Of a stretch of 44,708 bases of DNA, positions 1-44,708 are shown piece after piece. The notes beneath the pieces were generated by a model, which was not told the origin of the DNA, did not search any database, and saw only the letters and a program-made list of their open reading frames with translations. Where the stretch lies: positions 1-44,708 of the forward strand of contig RXJV01000046.1 of NCBI GenBank assembly GCA_003963075.1, in the 5' to 3' direction. Numbering within the stretch: position 1 is the stretch's first letter; each line of letters opens with the position of its first letter. Source of the DNA: Burkholderiales bacterium (GTDB lineage: Bacteria; Pseudomonadota; Gammaproteobacteria; Burkholderiales; Burkholderiaceae_C). Position numbers and translations under genes: made by a program.

Positions 1-30
1 GCTTCAAGCACTGACTCCGCGCAACTGTTT

Positions 31-189
31 GACCGGAGCGTAGCGGAGGGAGTTTTGCGCGGGCCCTCAAGGCCTGAGCAGCGCAGGGCACCCGCAGCTG
101 CGCTGCGGCGGTGCGGTCGGGGGTCGCTTCTTTGCCTACTTTCTTGTCGACACAAGAAAGTAGGTCGCCCGCCGGGGCGAATTCCCGGC
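31..189 (+). repeat. Hairpin-bearing intergenic repeat, copy A
   Basis: First of three copies of a roughly 160-nt repeat (others at 15760-15921 and 16081-16243). It opens with a GAGCGTAGCGG block and GTTTTGCGCG. It then carries a perfect 13-bp hairpin (135-164, arms CCTACTTTCTTGT and ACAAGAAAGTAGG, loop CGAC) and ends with a GC-rich stretch closing in CCCGGC. Copies B and C have the same order of parts and nearly the same length (162 and 163 nt), but different stem bases that keep pairing. I see no convincing gene inside it. Repeats of this look are, from memory, common between genes in Burkholderiales; I know no established function. Confidence 0.6.
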
Positions 190-263
190 GCGATGCAACG
201 TGCCAGACGCATCGTCGCCAGGGCATCCTCATCCGCGTCGCGACCCTGCCTAGCTCGCCCATG

Positions 264-290
264 AAAAAACGGCCCCTCAGAGCCGTTCTT
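264..290 (-). terminator. Rho-independent terminator of the nitroreductase gene
   Basis: Read on the minus strand this is a stem AACGGC(TC) pairing with (GG)GCCGTT, a short loop, then a run of six T. It lies about 17 nt past the stop codon of the nitroreductase gene, the right place and orientation for an intrinsic terminator. Confidence 0.75.
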
Positions 291-306
291 CATCGCACAC
301 AGCCGC

Positions 307-942
307 TCAGACCGTCGTGACGAACTGGTCCTTCGCGCGGCGCACCTTTTTCAGGTTCACCAGCCAGTCGCCGTCGGCCTGGCGATAGCCCAGCGGCAGC
401 AGCAGCACCGAGCGCAGGCCGCGGGCGCGCAGGTTCAGGATTTCGTCGACCTTCTCGGGCGTGAAGCCTTCCATCGGCGTGGCGTCCACCTGTTCCTCGG
501 CAGCGGCGATCAGGGCCGTGCCCAGGCCGATATAGGCCTGGCGGGCGGCGTGCTGGAAGTTCTCTTCCGGCGTGCGCTGCGGGTAGGTGGCCAGCAGCTG
601 CTGGCGGTAGGCCTCCCAGCCTTCGTTCCTGAAGCCACGCTGCTCGTTGACGAGATCGAACATGCCGTTGATGCGCTCGGCGGTGTAGTGGTCCCAGGCG
701 GCGAACACCAGCAGATGCGAGGCGTCGGTGACCTGGGCCTGGTTCCAGGCGTGCTCACGGATGCGCTGGCGCAGGGCCGGGTCGGTCACGACCAGCACTT
801 CATAGGGCTGCAGGCCGCTGGAACTAGCCGTCAGGCGGATGGCTTCGAGGATGCGGTCCAGCTTGTCCTGCGGCAGGGGCAGGGCGGGGTTCATCTTCTT
901 GGTGGCATAGCGCCACTGGAGCTTGTCGATCAGGGTGGTCAT
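307..942 (-). CDS. Nitroreductase-family NAD(P)H-dependent oxidoreductase
   Basis: A 211-aa protein of the FMN-dependent nitroreductase family (NfsB/YdgI-like), which reduces nitroaromatics, quinones or similar electrophiles with NAD(P)H in the cytoplasm. Visible family features are the N-terminal LQWRYATKKMNP segment (R and K bind FMN phosphate in the family), the LTASSSGLQPYEV segment near residues 37-49, and the C-terminal LLPLGYR motif. Length is normal for the family. It is transcribed alone, ends in a good intrinsic terminator, and lies about 100 nt beyond the end of the TonB receptor gene on the same strand. Physiological substrate unknown. Confidence 0.9.
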   Translation of the reverse strand: MTTLIDKLQWRYATKKMNPALPLPQDKLDRILEAIRLTASSSGLQPYEVLVVTDPALRQRIREHAWNQAQVTDASHLLVFAAWDHYTAERINGMFDLVNEQRGFRNEGWEAYRQQLLATYPQRTPEENFQHAARQAYIGLGTALIAAAEEQVDATPMEGFTPEKVDEILNLRARGLRSVLLLPLGYRQADGDWLVNLKKVRRAKDQFVTTV

Positions 943-1044
943 GGGCAGGGGTCAAAACATACAGGCCTGACATGGTGCCGGTCGGCGGCCGCGCCTGCTG
1001 GCCACGGCCGCCTAGCCCTTGCGCCGCCTTGGCTCTTGCGCGGC

Positions 1045-3423
1045 TCAGAAGGCGAGGCGGGCGCGGGCGTAGTAGTAGGCGCCGTTGAAGCCGATGGGCG
1101 ACAGCACGTCGTAGGGGAAATTGCCGAAGTAGCTGATGTCCGGGATCGAGCGCGTCGGGTATTTGCCAGTGGCGTTCACGGCGCCAAAGCTCAGGCCCAG
1201 GGCCTTCGTCAGCTGCACCTGCGCCTCCAGGTCGAGCTGCCAGACAGCGCCATAGGTCTGCCGGGGCACGAAGCCGTCGCCGAAGTCGAACACCCGCGTG
1301 GTGCTGCCGTGGCGGGTCAGCCGGCCGCTGAGGCCCCACTGGCCGCCCTGCCATTGCGCGCTGAAGATGTGGCGCTGGCGCGGCGAGGCGTCGGTCAGGG
1401 TGTTGACCTCCTCCAGCCCGACGTTGCCGCCGCCATTCACTGTCGTGCGGTTGAACGAGGCCGTCCAGCCCAGGCGCAGCGCGCCGCCCAGCGCGGGCCC
1501 GGTCCACTGCGTGACGAGGTCGGCGCCGTTCGTGCGGGTGTCGAGCGCATTGGTGAAGAAGTTGACGCCGTCGATGCCGCTCTCGCCGAACTTGGACTTC
1601 AACTCAGCCGCCAGCCCGTCGCGGCTGATGCGCTGCGACAGTGTGATGCGGTGCTTCACGCGGATGGCATAGGCGTCCAGCGTGGTCGACCAGGCGCTGC
1701 TGGGCTGCCAGCTCAGGCCGAGGCTGGCGTTGCGCGAGGTCTCGGCCTTCAGGTCCTGGGCGCCGAGGTAGCGGGCGATCGGGTGGTCCACCGGCAGGGT
1801 GCGCACCTGGCTCAGCACGCCGCCGTCGCCGCGGTCGGTCACGGTGAAGGCGAAGCCCTGCTGGGCCAGCGACGGCGCGCGGAAGTTGGTGGACAGTGCG
1901 CCGCGCAGCGCCAGTGTGCGGTCCAGCGCCAGGCGGGTCGACAGCTTGGCCGTGGTGGCGTTGCCGAAGTCGCTGTAGTGGTCTTGCCGCAGCGCCAGGT
2001 TGCCCTGCCAGTCGCGGCTCAGGTCGGCGCTCAGGTCCAGATAGGCACCCACCACGCGGCGGCTGCGCCGGGTCGCGTCACCGGCCTGCAGGCCCGGGCC
2101 GGCCTGGGCACCGGCGGGCGCGCTCACCGGCCCGACCTGGTAGGACGCCGCATCGCCCGCGCCGGTCACGAAGCCGTCCTCGCGCGCCTCCAGCCCCCAG
2201 GCCAGGGTCAGCGGGCGGGCCAGGCCGACCACGGCCAGTTCGCGGCTCAGGTCCAGGTGCAGGGCGGTCAGCCGGCTGCCGAAGTCGCCGAGGTGGAACT
2301 CGCGCGGGCTGGCGGCGCCGAGCGACGCATTGAGCGTGCGGCGCACGCCGTAGGCGAAGTCGTTCTGGCCACGGTTCAGCGCCAGGTCCAGGTCCCAGTC
2401 GGCCCAGCTCGTCTTCAGGCCGGCCACCAGCTGCAGGTCACGGTTGTCGCCCGTGGTCTGCGGCCGGTAGCCGGTGGGGTAGACCGCGGCCACGTTGGCG
2501 CTGCCGTCCGGGTAGCGGAAGTAAGCCGCCCCGAGGCTGCGCCTTTCCTGCCAGGTGCCGAAGGCATAGCCCCGCACGCCCGGCTGCAGCTCGGCCGCGG
2601 CATTGAACCAGGCCTGCCACTGGTGTGTGGCCGGCTCGCCGGGCGCGTAGTTGCGCTGGCCGACGGTGGCGAGGTTGGCGGCGGTCTGGGCTTCCCACGG
2701 CGGCAGGCTGTCCAAGCCGGCCCGGTTGGTGGGGCTGCGGTGCAGGGCCTCGACCCCGCCGCGCAGGAAGCCGCCCCGGCCCAGGGCCCAGCCCTGCGTC
2801 AGGCTGGCGGACTGGGTCTGCCCGTCGGTCAGGGGCTGGCCGGTGGGCGCGAATTTGGTGTGGAAGGCGCCGGCCTCGGTCGTCAGCTCGCCGCCGCTGG
2901 CGCGCTCGTCCAGGATGATGTTGACGACGCCGGCGATCGCGTCCGAACCGTACTGCGCGCCGGCGCCGTCGCGCAGCACCTCGATGCGGGCCACGGCCGA
3001 CAGCGGAATCGTGTTGAAGTCCACCGGGTTGGTGCCCTTGCCGGTCTTGGACTCCAGGTTGACGACGGCCGAGGTGTGACGGCGCCTGCCGTTCACCAGC
3101 ACCAGCACCTGGTCGGGCGAGAGGCCGCGCAGCTGGGCCGCGCGCACATGGTCGGCGCCGCCGGAGTTGGACTGGCGCGGGAAATTGAACGAGGGCAGCA
3201 GGGCCTGCAGGGCCGCGGCCAGGTTGCCGTCTGGCCCGGCGGCGCGCAGCACCTCGTCGCGGCTGAGCACGTCCACCGGCACGGCGGTGTCGGCCAGGGT
3301 GCGGTCCTTGGCGCGGGTGCCGGTCACGATGACGGCATCCAGCGCGGTGGGCGTGGCCTGGGCGAAGGCGCCGGTGGCGACCCACGAAGCGGCGGCGAGG
3401 GCGAGGGGGCGGAGGGTGAACAT
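1045..3423 (-). CDS. TonB-dependent outer-membrane receptor
   Basis: A 792-aa outer-membrane active transporter. Residues 1-21 form a signal peptide with a probable cut at AFA/QA. The mature N-terminus enters a plug domain (VIVTGTRAKDRT near residue 31; RIEVLRDGAGAQYGSDAIAGVVNI is the classic plug end). The remainder is a beta-barrel of alternating aromatic strands ending in a terminal phenylalanine (RARLAF), the signal for barrel assembly. The frame stays open far upstream to 4716, but the ATG at 3423 is right because the signal peptide starts there and the upstream part overlaps the divergent transporter gene. Ligand unknown; the divergent neighbour is an APC-type transporter, so a shared nutrient is possible but unproven. 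Confidence 0.92.
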   Translation of the reverse strand: MFTLRPLALAAASWVATGAFAQATPTALDAVIVTGTRAKDRTLADTAVPVDVLSRDEVLRAAGPDGNLAAALQALLPSFNFPRQSNSGGADHVRAAQLRGLSPDQVLVLVNGRRRHTSAVVNLESKTGKGTNPVDFNTIPLSAVARIEVLRDGAGAQYGSDAIAGVVNIILDERASGGELTTEAGAFHTKFAPTGQPLTDGQTQSASLTQGWALGRGGFLRGGVEALHRSPTNRAGLDSLPPWEAQTAANLATVGQRNYAPGEPATHQWQAWFNAAAELQPGVRGYAFGTWQERRSLGAAYFRYPDGSANVAAVYPTGYRPQTTGDNRDLQLVAGLKTSWADWDLDLALNRGQNDFAYGVRRTLNASLGAASPREFHLGDFGSRLTALHLDLSRELAVVGLARPLTLAWGLEAREDGFVTGAGDAASYQVGPVSAPAGAQAGPGLQAGDATRRSRRVVGAYLDLSADLSRDWQGNLALRQDHYSDFGNATTAKLSTRLALDRTLALRGALSTNFRAPSLAQQGFAFTVTDRGDGGVLSQVRTLPVDHPIARYLGAQDLKAETSRNASLGLSWQPSSAWSTTLDAYAIRVKHRITLSQRISRDGLAAELKSKFGESGIDGVNFFTNALDTRTNGADLVTQWTGPALGGALRLGWTASFNRTTVNGGGNVGLEEVNTLTDASPRQRHIFSAQWQGGQWGLSGRLTRHGSTTRVFDFGDGFVPRQTYGAVWQLDLEAQVQLTKALGLSFGAVNATGKYPTRSIPDISYFGNFPYDVLSPIGFNGAYYYARARLAF

Positions 3424-3491
3424 GCGGGGCAGTGCGGGCAACGACAAAGCCCGACAGCCTACGGCCGCCGCGGCGTTCGGCCTCAGACAAG

Positions 3492-3530
3492 TTGCACATA
3501 TGCACATGCCGCCGCCGCGCCGGCTAGCAT
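3492..3530. promoter_or_regulatory. Divergent promoter region with TGCACAT direct repeats
   Basis: The 132-bp gap between the divergent TonB receptor and APC transporter genes holds two adjacent 7-bp direct repeats, TGCACAT at 3493-3499 and 3501-3507, and a -10-like TAGCAT at 3525-3530 upstream of the transporter start. The repeats could bind a regulator, but they are short and this is only suggestive. Confidence 0.3.
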
Positions 3531-3555
3531 CGCGCGCTTTGCGCCCGCCATCGCC

Positions 3556-4893
3556 ATGACCAGCACGCCCCCCGCCTCGCCCGAACGCCGCCTCGATGTG
3601 CGGCATGCCGGCGCGCTCTGCGTGGGCATGGTCATCGGCGCCGGCATCTTCAAGACCTCGCCGCTGGCCGCCCAGGCCCTGGGCGACCCGACCCAGCTGC
3701 TGCTGGCCTGGGCGCTGGGCGGCGTGCTGTCTCTCGTCGGCGGCCTGTGCTTTGCCGAGCTGGCCGCGGCCTTCCCGGATACCGGCGGCGACTACCACTT
3801 CCTGCGCCGCGCCTACGGCCACCGGCTGGGCTTTCTGTTCGCCTGGTCGCGCTTCGCCGTCATCCACACCGGCTCGATGGCACTGCTGGGTTTCGTGTTC
3901 GGCGACTACCTCGCCCAGGTCGTCGACCTCAGCCCCTGGCTGGGCCCGCATGCCAGCGCGCTGATGGCCGCAGGCCTGATCGTCGCGCTGACCGGGCTCA
4001 ACCTGATGGGCGTGCGCGTGGGCCTGGGCACCCAGCTCGGCCTGAGTACGGCCGTGCTGCTGGGCCTGGTGCTGCTGGGCCTGGGCGCCGGGGCCCAGGT
4101 GCTGGCCGGCCACCCGCCGGCCACGCTTCCGCCCGCGGCGCCGGGCGGCGACTGGGGCCTCGCGCTGGTGTTCGTCTTCCTGGCCTATGGCGGCTGGAGC
4201 GATGCGGCCACGCTGTCCGCCGAGATGCGCGACCCGCAACGCGGCATCCAGCGCGCGCTGCTGCTCGGCCTGGGCCTGGTGATGGGCCTGTACCTGCTGG
4301 CCAACTGGGCCTATCTGCGGGTGCTGGGCGTGGCCGGCCTGGCCGCCAGCGAGGCGCCGGCGGCGGACCTGATGCGCATCGCCTTCGGCCGTGGCGCCGA
4401 GCTGCTGATGGTGGGCGTGGTCACGCTCACGGCGCTGTCGGTGATGAACGCGCTGCTGATCGCCGGGCCCCGCACCACCTATGCCGCCGCGCGCGACCTG
4501 GCCGCCGAATGGCATCTGGCGCGCTGGAACCATGCCCGCGGCACGCCGACCGGCGCGGTCATCGCCACCGCGGCCGTGGCCCTGGCCCTGGTGGCCTTTG
4601 GCGACCTGACGCGCGGCGGCTTCTCGACGATGGTGGACTATCTCTCGCCGGTCTACTGGTTCTTCATGACGCTGAGCGCGCTGGCCGTCATCGTGATGCG
4701 CAAACGCGAGCCGCACGTGCCGCGGACGGTGCGTGTGCCCTTCTACCCGTGGCTGCCCTTGCTGTTCGCGGCCAGCAGCGCCTATGTGCTGTGGTCCAGC
4801 GTGGTCTATGTGAAGGCCGGCGCGGTGGTCGGCGTCGCGGTGCTGGCCGTGGGCGCCGCGTTGCTGTGGGGTTATCGGTTGGTGCGCCGCTGA
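3556..4893 (+). CDS. APC-superfamily amino acid permease
   Basis: A 445-aa inner-membrane protein with about 12 hydrophobic helices. The first helix contains VIGAGIFKTSP, the unwound substrate-binding GxGIF motif of amino acid/polyamine/organocation transporters, so it probably imports or exchanges an amino acid or amine. The ATG at 3556 was chosen because it directly precedes the short cytoplasmic tail and first helix. The same frame is open upstream to 550 only because of GC bias. A TAGCAT -10-like hexamer lies 25 nt upstream of the start. It is divergent from the TonB receptor gene and followed after 22 nt by benE, so the two transporters may be partly cotranscribed. Confidence 0.9.
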   Translation: MTSTPPASPERRLDVRHAGALCVGMVIGAGIFKTSPLAAQALGDPTQLLLAWALGGVLSLVGGLCFAELAAAFPDTGGDYHFLRRAYGHRLGFLFAWSRFAVIHTGSMALLGFVFGDYLAQVVDLSPWLGPHASALMAAGLIVALTGLNLMGVRVGLGTQLGLSTAVLLGLVLLGLGAGAQVLAGHPPATLPPAAPGGDWGLALVFVFLAYGGWSDAATLSAEMRDPQRGIQRALLLGLGLVMGLYLLANWAYLRVLGVAGLAASEAPAADLMRIAFGRGAELLMVGVVTLTALSVMNALLIAGPRTTYAAARDLAAEWHLARWNHARGTPTGAVIATAAVALALVAFGDLTRGGFSTMVDYLSPVYWFFMTLSALAVIVMRKREPHVPRTVRVPFYPWLPLLFAASSAYVLWSSVVYVKAGAVVGVAVLAVGAALLWGYRLVRR

Positions 4894-4903
4894 ACCCGGC
4901 GGC

Positions 4904-4909
4904 TATGCT
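4904..4909 (+). promoter_or_regulatory. -10 box of benE, leaderless spacing
   Basis: TATGCT ends 6 nt before the benE ATG at 4916 and there is no Shine-Dalgarno sequence. Transcription would start at or beside the A of the ATG. The same arrangement recurs at four other genes in the window. No good -35 box was found. Confidence 0.4.
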
Positions 4910-4915
4910 GGCCCG

Positions 4916-6100
4916 ATGCGCTCTGCCCTGAAGGACCTCTCGCCCTCCACGCTGGTCGCCGGCTTTGTCGCGGTGCTGGTGGGCTACACCAGCTCGGTCG
5001 CCATCATCTTCCAGGCCACCGTGGCGCTCGGCGCCACGCCGGCGCAGACCGCCTCCTGGCTGTGGGCCCTGGGCCTGGGCATGGGACTGACCAGCCTGGG
5101 CCTGAGCCTGTGGACCCGCCAGCCCATCCTGACCGCCTGGTCCACGCCGGGCGCGGCGCTGCTCGCGGCGACCAGCGGCCTGGCCCTGCCCGAGGCCATC
5201 GGCGCCTTCATCGTCTGCGGGCTGTTGATCTTTGCGGCCGGTGCCAGTGGGGTGTTCGAGAAGCTGATGGACCGCCTGCCCGTCGCGATCGCCTCGGCCC
5301 TGCTGGCCGGCGTGCTGGCCCGCTTCGGGCTCGACGCCGCCGCCAGCGTGCAGACCGCGCCCGGCCTGGTCGTTCCGATGGCGCTGGCCTACCTGGCCGG
5401 GCGACGCTGGTGGCCGCGCTATGCGGTGCCGGGCGTGCTGCTGACCGGCCTGGTGGCCGCCGCGGCCCAGGGTCGGCTGCATCTGGCCGGCGTCGACCCC
5501 GGCCAGGTGTTCGTGCTGCCGCAGTGGACGACGCCGGTGTTCCGCTGGCAGGCCCTGATCGGCGTGGCGCTGCCGCTGTTCCTCGTGACGATGGCCTCGC
5601 AGAACCTGCCCGGCGTGGCGGCCCAGCGCGCCAGCGGCTACAGCACGCCGGTATCGGCCAGCATCGCCGTCACCGGCGTCGCGACGACGCTGCTCGCGCC
5701 CTTCGGCGGCTATGCCTTCAACCTCGCCGCCATCACCGCGGCCATCTGCATGGGCCGCGAGGCCCACGAAGACCCGGCGCGGCGCTACACCGCGGCCATG
5801 GCCGCCGGCGTCTATTACGTGCTGCTGGGCCTGGCGGGCGGCGGCGTCGCGATGCTGCTGGCGGCCTTCCCCCGCGAGCTGGTGGTGGCGATCGCCGGGC
5901 TGGCGCTGCTGGGCACCATCGCTGGCGCACTGGCCGCGGCGCTGAAGGACGAGGCCCACCGCGACGCGGCCATCCTGACCTTCCTGGTCGGCCTGTCGGG
6001 CCTGAAGCTGTTCGGCATCGGCTCCGCGTTCTGGGCGGTGGTGGCCGGCAGCGCGGCCATCGCCTTTGCGGCCTGGCGTCGTCCGCTGACCGCGCGCTGA
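4916..6100 (+). CDS. benE: BenE-family benzoate/H+ symporter
   Basis: A 394-aa inner-membrane protein matching the BenE family, which imports benzoate or related aromatic acids with protons in Acinetobacter and Pseudomonas. Evidence is the near full-length match in memory: N-terminal FVAVLVGYTSSVAIIFQA, then WSTPGAALLA, FLVTMASQNLPGVA, and the GYAFNLAAITAAICMG segment near residues 265-280. There are about 12 membrane segments. No benzoate degradation genes lie nearby, so the transported acid cannot be named from context. The stop codon falls inside the first unit of an 11-bp tandem repeat. Confidence 0.88.
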   Translation: MRSALKDLSPSTLVAGFVAVLVGYTSSVAIIFQATVALGATPAQTASWLWALGLGMGLTSLGLSLWTRQPILTAWSTPGAALLAATSGLALPEAIGAFIVCGLLIFAAGASGVFEKLMDRLPVAIASALLAGVLARFGLDAAASVQTAPGLVVPMALAYLAGRRWWPRYAVPGVLLTGLVAAAAQGRLHLAGVDPGQVFVLPQWTTPVFRWQALIGVALPLFLVTMASQNLPGVAAQRASGYSTPVSASIAVTGVATTLLAPFGGYAFNLAAITAAICMGREAHEDPARRYTAAMAAGVYYVLLGLAGGGVAMLLAAFPRELVVAIAGLALLGTIAGALAAALKDEAHRDAAILTFLVGLSGLKLFGIGSAFWAVVAGSAAIAFAAWRRPLTAR

Positions 6101-6205
6101 GCGCCGGCTGAGCGCCGGCTGAGTGCCCGCTGAGTGCCCGCTGAGTGCCCGCTGAGTGCCGGCTGAGTGCCGGCTGACCGCAGGCTGAGCGCTCGTTGAG
6201 CAACA
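6096..6205. repeat. 11-bp tandem repeat overlapping the benE stop
   Basis: Seven near-perfect head-to-tail copies of GCTGAG(C/T)GCC(G/C) run from 6096 to 6172, followed by three degenerate copies to 6205. Units 1-2 read CGCCG, 3-5 TGCCC and 6-7 TGCCG, so the array has three internal sub-blocks, as expected from stepwise duplication. The benE TGA (6098-6100) lies in unit 1. The 11-bp period is close to one helical turn. Confidence 0.9.
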
Positions 6206-6318
6206 CCTCGTCGGCGCTCGGGATCACAGCAACCAACGATCTAGGGGGGTGTGGGTGAGGACCCGCGGCGGCGCTTTCATTCTGAGGTTCCGCTGCTAAC
6301 ATTTCTTCACCTAACCCA

Positions 6319-7305
6319 GTGAACGATCGGCGGCCGCCGCGACGACGCACCTTGATCCCGTTTGCCCTCACCCACAGCGCCAGCCCGCCGCCGCCCAGCC
6401 GCATGCGGCTGCTGGGCCGCATCGCCGGCCATGCCTGGCAGCAGACATTCACCGAGGGCCTGTCGGATGGGGTGCGGGTGCTGGTCGGCGGCAGCCGCAT
6501 GCTGGGTGAGCACGGTGCGCTGGCCCGGCTGTTCGCGATCCCGGCGTTTGCGCGGCTGATGGCGGCCCAGCGTCAGACGGACGCGGCCTTCTTCGCCAGC
6601 CATCGGCATTTCCTTTCGCGAGGCCTGGCCATGTCTACCCGGATCGCCTGCGCGCTGGACCACTTCCGCTTTGAACAGGCCCGCCTGGCGCCCGAGGCAC
6701 TGCCCGCGCTGCACGGCGAGGGTCTGTGCCTGTGGAGCCACCCGGCGGGCTACCAGATCCGCCTGCGCAGCAACGCCAGCAAACGCCACGAAGGCCCGCT
6801 CAGCCTGGTGCTGCTTGGCGCGGCCGACACGCTGCATGAGCTCTCCTTCGCCTGGGTCAGCGCCAGCCGTCTCGGGCCCGAGGCCGGCCATGGCCCGCTG
6901 CTGCTTGCGACCCGCAACCAGTCGTTGCGCGCCGACGCGCCGGCCATGGAGCGCTTCCGGGCGGACTTCCCCCAGAACGCGCCGTCCTACTTTGTGCTGG
7001 CGGCACTGCATGGGCTGGTCCAGGCCTTCGGGCAGCAGCGCATCGCCGGCGTGCGGGATTGCCGCCAGATCGCCTACGAGCCGGCGCACGCGAGCAGCTT
7101 CCGGAACTCCTACGACGATTTCTGGGCCGGCTTCGGCGGCCGGCCGATCGGTCGCCATGCCATGGAGATGCCGGTGCCGGCCGTGGTCAAACCGATCGAA
7201 CGGGTGCCCGCCAAGCACCGGGCGCGGGCCCGCCAGCGGCGCGAGCACTGGCGCCAGCTGGCCGAGGCCGCACAGGCCGCGTTGAGCCCATACGTTCGGC
7301 ACTGA
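6319..7305 (+). CDS. VirK/YbjX family protein (DUF535)
   Basis: A 328-aa protein resembling the VirK/YbjX (DUF535) family, linked in enterobacteria to virulence and resistance to membrane-active peptides; the biochemical role is unknown. Family-like parts are the FFASHRHFLSRGLAMSTRIACALDH block, a central HEGPLSLVLL block, and the C-terminal FWAGFGG region. The longest frame starts at GTG 6319, with a TAACAT -10-like hexamer at 6297. An ATG at 6403 (residue 29) would drop only a Pro/Arg-rich leader and may be the true start, as no ribosome site is clear at either position. It is followed 51 nt later by gshB. Confidence 0.75.
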   Translation: MNDRRPPRRRTLIPFALTHSASPPPPSRMRLLGRIAGHAWQQTFTEGLSDGVRVLVGGSRMLGEHGALARLFAIPAFARLMAAQRQTDAAFFASHRHFLSRGLAMSTRIACALDHFRFEQARLAPEALPALHGEGLCLWSHPAGYQIRLRSNASKRHEGPLSLVLLGAADTLHELSFAWVSASRLGPEAGHGPLLLATRNQSLRADAPAMERFRADFPQNAPSYFVLAALHGLVQAFGQQRIAGVRDCRQIAYEPAHASSFRNSYDDFWAGFGGRPIGRHAMEMPVPAVVKPIERVPAKHRARARQRREHWRQLAEAAQAALSPYVRH

Positions 7306-7356
7306 CCGGGCCCCTGTGCAACACTGGCCGGCGCGACATCCCTCCTGCGCCCGCCC

Positions 7357-8304
7357 ATGAAGCTGCTCTTCGTTGCCGACCCGCTGCACACCTTCAAAAC
7401 CTACAAGGACTCGACCTTCGCGATGATGCGTGAGGCCGCCCGCCGCGGCCACACGCTGCTGGCCTGCGAGCCGCGCCAGCTCGTCTGGCAGCGCGGCGGC
7501 CGGGTCACCGCGCGCGGCGCCGTCGAGATCCGCCTCACCGGTGATGCGCACGACTGGTACACCGTCACCGCCACGGCCGACGTCGCGCTGGCCGATGCCG
7601 GCGCCGTGCTGATGCGGAAGGACCCGCCCTTCGACCCCGAGTTCTTCTACGCCACCCACCTGCTCAGCCAGGCCGAGCGCGAGGGCGCCCGCGTCTTCAA
7701 CAAGCCCGGCGCGCTGCGCGAGCATCCCGAGAAGCTGGCGATCCTGGAGTTCCCCGAGTTCATCGCGCCGACACTGGTCACGCGCGACCCGGCCGAGATC
7801 CGCGCCTTCCATGCCGAGCACCGCGACATCATCCTCAAGCCCCTGGATGGCATGGGCGGGATGGGCATCTTCCGCGTCAAGGACGACGGCCTCAACCTCG
7901 GCGCCATCATCGAGACGCTGAACCGCGACGGCGCGCAGACGGTGATGGTGCAGCGCTTCCTGCCGGCCATCGCCGACGGCGACAAGCGCATCCTCGTCAT
8001 CGGCGGCCGGCCGGTGCCGCACTGCCTGGCGCGCATCCCGCAGGGCGGCGAGGTGCGCGGCAACCTGGCCGCCGGCGGCAAGGGCGTGGCCCGCCCGCTG
8101 ACCGCGCGGGATCGCGAGATCGCCGAAGCCCTCGGCCCCATCCTGGCCGCCCGCGGCCTGCTGCTGGTGGGCCTGGACGTGATTGGCGAGCACGTCACCG
8201 AGATCAACGTCACCAGCCCGACCTGCTTCCAGGAGATCACCGACCAGAGCGGCTTCGACGTGGCGAAGATGTTTGTGGATGCACTGGAGGAGACCCTCAA
8301 ATGA
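7357..8304 (+). CDS. gshB: Glutathione synthetase
   Basis: A 315-aa cytoplasmic ATP-grasp ligase that joins gamma-glutamylcysteine and glycine to make glutathione. It has the family N-terminus with DPLHTFKTYKDSTFAMM, the FNKPGALREHPEKLAIL segment, the ATP-binding loop LKPLDGMGGMGIF near residues 161-173, and the C-terminal LLLVGLDVIGEHVTEINVTSPT motif. Length equals the usual bacterial enzyme. Its stop codon overlaps the start of the next gene (ATGA), indicating translational coupling. Nearby glutathione users (frmA, fghA, the Nit1-like gene) suggest this segment serves thiol-based detoxification. Confidence 0.97.
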   Translation: MKLLFVADPLHTFKTYKDSTFAMMREAARRGHTLLACEPRQLVWQRGGRVTARGAVEIRLTGDAHDWYTVTATADVALADAGAVLMRKDPPFDPEFFYATHLLSQAEREGARVFNKPGALREHPEKLAILEFPEFIAPTLVTRDPAEIRAFHAEHRDIILKPLDGMGGMGIFRVKDDGLNLGAIIETLNRDGAQTVMVQRFLPAIADGDKRILVIGGRPVPHCLARIPQGGEVRGNLAAGGKGVARPLTARDREIAEALGPILAARGLLLVGLDVIGEHVTEINVTSPTCFQEITDQSGFDVAKMFVDALEETLK

Positions 8305-10007
8305 TGAAACGCCGTGACTTCGCGGCCCTCGGCCTGGGCGCCGTGGCGCTGCCCGCGCTGTCCCATGACGCTGGCTTCGACGCCCTCGCCGAGTCCTTTC
8401 TCGAGGCCTTGTGGAAGCTCGACCCCGATGCCGCCGTCGCGGCCGGCCGCTTCGAGTTCGCGCCCCTGATCACGCCGCCCAGCAATGCGCAACGCCGCAA
8501 GACCGGCAGCTTCCTGAACCTCTGGCTGAACCGTTTCGAGCGCCTGCCCGACGCGCCGCTGAGCACCAGCCAGCGCATGGACCGCACCATGCTGCTGGCC
8601 AAGCTGCGCAGCGACCTGTGGCGGCTGGACGTGCTGAAGGAGTGGTCGTGGAACCCCGCCGAGCACAACCCGGCCGGCCCCATCGACCTGATCCTCAACA
8701 CCGACTGGGCCCCCGAGCAGGCGCGCGTGAAGGCCCTGCACGAGCGGCTCAAGAAGCTGCCGGGCTTCTATGCCGCGGCGCGGGCCAGCCTCAGCAACGT
8801 CACACGCGAGCACACCGAGCTGGCGCTGCAGCAGGCGCCCGGCGTGCTGGCAGTGCTGGACGATGTCGAGTCGCACGCGCAGCAGCTGGGCCTGGGCTCG
8901 CTGATGCGCCCGGACCTCGACGCCGCGCGTGCCGCCGTGGCCGGCTACCAGGCGCACCTGAACAAGCTGCTGCCCACGGCCAGGCGCCCGTGGCGGCTGG
9001 GTGCGGCACTGTATGAGACCAAGTTCGCGCACGACATCCAGTCCGCCCGCAGCGCCCGCGAGACCTATGAGCTCGCACTGGCCCGCCGCGACGAGGTGCT
9101 GGCTAGCATGCACGCCCAGGCCGCGGCGCTGTGGCCCAGCGTGATCGGCGCCGAGCCGCCGCCGGCTGACCGCTTCGCGCTGATCGGCCTCGTGATCGCC
9201 AAGCTCAGCGAGCGGCATGTGAAACGCGAGCGCTTCGTCGACGAGGTCCGCGCGCAGATCCCGCAGCTCGAGGCCTGGGTGCGCGACCACGACCTGCTGA
9301 CGCAAGACCCGGACAAGCCGCTGGCCGTGCGCGAGACACCGGTCTATCAGCGCGGCGTGGCCGTCGCCGGCATCGAGCCGCCGGGGCCCTACCGGCCTCA
9401 GGACAAGACCTATTACAACGTCCTGCCGCTCGACGATCTGTCCGCCGAGGCGGCCGAGAGCAGCCTGCGCGAATACAACCACTGGATCCTGCAGATCCTC
9501 AACATCCACGAGGCCATTCCGGGCCACTACACCCAGCTCGTCTATGCCAACCGCGCGCCGAGCAAGGTCAAGGCCCTGTTCGGCAACGGCGCCATGGTGG
9601 AGGGCTGGGCCGTCTACGGCGAGCGCATGATGATCGAGAGCGGCTACGGCGCCTCGCCCGAGATGACGCTGATGTACGGCAAGCTTCATCTGCGCACGGT
9701 GACCAACACCCTGCTCGACTACAGCGTCCATGTGCTGGGCATGAACGAGGCCGACGCGCTGGACCTGCTGATGCGCCAGGCCTTCCAGACCGAGCGCGAG
9801 GCCAGGGGCAAGTGGCGCCGTGTGCAGCTGACCTCGGTGCAGCTCACCAGTTACTTCAGCGGCTACAGCGAGATCTATGCGCTGCGCGAGCGGCTCAAGG
9901 CCAAGGCGGGTCCGGCGGGCTTCAACCTGAAGGCCTTCCACGAGCAGTTCCTTGGCTACGGCAGCGCGCCGGTGCGCTTGATCGCGGCCGAGATGCTCAA
10001 GACCTGA
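8301..10007 (+). CDS. DUF885 family zinc metallopeptidase-like exported protein
   Basis: A 568-aa DUF885 protein. The N-terminus MMKRRDFAALGLGAVALPA looks like a twin-arginine export signal, so the protein is probably folded and then sent to the periplasm. The zinc motif HEAIPGH is at residues 403-409 and the downstream acidic ligand region is EGWAVYGE at 434-441, the pattern of the M32/DUF885 gluzincin group. Substrate unknown, presumably peptides. The start ATG overlaps the gshB stop; a second ATG at 8304 is equally possible. The next gene begins 44 nt after the stop with its own -10-like box, so it may have a separate promoter. Confidence 0.85.
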   Translation: MMKRRDFAALGLGAVALPALSHDAGFDALAESFLEALWKLDPDAAVAAGRFEFAPLITPPSNAQRRKTGSFLNLWLNRFERLPDAPLSTSQRMDRTMLLAKLRSDLWRLDVLKEWSWNPAEHNPAGPIDLILNTDWAPEQARVKALHERLKKLPGFYAAARASLSNVTREHTELALQQAPGVLAVLDDVESHAQQLGLGSLMRPDLDAARAAVAGYQAHLNKLLPTARRPWRLGAALYETKFAHDIQSARSARETYELALARRDEVLASMHAQAAALWPSVIGAEPPPADRFALIGLVIAKLSERHVKRERFVDEVRAQIPQLEAWVRDHDLLTQDPDKPLAVRETPVYQRGVAVAGIEPPGPYRPQDKTYYNVLPLDDLSAEAAESSLREYNHWILQILNIHEAIPGHYTQLVYANRAPSKVKALFGNGAMVEGWAVYGERMMIESGYGASPEMTLMYGKLHLRTVTNTLLDYSVHVLGMNEADALDLLMRQAFQTEREARGKWRRVQLTSVQLTSYFSGYSEIYALRERLKAKAGPAGFNLKAFHEQFLGYGSAPVRLIAAEMLKT

Positions 10008-10018
10008 CCCGCGCCGAT

Positions 10019-10024
10019 TAGCAT
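10019..10024 (+). promoter_or_regulatory. -10 box upstream of the TPR/HELTH gene
   Basis: TAGCAT lies 27 nt before the ATG at 10052, and a GGAG Shine-Dalgarno (10040-10043) is 8 nt before that ATG. This suggests an ordinary short-leader transcript starting between the DUF885 gene and this one. The -35 is not recognisable. Confidence 0.35.
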
Positions 10025-10051
10025 CGGCGCTCCACACCTGGAGCTGCCCGG

Positions 10052-12472
10052 ATGCCTTGGCGCCACCTGATCCTCTCGCTCGCCGCCTGCCTGACCCTGA
10101 GCGCCGCTCGCGCGGCCACCGACACCGCCGCGCTGCAGGCCCTGCTGACCGCACAGCGCTACGCCGCCGCCCAGGCCGAGATGGACGCGCTGCTGCGGGC
10201 ACCGCGGCCCGACGCGGCGCAGCGCGGCCTGATCTATCAATGGCTGTTTGCCCGCGATGACGGCGCGGCCATCGACCGCCGCACCCGCGGCGCGCTGAGC
10301 GATGCCGGGGCCGAGGCCGTCGACCTGCTGGCGGCCGGGCGCCTCGCGCTGGAGCGGCGCGACTTCGAGCGTGCCCGCCTGGGCTTCGAGCGCGCGCTGC
10401 AGCGGGCCACGCGCCCCGCCGACCGGGCCCAGGCGCTGCGCGGCCTGGGCCAGCGCCACTACCAGCTGCGCGAGTTCGACGCCTCGTTGAAGCGCCTGGA
10501 AGAAGGCCTCGCCGCCGAGCGCACCGCGGACGGCCACGCCGCGCTGGCCGACACGCTGATCCGGCTCGGCCGCACCGACGACGCCATCGCCGCCGCTGAG
10601 GCCGCCGTCGCGCTGAACCCGCACCACGAGATGGCCCACTACCTGCTCGGCAACGGCTATGCGCGCGAGAACTACACCCAGTTGGCGGCCCGCCTGGGTG
10701 ACGGCTTCGCGCCGCTGATGGCCGATGTGCGCCGTGCCTCCGATGCCTTCGAGCGGGGCAACTTCGACCAGGCGCTCGACCTCAGCCTGGCCGTGCTGGC
10801 GCGCTGCCCGCAACTGGGCCGGGCCCATGCCATCGCGGCCAAGGCGCTGGAGTCACAGCGCTTCGCCGTCGACGTGCACCGTGCCGACTACGAACGCCGC
10901 TTCGCCGCCACGCCCATGCCGGTCGTGCCGGGTATCGAGCGCTATGTGCTGAACTGGAAGGACCTGTCGCCCCGCCACCAGAAACGCGTGGCCCTCTCGG
11001 TGGCGCCATGGAAGGCCTTCATCCCGGTGCTCATCGAGGGCGGCGCCACGCACTTCATCAAGCCGATGTGGATGCGCCTGTCCGAAACACCCCAGGCCCA
11101 GGCCCTCAAGGACGCCCGCATCGACTACGACTCGCGGCTCTGGGACGATGTGCGCGGCATGGGCGGCCACTTCACGGTCACCGGCATCGAGGACGTCGAG
11201 CGCAGCATCTTCGACAAGTACAACACCGTGCTGCATGAGCTGACCCACCAGGTGCACGGCGTGATGACCGCCGACCAGGCACGCCGGATCGAGGCCCTCT
11301 ACCAGCAGGCCAAGGCGCGCGACGCCAAGGCGGCCGACAAGGCCAATGCCGGCTTTTTGTCGCGCTACGCGGGCGGTTCGGTCTGGGAGTATTTCGCCGA
11401 GGGCGCCAACGCCGAGGCCTCGCCGCGGCGCGACGCCTACGACGGCCGCGAGATCGTGCGCGAGCGCCTGATCGCGATCGACCCGGCCCTGCGCGCCTTT
11501 GTGCGGCGCTCGTTCGCGCAGCGCGACACCCGCGCCAGCCTGCCGGTCGCCCTGGTCGGCGCCGGCAACCAGAAGCTGGAGGACGGCCGGCTCGACGACG
11601 CGACCCCGCTGTTCGAGCGCGCAATGCGGCTCGCCCCCGACGACGAAAGCGCGCTGGCCGCACGGCTCTACGCGCTGGCGCTGCAGGGCCAGGGCGATGC
11701 AGCGAAAACCCTGGCCGCCCGCGCGCTGGCCAAGCATCCGGGCAGCGGCACGCTGCGGGTCAGCGCGGCCGACGCGCTCTGGCACGGCGGCGCGCCGCTG
11801 CACACCGCGGTGCTGCCGCTGCTGAGCGAAGGGCTGGCGGGCCTGACCGGCGAAGACGCCTTCCGCGTCAACCTCGCACTGGCCGACCACCACCGCCGCC
11901 TGGGCGATGTGCCGAAGGCGCTGGCGGCCTACCAGGCCGTGCTGGCCTACCAGGCCGACCAGCCCGAGGCGCTGTGGGGCCGCGCCGCCACGCTGGCCCT
12001 GGACGGCCGCTGGGACGAATCCTTCACGCAGTACGACGCGGTGCTGCGCCTGCGCACCGGCCTGGTGCCGCTGCGGCGTGACTACGCGCTGGACCTGCTG
12101 CGCGCCGGCCGCACCGACGCGGCCCGCGCGCAGCTGAAGGAGGCGCTGATCCTCGACCCACGCGACCCCGATCTGCGTGCGCTGCAGGCCTGGCTGGCGC
12201 TGATCGACGGCGATGCGGGCGCCGCGCGGCGCGGCGCCGAGGAGGCCCTCGTGCTCGGCCCCTGGAGCGACCTGGCCGCCATCGTCCACGCGGCCGCGCT
12301 GCGCGCCCTGGGGCAGGGCGAGGCGGCCGAGCTGGCGCTGGCGCCGCTGCGTCAGCGCATCGCCACCCAGGCCGGGCCGCATTACATCTACCGCCCGGAC
12401 AAGTCGGCCTGGGTCTCGGTGCATCAGCTGCCGGCCCAGGAACGGCGCGTGATGGAGCAACTGCTGCGGTGA
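10052..12472 (+). CDS. TPR protein with internal HELTH metallopeptidase motif
   Basis: An 806-aa exported protein (signal peptide residues 1-21, cut near ARA/AT). TPR-like helical repeats fill about residues 25-270 and again about 500-790. Between them lies an unrelated domain with HELTH at residues 395-399 and EYFAE at 446-450, a spacing and sequence typical of gluzincin zinc peptidases, reminiscent of the lethal-factor-like (ATLF) fold. I infer a periplasmic zinc peptidase held between two protein-binding superhelices. The gene has a GGAG ribosome site. Its stop overlaps the GTG start of the FUSC gene, so the two are translationally coupled. I do not recognise a named homologue; substrate and partners are unknown. 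Confidence 0.75.
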   Translation: MPWRHLILSLAACLTLSAARAATDTAALQALLTAQRYAAAQAEMDALLRAPRPDAAQRGLIYQWLFARDDGAAIDRRTRGALSDAGAEAVDLLAAGRLALERRDFERARLGFERALQRATRPADRAQALRGLGQRHYQLREFDASLKRLEEGLAAERTADGHAALADTLIRLGRTDDAIAAAEAAVALNPHHEMAHYLLGNGYARENYTQLAARLGDGFAPLMADVRRASDAFERGNFDQALDLSLAVLARCPQLGRAHAIAAKALESQRFAVDVHRADYERRFAATPMPVVPGIERYVLNWKDLSPRHQKRVALSVAPWKAFIPVLIEGGATHFIKPMWMRLSETPQAQALKDARIDYDSRLWDDVRGMGGHFTVTGIEDVERSIFDKYNTVLHELTHQVHGVMTADQARRIEALYQQAKARDAKAADKANAGFLSRYAGGSVWEYFAEGANAEASPRRDAYDGREIVRERLIAIDPALRAFVRRSFAQRDTRASLPVALVGAGNQKLEDGRLDDATPLFERAMRLAPDDESALAARLYALALQGQGDAAKTLAARALAKHPGSGTLRVSAADALWHGGAPLHTAVLPLLSEGLAGLTGEDAFRVNLALADHHRRLGDVPKALAAYQAVLAYQADQPEALWGRAATLALDGRWDESFTQYDAVLRLRTGLVPLRRDYALDLLRAGRTDAARAQLKEALILDPRDPDLRALQAWLALIDGDAGAARRGAEEALVLGPWSDLAAIVHAAALRALGQGEAAELALAPLRQRIATQAGPHYIYRPDKSAWVSVHQLPAQERRVMEQLLR

Positions 12473-14595
12473 GAGCCTGGCTGCGGCGCCTTGAAGCGGC
12501 CCATCTGAACGGGCTCAGCGTGGCGCTGGGCGTCACGTTCACGCATGCGCTGGTGGGCGCCGGGTTCGGTGAGACCGCGGGCCTGGCGGCGGTGGGCGGC
12601 GCGGTCTGCGCCAGCCTGATGGACCTGCCCAACCCGCCGCAGCGCGTGCTGTCGCGCGTGCTGCCGGCCGCCGCCGCCGCCGGGCTGGTGACGCTGCTGG
12701 TCGGGCTGGCGGACGGGTCCCTGGCCCTGACCTTGGCCTTGATCGCCGTGGTGGGATTCCTGTCGCTGATGACCCTGGCCTGGGGGCTGCGCGCCGGGCC
12801 GCTGTCGTTCTCGCCGGTGGTGGCCCTGGTGTTCGCGATGGCCTGGGACCGCACCGCCGGCAGCACCTCACCCGGCATGCATGCGCTGTGGGTGGGGCTG
12901 GGGGGCGCGGTCTATGCGCTGTGGGCACGGCTGTCCGCGGTGCTGCTGCGGCGCCGCTACCGCGAGCTGGCGCTGGTCGCCGCGCTGCGCGCCACGGTGC
13001 AGCGCATGCGTTCGCGCGCGGCGCGCATCGCGCTGGCCGTCGGGCCCGACGAAGCCCGCATCCGTGCCTCCATTGCCGACGATGTCGTGCTGGCCGAGGC
13101 ACTGCAGGCCGCGCGCGACCAGGTCTTTGCCGCCCGCCCGTCACGCCACAGCCGGCGCCAGACCGACCTGCTGCTGGCCCTGATCGAGCTGCGCGACCTG
13201 CTGCTGGCAAGCCGGCTGGACACCGAGGGCCTGGGCCAGGACTTCCCGGGCCGCCAGTGGCGCTCGGCCCTGGCCGATGCGCTGCGCCAGCTGGCCGATG
13301 TGCTGGCGGCGCTGGCCGACACGCTGAGCGATGGACGCCCGCTGCAGCCGGTGTCCGCCGCCGTCTGGCGCGAGCAGCTGGCCGCACGCCTGGCCGATGT
13401 GCAGGCGCCGCCCGGCGACGACCGTGCCCACCTGGTCTCGGCGCTCGAGATCCGGGTCGGGCACATGATGGACGACGTCTGCGCGATGGTCGGCCGGCAG
13501 GCCCGCACCGACGACCCCGACAGCCCCTGGACGCCCGAGAAGCTGGCGCATTTCGTGTCGCCCGAGGGCTGGCCACTGGCGGCGCTGAAAGCCCACCTGA
13601 CGCTGCAGTCGAGCGTCATGCGGCACGCGCTGCGCTCCGCGCTGGCCCTGACCCTGGCCTACGCGCTGGGCGCGGCCCTGCCCTGGGCGGCCCACCCCTT
13701 CTGGCTGATGCTCAGCGTGGCCGTGGTGCTGCGCGGCAACCTGGAACAGACGCTGTCGCGCCGCAACGAACGCATCGTCGGCACGATACAGGGCTGCCTG
13801 CTGGTGTTGCTGCTGGCCCAGGTGAATTCGGTGCCGCTGCTGAGCCTGTGCTTCGTCGCTGCCGTGGGCATCGCGCATGCCTATGTGAACCGCCGCTACC
13901 GCGTCGCGGCGACGGCGGCCACGCTGATGGCCCTGCTGCAGCCGCTGATGCTGGCGCCCGGCAGCGACCCGGCGGTGGGCGAACGCCTGGCCGACACGCT
14001 GATCGGCGCCGCGCTGGCCTGGCTGTTCAGCTTCGTGCTGCCGTCCTGGGAGCGTGCCGCGCTGCCGCGCCTGGCCGGCCAGCTGCGCGCCGCCCTGGCC
14101 CGGCATGCCGACCACATGCTGCGCTGGGTGCCCAGTGCCGAGGAGCAGCTGGCCCAGCGCCTGAGCCGCCAGCAGGCCTATGCCGCGCTGGCGGCGCTGG
14201 CGGGTGCCGCGCAGCGCACCCGGGTCGAGCCCGAACATGTGCGCCTGCCCGATGCGGAGATCGAGGCCGCGCTCAGCCATGGCTACCGTCTGATGGCCCT
14301 GCTGGGCGCGGTGCAGCACCAGGTGCGCCGGCGCAGCGAGCGCCTGGACGCCGGCCAGGCCGAGCAGGCGCTGCCCCAGGCCCGCGCCGATTGCATGGCC
14401 CTGCTGCAGCGTGAGGCCGTGGCCGGCGCCCTGCCGGCCGAGCCGCCGGATGCCGAGGCCGGCCGCTGGCCGGAACATCGCGGCCAGCGCGACCTGACGC
14501 CCTGGCTGCTGCGCCGCCTCAGGCTGTGCCGCATCGAAGCGCGCGAACTGGTCGCGGCGCTGGACCGACTTCAACCCGCCGGAGACCCGCCATGA
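12469..14595 (+). CDS. FUSC-family inner-membrane transporter (YccS/YhfK-like)
   Basis: A 708-aa membrane protein of the FUSC (fusaric acid/aromatic acid exporter) superfamily. It has the duplicated layout of the family: a hydrophobic block over residues 1-160, a long soluble helical region, a second hydrophobic block near 385-525 that includes HPFWLMLSVAVVLRGNLEQTLSRRNERIVGT, and a soluble C-terminal region. Such proteins are thought to export aromatic or other toxic acids. The GTG start overlaps the preceding stop (GTGA) and the stop overlaps the frmA start (ATGA), placing it in the middle of a tightly coupled TPR/HELTH - FUSC - frmA operon. Confidence 0.85.
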   Translation: MRAWLRRLEAAHLNGLSVALGVTFTHALVGAGFGETAGLAAVGGAVCASLMDLPNPPQRVLSRVLPAAAAAGLVTLLVGLADGSLALTLALIAVVGFLSLMTLAWGLRAGPLSFSPVVALVFAMAWDRTAGSTSPGMHALWVGLGGAVYALWARLSAVLLRRRYRELALVAALRATVQRMRSRAARIALAVGPDEARIRASIADDVVLAEALQAARDQVFAARPSRHSRRQTDLLLALIELRDLLLASRLDTEGLGQDFPGRQWRSALADALRQLADVLAALADTLSDGRPLQPVSAAVWREQLAARLADVQAPPGDDRAHLVSALEIRVGHMMDDVCAMVGRQARTDDPDSPWTPEKLAHFVSPEGWPLAALKAHLTLQSSVMRHALRSALALTLAYALGAALPWAAHPFWLMLSVAVVLRGNLEQTLSRRNERIVGTIQGCLLVLLLAQVNSVPLLSLCFVAAVGIAHAYVNRRYRVAATAATLMALLQPLMLAPGSDPAVGERLADTLIGAALAWLFSFVLPSWERAALPRLAGQLRAALARHADHMLRWVPSAEEQLAQRLSRQQAYAALAALAGAAQRTRVEPEHVRLPDAEIEAALSHGYRLMALLGAVQHQVRRRSERLDAGQAEQALPQARADCMALLQREAVAGALPAEPPDAEAGRWPEHRGQRDLTPWLLRRLRLCRIEARELVAALDRLQPAGDPP

Positions 14596-15698
14596 GCATC
14601 CAAACCCGCGCCGCCGTCGCCTGGAGGGCCGGCGCCCCGCTGAGCATCGAGACCCTGGACCTGCAAGGCCCGCAGGACGGCGAAGTCCTCGTCGAAATCA
14701 AGGCCACCGGCATCTGCCACACCGACGAGTACACCCTGTCCGGCGCCGACCCCGAGGGCCTGTTCCCAGCGGTGCTGGGCCACGAGGGCGCGGGCGTGGT
14801 GCTGGAGAGCAGGGTGCCGTGGCTCAAGCCCGGCGACCATGTGATCCCGCTCTACACGCCCGAATGCCGCGAGTGCAAGTTTTGCCTAAGCCGCAAGACC
14901 AACCTCTGCCAGGCCATCCGCGCCACGCAGGGCAAGGGCCTGATGCCCAACGGCAGCTCGCGCTTCAGCCTCAATGGCGAGCCGATCTTCCACTACATGG
15001 GCACCAGCACGTTCTCCAACCACATCGTCGTGCCCGGCATTGCGCTGGCCAAGATCCGGCCGGATGCGCCCTTCGACACCGTCTGCTACATCGGCTGCGG
15101 CGTGACCACCGGCGTCGGCGCGGTGCTGTTCACGGCCAAGGTGGAGGCGGGCGCGAACGTCGTCGTGTTCGGCCTGGGCGGCATCGGCCTGAACGTGATC
15201 CAGGGCGCCAAGATGGTGGGCGCCAACAAGATCATCGGCGTGGACATCAACCCGGCCCGCGAGGCGATGGCGCGCAGGTTCGGCATGACGGACTTCGTGA
15301 ACCCCAAGGACGTGCCCAACGTGGTGGACCACCTCGTGCAGCTGACCGACGGAGGGGCGGACTATTCCTTCGAATGCGTCGGCAACGTGCAGCTGATGCG
15401 CCAGGCACTGGAGTGCACGCACAAGGGCTGGGGCCGCAGCATCATCATCGGCGTGGCGCCGGCCGGGGCCGAGATCTCGACGCGGCCGTTCCAACTGGTG
15501 ACGGGGCGGAAGTGGGAAGGCTCGGCCTTTGGCGGTGCGCGGGGGCGCACGGACGTGCCCAGGATCGTCGACTGGTACATGGACGGCAAGCTGCGCATCG
15601 ATGAGCTGATCACGCACAAGCTGAAGCTGGAGCAGATCAACGAGGGGTTTGAGTTGATGCGGCGGGGGGAGTCGATCCGCTCGGTGGTCGAGTTCTGA
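14592..15698 (+). CDS. frmA: S-(hydroxymethyl)glutathione dehydrogenase / class III alcohol dehydrogenase
   Basis: A 368-aa zinc enzyme that oxidises S-hydroxymethylglutathione (the spontaneous formaldehyde-glutathione adduct) to S-formylglutathione with NAD+, and can reduce S-nitrosoglutathione. It shows the catalytic zinc ligand segment CHTDEYTLSGADPEG, GHEGAG, the four-cysteine structural zinc loop (CRECKFCLSRKTNLC) and the Rossmann loop GLGGIGLNVIQGA. The ATG at 14592 has GGAG at 14581-14584 and overlaps the stop of the FUSC gene. Its usual partner fghA lies downstream but is separated by a 620-bp gap occupied by a palindromic element. Confidence 0.96.
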   Translation: MSIQTRAAVAWRAGAPLSIETLDLQGPQDGEVLVEIKATGICHTDEYTLSGADPEGLFPAVLGHEGAGVVLESRVPWLKPGDHVIPLYTPECRECKFCLSRKTNLCQAIRATQGKGLMPNGSSRFSLNGEPIFHYMGTSTFSNHIVVPGIALAKIRPDAPFDTVCYIGCGVTTGVGAVLFTAKVEAGANVVVFGLGGIGLNVIQGAKMVGANKIIGVDINPAREAMARRFGMTDFVNPKDVPNVVDHLVQLTDGGADYSFECVGNVQLMRQALECTHKGWGRSIIIGVAPAGAEISTRPFQLVTGRKWEGSAFGGARGRTDVPRIVDWYMDGKLRIDELITHKLKLEQINEGFELMRRGESIRSVVEF

Positions 15699-15759
15699 GT
15701 TTGAGGGTTGCGGGGTTGCTGGGTTGATGTGTGGCAGCCGAGCGCCTGCTCGCGGCTTT

Positions 15760-15921
15760 GCCGGGAGTCCGCCCCGGCGGGCGGGTAACTTTCTTCTGCG
15801 GCGCCAGAAGAAAGTCACCAAAGAAGAGGCGCTGAACCGCATCCCATCACCAGCCCGGCAACGACAGCGCGCGAAAACACGCTTCAGCCTGTTGCCCCGA
15901 AGCGAGCCGCTGCGCTCTCGC
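15760..15921 (-). repeat. Hairpin-bearing intergenic repeat, copy B (left arm)
   Basis: Left arm of the composite palindrome and the same family as copies A and C, oriented on the minus strand. Its hairpin occupies 15784-15819 with 15-nt arms and a 6-nt loop. Read on the minus strand the arms are GGTGACTTTCTTCTG and CAGAAGAAAGTTACC, with a single G.T (G-U) wobble. Confidence 0.65.
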
Positions 15922-16080
15922 GTCTGACTTGTGACGAGCACCAGGCATCGCCCCACCGGCCCGTCCGACGCGCGGCTGCACGCCGTGCTCACCAGCCATC
16001 CAAACCCCATGCAGCGCCGGCGTGCAGCCGCGCGTTAAGCGGGATACCGGTCCGAGCTGTAGCGATCTGGACAAGTGGTG

Positions 16081-16243
16081 GGCGAGAGCGCAGCGGCTCG
16101 CTTCGGCCCGGGATGGCGCGGCGTGTTTTCGCGCGCCGGTGACGGCGCCGTGATGCCCGGATGCGGTTCAGCGCCTCTCTTTTGGTGACTTTTCTCTGGC
16201 GCGACAGAGAAAAGTTACCCCGCCGCCGGGCGGGACTCCCGGC
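16081..16243 (+). repeat. Hairpin-bearing intergenic repeat, copy C (right arm)
   Basis: Right arm of the composite palindrome, plus-strand orientation. Its hairpin spans 16184-16219 with arms GGTGACTTTTCTCTG and CAGAGAAAAGTTACC. Compared with copy B two neighbouring base pairs are swapped (C-G to T-A and T-A to C-G), so pairing is kept although both arms changed. Confidence 0.65.
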
Positions 16244-16318
16244 AATTCCCCGAGCAGCCGCACGCCCCGCAAAAGCCTCCAAACTGCACGCACACCCAAG
16301 CGACGCACACAGCAAAAC

Positions 16319-17146
16319 ATGCAGACCCTCTCCGAACACCTCACCTTCGGCGGCACCCAACGCTTCCTCCAGCACGAGTCCACCACCATCGGCCTGCCGA
16401 TGCGCTTCGGCCTCTACCTGCCGCCCGAGCCGAAGGCGCTGCTCGTGTTCCTCGCCGGCCTCACCTGCACCGAAGAAACCTTCGCGATCAAGGCCGGCGC
16501 GCAGCGGCTGGCCAGTACGCTGGGCCTGGCGCTGCTGACGCCCGACACCAGCCCGCGCGGTGCCGGCGCGCCCGGCGAGGCGGACCACTGGGACTTCGGT
16601 GTCGGCGCCGGCTTCTACCTCGATGCCACGCAGCCGCCCTGGGCCCGGCACTGGCGCATGGAGAGCTACCTCGTCGACGAGCTGATCCCCCTCGTGCAGC
16701 AGCACACCGGCCTGACCGCCACCGGCCTGTGCGGCCACTCGATGGGCGGCCACGGCGCGCTGACGCTGGCGCTGCGCCACCCAGGGCGCTTCCGGTCGCT
16801 GTCGGCGCTGGCGCCCATCGCTGCCCCCACGCAGTGCCCCTGGGGCCACAAGGCCTTCGCCGGCTACCTGGGCGACGACCGCGCCGCCTGGGCCGCGCAC
16901 GACGCCAGCGCGCTGATGCGCCAGCAGGCCACCGCGCCCTACCCGCAGGGCCTGCTGATCGACCAGGGCCTGGCCGACAAGTTCCTCGCCGAGCAATTGC
17001 ACCCCGAAGCCTTCGAGGCCGCCTGCGCCACGGTGGGCCAGCCGCTCACGCTGCGCCGCCACCCGGGCTATGACCACGGCTACTACTTCGTCGCCAGCGT
17101 CATCGACGACCACCTGCGCCACCACGCGGCGGCGCTCTGCGGCTGA
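16319..17146 (+). CDS. fghA: S-formylglutathione hydrolase
   Basis: A 275-aa cytoplasmic esterase-D family serine hydrolase that splits S-formylglutathione into formate and glutathione, the step after FrmA. The nucleophile is Ser141 in GHSMGGHG. The Asp lies in the GLADKFL segment and the His in HPGYDHGYYF. The FLAGLTCTEETFAIKAGAQR block is diagnostic of the family. Length is normal. The palindromic element ends only 61 bp upstream of its ATG, so its promoter or cotranscription with frmA has probably been altered by the insertion. The amidase gene follows after 36 nt. Confidence 0.96.
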   Translation: MQTLSEHLTFGGTQRFLQHESTTIGLPMRFGLYLPPEPKALLVFLAGLTCTEETFAIKAGAQRLASTLGLALLTPDTSPRGAGAPGEADHWDFGVGAGFYLDATQPPWARHWRMESYLVDELIPLVQQHTGLTATGLCGHSMGGHGALTLALRHPGRFRSLSALAPIAAPTQCPWGHKAFAGYLGDDRAAWAAHDASALMRQQATAPYPQGLLIDQGLADKFLAEQLHPEAFEAACATVGQPLTLRRHPGYDHGYYFVASVIDDHLRHHAAALCG

Positions 17147-17169
17147 GGCCAGCCGGCCCCGTGCCACGC

Positions 17170-17175
17170 TAGCAT
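17170..17175 (+). promoter_or_regulatory. -10 box of the Nit1-like gene, leaderless spacing
   Basis: TAGCAT ends 7 nt before the ATG at 17183 and no Shine-Dalgarno sequence is present, which fits a leaderless or near-leaderless transcript. Confidence 0.4.
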
Positions 17176-17182
17176 CGGCAAC

Positions 17183-17983
17183 ATGACCAAGATCGCCGCC
17201 CTGCAGATGGTGTCCGGCCCCGACGTGGCCGCCAACCTCGCCACCGCCCGCCGCCTGCTCGAAGACGCCGCACGCCAGGGCGCCCGGCTGGCCGCGCTGC
17301 CGGAGTATTTCTGCCTGATCGGCATGCACGACGGCGACAAGCTGGCGCTGGCCGAGGACGAGGGCGTCGGCCCCATCCAGGACGCACTGGCCACGGCCGC
17401 GCGCGAGCTGGGCCTGTGGGTCGTTGGCGGCACGCTGCCGCTGAAGGCGACGCAACCGGGTCGGGTACGCAACAGCACGCTGGTGTTCTCGCCGAGCGGC
17501 GAGCGCCTGGCACGCTACGACAAGATCCATCTGTTCGCCTTCGACAACGGCCGCGAGAGCTACGACGAGGGCCGCGTGCTGGAGGCCGGCAGCCAGCCCA
17601 CCCGCTTCAGCGCCGAGGGCCTGACGGTGGGCCTGTCGGTCTGCTACGACCTGCGCTTCCCCGAGCTCTACCGGGCCTATGCCGGCGCCGACCTGCTGGT
17701 GGTGCCGGCGGCCTTCACCTACACCACCGGCCAGGCCCACTGGGAGCTGCTGCTGCGCGCCCGCGCGGTGGAGAACCAGTGCTATGTCATCGCGCCGGCC
17801 CAGGGCGGCACCCATGCCAACGGCCGCCGCACCTGGGGCCACAGCCTGGTCATCGACCCCTGGGGCGAGGTGCTGGCGGTGCTGCCCGAGGGCGAGGGCG
17901 TCGTCACGGCCGACATCGACCCGGCGCGCCTGACCCAGGTGCGCGAGCAGCTGCCGGCGCTGGCCCACCGCCGGCTGGGTTGA
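17183..17983 (+). CDS. Carbon-nitrogen hydrolase, Nit1-like deaminated glutathione amidase
   Basis: A 266-aa nitrilase-superfamily amidase. The catalytic triad is visible as Glu41 (LPEYF), Lys114 (YDKIHLF) and Cys154 (SVCYDLRFPELYR). The YDKIHLFAFD segment and overall length match the Nit1/YbeM branch, which hydrolyses deaminated glutathione formed as a transaminase side product; this specificity is inferred from family resemblance. Its position next to gshB, frmA and fghA supports a glutathione-related role. It starts at an SD-less ATG just after a TAGCAT hexamer. Confidence 0.88.
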   Translation: MTKIAALQMVSGPDVAANLATARRLLEDAARQGARLAALPEYFCLIGMHDGDKLALAEDEGVGPIQDALATAARELGLWVVGGTLPLKATQPGRVRNSTLVFSPSGERLARYDKIHLFAFDNGRESYDEGRVLEAGSQPTRFSAEGLTVGLSVCYDLRFPELYRAYAGADLLVVPAAFTYTTGQAHWELLLRARAVENQCYVIAPAQGGTHANGRRTWGHSLVIDPWGEVLAVLPEGEGVVTADIDPARLTQVREQLPALAHRRLG

Positions 17984-18005
17984 CCCGCCGGCGGTTCCTG
18001 CCGCC

Positions 18006-18200
18006 TTGTGGTGGGAGACCCTGCAGCACGGCGCCATCACCTTCGGCATCCCGCAGGTGGGCTGCCGCGCCAAGAACGGCGAGTCCATGGAGCGGGCACT
18101 GATCACGCCCGACCTCATCGTGCCCAACGACAAGGCGCGGCTGGATGCTGGGGAAGACCAGCAGCTCGAAGCGGCAGTGAAGTCCCTGCTCGGTCAGTAA
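18006..18200 (+). pseudogene. C-terminal remnant of an S41-type peptidase
   Basis: An open segment of 64 codons with no proper start (first usable codon TTG). It reads like the tail of a C-terminal-processing (S41) peptidase: GIPQVGCRAKNGESME, then ALITPDLIVPND and a closing DQQLEAAVKSLL, which matches the usual 'new identity ... PDxxVPND ... QLExAV' ending from memory. The rest of the gene is absent, and the preceding 22 nt separate it from the Nit1-like stop. I read it as a deletion scar. The family assignment is from a short stretch and is moderate. Confidence 0.45.
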
Positions 18201-18263
18201 AGTCGGCCCACCCCGGGGCGGGCGCGTGGCGCCGGCCCCGGCCCGTCACGCGCAGGGGCCCCT

Positions 18264-19523
18264 TTGACCGACACCACCATCCGCCGCTCCACCGCCTGGC
18301 TTGTCGCCGCCCTCGTGGCGGCCTCGCAGCTCGGCAACTTCTACGTTTACGACTCGGTCGGCCCGGTGGCCGATCTGCTGCAGCAGCAGCGCGGCTTCAG
18401 CGACACCCAGGTCGGCCTGCTGAATGCGATCTACAACCTGCCCAACATCGTGCTCATCCTGGTGGGCGGCGTGCTGGTGGACCGCTTCGGCGCCGCGCTG
18501 ATGACGCTGCTGACCGCCGGCATCTGCCTGGCCGGCGCGCTGCTGACCGCCCTCGGCCCCGACTTCACCACCATGGCCGCCGGCCGGCTGCTGTTCGGCA
18601 TCGGCGCCGAGACCTTCAGCATCGCCACGCTGGCCGCCATCGCGCAGTACTTCAGCACCGGCGGCCTGGCCTTCGTGATGGGCGCGGTGCTGGCTATCGG
18701 CCGGCTCGGCTCCTATGGGGCCGACATGTCGCCCAGCTGGTTCGCCACCGCCTACGGCCAGGGCTGGCAGCCGCCGCTGCTGATCGCCGCCGCCATCGCG
18801 GCCACCTCCTTCATCGCCTCGGCCCTGTACTGGTGGGTGGACCGCGGCCCGCGCCGCGCCGGCCTGCTGCCGCAGAGCACCGCGGCCGAGAAGTTCGCAT
18901 GGCGCGACCTGCTGCATTTCGGCAAAGCCTACTGGTATCTGCTGGCGCTGTGCGTGCTGTGGTACTCGGTGATCCTGGCCTTCCGCAGCACCTTCTCGAT
19001 CAAATACTTCCAGCACACCCACGGGCTGGACCTGGCCACCGCTGGCGAGATGAACAGCTACGTCTTCCTGGCCGCTGTGTTCGCCACGCCGGCCTTCGGC
19101 TGGCTGTGTGACCGCCTGGGTCGCTACGCGCCGCTGCTGGCCTTCGGCGCCTGCCTGCTGCCCGTGGCCCTGGCCGTGACCGCGCTGACGCACTGGAGCC
19201 TGTGGCTGCCCACCGCGCTGATCGGCATCAGCTTCTCGCTGGTGCCCGCCGTCATGTGGCCGCTCACCAGCCGCCTCGTCGCCCCGCAGCGCTTCGGCAC
19301 GGCCATCGGCCTGATGTGGGTGGTGCAGAACGCCGGCATCGGCGGCGCCAACGTCGTGGCCGGCTGGCTCAACGACCGGGCCGGCGCCAGCGCCACCAAC
19401 CCGGCGGGCTACGACGGCATGATGTGGTTCTTCGGCCTCACCAGCGTGGCCGGCGCCGCTTTCGCCCTGCTGCTGTGGGCCACGGCCGGGCGGCGGGCGC
19501 AGGAGCGGGCGGTCGGGGTGTGA
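18264..19523 (+). CDS. MFS transporter
   Basis: A 419-aa inner-membrane protein with 12 predicted helices and the major facilitator signature between helices 2 and 3 (GGVLVDRFGAALM, form of GxxxDRxGRR) and again in the second half (GWLCDRLGRYAPLL). Substrate unknown. It begins at TTG 18264, preceded by AGGGG at suitable distance; the next methionine would remove the first helices, so TTG is the best start. It stands alone at the border of the lower-GC island. Confidence 0.85.
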   Translation: MTDTTIRRSTAWLVAALVAASQLGNFYVYDSVGPVADLLQQQRGFSDTQVGLLNAIYNLPNIVLILVGGVLVDRFGAALMTLLTAGICLAGALLTALGPDFTTMAAGRLLFGIGAETFSIATLAAIAQYFSTGGLAFVMGAVLAIGRLGSYGADMSPSWFATAYGQGWQPPLLIAAAIAATSFIASALYWWVDRGPRRAGLLPQSTAAEKFAWRDLLHFGKAYWYLLALCVLWYSVILAFRSTFSIKYFQHTHGLDLATAGEMNSYVFLAAVFATPAFGWLCDRLGRYAPLLAFGACLLPVALAVTALTHWSLWLPTALIGISFSLVPAVMWPLTSRLVAPQRFGTAIGLMWVVQNAGIGGANVVAGWLNDRAGASATNPAGYDGMMWFFGLTSVAGAAFALLLWATAGRRAQERAVGV

Positions 19524-19526
19524 GGC

Positions 19527-19548
19527 GCTGGGTCATGGCAGGCCCAGC
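19527..19548 (+). terminator. Possible hairpin after the MFS gene
   Basis: GCTGGG (19527-19532) can pair with CCCAGC (19543-19548) immediately after the MFS stop. No T-run follows, so it is at best a weak or Rho-assisted terminator. Confidence 0.25.
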
Positions 19549-19976
19549 ATTCGGTGGGTGGGGCTGGGTGTCCGGCGGGTTTTGACCCATCGCAGCCATC
19601 CCATGGCGCGAACCGACCGACAGCATTCGCGTGCACAGCTGCCGCTAAATCGGTCCGGGCGCATGGCAGTTTTCACCGAGTTCAATCGAACCAGAGCTGG
19701 CATCATCCGAGTTTCGCGCAAGCCGTTTTCGCGCAACGAGAACTTGTAACAACGCGCCGCTTTTGTCGGAAATTTGGTGACCGTTTTGCCCGTCAACTTT
19801 TTAAAAGAGCGGCTATGGGTCAAACACTTGCAATGCCCAACTAGAGATATCTTGTGGCGCACCGTTCCTGCCTAAGCAGCAGCAGCGGCGGTCTCCGGAG
19901 AAAACTTTGCCCATACCAATGCAATAGCTACGGTGGAGTAGCAGATAGCTATTCCACAGCGAATTTGAAGAAACCT
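19549..19976. other. Gene-free, AT-richer left part of the island
   Basis: About 430 bp with lower GC than the flanks. Short open frames exist but none has a ribosome site, a recognisable protein or a natural end. I see no RNA gene. It is probably degraded or foreign DNA leading into the orphan gene at 19977. Confidence 0.5.
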
Positions 19977-20375
19977 ATGCCTTGCGCTACAAAGATCATC
20001 GGTTTGCTCATAATTATGGCCTTCAGTGCAACCGTCTGCTCTGCCATCCCCAACGAACGCTTAGCAACCTCCTCGACTGGAGAGTGGATACTGTGTGAAG
20101 ACCCCGACAACGGCCCAAGTGATAAGTTGGACTTGCGTGCGGAAGGCTATGGCTTTCTTGTTCGAACAGACCGGCCGAGAGTTCCATTCCTATTCACAGA
20201 GTCAGAAACTCAAGTTCTGTTAGTTTTTCTGAGTTCCGCTGGGAGAACGCTCGCAATCAAGTTCGACTTCGCCGACGAGAAGAGAAGACTCAATCTCTAC
20301 AGCGAACGCACCAAGCATTGGTCCTACTACGTAAAGGCGGAAAGCGCCGCGAGCTATTCCTGCACAGCGAAATAG
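19977..20375 (+). CDS. Orphan small exported protein
   Basis: A 132-aa hypothetical protein not recognised from any family. Residues 1-22 form a signal peptide (hydrophobic core IIGLLIIMAFSATV, cut near CSA/IP). The mature part has two cysteines (LCED near the start and YSCTAK at the very end) that could form a disulfide, and looks like a small beta-rich secreted domain. The ATG at 19977 was chosen because the signal peptide begins there; the frame is open further up to a GTG at 19854. Codon use is less GC-biased than neighbours, which suggests acquisition by transfer. Confidence 0.5.
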   Translation: MPCATKIIGLLIIMAFSATVCSAIPNERLATSSTGEWILCEDPDNGPSDKLDLRAEGYGFLVRTDRPRVPFLFTESETQVLLVFLSSAGRTLAIKFDFADEKRRLNLYSERTKHWSYYVKAESAASYSCTAK

Positions 20376-20802
20376 TTTCGGGCACCTAACTTTGTGTCAG
20401 CCTTGCGAGGAGTGCGCGCAGGCCGACCGCCGCAGCAGCTCGTGCGCCGAGAGCTGCCCCTAGCGGTTGAGCGCAGGAGCCTAACGAGGCTGTGAATTAC
20501 TACCAGAAATGTGCTGAAGGCTTGATTTAGGGAGTGGTCAAACCCTTCCCGCACCGGCGATCGCGGCATATAGATCATTCTGATGCGTCGAATATTTTTT
20601 TGACTCACTAACAATTTTCAGAAATAGGGTTTTTACAACCTCAACCCTTTAGCTAAGCACCGACGCTGGGCGCCAGCATTGCGAGTTGACCGTCCGCTGA
20701 TCGGGTTGGTGCGAGTATCCGCATATGGCCGATCAGTGACCCGCGTGAAGTCTCGGAGCGCCGCGCGCTAAGCGTTCGCTGTCGCGATCCGGTACTTCCT
20801 TT
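20376..20802. other. Gene-free part of the island left of the IS
   Basis: About 430 bp without a credible gene. It contains an AT-rich patch near 20580-20650 and GCCTAAC/ACCTAAC-type heptamers near 20384 and 20480 that superficially recall integron attC ends, but I could not fold a full attC site. Confidence 0.45.
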
Positions 20803-20901
20803 TCAAGGCCGCAACGTCACCAACCCCCGCAGCAGCCGATCGATATTGCTGCGCAGCGCGCGCTCGTTGGCGATGCGCAGGCGGTCGGGCGGGGACAGCA
20901 T
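20803..20901 (-). pseudogene. Short gene remnant abutting the IS left end
   Basis: A 32-codon minus-strand open segment beginning MLSPPDRLRIANER and ending GLVTLRP then TGA. It starts only 2 bp from the IS left end, has high-GC coding character, and looks like the end or start of a real protein cut by the insertion. Family not recognised. Confidence 0.35.
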
Positions 20902-20903
20902 GG

Positions 20904-20929
20904 TGAACCGCCCCGGCTTCCGCGGAGGC
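20904..20929 (+). repeat. IS3 left terminal inverted repeat
   Basis: The 26-bp end starting TGAACCGCCCCGG, facing into the element; it lies after the 3' end of orfB. Mismatches to the other end are at positions 5, 11, 14, 17 and 20. Confidence 0.85.
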
Positions 20930-20942
20930 CGTTTGGTTTAAG

Positions 20943-21887
20943 TCAGACGGTCGCGGCCTGACCAGCGCGTTGTCGATGGTAGTTGGCCTCGAACTCGGCC
21001 GGCGGGACGTAGCCCAGCGGCTCCATTAATCGGTGGTGGTTGAACCAAGCCACCCATTCCAGTGTGGCGAGTTCCACCGCTTGCTTGGTCTTCCACGGCC
21101 CGCGCCGGTGGATCACCTCGGCCTTGTACAGCCCGTTGATGGTCTCGGCCAGGGCGTTGTCGTAGCTGTCGCCCTTCGAGCCCACTGACGGTTCGATGCC
21201 GGCTTCGGCAAGCCGCTCGCTGTAGCGAATGGACAGGTATTGCGAACCCCTGTCGGAGTGGTGGGTCAGGCTGCCGTCGTCGGACGGCTAGCGGTCGTAC
21301 AGCGCCTGCTCCAGCCCGTCGAGCACGAACTCTGTGTGCATCGAACTGCTCTGGCGCCAGCCCACGATGCGCCGGCTGAACACATCCACCACAAACGCCA
21401 CGTAGACCCAGCCCTGCCAGGTCGAGACGTAGGTGAAGTCCGAGACCCAGAGCTGGTTGGGCCGCCCGGCACGGAACTGCCGGTTGACCCGGTCCAGCGG
21501 GCATGGCGCCTTGGGGTCAGGGACGGTGGTGCGCACCGCCTTGCCTCGGCGCACGCCCTGCAGGCCTTGATGGCGCATCAACCGCTCGACGGTGCAGCGG
21601 GCCACAGCCACGCCCTCGCGGTTGAGTTGGCGCCAGACCTTGTCGGCCCCGTAGACCTGCATGTTGGCCTGCCACACGCGCTGAATCTGAGGCACCAGGC
21701 TCGCATCGCGCTGCGCGCGACGCGAGCACAGCGCAGGGTTGCGCTGCCGGGCGGCATGGCGCCAGTACGCCGACGGGGCGATCTGCACGGCGCGACAGAT
21801 CGACTCGACCCCGAACTGCTGGCGATGCTGGTCGACGAAGTCCTTCAGGAGTTGAAGCGGCGGTCGAGCTCCGCCTGGGCGAAAAAC
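20943..21887 (-). pseudogene. IS3-family transposase OrfB with in-frame amber codon
   Basis: The DDE integrase half of the transposase, expressed by -1 frameshift from orfA. The order is HTH_21-like region ([18 protein letters not shown]), the first Asp in WVSDFTYV, the second in [12 protein letters not shown], then a TAG stop at 21288-21290. After it the same frame continues with [12 protein letters not shown], the catalytic Glu region NALAETINGLYKAE, and WVAWFNHHRLMEPLG to the true stop. Relatives have an uninterrupted protein here, commonly with Gln, so CAG to TAG is the simplest change. Without readthrough the product lacks the catalytic Glu. Confidence 0.85.
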
Positions 21888-22168
21888 GCGCTGGCCAGCT
21901 TCAGAATCTCGTTGGCCTTGCGAAGTTCGCGGACCTCGCGTTCGAGTTCCTTCACGTGCTGGGCCTCGCTGGTCGTCACGCCCTCCCGCACGCCGGCATC
22001 GACCTCTGCGCGCTTGACCCACTCGTTCAGCGTCTGCGGCACGCAGCCGATCTTGGGCGCGATGGACTCGATGGCCGCCCACAGCGACGGGTACTCCCCT
22101 CGGTGCTCCTGCACCATCCTCACCGCGCGCTCACGCACCTCGGGCGAGAACTTATTCGACTTGCTCAT
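21845..22168 (-). CDS. IS3-family OrfA (transposase helix-turn-helix subunit)
   Basis: A 107-aa protein: an HTH domain ([13 protein letters not shown] ... [12 protein letters not shown]) followed by a leucine-zipper-like helix ([21 protein letters not shown]) ending AELDRRFNS. This is the standard OrfA that binds the IS ends and is fused by frameshifting to OrfB. It appears intact. Confidence 0.9.
21881..21887 (-). promoter_or_regulatory. Programmed -1 frameshift site of the IS
   Basis: The minus strand reads G-TTTTT-C here. The orfA codons TTT TTC (Phe-Phe) can slip one base back to GTT TTT, which leads directly into the orfB frame (Val-Phe-Arg-Pro, then [14 protein letters not shown]). Position and product order fit IS3-family frameshifting. 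Confidence 0.65.
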
Positions 22169-22192
22169 GGCTCAATCCTCTCAGAGTGTTGA

Positions 22193-22218
22193 GCCTCCTC
22201 GAAACCCTGGGCGATTCA
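22193..22218 (-). repeat. IS3 right terminal inverted repeat
   Basis: The 26-bp end that reads TGAATCGCCCAGG on the minus strand, 24 bp upstream of the orfA start. Confidence 0.85.
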
Positions 22219-22299
22219 CTGCGTGACCACTCGGAATTCGACGAGAAGGCGGCTCTTGAACGGAAAGCCCAGCGCCAGAGCTTCGCAATGCCCGCCTGA
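22219..22299 (+). pseudogene. C-terminal gene remnant right of the IS
   Basis: Starting exactly at the IS border, 26 sense codons reading [16 protein letters not shown] and on to a TGA at 22297. The amphipathic, charged composition looks like a genuine protein C-terminus whose upstream part was lost at the IS insertion. Family not recognised. Confidence 0.35.
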
Positions 22300-22311
22300 G
22301 CGCAGCCCTCC

Positions 22312-22440
22312 TCACCCCCCCAGCTTCTTCCACCACTTGCGATGGGTCTGATCGACCATCATGGCCAGCCGGGAGCCCTCCCACACCGCGCGACGCCGAT
22401 AACTCTTCCGGCAGCTCAGCCTGCCGCTTGCAACGTGTGG
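22312..22440 (-). pseudogene. Minus-strand gene remnant
   Basis: One minus-strand frame ends with the protein-like run RRRAVWEGSRLAMMV, then HRKWWKKLGG and a stop at 22312-22314. Upstream the coding character fades and seems to move to another frame, so this looks like the tail of a decayed, possibly frameshifted gene that converges on the remnant at 22219-22299. Family not recognised. The remaining 22441-22581 shows nothing identifiable. Confidence 0.3.
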
Positions 22441-22581
22441 CGCCGCGGTGACGCAGATTCCATGTCGGCACGGGACATTGACGATCCCACTCCAGATGCC
22501 GGATATACGACTGCAGGTGCTTCTCTCAGCCAGCCCCCATCGATCAGATCTTTGCCGTTGTGGAGGAGTCCGTATAAGCCC

Positions 22582-22881
22582 GGTTAGAACGCATCACCAT
22601 GACTTCGCACCCAGGGCGAAATGACTGGCAAGCAGCGCCAGACAGAAGGGCGCGAGCAAGGTACAGCCAATTGCAGCCCACGCGGTTCGTCGGAGGGCAA
22701 AGAACATCCCAACGAATGCACCGATCGTCCCCACTACCCATACGAGCAGCCCCATCCGTATTGCACTAATGTCGCTGGCCATTAAAGCTCCTGTGCCTAC
22801 GACAGCAAAACCGAGAACCGCACTCCCAACCAAGAGTAGCCAAACGACAAGGGAGCGGAAAAGGCTCACTGCTTTCTAACC
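22582..22881. repeat. 8-bp inverted repeats bracketing a small gene
   Basis: GGTTAGAA at 22582-22589 and its exact complement TTCTAACC at 22874-22881 sit 4 nt outside the two ends of the 91-aa gene. The arrangement is reminiscent of integron cassette boundaries (GTTRRRY/RYYYAAC), but each heptamer misses the consensus at one base and no complete attC was found. Confidence 0.5.
22594..22869 (-). CDS. Small hypothetical membrane protein
   Basis: A 91-aa protein with three hydrophobic segments (about residues 4-26, 40-57 and 64-85) and almost no loops; probably an inner-membrane protein. No family recognised. It starts at GTG 22869, just after a GGTTAGAA motif, with no strong ribosome site. Base composition is less GC-rich than the core genes. 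It stands alone in the island. Confidence 0.55.
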   Translation of the reverse strand: MSLFRSLVVWLLLVGSAVLGFAVVGTGALMASDISAIRMGLLVWVVGTIGAFVGMFFALRRTAWAAIGCTLLAPFCLALLASHFALGAKSW

Positions 22882-23158
22882 TGTTGTCCACAGTCTGCGT
22901 AATGTAGGCCTGTGCCGCGTATTGCGTGCCCCTCTGGCATGCACAAGTACTTGACTCGTCAAAAAAAATGGGCTGCCGACTGCTGGCGAACGCCGCGCGT
23001 CGTGGTTCGCATAACGAGTCAGTCGATTCTGACCAAAGCGGTCACTCCCGGTCGACCGCTTATGGCCGAAGTCAGTCGCTGCGCCACCATGCATCTTCAG
23101 CGCAGGCGGTCGAGTTCACAGCCAGGGGCGAACCACGCTTGCTAGGTCAGCCCCGCGG
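22882..23158. other. Intergenic region with one hairpin
   Basis: About 280 bp without a credible gene. It contains a perfect 8-bp stem at 23036-23061 (AAGCGGTC pairing with GACCGCTT around a 10-nt loop). The hairpin could end transcription of remnants or be a leftover repeat; no T-run follows. Confidence 0.4.
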
Positions 23159-24223
23159 TCACGAGAAATCATCCCCGCCGCCGCTCCCGAGATCGAGGTC
23201 CCCAGCGCTGCCGCCCCCGGCCGACCAGTCCGCCGCGCTGCCCGTGGCGCCGCCCAGATCGAGGCCCGGACCGGCGTCGTAGCCCGCCTGCGGCACGCTG
23301 GAGTGCGTGGCCGCTTCGGCCGCTTCCGCCAGCAGCAGGCCGGCCGCCGCGCCCACGCCGACAGCGGCCACGGTGCCCAGCACGCCAGGGCCGCCGGCGC
23401 TGGGCACGGGCCCGTAGCCGGTATAGCCCGGCGCCATCATCACCGGCTGAGCCGCGGCCTGCTGGGCGAGGCGTTCACGCTCCAGCCTTTCCTGGCGCAC
23501 GCTGGGCGGCTCCTCGCCGCGGATCTGCGCGGCCACGTCGTGGGCGCGGGCGATGAGTTCCTGCGTCTCGCGGTAGTCGGTGCGGCGGGGCAGATCGGCG
23601 AGGTGGGTCTGCAGGGCGCTTTGCAGCTGGTTGGAGCGGTCGTAGTTCGCCAGCTTCACCTCGGGGCTGTGCGAGGGGTCGGCATCGCTGGCCTTGACCG
23701 CATCCTTCAGGTCCTCAATGGCCTGGCGCACCTTGCCGCGCCAGAGTTCGAGCTCGGCGTTCTGGTCGGCCCGCTCGCGCGAGCGGGTGGCCAGCCACAG
23801 CAGGCCGGCCCCGGCAATCAGGCCCAGCGCGAGCAGCCAGCCGAACAGGTGCGAGCCGCCCGCCTCGGCCGGGCGCGGCGCCGGCGCGGCGGCGGCATCC
23901 CGCGGCGCGGCAGCTGCGAGCAGGGTCTGCAGCAACTGCGGGTCGGCCGCGAAGCGTTGGCTGGGGTCGAGCGCCAGCGCGCGCCGGGCCTCGGCGGCGG
24001 CCTCCTGGGTGCGGCCTTGCCGGTATTGGGCCTGGGCCAGCCAGTAATGGGCGGTGGCGTTGTCGGGATGCTTGTCCAGCACCTGCTGCAGTTCAGCCTC
24101 GGCCTGCTGCCAACGGCCTGCACGCAGGTGTGCCTCGATCTCCTCCTTGGTGCCGGCCGCCAGGGCCGCGCCAACGAGGAGGGTGGCGGCCAACAGGCCG
24201 GCCAGGCGGTGGGTCATGCGCAT
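23159..24223 (-). CDS. TPR-containing membrane-anchored protein
   Basis: A 354-aa protein. Residues 1-22 are a signal peptide, about 25-90 form two TPR-type helical repeats (QAEAELQQVLDKHPDNATAHYWLAQAQY), 126-146 a transmembrane helix, and 150-270 a charged helical cytoplasmic part. The C-terminus has a hydrophobic Gly/Ala stretch followed by a Gly/Asp/Ser-rich tail ending GGGDDFS, recalling YgcG/TPM-type proteins. The ATG at 24223 is supported by AAGGA upstream; ATG 24217 is an alternative. Likely a scaffold for a membrane complex; partner unknown. Confidence 0.7.
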   Translation of the reverse strand: MRMTHRLAGLLAATLLVGAALAAGTKEEIEAHLRAGRWQQAEAELQQVLDKHPDNATAHYWLAQAQYRQGRTQEAAAEARRALALDPSQRFAADPQLLQTLLAAAAPRDAAAAPAPRPAEAGGSHLFGWLLALGLIAGAGLLWLATRSRERADQNAELELWRGKVRQAIEDLKDAVKASDADPSHSPEVKLANYDRSNQLQSALQTHLADLPRRTDYRETQELIARAHDVAAQIRGEEPPSVRQERLERERLAQQAAAQPVMMAPGYTGYGPVPSAGGPGVLGTVAAVGVGAAAGLLLAEAAEAATHSSVPQAGYDAGPGLDLGGATGSAADWSAGGGSAGDLDLGSGGGDDFS

Positions 24224-24336
24224 CTCGGATCCTTTCAGAGGGCTGGATGCGCCGATTCTTGCCCAGGTCCACGTCGCGCCGTGCCGCTGGCAGCGCCGTC
24301 TCGGCGATATCCGCGTGAAGAACCCGTTCGGGCGCC

Positions 24337-24573
24337 TCAGCCCACCCGCGCAAACCGCGGCTGTTCGACGCCGTCGATCACCACCCGCTCCACAAACATC
24401 GCGAACGGCCGCACCCACCAGCCGCTGTCGTTGTAGAGCGGCCGGTAGACCACCAGCGGCTCCAGCGTCTCGCTGTGGCGGGCGACGGCGAGCACCTCGT
24501 ACTCGCCGCCCTTGTAGTGGCGGTAGCGGCCGATGGCCAGGGTGGGCAGGGCAGGCAGGTCATGATCGCTCAT
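24337..24573 (-). CDS. DUF1653 domain protein
   Basis: A 78-aa cytoplasmic protein matching DUF1653: GRYRHYKGGEYEVL, then ARHSETLEPLVVYRPLY and the WWVRPFAMFVE ending. Function unknown; the fold is a small beta barrel. It is divergent from the LD-carboxypeptidase gene. Confidence 0.85.
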   Translation of the reverse strand: MSDHDLPALPTLAIGRYRHYKGGEYEVLAVARHSETLEPLVVYRPLYNDSGWWVRPFAMFVERVVIDGVEQPRFARVG

Positions 24574-24714
24574 GGCGGCATTGGACCTCAGGCCGGCCCG
24601 GTGCCGAGGCCGCGGCCACCCTTGACCGCAGGTGATGGCCGCTGGCGGCTTCGGCATGGGCCGGCCGCGGCACGGGACACCACAATCGCTGACGTCCCCA
24701 TTCCCCGGTCTGCC

Positions 24715-25749
24715 ATGCCTGCCTCGCGCCGCCGCCTCCTGCAACTCAGTGCCGCCACGGCCGGCCTGCTCACCGCCGGCACCGGCCAGGCCGCGGCCGG
24801 CGTGCTGCGCCCGCGCCGGCTGCGGCCGGGCGACACGTTGGGCCTGGTGAGCCCGGCCAACGCCACCTTCGAGCGCGAGCCGCTGAAGATCGCGATCGAG
24901 TCGTTGCAGGCCCTGGGCTTCCAGGTCAAGCCGGGCGAGTTCGTCGCCGCACGCCGCGGCCCCTTTGCCGGCACCGACGCCCAGCGCGCCGCCGACATCA
25001 ACGCGATGTTTGCCGACGACGCGGTGGCCGGCATCCTGGCCATGACCGGTGGCTCGGGCTGCAACCGCATCGTCGACCGACTGGACTACGAGCTCATCCG
25101 CGCCAGGCCCAAGTTCTTCGGTGGCTTCAGTGACCTGACCAGCCTGGTCAACGCGATCCAGCGCCGCACCGGCCTGGTCACCTTCCACAGCCCGGTGGCG
25201 GCCTCGGGCTGGAATGAGTTCTCGGTGCAAAGCTTCAGGGCGGTGGCGATGAACGCCGAGGCGGCCGTGCTGCGCAACCCGGCGCCAGCGGCCGGTGACG
25301 ACCTGGTCCCGCGCGAGGACCGCATCTCGACGCTGCGCCCCGGCCGCGCCCAGGGCCCGCTGATCGGCGGCAACCTCACGGTACTGGCATCGCTGGCCGG
25401 CACGCCCTATTTCCCCGACTGCCGTGGCGCCATCCTGTTCCTGGAGGACGTCAACGAATACATCTACCGCATCGACCGCTGCCTCTCCACGCTGCGCCTG
25501 ACCGGCGCCCTCGGCCAGGTCGCCGGCGTGGTGCTGGGCCACTTCACGAACTGCACGCCCGGCGAGGGCTACGGCAGCCTGACGCTGGACGAGGTGTTCG
25601 ACGACTACCTGCTGCCGCTGGGCGTGCCCGTGTTTCGTGGCGCAGCCATCGGCCACATCCGCCGCAAGCTGACCGTGCCGGTAGGCGCGCCGGCGGAGAT
25701 GGAGGCGGACACGGGCACGATCCGGCTGCTGACGCCTGCGGTCACTTGA
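24715..25749 (+). CDS. LD-carboxypeptidase (peptidase family S66)
   Basis: A 344-aa S66-family protein, related to LdcA, which trims the terminal D-Ala from muropeptide tetrapeptides, and to MccF. The N-terminus MPASRRRLLQLSAATAGLL resembles a twin-arginine signal, so it may act in the periplasm. Family landmarks are GDTLGLVSPA, the nucleophile region TGGSGCNRIVDRLDY, FGGFSDLT, LFLEDVNEYIYRIDR (Glu) and GHIRRKLTVPVG (His). In the nucleophile loop a Cys stands where I expect Ser. Its last codons overlap the converging binding-protein gene by 8 bp. Confidence 0.85.
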   Translation: MPASRRRLLQLSAATAGLLTAGTGQAAAGVLRPRRLRPGDTLGLVSPANATFEREPLKIAIESLQALGFQVKPGEFVAARRGPFAGTDAQRAADINAMFADDAVAGILAMTGGSGCNRIVDRLDYELIRARPKFFGGFSDLTSLVNAIQRRTGLVTFHSPVAASGWNEFSVQSFRAVAMNAEAAVLRNPAPAAGDDLVPREDRISTLRPGRAQGPLIGGNLTVLASLAGTPYFPDCRGAILFLEDVNEYIYRIDRCLSTLRLTGALGQVAGVVLGHFTNCTPGEGYGSLTLDEVFDDYLLPLGVPVFRGAAIGHIRRKLTVPVGAPAEMEADTGTIRLLTPAVT

Positions 25750-26530
25750 CCCCTTCCGGCTTCACGCAGGCCGACCCCGGCAGCCCGTAGGGCTTGAGCA
25801 GCTCGGCCGTACGGCCGCTGCGGCACAGCTCGTGCAGGGCCTTGCCCAGCGCCAGGGACTGGGCCGGGTCGACCGTCTGCCGGCTCAGCCCGAACGCATA
25901 GCCAAAAGCCTTCACCACGCCCGCCGGCTGCAGATTGCGGATGCCGTCTTCCCGCATCAGCACCTCGGCCACTGCCTCGTTGACCAGGGCCAGCCCGTCC
26001 TCGCCGTAGCGGCCGGCCGAGAGCTTGCGCAGCACGGTGCGGTTGTCCGGCTCTACTTCACTGCGGGCGCGCGGCACGGCCTCGATCAGCTGTGCCAGCG
26101 TCAGCGCGGTGACCGAGGGCCCGTAGGCGCCGATCACGCGGCCCGCCAGCACCTGGGCATCGCCCTTGAACTGCAGCCCGTTGCCCTGCCGGGCGAACAG
26201 CATGTAGCGCCCCTCGATGACCGGCGGTGACACATGGAAATACTGGCGCCGCTCGGGCGAGTCCACCACCGTGAAGATGCCCTCCACCTCACCGCGCTGA
26301 GCCATCTCCAGGGCCCGCCGCCAAGGCAGCACCTCGATCTCGCAGCGCCAGCTCAGCCTGGCGCAGGCAGCGACCAGCACGTCGACCATGGGCCCCGCCG
26401 CACGCCCATCGAGCGCATAGGTGTAGGGCGGAAAAGGCTCGGTGACAAAGCGCACCGACGTGAGCGCGCAGGCCGGCAGGGCCAACAGGGTGGCCATGCC
26501 GGCCACCGCCCGCGCGCTGCGAATGGCCAT
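25742..26530 (-). CDS. Periplasmic substrate-binding protein (SBP_bac_3 type)
   Basis: A 262-aa protein with an N-terminal signal peptide (residues 1-22) and a solute-binding family 3 fold: FVTEPFPPYTYA at the start of the mature chain, MVDVLVAACARLSWRCEI, then LPWRRALEMAQRGEVEGIF. Such proteins bind amino acids or similar small solutes, but no ABC permease is adjacent, so it may be an orphan receptor-like binder. The segment LPAC in the signal is close to, but not a good, lipobox. The 3' end converges on the S66 gene. Confidence 0.8.
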   Translation of the reverse strand: MAIRSARAVAGMATLLALPACALTSVRFVTEPFPPYTYALDGRAAGPMVDVLVAACARLSWRCEIEVLPWRRALEMAQRGEVEGIFTVVDSPERRQYFHVSPPVIEGRYMLFARQGNGLQFKGDAQVLAGRVIGAYGPSVTALTLAQLIEAVPRARSEVEPDNRTVLRKLSAGRYGEDGLALVNEAVAEVLMREDGIRNLQPAGVVKAFGYAFGLSRQTVDPAQSLALGKALHELCRSGRTAELLKPYGLPGSACVKPEGVK

Positions 26531-26608
26531 GCTCGTGTCTCGCTGAGTCCTGCCGCGATCCTAAGCGTGCCGTGCGTGCGCGACCAGTGCGGGCAGGCCG
26601 CCTTGACC

Positions 26609-27541
26609 TCAGCACAGGCCCAGGCGACGCGCGACGACACGGGCCAGGGCCACGTCTTCCAGCCCGATGCCGACGCTCTTGTAGACGACGATGTCCAGCG
26701 GGCCGCGCGGGTGCGGCTCCACGATCAGCGAGCCCAGCTCGGCCAGGCGCTCGGCCGGCACCACACCGGGCGCGGCCTGCACCAGCTCGCCGGCCTCCTG
26801 GCATGCAGCGGGCAGCCATTCAACCGCCACGACGCTGGCGCGGCCAAGCAGGGCGTCGTCCAGCTCGCGCGCCGCCGGCGTGCTGGAGCCCACCGCAGCG
26901 ACGAAGGCACCGGCCTTGACGAGGCCGCCGTCGAACAGCGGCGTGGCCGAGCGCGTGGCGGTCACTAGCACATCGGCCTCGGCCGCGGCTTCGGCCGCCG
27001 CGGCGCTGCGCACGGTCAGGCGCAGCGCGGCCTGCAGCTCCCGCGCCAGCGCCTCGCCGCCCGAGCGGGCGCAGACCAGCACACGCTCGAAGCGGCGCAC
27101 GCGGCTCAGCGCCTCCACGTGGGCGCGTGCCTGGATGCCGGCGCCGAAGACGGCCAGCGTGCGCGCATCCGGCAGGGCCAGCAGGTCCGCCGCAACCGCG
27201 GTGGCCGCGGCCGTGCGCAGCCGCGTGAACTCGTTGGCCTGCAGCGTCGCCAGTGCCTCACCGCTGTCGGCGGCGAACAGGCTGACGAGGAAGTGGTAGC
27301 GGCCGTTGCGCGCCGAGTAGACCTTGGTGCCCAGCACGGCCGGCAGGTCTGCATCGGCATCGAGGATGGCGCCCATCGCGCTGATCGCCAGCGCGGCGCC
27401 GCCCTGAGTCGCCGTCGCGCGCTGGCGGGCCAGCACCTGGGCCCGGCCGCGGCCATGCTGGGCGAAGGCGGCGCGCAGCGCGCGGACGGCGCTGTCGGGG
27501 TCGAGCACGGCCGCGACTTCGGCCTCGGTGATCAGTCGCAT
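26609..27541 (-). CDS. Ornithine cyclodeaminase / mu-crystallin family protein
   Basis: A 310-aa NAD(P)-dependent cytoplasmic enzyme of the ornithine cyclodeaminase/mu-crystallin family, whose members deaminate ornithine, reduce ketimines or make alanine/proline analogues. Seen are the conserved GTKVYS lysine region near residue 73, the RLRTAAATAVAADLLA helix and the Rossmann loop AVFGAGIQARAHVEAL starting at residue 130. The start ATG at 27541 has GGGAG about 8 nt upstream. It is divergent from a TonB receptor gene, with a palindrome between them. The exact substrate cannot be assigned. Confidence 0.88.
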   Translation of the reverse strand: MRLITEAEVAAVLDPDSAVRALRAAFAQHGRGRAQVLARQRATATQGGAALAISAMGAILDADADLPAVLGTKVYSARNGRYHFLVSLFAADSGEALATLQANEFTRLRTAAATAVAADLLALPDARTLAVFGAGIQARAHVEALSRVRRFERVLVCARSGGEALARELQAALRLTVRSAAAAEAAAEADVLVTATRSATPLFDGGLVKAGAFVAAVGSSTPAARELDDALLGRASVVAVEWLPAACQEAGELVQAAPGVVPAERLAELGSLIVEPHPRGPLDIVVYKSVGIGLEDVALARVVARRLGLC

Positions 27542-27564
27542 TGAAACGCTCCCAAAAACTCCAA

Positions 27565-27585
27565 TACAGGTGCCCAGGCACTGTA
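27565..27585. promoter_or_regulatory. Candidate operator palindrome
   Basis: A 21-bp near-perfect palindrome: TACAG, G, TGCC, CA, GGCA, CTGTA. It lies 24 bp from the cyclodeaminase start and about 170 bp before the divergent TonB receptor start. Size and symmetry suit a dimeric repressor or activator. Binding protein unknown. Confidence 0.45.
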
Positions 27586-27675
27586 GAGGGGCCGCGGCGC
27601 ACCCGTGCCGTGCGGGAACGCGGCCACACATTCCGGCAGGTTATGCAGCGCGCACAAGCATTCATCGGAAAACGC

Positions 27676-27694
27676 GCCACACCTCGGGTGTGGC
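27676..27694 (+). promoter_or_regulatory. Leader hairpin upstream of TonB receptor
   Basis: GCCACACC and GGTGTGGC form a perfect 8-bp stem with a 3-nt TCG loop, 62 bp upstream of the receptor start. It may lie in the mRNA leader. No T-run follows, so simple termination is unlikely. Confidence 0.35.
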
Positions 27695-27756
27695 CTCTGG
27701 GCGCTGCGTTGCAGGCCAGCGAACATCCCCGACCATCCAACGAAGGAGTCCTGTCC

Positions 27757-30624
27757 ATGAAATTGAATCGTCTGGTGGCCCCACTCGCGGTACTCGGCCT
27801 CGCTGCCCATGCGGGCGCCGCGTGGGCTCAGGCCGATGCCGGCACCCGGCTGGAACGGGTCGAGGTGACCGGCTCCAGCATCAAGCGCCTGAAGGACGAG
27901 GGTGCGCTGCCCCTGCAGGTGATCTCGCGCAAGGACATCGAGCGCCAGGGCATCGTGTCGGCCGAGCAGCTGATCGCGACGCTGTCAGTCAACGGCAATG
28001 GCCTGGACAACCTGGCCTCCAACGCGGACGTGGTTGCAGGCGCGGCGCGCGGCAACAACGGCGCCAGCTCGGCCAATCTGCGCGGCCAGGGTGCGGCCAG
28101 CACCCTGATCCTGCTGAACGGCCGGCGGGTGGCCGCCCACGGGCTGAACGGCGGCGTCGTCGACCTGCAGCAGATCCCCTTCGCCGCGATCGAGCGCGTC
28201 GAGGTGTTGAAGGACGGCGCCTCGGCGATCTACGGCACCGACGCCATCGGCGGTGTCATCAACTTCATCCTGCGCAAGGACTACGCCGGACTGGAGGCCC
28301 AGGCCTTCACCGACCTGACCCAGGCCGGCGGCGGCAACATCAGCCGCGTGCAGCTGACCGGCGGCTACGGCAACCTGGCGACCGAGCGCTTCAACCTGCT
28401 GGCCTCGCTGTCGGTCAGCGACACGCAGATGCTGCGCGGCGACCAGCGCAGCTTCGTCAACACCTTCCAGCCCAACCGCGGGCTGTCGGTGGACACGCGC
28501 GGCACGCCGTTCGCGACCGTGTTCGCGATCGGCAGCCTGAACAATGCGCTGAGCCGCGACAACCTGAACAACACCGGTCGCGGCACCGGCCCCATCCAGC
28601 CCGGCACCACGCTGGCCATGAATGGCATCAATGTCCTGAACCTGCCGGGCCAGGCCGGCTGCGCGTCCATTGCCGGCCAGGCGCCCTATGACGCCGTGCT
28701 GTGGGCATCGCCGGCGGCCCGCTGGGGCTGCGCCTGGGATACCGGCCGTGCCGCGGTGCTGCAGCAGCCGGTCAAGTCCACCAACGCGGTGCTGCGCGGC
28801 ACGCTGGCCCTCGGCGAGCACCAGGTCTTCGCCGAGTATGTCGGCGCCCACGTGGTCAGCGACAAGAGCTTCTCGCCGAATCAGATCAGCAGCTCGGCAT
28901 CGACCAGCAGCCCCTTCTACAACCTCGCCTACCCGAACACGGGCGAGGCCTACAACCGTGTGTTCAACGCGCTGGTGGCGACCTTCCCGACGCTGGAGAA
29001 GAACCGCGGTCTGCCGCTGGCGTTTCGCTGGCGCTGCATGCCCTGCGGTAACCGCGAGATCGAGACGACATCCGACACCCAGCGCCTGCTCGTTGGTGCC
29101 GAGGGCCCACTGATCGGCGGCTGGGACTACCGCGCCGGGCTGTCGCAGGCCAGCAGCGACACCACCTCACGGCTCAAGCGCGGCTACATCTACAGCAAGC
29201 CCTTCGCCGCCCTGCTCAACAACGGCACGCTCAACCCGTTCTCGGCCGACGGCATCACGCAGAGCAGCGCCGCGCTGACCGCGCTGGACGGTGTGCGCGC
29301 CGACGGCGTGACGCTGTACGGCGGCAAGTTCACGCTGCGCCAGGCCGACGTGACGGCCAGCGGGCCGCTGTTCAAGCTGCCGGCAGGCGACGTGATGGCC
29401 GCCGTCGGTGCCGATGTACGCACCGAGAAATACCGGTTCAACGGCAACGCCGTCGACGCGGCCACGCAGGCCAGCATCCTGAACGCCCCCTTCGACAGCG
29501 TGAACACGCTGGATACCGTCAAGCGCGACATCAAGGCCGTGTTCGCCGAAGTGCTGGTGCCGGTGATGAAGCAGCTTGAAGTCGGCGCTGCCGTGCGCCG
29601 CGACGACTACACCGGCTTCGGCGCGACCACCAACCCGAAGTTCTCGCTGCGCTACCAGCCCTTCGAGCAGTTGCTGCTGCGCGCCTCGGCCAGCCGGGGC
29701 TTTCGCGTGCCAACCTTCAACCAGCTGTTCAACGGAATCACCGTCTCACCCTATTCCGGCAAGGATCTGGTCGACCCTGGCAAATGCCCGAGCGGTATCG
29801 TCGATGCCAACAATCCGGCCTGCGCCGCGATCACGCCCGACGTGCTGACCGGCGGCAAGCCCAATCTGGGCCCCGAAAAGAGCCAGCAATGGACCTGGGG
29901 CCTGGTCTGGTCACCGAGCGCCGACCTGGCGCTCGGCGCGGACTGGTGGCAGATCCGTAAGACCGGCACCATCCAGTCGATCGCGCTGTCGGACCTGGTC
30001 AAAAACTACGCGCTGTTCACCGACAACTTCATTCGCGATGCCTCGGGCGCGCTGACCTCCATCGACGACCGCTGGGTGAACGCCGGCGAAACCATCACCA
30101 AGGGCCTGGACCTGTCGCTGCGCGGCACGACGCCGCTGGGCGCTGGGCGCCTGACGGTCAATCTGGATGGCAGCTACCTGCTCGACAAGCGCTCACGGCT
30201 GGTTGCCAGCGCCCCGATGGGCGCCAGCGAGATCGGCGTGTTCACGCGAGCCGGCGATCTGGGCCTGCGCTGGAAGCATTCGCTGACCTTCAACTACGCG
30301 CAGGGCGACTGGAGCGGCACCTTCCAGCAACTCTGGCGCTCCGGCTACCGAGACGCGGTGCTGCCCGGCGTGGCCAATGGCAGCATCACGCCGCCGGACT
30401 GGCGCCCCGAGGTGGCCAAATACGTCACCTACAACGCCAGCATCAGCTACACCGGCATCAAGAACCTGGGCCTGACTTTGGGCATCAAGAACCTGCTCAA
30501 CGACGACCCGCCGTTCTCTGCCGCCTACGACAGCAACACCGGTGCCGGCAGCTCCTGGGAGCCCCGTGTCGCCGACCCGCGTGGCCGCGCCTACCAGGTG
30601 ACGGTGAACTACAGGTTCTGGTGA
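27757..30624 (+). CDS. TonB-dependent outer-membrane receptor (large)
   Basis: A 955-aa receptor. The signal peptide is residues 1-24 (cut at WAQ or AWA/QA). The plug begins with RVEVTGSSIKRLKDEG and includes ERVEVLKDGASAIYGTDAIGGV. The barrel ends in QVTVNYRFW with a terminal aromatic residue. The barrel has several paired cysteines in apparent surface loops (CMPCG, and GKCPSG with NPACAA). GAAGGAG 8 nt before ATG 27757 fixes the start; the frame is open upstream only by composition. The size and style resemble receptors for large organic nutrients rather than siderophores. The divergent gene is an amino-acid enzyme, so a peptide or amino-acid-derived ligand is conceivable. Confidence 0.92.
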   Translation: MKLNRLVAPLAVLGLAAHAGAAWAQADAGTRLERVEVTGSSIKRLKDEGALPLQVISRKDIERQGIVSAEQLIATLSVNGNGLDNLASNADVVAGAARGNNGASSANLRGQGAASTLILLNGRRVAAHGLNGGVVDLQQIPFAAIERVEVLKDGASAIYGTDAIGGVINFILRKDYAGLEAQAFTDLTQAGGGNISRVQLTGGYGNLATERFNLLASLSVSDTQMLRGDQRSFVNTFQPNRGLSVDTRGTPFATVFAIGSLNNALSRDNLNNTGRGTGPIQPGTTLAMNGINVLNLPGQAGCASIAGQAPYDAVLWASPAARWGCAWDTGRAAVLQQPVKSTNAVLRGTLALGEHQVFAEYVGAHVVSDKSFSPNQISSSASTSSPFYNLAYPNTGEAYNRVFNALVATFPTLEKNRGLPLAFRWRCMPCGNREIETTSDTQRLLVGAEGPLIGGWDYRAGLSQASSDTTSRLKRGYIYSKPFAALLNNGTLNPFSADGITQSSAALTALDGVRADGVTLYGGKFTLRQADVTASGPLFKLPAGDVMAAVGADVRTEKYRFNGNAVDAATQASILNAPFDSVNTLDTVKRDIKAVFAEVLVPVMKQLEVGAAVRRDDYTGFGATTNPKFSLRYQPFEQLLLRASASRGFRVPTFNQLFNGITVSPYSGKDLVDPGKCPSGIVDANNPACAAITPDVLTGGKPNLGPEKSQQWTWGLVWSPSADLALGADWWQIRKTGTIQSIALSDLVKNYALFTDNFIRDASGALTSIDDRWVNAGETITKGLDLSLRGTTPLGAGRLTVNLDGSYLLDKRSRLVASAPMGASEIGVFTRAGDLGLRWKHSLTFNYAQGDWSGTFQQLWRSGYRDAVLPGVANGSITPPDWRPEVAKYVTYNASISYTGIKNLGLTLGIKNLLNDDPPFSAAYDSNTGAGSSWEPRVADPRGRAYQVTVNYRFW

Positions 30625-30708
30625 TCGCTGCGGGCCGCCACAGCGCCGCGCTGGGCAGGCGGCACCGGCGCGGCAGCGGCCGCGCTTAGGGCCCGGCCGG
30701 CTCAGGCC

Positions 30709-30744
30709 AGCGAGGCCTACCGCGAGGCTTACAGCGAAGCCTCC
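30709..30744. repeat. Three 12-bp tandem units over the serine hydrolase stop
   Basis: AGCGAGGCCTAC, CGCGAGGCTTAC and AGCGAAGCCTCC follow each other across the 3' end and stop codon (30729-30731) of the serine hydrolase gene. A small local duplication that may have changed the protein's last residues. Confidence 0.55.
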
Positions 30745-31865
30745 AGCCCGGCCTTCAACCAGGCATGCACCGCCGCGCCCAGCGCCGGCAGCTTCCAGGT
30801 GGTGGCGCAGTCTTCGTGCGGCCGGTAACGGCTGCCCAGGTTGGTGGTGATGGCGATCAGGTAGTGCAGGCCGCCTTCGGCCTGCACGATGCCGGCGTCG
30901 CTGGCGTAGTTCTCGGTGGTGCCGGTCTTGTGGGCGTAGCGCACGCCGGCGCCGGGGATGCCCGCGACCCAGCCGGGCAGCGTGGGCGACAGCGCGGTGC
31001 TGGACAGGATCTCGCCAAGCTGCTGGCCGTCCAGCGCACGGCGCAGCACGGCCCGGCTCGCGTCACTGAGCAGCGGCGGTGCGCCGGCCGGCAGCCAGGG
31101 CGCGGGCGGCGCATCGGCGTCCAGCCGCCACATCAGGCGCAGGGCATCCCAGGCGGTCATCTGGATCTGGCCGACGCCCGACCCCGAGCCGTTGCCCCAG
31201 CCGCCGTCGGGCTGGGTGTTGGCAATCTGCAGGCCCGGCAGGCCCTCGACGCGGAACAGCTCGTGCAGTTCGTTGTGCACCTCCACGCCGCCCACGCGGC
31301 GGATGGCGCCGCGCGCATGCAGATGGGCCACCAGCGCCGAGGTCGCGTCGTTGCTGCTGACGATGATCATGTCCCACAGCCAGTCGGCGATGGCGCGGGT
31401 CTGGCCGCCCCAGGCCCAGGGCAGGGCCCAGGCGCTGCGGTCCTGGTCCACCAGCCGGCCGATGCCCACGGCCACCATCACCTTCAGCAGCGAGGCCGGG
31501 TAAGGTGCGACGAAGCGCGGGCCCTGCCCGAACCAGGCCGGGAAGGCGAGCGCCTCCCAGCGGGCGCCGGGCTGCCAGGCGATGGAGGTGCCGGCGGCAT
31601 CCCGCAGGTCGGCGTGGAAGCCGACGTTCTCGATCGCGCCGAAGCCGACGGCCGGCCGGGCGATGAAGCCCTCGGGCAGCTCGCGCGAGAACAGCACATT
31701 GGCCGCCACCGGCGGGCGGCCCGGCGGGAAGCAGGCCACGGCCAGGTCCAGGCTGGGCCGCTCGGCCACCGGGCCGCCGTGCCGCAGGCTGTCGGGCGTC
31801 TGCTCGAAATGCTGGGCCCGCACCGCGTCGAGCAAGGCCTGGGCGAGGGTGTCGGCGGTGATCAC
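30729..31865 (-). CDS. Class-A-beta-lactamase-like serine hydrolase
   Basis: A 378-aa penicillin-recognising serine hydrolase. Motifs in order: S125-L-L-K128 (PASLLKVMVAVG), S170-S-N172 (IIVSSNDATSALV) and K313-T-G (HKTGTTENYASDAG). This order fits class A beta-lactamases and related DD-peptidases or endopeptidases. The GTG start at 31865 overlaps the dadA stop, so the gene is coupled to dadA. No signal peptide is visible from this start, unusual for an enzyme expected to act on cell wall or beta-lactams in the periplasm. The substrate could be a D-amino-acid peptide or amide in the cytoplasm; this is inference. Confidence 0.8.
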   Translation of the reverse strand: MITADTLAQALLDAVRAQHFEQTPDSLRHGGPVAERPSLDLAVACFPPGRPPVAANVLFSRELPEGFIARPAVGFGAIENVGFHADLRDAAGTSIAWQPGARWEALAFPAWFGQGPRFVAPYPASLLKVMVAVGIGRLVDQDRSAWALPWAWGGQTRAIADWLWDMIIVSSNDATSALVAHLHARGAIRRVGGVEVHNELHELFRVEGLPGLQIANTQPDGGWGNGSGSGVGQIQMTAWDALRLMWRLDADAPPAPWLPAGAPPLLSDASRAVLRRALDGQQLGEILSSTALSPTLPGWVAGIPGAGVRYAHKTGTTENYASDAGIVQAEGGLHYLIAITTNLGSRYRPHEDCATTWKLPALGAAVHAWLKAGLEASL

Positions 31866-33106
31866 AGCGTCAGGCCGTCCAGCGGCAGCGGCGACGGGCG
31901 GCCGCTGAGCAGCTCGGCCACAAGGTTGGCCGTCGCGAAGGAGAAGGTGAAGCCGAGCGCGCCATGGCCCACATTGAGCCACAGGCCGGGCACGCCGCTG
32001 GCGCCGACGATGGGCGCACCGCTGGGCGTGGCCGGGCGCAGGCCGGCCCAGGGCGTGGCGCGGTCGTAGTCGGCCGCATGCGGAAAGGTGGCGCGCACCG
32101 AGCGCTGCAGCGAGGCCAGCCGGCCCGGGTCCAGGCTCGCGTCCTCGCCGACGAGGTCCACCATCGCGGCCACCCGCAGCTGGGCGCCGATGCGGGCATA
32201 GAGGATCTTCTTCTCGAAATCGGTCACGCTGACCTCGGGCGGGCGGTGACCGGCCTCGACCGGCGCGGTCAGGCTGTAGCCCTTCAGCGGGTAGAGCGGC
32301 AGGCGCACGCCGACCTGGGCGGCGAGCACCCGGCTGTGCAGGCCGGCCGCGAGCACGACCGTATCGGCGGCCACGTCGCCGTCTGCGGTCTGCACGCCAA
32401 TGACCGCGCCGTTAGGGTCCAGCCGCAAGCCCTCGACCTGCACGCCGAGCCGGCTGCGGAAGTGCGCCTCGGCACCCAGCCGCTGATGCAGCGCCGCGCA
32501 GAAGGCCTGGCAGTCGGCCACCGCCTCGCCGGGCGTGAAGATGCCACCGGCCAGCGTGGCCTCGGTGTCGGCCAGGGCCGGCTCCAGCGCGACGCATTCG
32601 TCATGCGACAGGGCCTGCTCCGCCGCGCAGCCGCGGGCCCGCGCGGCGACGCGCGCGAACTCGGCCGGCCGGCGGTAGACGACGAGCTTGCCCGGCGCGC
32701 GCAGGGCCATCACCTCGCCCAGGCCGGCCGCGGCCTGCAGCCGGGCGAACGCGGCCTGGCTAAGGGCGCCAAGCGCCAGCAGCCGCTCGGTGGTGCGGCG
32801 GTTGACCGGGCCGCGGCAGTTGCCCAGGAAGGCCAGCAGCCAGGACCACTGTGCCCAGCGCGCCTCGGGCTTGAAGCGCAGCGGGCCGTCGGGGTCGAGC
32901 AGCCAGCGCAGCGCCTTCAGCGGCACGCCGGCGTCCGCCAGCGGCGACACATAGCGGTAGCTGAGCTGCCCGCCGTTGGCCAGGCTGGCGCCGCGCGCCA
33001 CCTCGGGCTCGCGCTCCAGCAGCGTCACCGCATGCCCGCGCTCCAGCAGCGCCCAGGCGGTGGTCAGGCCCACCACGCCGCCGCCGATCACCACGCAATG
33101 TTTCAT
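31862..33106 (-). CDS. dadA: D-amino acid dehydrogenase, FAD-dependent
   Basis: A 414-aa DadA-type membrane-associated flavoprotein that oxidises D-amino acids (typically D-alanine) to keto acids and ammonia, passing electrons to the respiratory chain. It opens with the FAD loop VVIGGGVVGLTTAWALLERGH and contains ASLANGGQLSYRYVSPLA and the C-terminal TPWAGLRPATPSGAPIVG and LWLNVGHGALGFTFS segments of the DadA family. Its stop overlaps the GTG of the serine hydrolase gene. With alr and the S66 gene in the same window it points to D-alanine use. Confidence 0.93.
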   Translation of the reverse strand: MKHCVVIGGGVVGLTTAWALLERGHAVTLLEREPEVARGASLANGGQLSYRYVSPLADAGVPLKALRWLLDPDGPLRFKPEARWAQWSWLLAFLGNCRGPVNRRTTERLLALGALSQAAFARLQAAAGLGEVMALRAPGKLVVYRRPAEFARVAARARGCAAEQALSHDECVALEPALADTEATLAGGIFTPGEAVADCQAFCAALHQRLGAEAHFRSRLGVQVEGLRLDPNGAVIGVQTADGDVAADTVVLAAGLHSRVLAAQVGVRLPLYPLKGYSLTAPVEAGHRPPEVSVTDFEKKILYARIGAQLRVAAMVDLVGEDASLDPGRLASLQRSVRATFPHAADYDRATPWAGLRPATPSGAPIVGASGVPGLWLNVGHGALGFTFSFATANLVAELLSGRPSPLPLDGLTL

Positions 33107-33214
33107 CCCGTCCCTGGCCGACTCTCCAGGCGTCAGCGTAGAGGGGGCCGCGGGTCGCCACCAATGAAACCGGCGGCTTGGGCCATCACCGGGCGTTATG
33201 GCGCCCGGCAGTGG

Positions 33215-34411
33215 TCAGGCCGCCAGCACCGCGGCCATGGCCTCGGCGGTGGCCTCGACGTTGCGGGTGTTGAGCCCGGCCACGCACATCCGGCCCGAGC
33301 GCAGGATGTAGACGCCGAAGTCGGTCTTGAGCCGGTCCGCCTGCTCGGCGGTGAGGCCGGTGTAGCTGAACATGCCGCGCTGGGTCAGGAAGTAGTCGAA
33401 GTTGCGGCCCGGCAGCTTGGCGACCAGCACCGCGTGCAGCTCGCGGCGCATGGACTGGATGCGCTCGCGCATCTCCTTGACCTCGGCCTCCCACATCGCG
33501 CGCAGGGCCGGGTCGGTCAGCACCTTGGCGACGATCTGGCCGCCGTGCATCGGCGGGTTGGAGTAGTTGCGCCGGATCATGAACTTGAGCTGGCCCAGCA
33601 CCCGGGCGGCCTGGTCGGCATCAGGGCAGACGACGCTCAGCGCACCGCAGCGCTCGCCGTACAGGCTCATGCTCTTGGAGAAGCTGTTGGCGATCAGGAA
33701 GCTCACACCCTCGTCGGCCAGCAGGCGCACCGCGAAGGCGTCTTCCTCGATGCCGTCGCCATAGCCCTGGTAGGCCAGGTCCAGGAAGGGCAGCAGCTGG
33801 CGCTCGCGGAACACTGGCACCAGGGCGCGCCACTGGTCGGGCGTGAGGTCAACGCCGGTCGGGTTGTGGCAGCAGGCATGCATCAGCACCACGCTGCGCG
33901 CCGGCAGGGCCTGGAAGGCGGCGAGCAGTGCGTCGAAGCGCACGCCGCCGGTGGCCGGGTCGTAGTAGGGATAGGTTTCGCAGCTGTGGCCCGAGCCCTC
34001 GAACACGGCGCGGTGGTTGTCCCAGGTCGGGTCGGACAGGTAGATGCGGCTGTCGGGGAAATAGCGCTTCAGGAAGTCCGCGCCGACCTTGAGGCCGCCG
34101 CTGGAACCCACGCCCTGGATGGTGGCGATGCGGCCAGCCTTCAGCGCCGGGTGCTCGGCGCCGAACAGCAGACCCTGCACGGCGCTGCGGAAGTTGGCGG
34201 CGCCTTCCATCGGCAGGTAGGGCCGCGCGCCGGCCGCCTCGACGACGGCCAGCTCGGCCGCGCGCACCGAGGGCAGCATGGGAATGCGGCCGTCGTTGTC
34301 GAAATAGATGCCGATGGACAGGTTGATCTTGCTGGCGCGGGGGTCCTTCTGGAAGGCCTCGTTGAGGCTCAGGATGGGATCACCGGCGTAGGCATCGACG
34401 TGCTGGAACAT
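33215..34411 (-). CDS. tyrB: Aromatic-amino-acid / aspartate aminotransferase
   Basis: A 398-aa PLP-dependent class I aminotransferase of the TyrB/AspC type that exchanges amino groups between aromatic amino acids or aspartate and 2-oxoglutarate. Seen are [15 protein letters not shown] at the start, [17 protein letters not shown], the [11 protein letters not shown] motif, [10 protein letters not shown], the PLP-binding lysine in [15 protein letters not shown] and [10 protein letters not shown] near the end. Length is normal. TyrB rather than AspC is suggested by overall wording but not proven. It lies 108 bp upstream of dadA on the same strand. Confidence 0.9.
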
Positions 34412-34463
34412 GGGAACAACTCCGTTGGGGAGCTGCGATTATCGGAGCGGCCCGCGGCGGCGC

Positions 34464-35561
34464 TCACAGCCACTGCAGCCAGCGGCCGTGCGGGTGGCTC
34501 CAGGCCAGCGGCTGCGTGCGGCCCTGGCGGCGCAGGGTCCACAGCGTCAGAGACGAGGCGCTCAGGTCTGCGGGCAGCAGCGGCTCGGGCGGCCAGGGGC
34601 CCTCGGGGGCGCTGAGCCGGGCCAGGTCGCCGCAGAGCCAGGCCAGGCCGTGGCGCTGCGACAGGGCATCGACCGTGGCACGCAGCCGCGCCAGGTCGGC
34701 ATCGTTCAGGTAGTACAGCACCCAGCTCGTCAACAGCACCGGCTGCACGCCGGCCGGCAGGCCGGCCAGCCAGGGTGCGATCGCGGCGATGCAATCGTCG
34801 GCCTGCTGCAGCCGGTGCGGCAGGGCCTGCAGCCGGCGGGCGGCGCGCTGCAGACGCTCGCGCCGGGTGGCGTCGTGCGGCCACAGGCAGGCCTGCAGCC
34901 AGCGCAGGCCGGCAGGGTCGTTCACATCGACGGGCGCCGGGTCCAGCCCGTGGCGCGCCACCAGGCGCCACCGCGCCGGCGGTTCGGGCAGGGGTGCCGC
35001 GCCCAGCCAGCGGCAGGCCACCTCGGGGCGCGCCGCGTCCGCCGGGGCGCCGCGCAGCTGCTCGGTGCCGTCATCGCTGCGGTAGCGCAGCACCACCTCG
35101 TCCAGCCCCAGGTTAAGTCCGGCGCTGCAGCCGAAATCCAGCAACGCGATGTCGCTGGCGCCGGTGGCCGCCGCCACGGCGCCCAGCGCGGGCCAGATCG
35201 CGGCGGCGCGGCCGACCTCATTGGTCTGCGTGGCGCCATGGCGCAGATGCTGCAGCAGCGCCACATGCTGCTCGCTCAGGCAGGCGGCCAGCGCAGCAGC
35301 CAGGGACGCATCGGGCGACCGACCGCCACCGGCGCTTGGGAAATAGGCTGCCAAGGCCGGCGCGGCGCCGGCAAGCACCCGCTCGTGCAGCGCGGCCAGC
35401 AGCAGATTGGCCTTGCGCTGCTCGGGCGGCGCCTCGGCCAGCAACGCGAGGGCCTCCGGGCTGTCGGCGGCCAGCTCGCACAACGCGGTGTAGAGCGGCT
35501 CCTGCGCGCATTCGTCGCGGCCGAAGCGGCGCAGCAGCTGGGGAAGATCGTCGCGGGTCAT
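34464..35561 (-). CDS. DUF2332 family protein
   Basis: A 365-aa DUF2332 protein of unknown biochemical role. The segment LLDFGCSAGLNLGLDEV near residue 140 resembles the SAM-binding loop of methyltransferases and is typical of this family; the C-terminal half includes LLTSWVLYYL and PLAWSHPHGRWLQWL. The ATG at 35561 follows a TATGCT hexamer by 6 nt with no ribosome site. It is divergent from the Crp/Fnr-type gene 57 bp away, so the regulator may act on this promoter. Confidence 0.82.
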   Translation of the reverse strand: MTRDDLPQLLRRFGRDECAQEPLYTALCELAADSPEALALLAEAPPEQRKANLLLAALHERVLAGAAPALAAYFPSAGGGRSPDASLAAALAACLSEQHVALLQHLRHGATQTNEVGRAAAIWPALGAVAAATGASDIALLDFGCSAGLNLGLDEVVLRYRSDDGTEQLRGAPADAARPEVACRWLGAAPLPEPPARWRLVARHGLDPAPVDVNDPAGLRWLQACLWPHDATRRERLQRAARRLQALPHRLQQADDCIAAIAPWLAGLPAGVQPVLLTSWVLYYLNDADLARLRATVDALSQRHGLAWLCGDLARLSAPEGPWPPEPLLPADLSASSLTLWTLRRQGRTQPLAWSHPHGRWLQWL

Positions 35562-35567
35562 GGGCCC

Positions 35568-35573
35568 AGCATA
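35568..35573 (-). promoter_or_regulatory. -10 box of the DUF2332 gene, leaderless spacing
   Basis: TATGCT on the minus strand, 6 nt before the ATG at 35561, no Shine-Dalgarno. Confidence 0.4.
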
Positions 35574-35606
35574 GGTCGGGGAGCCGGCGGCTTGTGTCGG
35601 CCAGCC

Positions 35607-35612
35607 GACAAT
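35607..35612 (+). promoter_or_regulatory. -10 box of the Crp/Fnr gene, leaderless spacing
   Basis: GACAAT, 6 nt before the ATG at 35619, no Shine-Dalgarno. No good -35 hexamer. Confidence 0.35.
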
Positions 35613-35618
35613 CGCGGC

Positions 35619-36290
35619 ATGACCGCGGCCCCAGACATCTGCGCGCTGATCGCCGCGAACTTCCCCGACCTGGCCCTGCCGCCCGATGTGGCGGCGCGGC
35701 TGCCGGCACTGGTGCCGCGCCGGCGGCTGGCAGCCGGGCGCAGCCTGTTCATGCAGGGTCAGCGGCCAGCGGCGTTCTATGCGCTGGCGTCCGGGGCCAT
35801 CGAATCGCGCTTCACCGGGCTGGACGGCCGTGTGTCGGTGCTGGGCGACGTCGCGCCGCCGCAGTTCTTCGGGCTGGCCGCCTTCGCCGCCCGGCTGCCG
35901 TCGGAGTACGAGGCGGTGGCCCGCGAGGCCAGCGAGGTCGCCGTGATCGGCCGCGAGGCCTATGCCCTGCTGATGGACGAAGTCCCCGGCTTTGCGCGTG
36001 CCCTGCTGGCCGAGTTCGCGCGGCGCTACGACGGCACGCTGCGACTGCTGCAGGCCGCCCGGCATCTGGCGGCACCGGAACGCTTCAGGCTGGCCTTGTC
36101 ACAGCTCGCCGCGGAGCGCGGCCTACCGGCCGGGCCGGGCTGGCTGGCCGTGCAGGCCACGCAGACCGAACTGGCACGCCTGGCCCATGTGTCCCGGCAG
36201 ACGGCCAATGAACTGCTGGCCCAGGCCGAGGCGAGCGGCGCGGTGCAAAGGGGGCGGGGCCGCTGGCTGTACCGCTGCGACCCGCCATGA
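35619..36290 (+). CDS. Crp/Fnr-family transcriptional regulator
   Basis: A 223-aa regulator. Residues about 15-130 form a cyclic-nucleotide-binding-type beta barrel (RLAAGRSLFMQGQRPAAFYALASGAIE), then a dimer helix, and residues 170-215 a winged helix (TQTELARLAHVSRQTANELLAQAEASG). It lacks the cysteines of an Fnr iron-sulfur sensor, and I cannot identify the cAMP-binding residues, so the effector is unknown. It shares a 57-bp divergent promoter region with the DUF2332 gene. Confidence 0.88.
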   Translation: MTAAPDICALIAANFPDLALPPDVAARLPALVPRRRLAAGRSLFMQGQRPAAFYALASGAIESRFTGLDGRVSVLGDVAPPQFFGLAAFAARLPSEYEAVAREASEVAVIGREAYALLMDEVPGFARALLAEFARRYDGTLRLLQAARHLAAPERFRLALSQLAAERGLPAGPGWLAVQATQTELARLAHVSRQTANELLAQAEASGAVQRGRGRWLYRCDPP

Positions 36291-36305
36291 CGGCGGCCGT
36301 TCGGG

Positions 36306-36794
36306 CTACGCGGCCAGCGCGGCCTCGATGTCACTGCGCAGCTTGTCGGGCGCGTCGTTGGGCGCATAGCGCTTGATGACCTGGCCGTCGCGGCCGATCA
36401 GGAACTTGGTGAAGTTCCACTTGATCGCCTCGGTACCCAGGAAGCCGGGCTTCTCGCTCTTCAGGAACTTCCACAGCGGGTGGGCCTCGCTGCCGTTGAC
36501 CTTGATCTTGGCCATCATCGGGAAGCTCACGCCGTAGTTCATCTCGCAGAAGCTCGCGATCTGGTCATTGCTGCCCGGATCCTGGCCGCCGAATTCATTG
36601 CTCGGAAAGCCAATCACGACCAGGCCGCGGGGGCCATAGTCGGCCCAGAGCTGCTCCAGGCCCTTGAACTGGGGCGTGAAGCCACATTCGCTGGCCGTGT
36701 TGACGATCAGCAGCACCTTGCCGCGCTGGGCAGCGAGGTCGACCGGCTCGCCGCGGATCGACACCGCCTGGAAGTCGAACACGTTTTCGGCCAT
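36306..36794 (-). CDS. Glutathione peroxidase (thiol peroxidase)
   Basis: A 162-aa peroxidase that reduces hydrogen peroxide and organic peroxides with thioredoxin or glutathione. The peroxidatic residue is Cys37 in NTASECGFTPQF (selenocysteine is absent), with Gln in FPSNEFGGQDPGSN and Trp in KWNFTKFLI. Length matches bacterial BsaA/BtuE types. A strong GAGGAGG ribosome site precedes ATG 36794, and TAGCAT occurs further upstream as a -10 candidate. Converges with the Crp/Fnr gene. Confidence 0.95.
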   Translation of the reverse strand: MAENVFDFQAVSIRGEPVDLAAQRGKVLLIVNTASECGFTPQFKGLEQLWADYGPRGLVVIGFPSNEFGGQDPGSNDQIASFCEMNYGVSFPMMAKIKVNGSEAHPLWKFLKSEKPGFLGTEAIKWNFTKFLIGRDGQVIKRYAPNDAPDKLRSDIEAALAA

Positions 36795-36952
36795 GGTCCC
36801 TCCTCAAAAAAGCTGCGCGATGCTACCCCTGGGCGCTTCCCAGGGTTTGTAGCATGGCATCCTGCGCGTGGCAGGCCTTCCAATCGCGCGAAATTCGAGC
36901 GCCGCCTCCGCGGGGCGTCCTGCGGTCAGCAATTTCGGACAACATCACGTTC

Positions 36953-37921
36953 ATGGATCACCTGGCTTGTTTCACCCCGGCCGATCTGGCCAGCCCCACC
37001 CCGCCCGACTTCGAGGCTTTCCGCTGGAAGCTGCTGGCGCAGGGGGACTCGTGGTTCTCGAACTCGGTGGCCAAGCTCAATGCCCATGCCAACCTGCTGC
37101 AGGAGCTGGTGTTCCGCTCGAAAACCGCGGCCGTCAACTGTGCCGGCACCGGCAATGCGCTCTCGCACATGGTGGACCTGGAGTCCAGCGCCGACTTCGT
37201 CGGGCTGCTGACCGGGCCGGAGGCGCCGGTCTGGGACGGTTTGCTGCTGTCGGTGGGCGGCAATGACCTGATTGCCGCCGCGCGCACTCCGGCGCTGAAC
37301 TGGAACGGTGAGCCGATCGCGCTGGAACTGCGCCTGCTGCGCCGCCAGACCGAATGGGGCCCGCCGTCGGCCGGCGTGGCACGCTACTTCTCCGAGCCCG
37401 GCTGGGCCACCTACGCCGACTACCTGCGCACCAATGTCAAGCATCTGCTGAGCCTACGTGACCAGGGGCCGTCGGCCGGCAAGCCGGTCTTCATGCACTG
37501 CTATGCCGTGCCGATGCCCCGGCCCGCCGGCGCCGCCAGCAACGACGACCTGGGCGCCGCCAGCGGCCCCTGGCTCTACCCGGCGATGAAGGCCTATGGC
37601 GTGCCCGCCGCCGACTGGGCCGCCGTGAGCCGGCTGATGGTCTTCCACCTCGCGCAGCTGCTCAAGAGCATGGCCGCCGACAAGGAGGCCTTCCCGGGCC
37701 TGTTCGTGTTCGACTCGACGACCGTGCCGCTGGCCCTGGCCGCGCCGGGCTCCACCGGCATCAGCGGCGACTGGCACAACGAGATCCACCTCAACCACAG
37801 CGGCTGCTTCAAGATCGCCCGCGCCTGGAGCGAGCACATCGAGATGGTGCTGGAAGGCAAACATCTCGTCCCCGCCAGCACCGGCCGCAAGGGCCGCGGC
37901 TCGAGCGGACAAAGCCAGTGA
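36953..37921 (+). CDS. SGNH/GDSL hydrolase-like protein
   Basis: A 322-aa protein with the three marks of an SGNH hydrolase in order: GDSWF with Ser33 (block I), SVGGNDLI (block III Asn) and, near the end, GDWHNEIHLNHSG (block V Asp-His). It is therefore a likely esterase or lipase-like enzyme, but the substrate is not known and the middle part is not from a family I recognise. No clear signal peptide. The start is set at ATG 36953 (MDHLACF); the frame is open to 36854. The C-terminus is basic (RKGRGSSGQSQ). Confidence 0.65.
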   Translation: MDHLACFTPADLASPTPPDFEAFRWKLLAQGDSWFSNSVAKLNAHANLLQELVFRSKTAAVNCAGTGNALSHMVDLESSADFVGLLTGPEAPVWDGLLLSVGGNDLIAAARTPALNWNGEPIALELRLLRRQTEWGPPSAGVARYFSEPGWATYADYLRTNVKHLLSLRDQGPSAGKPVFMHCYAVPMPRPAGAASNDDLGAASGPWLYPAMKAYGVPAADWAAVSRLMVFHLAQLLKSMAADKEAFPGLFVFDSTTVPLALAAPGSTGISGDWHNEIHLNHSGCFKIARAWSEHIEMVLEGKHLVPASTGRKGRGSSGQSQ

Positions 37922-37954
37922 ATTGACAGGCCGGCGAAGCCGCTAGGCGGTGGG

Positions 37955-39244
37955 CTACCGGTCCACGGGCAGGTGGTCGGTGCGGGCCAGGTCGAGCAGC
38001 TGTTCGACCTCGTCCTGGTGCTCGACGAGGTTGCGCTGGTGCCAGCGCCGGATCCACCACATCGTGCCGGCCACGACAAGGCCGAAGATCGTGATCGCGC
38101 CGAAGGCCGACAGGCCGAAACGTGTCATGGCCGTGTAGAAGGCGCCGAGGCCGAGGATGCAGGCCTGTTCATTGAAGTTCTGCACCGCGATGCTGCGGCC
38201 GGCGCCCATCAGGTTGTGGCCGCGGTGCTGCAGCAGCGCATTCATCGGCACCACCAGATAGCCGCCGATCGCGCCCAAAAAGACCAGGAAGGGCGCCGCC
38301 ACCCAGACGTTGTGGATGAAGTTCATGAAGATCACCGTCACACCCATCACGATGCCCAGCGGGATCACCGAGGTGGCGCGGTCCAGCCGGCAGTAGAGCG
38401 ACGCGACGACCGCACCCGCCGCCGTGCCGATGGCCACCACGCCCACCAGTGACGAGGCCTGCTGGGTGCCATAGCCCAGGGCCGCGGCGGCCCAGGCCAG
38501 CACGATGTAGCGCAGATTGCCGCTGACGCCCCAGAACAGCGTCGTGGTCGCGAGCGAAATCTGGCCCAGCTTGTCCTGCCAGAGCCGGCTGTTGCAGGCC
38601 GAGAAGTCCCGCACCAGCCCGACCACGCTGTGCGCGAAGGGCTGCAGCGCCGCCGTCGTGCGCGGGATGCGCAGGTTGAACAGCGCCGCCAGCACATACA
38701 GGCCGACGAGGCTGGCGATGGCGGCCTCGGGCGGCGTGTCGATGCCGGTGTCGATCATCGGCACGTCGATGGACAGCAGCATGCCCGACACCCGGTCGCC
38801 GATCAGCTGGCCGCCGAGCAGCACGCCAAGGATGATGGAGGCGATGGTCAGGCCCTCGATCCAGCCGTTGGCCTTGACCAGCTGCGACGGCGGCAGCAGC
38901 TCGGTCAGGATGCCGTACTTGGCCGGCGAATAGGCCGCAGCCCCCAGGCCGACCACGGCATAGGCCGCCAGCGGATGGGTGCCGAACAGCATCATCAGGC
39001 AGCCGACCACCTTGATGCTGTTGGAATAGAACATGACCTTGCCCTTGGGCACCGCGTCGGCAAAGGCGCCCACGAAAGGTGCGAGCACGACATAGAACAG
39101 CGCGAACATCGGCACCAGGGCAGCGCGCTGCCACTCGGCCGCGCCGGAGGACTTCAGCAGTTCGACGGCCGCGACGAACAGCGCGTTATCCGCCAGCGAG
39201 CTGAAGAACTGCGCCGACATGATGGTGTAGAAGCCGCGTTTCAT
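37955..39244 (-). CDS. lplT: Lysophospholipid transporter LplT
   Basis: A 429-aa MFS inner-membrane flippase that moves lysophospholipids (for example lyso-PE) from the outer to inner leaflet for re-acylation. Diagnostic LplT wording: GFYTIMSAQFFSSLADNAL at the N-terminus, LFYVVLAPFVGAFADAVPKGKVM, SPAKYGILTELLP and GYLVVPMNALLQHRG. Twelve helices. No acyltransferase (aas) is fused or adjacent. Divergent from alr, an arrangement I recall as common in Burkholderiales. Confidence 0.94.
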   Translation of the reverse strand: MKRGFYTIMSAQFFSSLADNALFVAAVELLKSSGAAEWQRAALVPMFALFYVVLAPFVGAFADAVPKGKVMFYSNSIKVVGCLMMLFGTHPLAAYAVVGLGAAAYSPAKYGILTELLPPSQLVKANGWIEGLTIASIILGVLLGGQLIGDRVSGMLLSIDVPMIDTGIDTPPEAAIASLVGLYVLAALFNLRIPRTTAALQPFAHSVVGLVRDFSACNSRLWQDKLGQISLATTTLFWGVSGNLRYIVLAWAAAALGYGTQQASSLVGVVAIGTAAGAVVASLYCRLDRATSVIPLGIVMGVTVIFMNFIHNVWVAAPFLVFLGAIGGYLVVPMNALLQHRGHNLMGAGRSIAVQNFNEQACILGLGAFYTAMTRFGLSAFGAITIFGLVVAGTMWWIRRWHQRNLVEHQDEVEQLLDLARTDHLPVDR

Positions 39245-39352
39245 CGGGCGAGGCGCAATCCTGAGCTGTCTTCTGCGGGTGAGCCGGCGAACGAGTGCGG
39301 CGCGGGTTTATAGCATGCGCCCCGAGCCGCACCCGGATGGTGCCCGGTCGCG

Positions 39353-39358
39353 CAAAAT
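39353..39358 (+). promoter_or_regulatory. -10-like box of alr, leaderless spacing
   Basis: CAAAAT, 6 nt before the alr ATG at 39365, with no Shine-Dalgarno. Weaker match than the other examples. Confidence 0.3.
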
Positions 39359-39364
39359 CGCGTC

Positions 39365-40465
39365 ATGCCGCGCCCCATCGAAGCCCTGATCCACCCCGAC
39401 GCCCTGGCCCACAACCTCGGCCGTGCCCGCGCCCAGGCGCCCAATGCCCGTGTCTGGGCCGTCGTCAAGGCCAATGCCTACGGCCACGGCATCGAGCGCG
39501 CCTACCCCGGCCTGCGCGGCGCCGACGGCTTCGCGCTGCTGGACCTGGCCGAGGCCGAGCGGCTGCGCGCGCTGGACTGGCGCGGCCCCATCCTGCTGCT
39601 CGAGGGCGTGTTCGAGCCGCGCGACCTGGAGCTGTGCTCGCGGCTCAAGCTCTGGCATGCGGTGCATTGCGAGCAGCAGATCGACTGGCTGGCCATGCAC
39701 AAGACCCATGAGCCGCACCGGGTGTTCCTGAAGCTGAACTCGGGCATGAACCGGCTCGGCTTCCCGCCGGCCGCCTTCCGCGCGGCCTATGCCCGACTGC
39801 AGGCCCTGCCTCAGGTCGACGAGATCGGGCTGATGACCCATTTCTCGGACGCCGACGCGCTGCGCCTCGGCCAGGACGGCATCGCCCACCAGCTCGCCGC
39901 CTACGAGGCCGCCACCGACGGCCTGGCCGGCGAGCGCAGCATCGCGAACAGCGCCGCCACGCTGCGCCACCCGGGCCGCACCGCCCATGACTGGGTGCGC
40001 GCCGGCATCATGATGTACGGCGGCGTGCCCGACTTCCCCGAGCACGACGCTGCGCATTGGGACCTGCGCCCGGCGATGACGCTGCGATCGCAGGTCATCG
40101 GCGTGCAGGACCTGCAGCCCGGCGACACGGTGGGCTATGGCAGCACCTTCACCGCCGAGCGGCCGATGCGCGTCGGCATCGTGGCCTGTGGCTATGCCGA
40201 CGGCTACCCCCGCCATGCCCCCACCGGCACGCCGGTGCTGGTGGACGGCCAGCGCAGCACCACGGTGGGCCGCGTGTCGATGGACATGCTGGCCGTGGAC
40301 CTGACCGCCCTGCCTGCCAGCGGCTGGGGCAGCGAGGTGACGCTGTGGGGCGAGGGGCCCCACGGGTCGCGCCTGCCCATCGACGAGGTGGCCCGCGCCG
40401 CCGGCACCATCGGCTACGAGCTGATGTGCGCCGTCGCGCCGCGCGTGCCCATCCGCAGTGCCTGA
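39365..40465 (+). CDS. alr: Alanine racemase
   Basis: A 366-aa PLP enzyme interconverting L- and D-alanine for peptidoglycan. The PLP lysine is Lys35 in [10 protein letters not shown]; the second catalytic Tyr region is [10 protein letters not shown], and [13 protein letters not shown] is also conserved. Length is normal. The stop codon is overlapped by the GTG start of arfB, so both are translated together. Confidence 0.96.
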
Positions 40466-40868
40466 CCTCCGCTGGTCACCGCAGCCGGACGAACTCCAGT
40501 TCGACGCCATCCGCGCCAGCGGCCCCGGCGGCCAGAACGTCAACAAGGTCAGCAACGCCGTCCACCTGCGCTTTGACATCCGCGCCTCCAGCCTGCCCGA
40601 GGCCGTCAAGACCCGGCTGCTGGCCTGGGCCGACCAGCGCATCACGGCGGACGGCGTCGTCGTCATCAAGGCCCAGGACTCGCGCAGCCTGGAGCGCAAC
40701 CGGGCCGATGCACTGGCCCGGCTGATCGAACTGGTGCAGGCCGCGGCCCACGTGCCCAAGGCCAGGCGGGCGACGAAGCCCACCTTCGGCTCGCAGCAGC
40801 GCCGGCTGGCCGGCAAGGCCAAGCGAGGCGCGGTGAAGGCCGGTCGGCGCGGCGGCGCGGACCTCTAG
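40458..40868 (+). CDS. arfB: Alternative ribosome-rescue factor / peptidyl-tRNA hydrolase ArfB
   Basis: A 136-aa ArfB (YaeJ) protein that enters ribosomes stalled without a stop codon and hydrolyses the peptidyl-tRNA. The catalytic GGQ is at residues 24-26 in [20 protein letters not shown], and the long basic C-terminal tail ([10 protein letters not shown] and onward) that fills the empty mRNA channel is present. GTG start at 40458 overlaps the last 8 nt of alr. Confidence 0.95.
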
Positions 40869-40908
40869 CCTGACGAACCGGCCGGCCTTGCGCCGGCGGC
40901 TGCAAGGG

Positions 40909-41382
40909 TCAGAGCTGGGCCGCCAGATGGTCGAGCAGGGCCTTGAGCTGGGCTTCGCTGACCGCTTGGTCGCGGGCATCGAAGATGACGCTGAGGTAGG
41001 TGTCGCCCTTGAGCACGCCGCCGCTGCCGGAATAGACCTGGCGGCCCGCCGGGCCCGACGCCTTGTGCGCGATGAAGGCCTTGTAGCCGGGACCGGCGTA
41101 TTCCTTGGCCTTGTACATCGCCGGCTGGAAGAAGCTGGCCGCGCTGCTGCCGCGCCAGAGCTGCACATCCATGCTCTGCAGCGGCTTGCCGGTGAGCGCG
41201 CAGCTGCTGCTGCCGCCCGGACCCGCCGGCGTGCCGGCCTTGCTGATGCTCAGGGCCAGGCCGGTGTGCTGCTTGATGACTTCGGGGGCACCGAGGGTGC
41301 AGGCGTTCAGCTCGGCCGCCGAGGCGGCCACCGAGGCGGCGGCGCACAGCGCCGCGAGGAGCAGGAGGGCGGAAGGTTTCAT
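40909..41382 (-). CDS. Hypothetical exported protein
   Basis: A 157-aa protein with a signal peptide (residues 1-23, cut near ASA/AE). The mature part has two cysteines (NACTLG and SSCALTG) that may pair, and no recognised domain. It lies between arfB and the cytochrome gene. Function unknown; periplasmic location inferred. Confidence 0.6.
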   Translation of the reverse strand: MKPSALLLLAALCAAASVAASAAELNACTLGAPEVIKQHTGLALSISKAGTPAGPGGSSSCALTGKPLQSMDVQLWRGSSAASFFQPAMYKAKEYAGPGYKAFIAHKASGPAGRQVYSGSGGVLKGDTYLSVIFDARDQAVSEAQLKALLDHLAAQL

Positions 41383-41540
41383 GGACAGGACGCGGGTTGA
41401 GAGGGCTGTGAACCGGCCACGCAGCGCCATGGGCACGGGCCGGACTGCATCGCCCAAGCGCAGCCGGGCTTGGCCGGGCAGCTTAACGATTCGGCGCGGC
41501 GACGCCATCCCCTTCACACCGCAGGCCGCGGGGCCGGCCT

Positions 41541-42101
41541 TCAGCGGCGCAGGCGCCAGGGCAGCATGGCCGCCAGCACACCATCGCGGCGGCCGAAGTG
41601 GTGGTAGAGCGCCGCCAGGGCATGGGCGCCGGCGAGCGCGATGAGCGCGTCGCCGAGCGAGCCGTGCAGTTCGCCCCAGTCGGTGAGTTCGCCGAGCGCC
41701 GAGCCGGCGATGCCAGGGAACTGGTTGAGCCGCACGCCGCCCAGCAGCGTGAGCGGGTGGCCTTCGCTGCCCAGGGCCAGCAGGGCCGTGAGCGGCAGCG
41801 CCAGCAGCAGCAGCCACAACAGCCCGTGCACGGCGCGCGACAGCAGCCGCATCCACAAGGGCATGTCGAAATGCGGCTTGCCGGGCCGCAACGCCACCCA
41901 CAGCAGCCGCAGCAGCGTGAGGCCCAGCACCAGCAGGCCCAGCGACTCGTGCCAGACGATGTCCCAGCGGGTGGCCGGGTCGGTGCCCTCATGCATCAGC
42001 CGACCGAAGCCCTCCGGCCCCAGCAGGAAGGCGGCCGTCGCGGCGAGCGCGGTCAGCCAGTGCAAGCTCCGGCTGATGGGGTCGTAGCGTGGGGTGGACA
42101 A
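41541..42101 (-). CDS. Cytochrome b561-type membrane protein
   Basis: A protein of about 186 aa with four transmembrane helices and the histidines expected for two b-type hemes (RSLHWLTA, VWHESLGLL, RAVHGLLW, ELHGSLGDALIALAGAHALAALYHHF). Likely passes electrons between quinones and other partners in the inner membrane. The TTG at 42101 gives the family-style start (STPRYDPISRSLHW); a longer ATG start at 42215 would add a featureless 38-residue leader that runs into the divergent promoter. Confidence 0.8.
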   Translation of the reverse strand: MSTPRYDPISRSLHWLTALAATAAFLLGPEGFGRLMHEGTDPATRWDIVWHESLGLLVLGLTLLRLLWVALRPGKPHFDMPLWMRLLSRAVHGLLWLLLLALPLTALLALGSEGHPLTLLGGVRLNQFPGIAGSALGELTDWGELHGSLGDALIALAGAHALAALYHHFGRRDGVLAAMLPWRLRR

Positions 42102-42262
42102 GGGGGCTCTGGGTGATGCTCGGGAGGCCGATTGTGGTCGCACTGCCAAGCCCAGGTCAGGACCGGAGTTGTCCGGGGTGAGGGGCCGTTCCGCCCCCTC
42201 GCGCGCGCCGGTCATGCCGAGCTGGCATGCTCGGGGCGTTGCGTTCGCAGTTCCAGCCCATC

Positions 42263-42922
42263 ATGTCCACCCCCCACAGCACCGCCGACCGGCCCCAGAC
42301 GATCGGCGAAGAGATCGCCAATGCCCTCAGCCACGGCCTGGGCGCGCTGCTCGCCATCGCGGCCCTGCCCATCCTCGTGACGCGGGCGGTGGGCCACGGC
42401 GGGGTGGCCGACGTGGTGGCGGCAGCGGTGTTCGCGACGACGATGATCCTGCTCTACGCGGTCTCGACGCTGTATCACGCGCTGCCCGAGGGCAGCGCCA
42501 AGGCCTGGCTGCTGCGCATGGACCATGCGGCCATCTATGTCTTCATCGCCGGCAGCTACACCCCCTTCACGCTGGGTGTGCTGCACACCGGGCCGGGCGT
42601 CACGCTGCTGATCGTCGTCTGGGCCGCGGCGGCCTTCGGCGTGGCGATCAAGCTGCTGAACCGGCTGCGGCACCGCCTGGTGTCCACCGGGCTCTATCTG
42701 GCCATGGGCTGGGTGGTGCTGCTGGCCGCCGGTCCGCTGGTCGCCCGCCTGCCGGCCGCCGGACTGACGCTGCTGGTGGCGGGCGGCCTGAGCTACACGC
42801 TGGGTGCCTTCGTGTTCCTGCTCGACAACCGGGTGCGCTACTCGCACTTCGTCTGGCATTTGTTCGTGCTGGGTGGCAGCGTCTGCCACTTCTTCGCGGC
42901 CCTTTTTTACGCCTACGGCTGA
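42263..42922 (+). CDS. trhA: Hemolysin III family (TrhA-like) membrane protein
   Basis: A 219-aa protein with seven hydrophobic helices, the hemolysin III / PAQR-type fold. Conserved residues seen: EEIANALSHGLGALL, SVSTLYHALP-type SxxYH, MDHAAIYVFIAGSYTPF and the C-terminal HFVWHLFVLGGSVCHF. Family members are linked to membrane energetics homeostasis in E. coli; hemolytic activity is not implied. The ATG at 42263 was preferred to an upstream one at 42227. The lipocalin gene follows after 8 nt. Confidence 0.9.
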   Translation: MSTPHSTADRPQTIGEEIANALSHGLGALLAIAALPILVTRAVGHGGVADVVAAAVFATTMILLYAVSTLYHALPEGSAKAWLLRMDHAAIYVFIAGSYTPFTLGVLHTGPGVTLLIVVWAAAAFGVAIKLLNRLRHRLVSTGLYLAMGWVVLLAAGPLVARLPAAGLTLLVAGGLSYTLGAFVFLLDNRVRYSHFVWHLFVLGGSVCHFFAALFYAYG

Positions 42923-42930
42923 CCCTTGCG

Positions 42931-43449
42931 ATGCGACACCTGCTGCTCCTTCTGCTGATGGCCCCGCTGCTGGCGGTGGCCGACACCGCGCCGCTGCCGA
43001 CCGTGCCCACGGTGGACCTGGCCCGCTACGCCGGCGCCTGGTACGAGATCGCGCTGCTGCCCAACCGCTTCCAGAAGCAGTGCGTGGCCGACACCCAGGC
43101 CCGCTACACGCTGGACGGCGCCCGCGTGAAGGTCGTCAACCGCTGCCGGCTCGCCGACGGGCGCATCGACGACATCACGGGCCACGCCAAGATCGTCGAC
43201 GGCAGCGGCAATGCCAAGCTGCGCGTGAGCTTCTTCTGGCCGTTCTATGGCGACTACTGGGTGCTGGCCCTGGACCCGGACTATCGCCAGGTGCTGGTGG
43301 GCGCGCCGAGCCGGCAGTACGCCTGGGTGCTGTCGCGCACGCCGCAGATGGACGAGGCCGCGCTGCAGGCCCTGCTGGACCGCGCCGCCGCGCTGGGCTT
43401 CGACAAGACCGCCTTCCGCCGCACGCCGCAGACGCAGCCGCTGGAGTGA
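42931..43449 (+). CDS. Bacterial lipocalin (Blc-like)
   Basis: A 172-aa protein: signal peptide (residues 1-18), then the lipocalin GxW motif in ARYAGAWYEIALLPNRFQ, the RVSFFWPFYGDYWVLALDP strand region and YAWVLSRTP near the end. Binds hydrophobic ligands such as lysophospholipids. Unlike E. coli Blc it has no lipobox cysteine, so it is probably a soluble periplasmic protein. It starts 8 nt after the trhA stop. Confidence 0.9.
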   Translation: MRHLLLLLLMAPLLAVADTAPLPTVPTVDLARYAGAWYEIALLPNRFQKQCVADTQARYTLDGARVKVVNRCRLADGRIDDITGHAKIVDGSGNAKLRVSFFWPFYGDYWVLALDPDYRQVLVGAPSRQYAWVLSRTPQMDEAALQALLDRAAALGFDKTAFRRTPQTQPLE

Positions 43450-43544
43450 ACGGCCTGCCCGCGGCTGTGCTGCTCGACCGGTACAAAGGCTCGCACTTGC
43501 AGAGCGCGTGGGCCTTGTGCCGGTGGGCCGATGACCATGCCGGC

Positions 43545-43550
43545 TACAAT
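43545..43550 (+). promoter_or_regulatory. Candidate -10 box for the csp transcript
   Basis: TACAAT matches the sigma-70 -10 consensus except at one base. Transcription from here would give a leader of about 185 nt before the csp ATG. No strong -35 is seen. Confidence 0.4.
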
Positions 43551-43568
43551 CGCCGCATAGATTCGCGC

Positions 43569-43591
43569 AAGACCGTTTTCTTCAAGGTCTT
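43569..43591 (+). promoter_or_regulatory. Hairpin in the csp leader
   Basis: AAGACC (43569-43574) pairs with GGTCTT (43586-43591) near the start of the predicted leader. Long structured leaders are typical of cold-shock genes and control cold-dependent translation; the role here is inferred. Confidence 0.35.
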
Positions 43592-43742
43592 ACTGCAGCC
43601 CCGCTGGCCACCCCCTGGCCCCTTCTCGCGAGCGGCTCGCTACAGCATCAACTCCCGGTGAGTGTTCTTGAGTGTTTCTGTCTCTGCACGGCATGTCGCT
43701 GGCGGAGTGTTCTCCAACTCGTTCACCTCAAAAGGAAACACC

Positions 43743-43955
43743 ATGACAACTCAAACCGGCACCGTGAAATGGTTCGACGACGGCAAGGGCTTCGGCTTCA
43801 TCACGCCGGATGACGGCAGCAAGGACCTCTTCGCCCACCACAGCGAGATCCGCAACAACGGCGGCTTCCGCACGCTCGCCGAGGGCGCCAAGGTCTCGTT
43901 CGAAACCAAGCAGGGCCCCAAGGGCCTGCAGGCTTCGAGCATCCAGACGCTCTGA
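43743..43955 (+). CDS. Cold-shock protein, CspA family
   Basis: A 70-aa single cold-shock domain that binds single-stranded RNA/DNA and melts RNA structure in the cold. RNP1 (KGFGFITP) and RNP2 (DLFAHHS) are intact. AAGGA lies upstream of the ATG at 43743. It heads a group with a small conserved protein and an IF-1 paralogue. Confidence 0.96.
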
Positions 43956-44021
43956 GCGTCGCCCTGCGACGCACTCCACCGCCATGGCGCCAGCCCTGGC
44001 GGTCCTCCCAAGAAGAAGAAC

Positions 44022-44252
44022 ATGAACAACTACAAGAACGAATTGCAAAACCTTGAGGTGGGGCGCTTCCGCGTCTCGCCGATGAGCCAGGCCCGCAGCG
44101 GCGGCGGCTTCGACGCCCTGGTGTCGATCCGCTCCGGCCAGGGCATGGCCAGCGTGGACCGCGTCATGCGGTTCACGCCCCGGTTCCGCAGCGCCCGGGA
44201 TGCCGTGCGCTACGCCCGCGCCGAAGGCCTCGCCTGGGCCCGGGCGCACTGA
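44022..44252 (+). CDS. Small conserved protein between csp and IF-1
   Basis: A 76-aa basic protein (MNNYKNELQNLEVG start; VMRFTPRFRSARDAVRYARAEGLAW end). I recall similar short proteins beside cold-shock genes in Burkholderiales but no assigned function. The compact alpha/beta pattern with many arginines suggests nucleic-acid or ribosome contact; this is inference. It lies 66 nt after csp. Confidence 0.7.
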   Translation: MNNYKNELQNLEVGRFRVSPMSQARSGGGFDALVSIRSGQGMASVDRVMRFTPRFRSARDAVRYARAEGLAWARAH

Positions 44253-44324
44253 CAGCCCTGCCAACCGCACCGGTGCCGCCCTCGGGCCGCACCGGCTTCA
44301 CGACACTCAGGAGAACGCAGCCCC

Positions 44325-44573
44325 ATGGCCAAAGAAGAACTGATCGAAATGCACGGCGTCGTCGACGAGATCCTGCCGGACTCGCGCTTTCGCGTGACGC
44401 TGAACAACGGCCACAAGGTCATCGCCTACACCGGCGGCAAGATGCGCAAGCATCACATCCGCATCCTGGCCGGCGACAACGTGTCGCTGGAAATGTCGCC
44501 CTATGACCTGAGCAAGGGCCGCATCACCTTCCGCCACCTGGGCGCACCGCGCCAGGCACCGGCCGGGCGCTGA
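44325..44573 (+). CDS. infA: Translation initiation factor IF-1 (paralogue)
   Basis: An 82-aa OB-fold protein matching IF-1 ([21 protein letters not shown], then [16 protein letters not shown] and [12 protein letters not shown]). IF-1 binds the A site of the 30S subunit with IF-2 and IF-3. About ten residues longer than the standard 72-aa IF-1, with an extra [11 protein letters not shown] tail. It is not in the ribosomal protein operon, so it is probably a second copy linked to cold shock. Good AGGAG ribosome site upstream. Confidence 0.94.
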
Positions 44574-44586
44574 CCCGAACCGGAAC

Positions 44587-44611
44587 GCTGCGGCCCTGGG
44601 CTGGCCGCAGC
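44587..44611 (+). terminator. Hairpin after infA
   Basis: GCTGCGGCC and GGCCGCAGC form a perfect 9-bp stem with a 7-nt loop, 14 nt past the infA stop. No T-run follows, so it may be Rho-assisted or only a transcript-end stabiliser. Confidence 0.5.
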
Positions 44612-44635
44612 AGGACTGAGCAACCGTCTTGAAAG

Positions 44636-44708
44636 TCAAGCTTGGTGCAGCGACTGATCCCAACTCGACCCGTTCTTGGCGATGGCGTTGAGCATGGTCA
44701 GCAGCTTG
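44636..44708 (-). CDS. C-terminus of a probable IS110-family transposase (partial)
   Basis: The last 23 codons of a minus-strand gene that continues beyond the window. The wording KLLTMLNAIAKNG followed by a short tail to TGA at 44636-44638 resembles the end of IS110/IS116-type transposases. The family call rests on this short stretch. Confidence 0.5.
   Translation of the reverse strand, partial: KLLTMLNAIAKNGSSWDQSLHQA

Follow-up and report, generated by a model that had tools for sequence, protein, structure and literature searches.

A palindrome between frmA and fghA in a Burkholderiales genome belongs to a dispersed family of paired inverted arms with triplex-type hairpins, and arms of this kind enclose genes in other genera

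The gap between frmA and fghA of a Burkholderiales bacterium holds a large palindrome, which raises the question of whether this structure is peculiar to one intergenic gap or represents a family and, in the latter case, what the members of that family do. The window analyzed here comprises 44,708 nucleotides and is the whole of contig C47. A first-pass annotation of the window had described four inverted pairs that share the center 16001.5, and all four are present, including CTGCTCG/CGAGCAG and the hairpins at 15784-15819 and 16184-16219. The central repeat is perfect and has the 32-nt spacer assigned to it, but its length is 18 bp (15968-15985/16018-16035) and not 17 bp. Without gaps, 179 of the 256 positions over 15746-16257 pair about this center, compared with at most 103 in 200 dinucleotide shuffles of a 1,401-nt stretch and at most 114 in the rest of the window, which upholds the view that this is a structured element and not a set of chance repeats. 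A repeat search delimited two arms of 194 nt (15739-15932 and 16071-16264) that are 77% complementary, and folding of 15700-16290 as single-stranded DNA gives -239.5 kcal/mol (z = -22, with none of 100 shuffles as low). The 512 bp first assigned to the element (15746-16257) are palindromic, but these limits are too narrow: since the consensus of 161 related arms reaches further out, we place the element at approximately 15706-16281 (Table 1), where the left limit, based on the outer consensus and the flanks, is uncertain by ~15 nt. Across these 161 arms, the outer consensus reads GGTTGCTTTTGC..GAGCC.. and runs inward to GGCTGCACGC near the center. As judged by eye, most variants in alignment A1 preserve both alternative pairings of the outer GC hairpin by means of compensating changes, while one common variant has a mismatch. 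Going by the ORF list, the element presumably encodes no protein, as the first-pass annotation had stated. Elsewhere in the window, positions 21774-21890 (minus strand) contain its only Rfam match, an ALIL pseudoknot (100.5 bits), which is a signal of IS3-type insertion sequences, and positions 6072-6203 contain a tandem 11-nt repeat of ~12 units.

Table 1. Coordinates of the element and its parts in the 44,708-nt window
Feature	Position	Strand	Remarks
Class A arm of a second element (sister subfamily)	1..190	-	cut by contig end; hairpin 138-161, mirror tract AAAGAA
frmA, end of stop codon	15698
Whole element	15706..16281	.	two inverted arms around a 32-nt center; limits approximate
Left outer GC hairpin	15760..15784	+	overlapping alternatives GCCGGG/CCCGGC and CCGCCC/GGGCGG; read by eye
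Left triplex-type hairpin	15784..15827	+	stem pairing; stem-tract linkage
Left Y stem	15790-15797		TTTCTTCT
Left R stem	15806-15813		AGAAGAAA
Left mirror tract	15820-15827		AAAGAAGA
Inner arm block, left	15902..15921	+	GCGAGCCGCTGCGCTCTCGC; near-invariant in alignment A1 (42 arms)
Central inverted repeat	15968..16035	.	18 bp perfect, 32-nt spacer; GGCTGCACGC core conserved in each half
Inner arm block, right	16082..16101	-	conserved in alignment A1
Right triplex-type hairpin, other stem type	16176..16219	-	stem pairing; stem-tract linkage
Right mirror tract	16176-16183	-	AAAAGAGA
Right R stem	16190-16197	-	AGAGAAAA
Right Y stem	16206-16213	-	TTTTCTCT
fghA, start	16319

The hairpin in each arm is built from a Y stem, an R stem and, 6 nt further on, a purine tract that mirrors the R strand. 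The two arms of the window copy have different stems, and the tract follows the stem: TTTCTTCT/AGAAGAAA is accompanied by AAAGAAGA, and TTTTCTCT/AGAGAAAA by AAAAGAGA. This agreement extends to all 203 distinct hairpins that were scored (192 perfect, 11 one-off and none worse), which cover 12 stem types, with 146 of the 203 having the window's two types. The scored hairpins had been found without use of the tract, which was read at a fixed offset of 6 nt, and only perfect stems of at least 6 nt were admitted. Before duplicate copies were removed, there were 222 readings from the window and loci L131-L345, of which 210 were perfect, and with later loci added the set comprises 218 hairpins (207 perfect, 11 one-off). 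Past the three anchored positions, own tracts agree at 100% and swapped tracts at 57%, and none of 100,000 permutations reached the observed value. Given that the genus loci were fetched with part of the tract fixed, a cleaner test of the linkage is offered by an order-wide pattern that leaves the tract free. It matched at least 63 of 250 Burkholderiales genomes and at least 41 of 121 genera, where some of the 63 genomes match by chance, since the reversed control matched ~40 of the 250; in the listed matches with a real stem, the tract tracks both the sequence and the length of the stem. Because a mirror tract cannot pair with the stem in antiparallel Watson-Crick geometry, the simplest reason for this linkage would be an intrastrand triplex, and stem and tract vary together as a class II intrastrand triplex (class IV on the other strand) would require. 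With respect to the class II definition (Y stem, R stem, mirror purine tract, stem of 6 to 15 nt), both window arms agree at 8/8 positions; the first loop of an 8-nt stem has 8 nt, above the published search range of 1 to 6 nt, or 6 nt when the closing G-C is taken into account. The TMECO pattern CCCTCNCCC..GGGNGAGGG..GGGNGAGGG is a different one, as the window stems are TTTCTTCT and TTTTCTCT.

We then asked how far the element is spread. Matches to the DNA of the whole element were found in at least 21 of 60 relatives (at least 19 of 20 genomes of the genus and at least 2 of 16 from other genera of the family) and, among the matches listed, in 0 of 24 genomes of other families. The genus hairpin pattern, which holds three A of the mirror tract and served to fetch the genus loci, gave at least 153 matches (76 forward, 77 reverse) in at least 13 of the 20 genomes and none with the reversed pattern as a control. 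Together with the window copy, 80 genus regions, picked by the analyst mostly from visible pairs, make up a set of 81 loci and 161 arms. An inverted arm pair within 700 bp is present at 74 of these loci and one more pair is split by an IS; the seven loci without a pair within 700 bp are L229, L267, L283-L286 and L289. Several sites are common to multiple congeners, which suggests that movement is slow or that the sites are kept for another reason. A 1.58-kb pair in G009 that had been considered as an autonomous version is an IS, presumably of the IS5 family, inside an element, and the duplicate hairpin pairs at L252 and L258 in G002 adjoin single N letters and look like scaffolding artifacts. 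A palindromic insert of ~85 nt, the same in L214, L230, L262 and L263 (three genomes), lies by eye in the loop of the outer GC hairpin and is a smaller element nested in a larger one. The short repeat GCTTTTGCnnnGAGCCTTTCGACTCGGTGC occurs outside elements in the flanks of L211-L228 (G009), sometimes in tandem, and also forms the outer end of the element.

In the source genome itself, a DNA similarity search with the whole element or with one arm returned no second copy. The first-pass annotation had named a lack of other occurrences in this genome as a refuting result, but the hairpin pattern recovered 12 hairpins of a sister subfamily and 0 controls, with a mirror tract in 12/12. This subfamily came to light only after the hairpin at the left end of the window had been read. 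Five of its hairpins belong to class A, five to class B and two to a third class, and there are two full dimers, each with one A and one B arm, that match themselves at 71% when inverted. Seven of the 12 hairpins are located near contig ends; besides the left end of the window, sister-subfamily arms lie near the ends of contigs C22, C76, C79, C90, C115 and C165.

The arms display two opposing trends, one between and one within elements. Arm identity is 0.80 in the same genome and 0.71 between different genomes. Orthologous arms are 0.85-0.99 identical in G002/G012 and G002/G007, which we took as close (one G007/G002 pair has 0.80). Against more distant congeners the value drops to as low as 0.64, even where the arm has a paralog of 0.86-0.96 identity in its own genome, suggesting that copies are homogenized within genomes. 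Sister arms of one element have a mean identity of 0.729, compared with 0.789 when arms of the same genome are paired at random, and exceed 0.85 in 0 of 69 pairs where 15.6 are expected (0 of 2,000 simulations as low); these values come from draft assemblies, in which perfect palindromes may break contigs. The arms of the window copy had been described as co-linear to the base, and its hairpin-to-core distances are indeed 190 and 190, but this is not a trait of the family: only 11 of 71 dimers, window copy included, have equal distances, against 23.9 expected from random pairing within genomes. A matched register of sister arms was looked for with two landmarks and not found. Since the arms are kept unlike and their spacing is unmatched, the palindrome, or the pairing of arm with arm, is probably not the selected feature. 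Unlike close arms, together with identities of up to 97% in cargo elements, where the arms are far apart, fit a loss of near-perfect close palindromes, and palindromes are described as break hotspots in the relevant part of PMC4245961; two distinct end types would also fit.

To follow gain and loss at one site, we compared the 3' end of frmA by eye at 19 loci of 18 genomes. The full dimer is present at five (G000, G009, G006, G002 and G012), fused outer ends only at four (G011, G014, G001 and G007) and no element at eight, while two were left unscored. Congeners without the element at the same place are the reason why we count it as inserted between frmA and fghA, as had been proposed, and these loci also dispel the concern that all relatives might have the same gap with no conserved palindrome. 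Of the nine copies, whether full or remnant, all but that of G009 (~40 nt) start no more than ~15 nt past the frmA stop, which makes one old insertion with repeated loss likely; the window copy was probably inserted before several congeners split. The element also occupies two further sites in G012 at which either G002 or G007 is without it. The comparison of frmA-fghA gaps that the first-pass annotation had suggested thus yielded element-free sites, but no target duplication was seen, as these sites are too diverged for the junctions to be read. At loci with a named fghA, at least one of them in the same genus, 0 of 80 had the hairpin. A rearrangement has taken place in G002 (C1, ~1125-1133 kb), where the two sequences that flank the L244 site are ~8 kb from each other and oppositely oriented.

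In three other genera (G073; G106 and G181; G209), and only there, the arms flank different ORFs. Eight of nine long-spaced pairs have inverted arms of 216-343 nt that are 78-98% identical and ~0.6-1.1 kb apart; one long-spaced pair has an arm split into 125 + 86 nt, and the remaining pair, L323, gave no arm match. In the cargo-less dimers of the same genera, arm identity is 71-75% (L326, L331 and L332), L330 matches over 63 nt only and L325 gave no arm match. A Pfam scan of 10 cargo ORFs identified one methyltransferase and one Mrr-type endonuclease; one ORF has a sub-threshold FG-GAP match and seven have none. Starting from two G073 elements, we looked for their flanking sequences in 17 congeneric genomes and fetched 13 regions. 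Site 2 is empty in G290, holds a cargo-less dimer in G291 and is loaded in G073 (methyltransferase), G293 (152 aa) and G295 (FRG domain), with one arm in G296 and other DNA without arms in G294. At site 1, G073 and G290 (GrpB-like) have both arms around different cargo, G296 has one arm, and G287, G247, G286, G156 and G219 have inserts without recognizable arms. The arms of L409 (G295) and L413 (G290) were recognized by similarity, their hairpins being shorter or altered and failing the exact 6-nt test. At L417 (G219, 530-2061), a site that holds arm-flanked cargo in other species has three ORFs in tandem, which might be an integron-like array; Pfam identifies one as a GNAT acetyltransferase, and the other two look similar. 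A Guanidine-I riboswitch (L324, 5200-5311, plus strand, 89.3 bits) lies close to a cargo-bearing element in G106.

Given these states, we lean slightly towards the view that the family is a dispersed, non-autonomous cassette whose arms are the ends of a unit able to carry a gene, and that the window copy is one without cargo. Against this view count the sites shared by congeners, the fghA loci without the hairpin, the sighting of cargo in other genera only, the one-armed or armless inserts and the altered hairpins at the cargo sites, and the failure of TMECO, the nearest motif studied, to give a stable triplex in vivo. The main rival is an exchange without any mover, in which the arms serve as landing pads and incoming DNA recombines via homologous arms or flanking genes, thereby swapping cargo in the manner of the minimal mobile elements of Neisseria. 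In favor of such an exchange are the varied cargo found between one set of flanking genes, the one-armed and armless inserts at these sites and the homogenization of arms within genomes, as well as the fact that no transposase or recombinase was found in any element read or among the cargo read. Landing pads leave unexplained, however, both the dispersal to many unrelated intergenic sites in one genome and the tie between stem and third tract, and we regard them as an unlikely account.

If the cassette element depends on a mover, the host's RAYT transposase would be a candidate, in which case the family would be a REPIN/BIME-type repeat. Its inverted hairpin pair, intergenic location and dispersal resemble those of RAYT-associated REP doublets, and Y1/RAYT genes are present in 20/20 genomes of the genus (1-4 each). 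Yet their number does not track the number of elements, none of 20 loci checked among the 40 matches listed has the hairpin within 1.5 kb of a RAYT gene, and the element differs from REPIN/BIME in its larger arms, its third tract and the genes that arms of this kind carry in other genera, so that we consider this origin very improbable. Carriage by phages was rejected as well, a phage search having given no match. In IMG/VR, 86 stretches match two 20-nt cores, 11 of them with hairpin and mirror tract and one of these as an inward pair; the two opposed core matches of IMG/VR L445 are 435 bp apart and failed the exact test.

Another possibility is that the element is useful to its host as an RNA or regulatory element, namely a bidirectional terminator, an mRNA 3' end or an sRNA. 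It folds strongly (z = -22 as single-stranded DNA), and its ends lie near gene ends in many loci. In addition, the outer ends of both arms of a Caballeronia record match the Rfam family RF02421, Bp1_684, with 49.5 and 38.0 bits, one above and one below the gathering score of 44; the window element does not match it and has no Rfam match at gathering score, and hits admitted up to an E value of 5 scored far below gathering. Bp1_684 is a predicted Burkholderia sRNA and one of 15 candidates in an RT-PCR figure of PMC3521395. The portion of that paper concerned with it treats it as a single sRNA, whereas the element has paired arms, a mirror tract and, elsewhere, cargo. The neighboring genes of 74 loci are 46 tandem, 19 convergent and 9 divergent, compared with 297, 101 and 66 for all adjacent pairs under rough gene calls. 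There is thus no orientation bias, on which ground a terminator role was rejected, and a separate terminator-like hairpin was seen by eye beside the L247 element. The absence of such a bias, together with the frequent absence of the element from congeners, makes a regulatory role less likely. The parts of PMC4666352 that deal with function report, from earlier work, that PIT motifs lack promoter or terminator activity, and state that RNA does not form the purine-motif triplex. A pyrimidine-motif triplex could nevertheless form on the complementary strand. On the whole, we judge an RNA or regulatory function to be improbable.

How does the element relate to known systems? MITEs and mobile insertion cassettes (MIC) are non-autonomous and have inverted ends, with or without passenger genes. 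The element shares with them its inverted ends and its dispersal to many sites but has folded ends of 200-340 nt and unlike sister ends. No match of these ends to an IS emerged here, and the element-free sites are too diverged to reveal a target duplication. Minimal mobile elements of Neisseria and integron gene cassettes exchange small accessory genes at fixed sites, and the attC sites of integrons are direct repeats used by an integrase; in the family described here, by contrast, each unit is bounded by inverted arms. The closest relatives of the hairpin are the class II intrastrand triplex motifs, which PMC4666352, in the sections on motif structure, treats generally and, for the G/C-rich TMECO, in detail; there, no stable TMECO triplex was seen in vivo. 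As far as those sections go, the likeness includes the order of Y stem, R stem and mirror purine tract, multiple copies, inverted configurations and variable sites, whereas TMECO is one G/C-rich 9-nt motif and the stems of the element are A/T-rich and of many types, the second loop being 6 nt long (GTNACC or GTAGGC). Moreover, the element's hairpin is set in an arm of ~290 nt that is paired and able to flank a gene. TMECO-type G/C-rich motifs occur inside or beside elements of the A/T type in L343 (Variovorax), L333 (3113), L334 (4175) and L185, and those at the center of L343 form an inverted pair. Paired arms are also found in records of Pasteurella multocida, Caballeronia and Variovorax. 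Ilyobacter has a single hairpin, and L344 (Diaphorobacter) failed the exact triplex hairpin test. The first-pass remark that no named class is known for the element therefore needs to be divided: the hairpin with its mirror tract is of a known kind and the outer arm end in Caballeronia matches Bp1_684, while the window element has no Rfam family, and searches of the open-licence literature turned up no account of an element that combines unlike inverted arms with exchangeable cargo.

If the cassette reading is correct, the arms, which lie in inverted orientation and each combine an outer GC hairpin with a triplex-capable hairpin and a conserved inner block, would form the ends of a unit able to carry a gene between them. 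An enzyme supplied in trans might recognize these ends in their folded, single-stranded form and move the unit, and recombination between copies might then replace arm sequences and swap cargo. Breakage, or deletions that spare nothing but the outer ends, would remove near-perfect close palindromes, and the frmA copy would be an old, empty remnant. It is tempting to speculate further that the family constitutes a new class of mobile gene cassette in Burkholderiales and beyond, with a mover that recognizes the three-stranded fold of the ends and with the window cassette being empty, a proposal that we offer as a tentative one and consider rather doubtful in this full form.

Catalogues of bacterial intrastrand triplexes exist, but there is no consensus on what these structures do. 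With 12 covarying stem and tract types, found across an order and beyond at fixed places in a paired-arm element that is able to carry genes, it becomes directly testable whether selection acts on a triplex and to what end. The element also sheds light on at least one "sRNA" family and on why contigs break in genomes of this kind, and it hints at a route for the exchange of small accessory genes that may have gone unrecognized so far.
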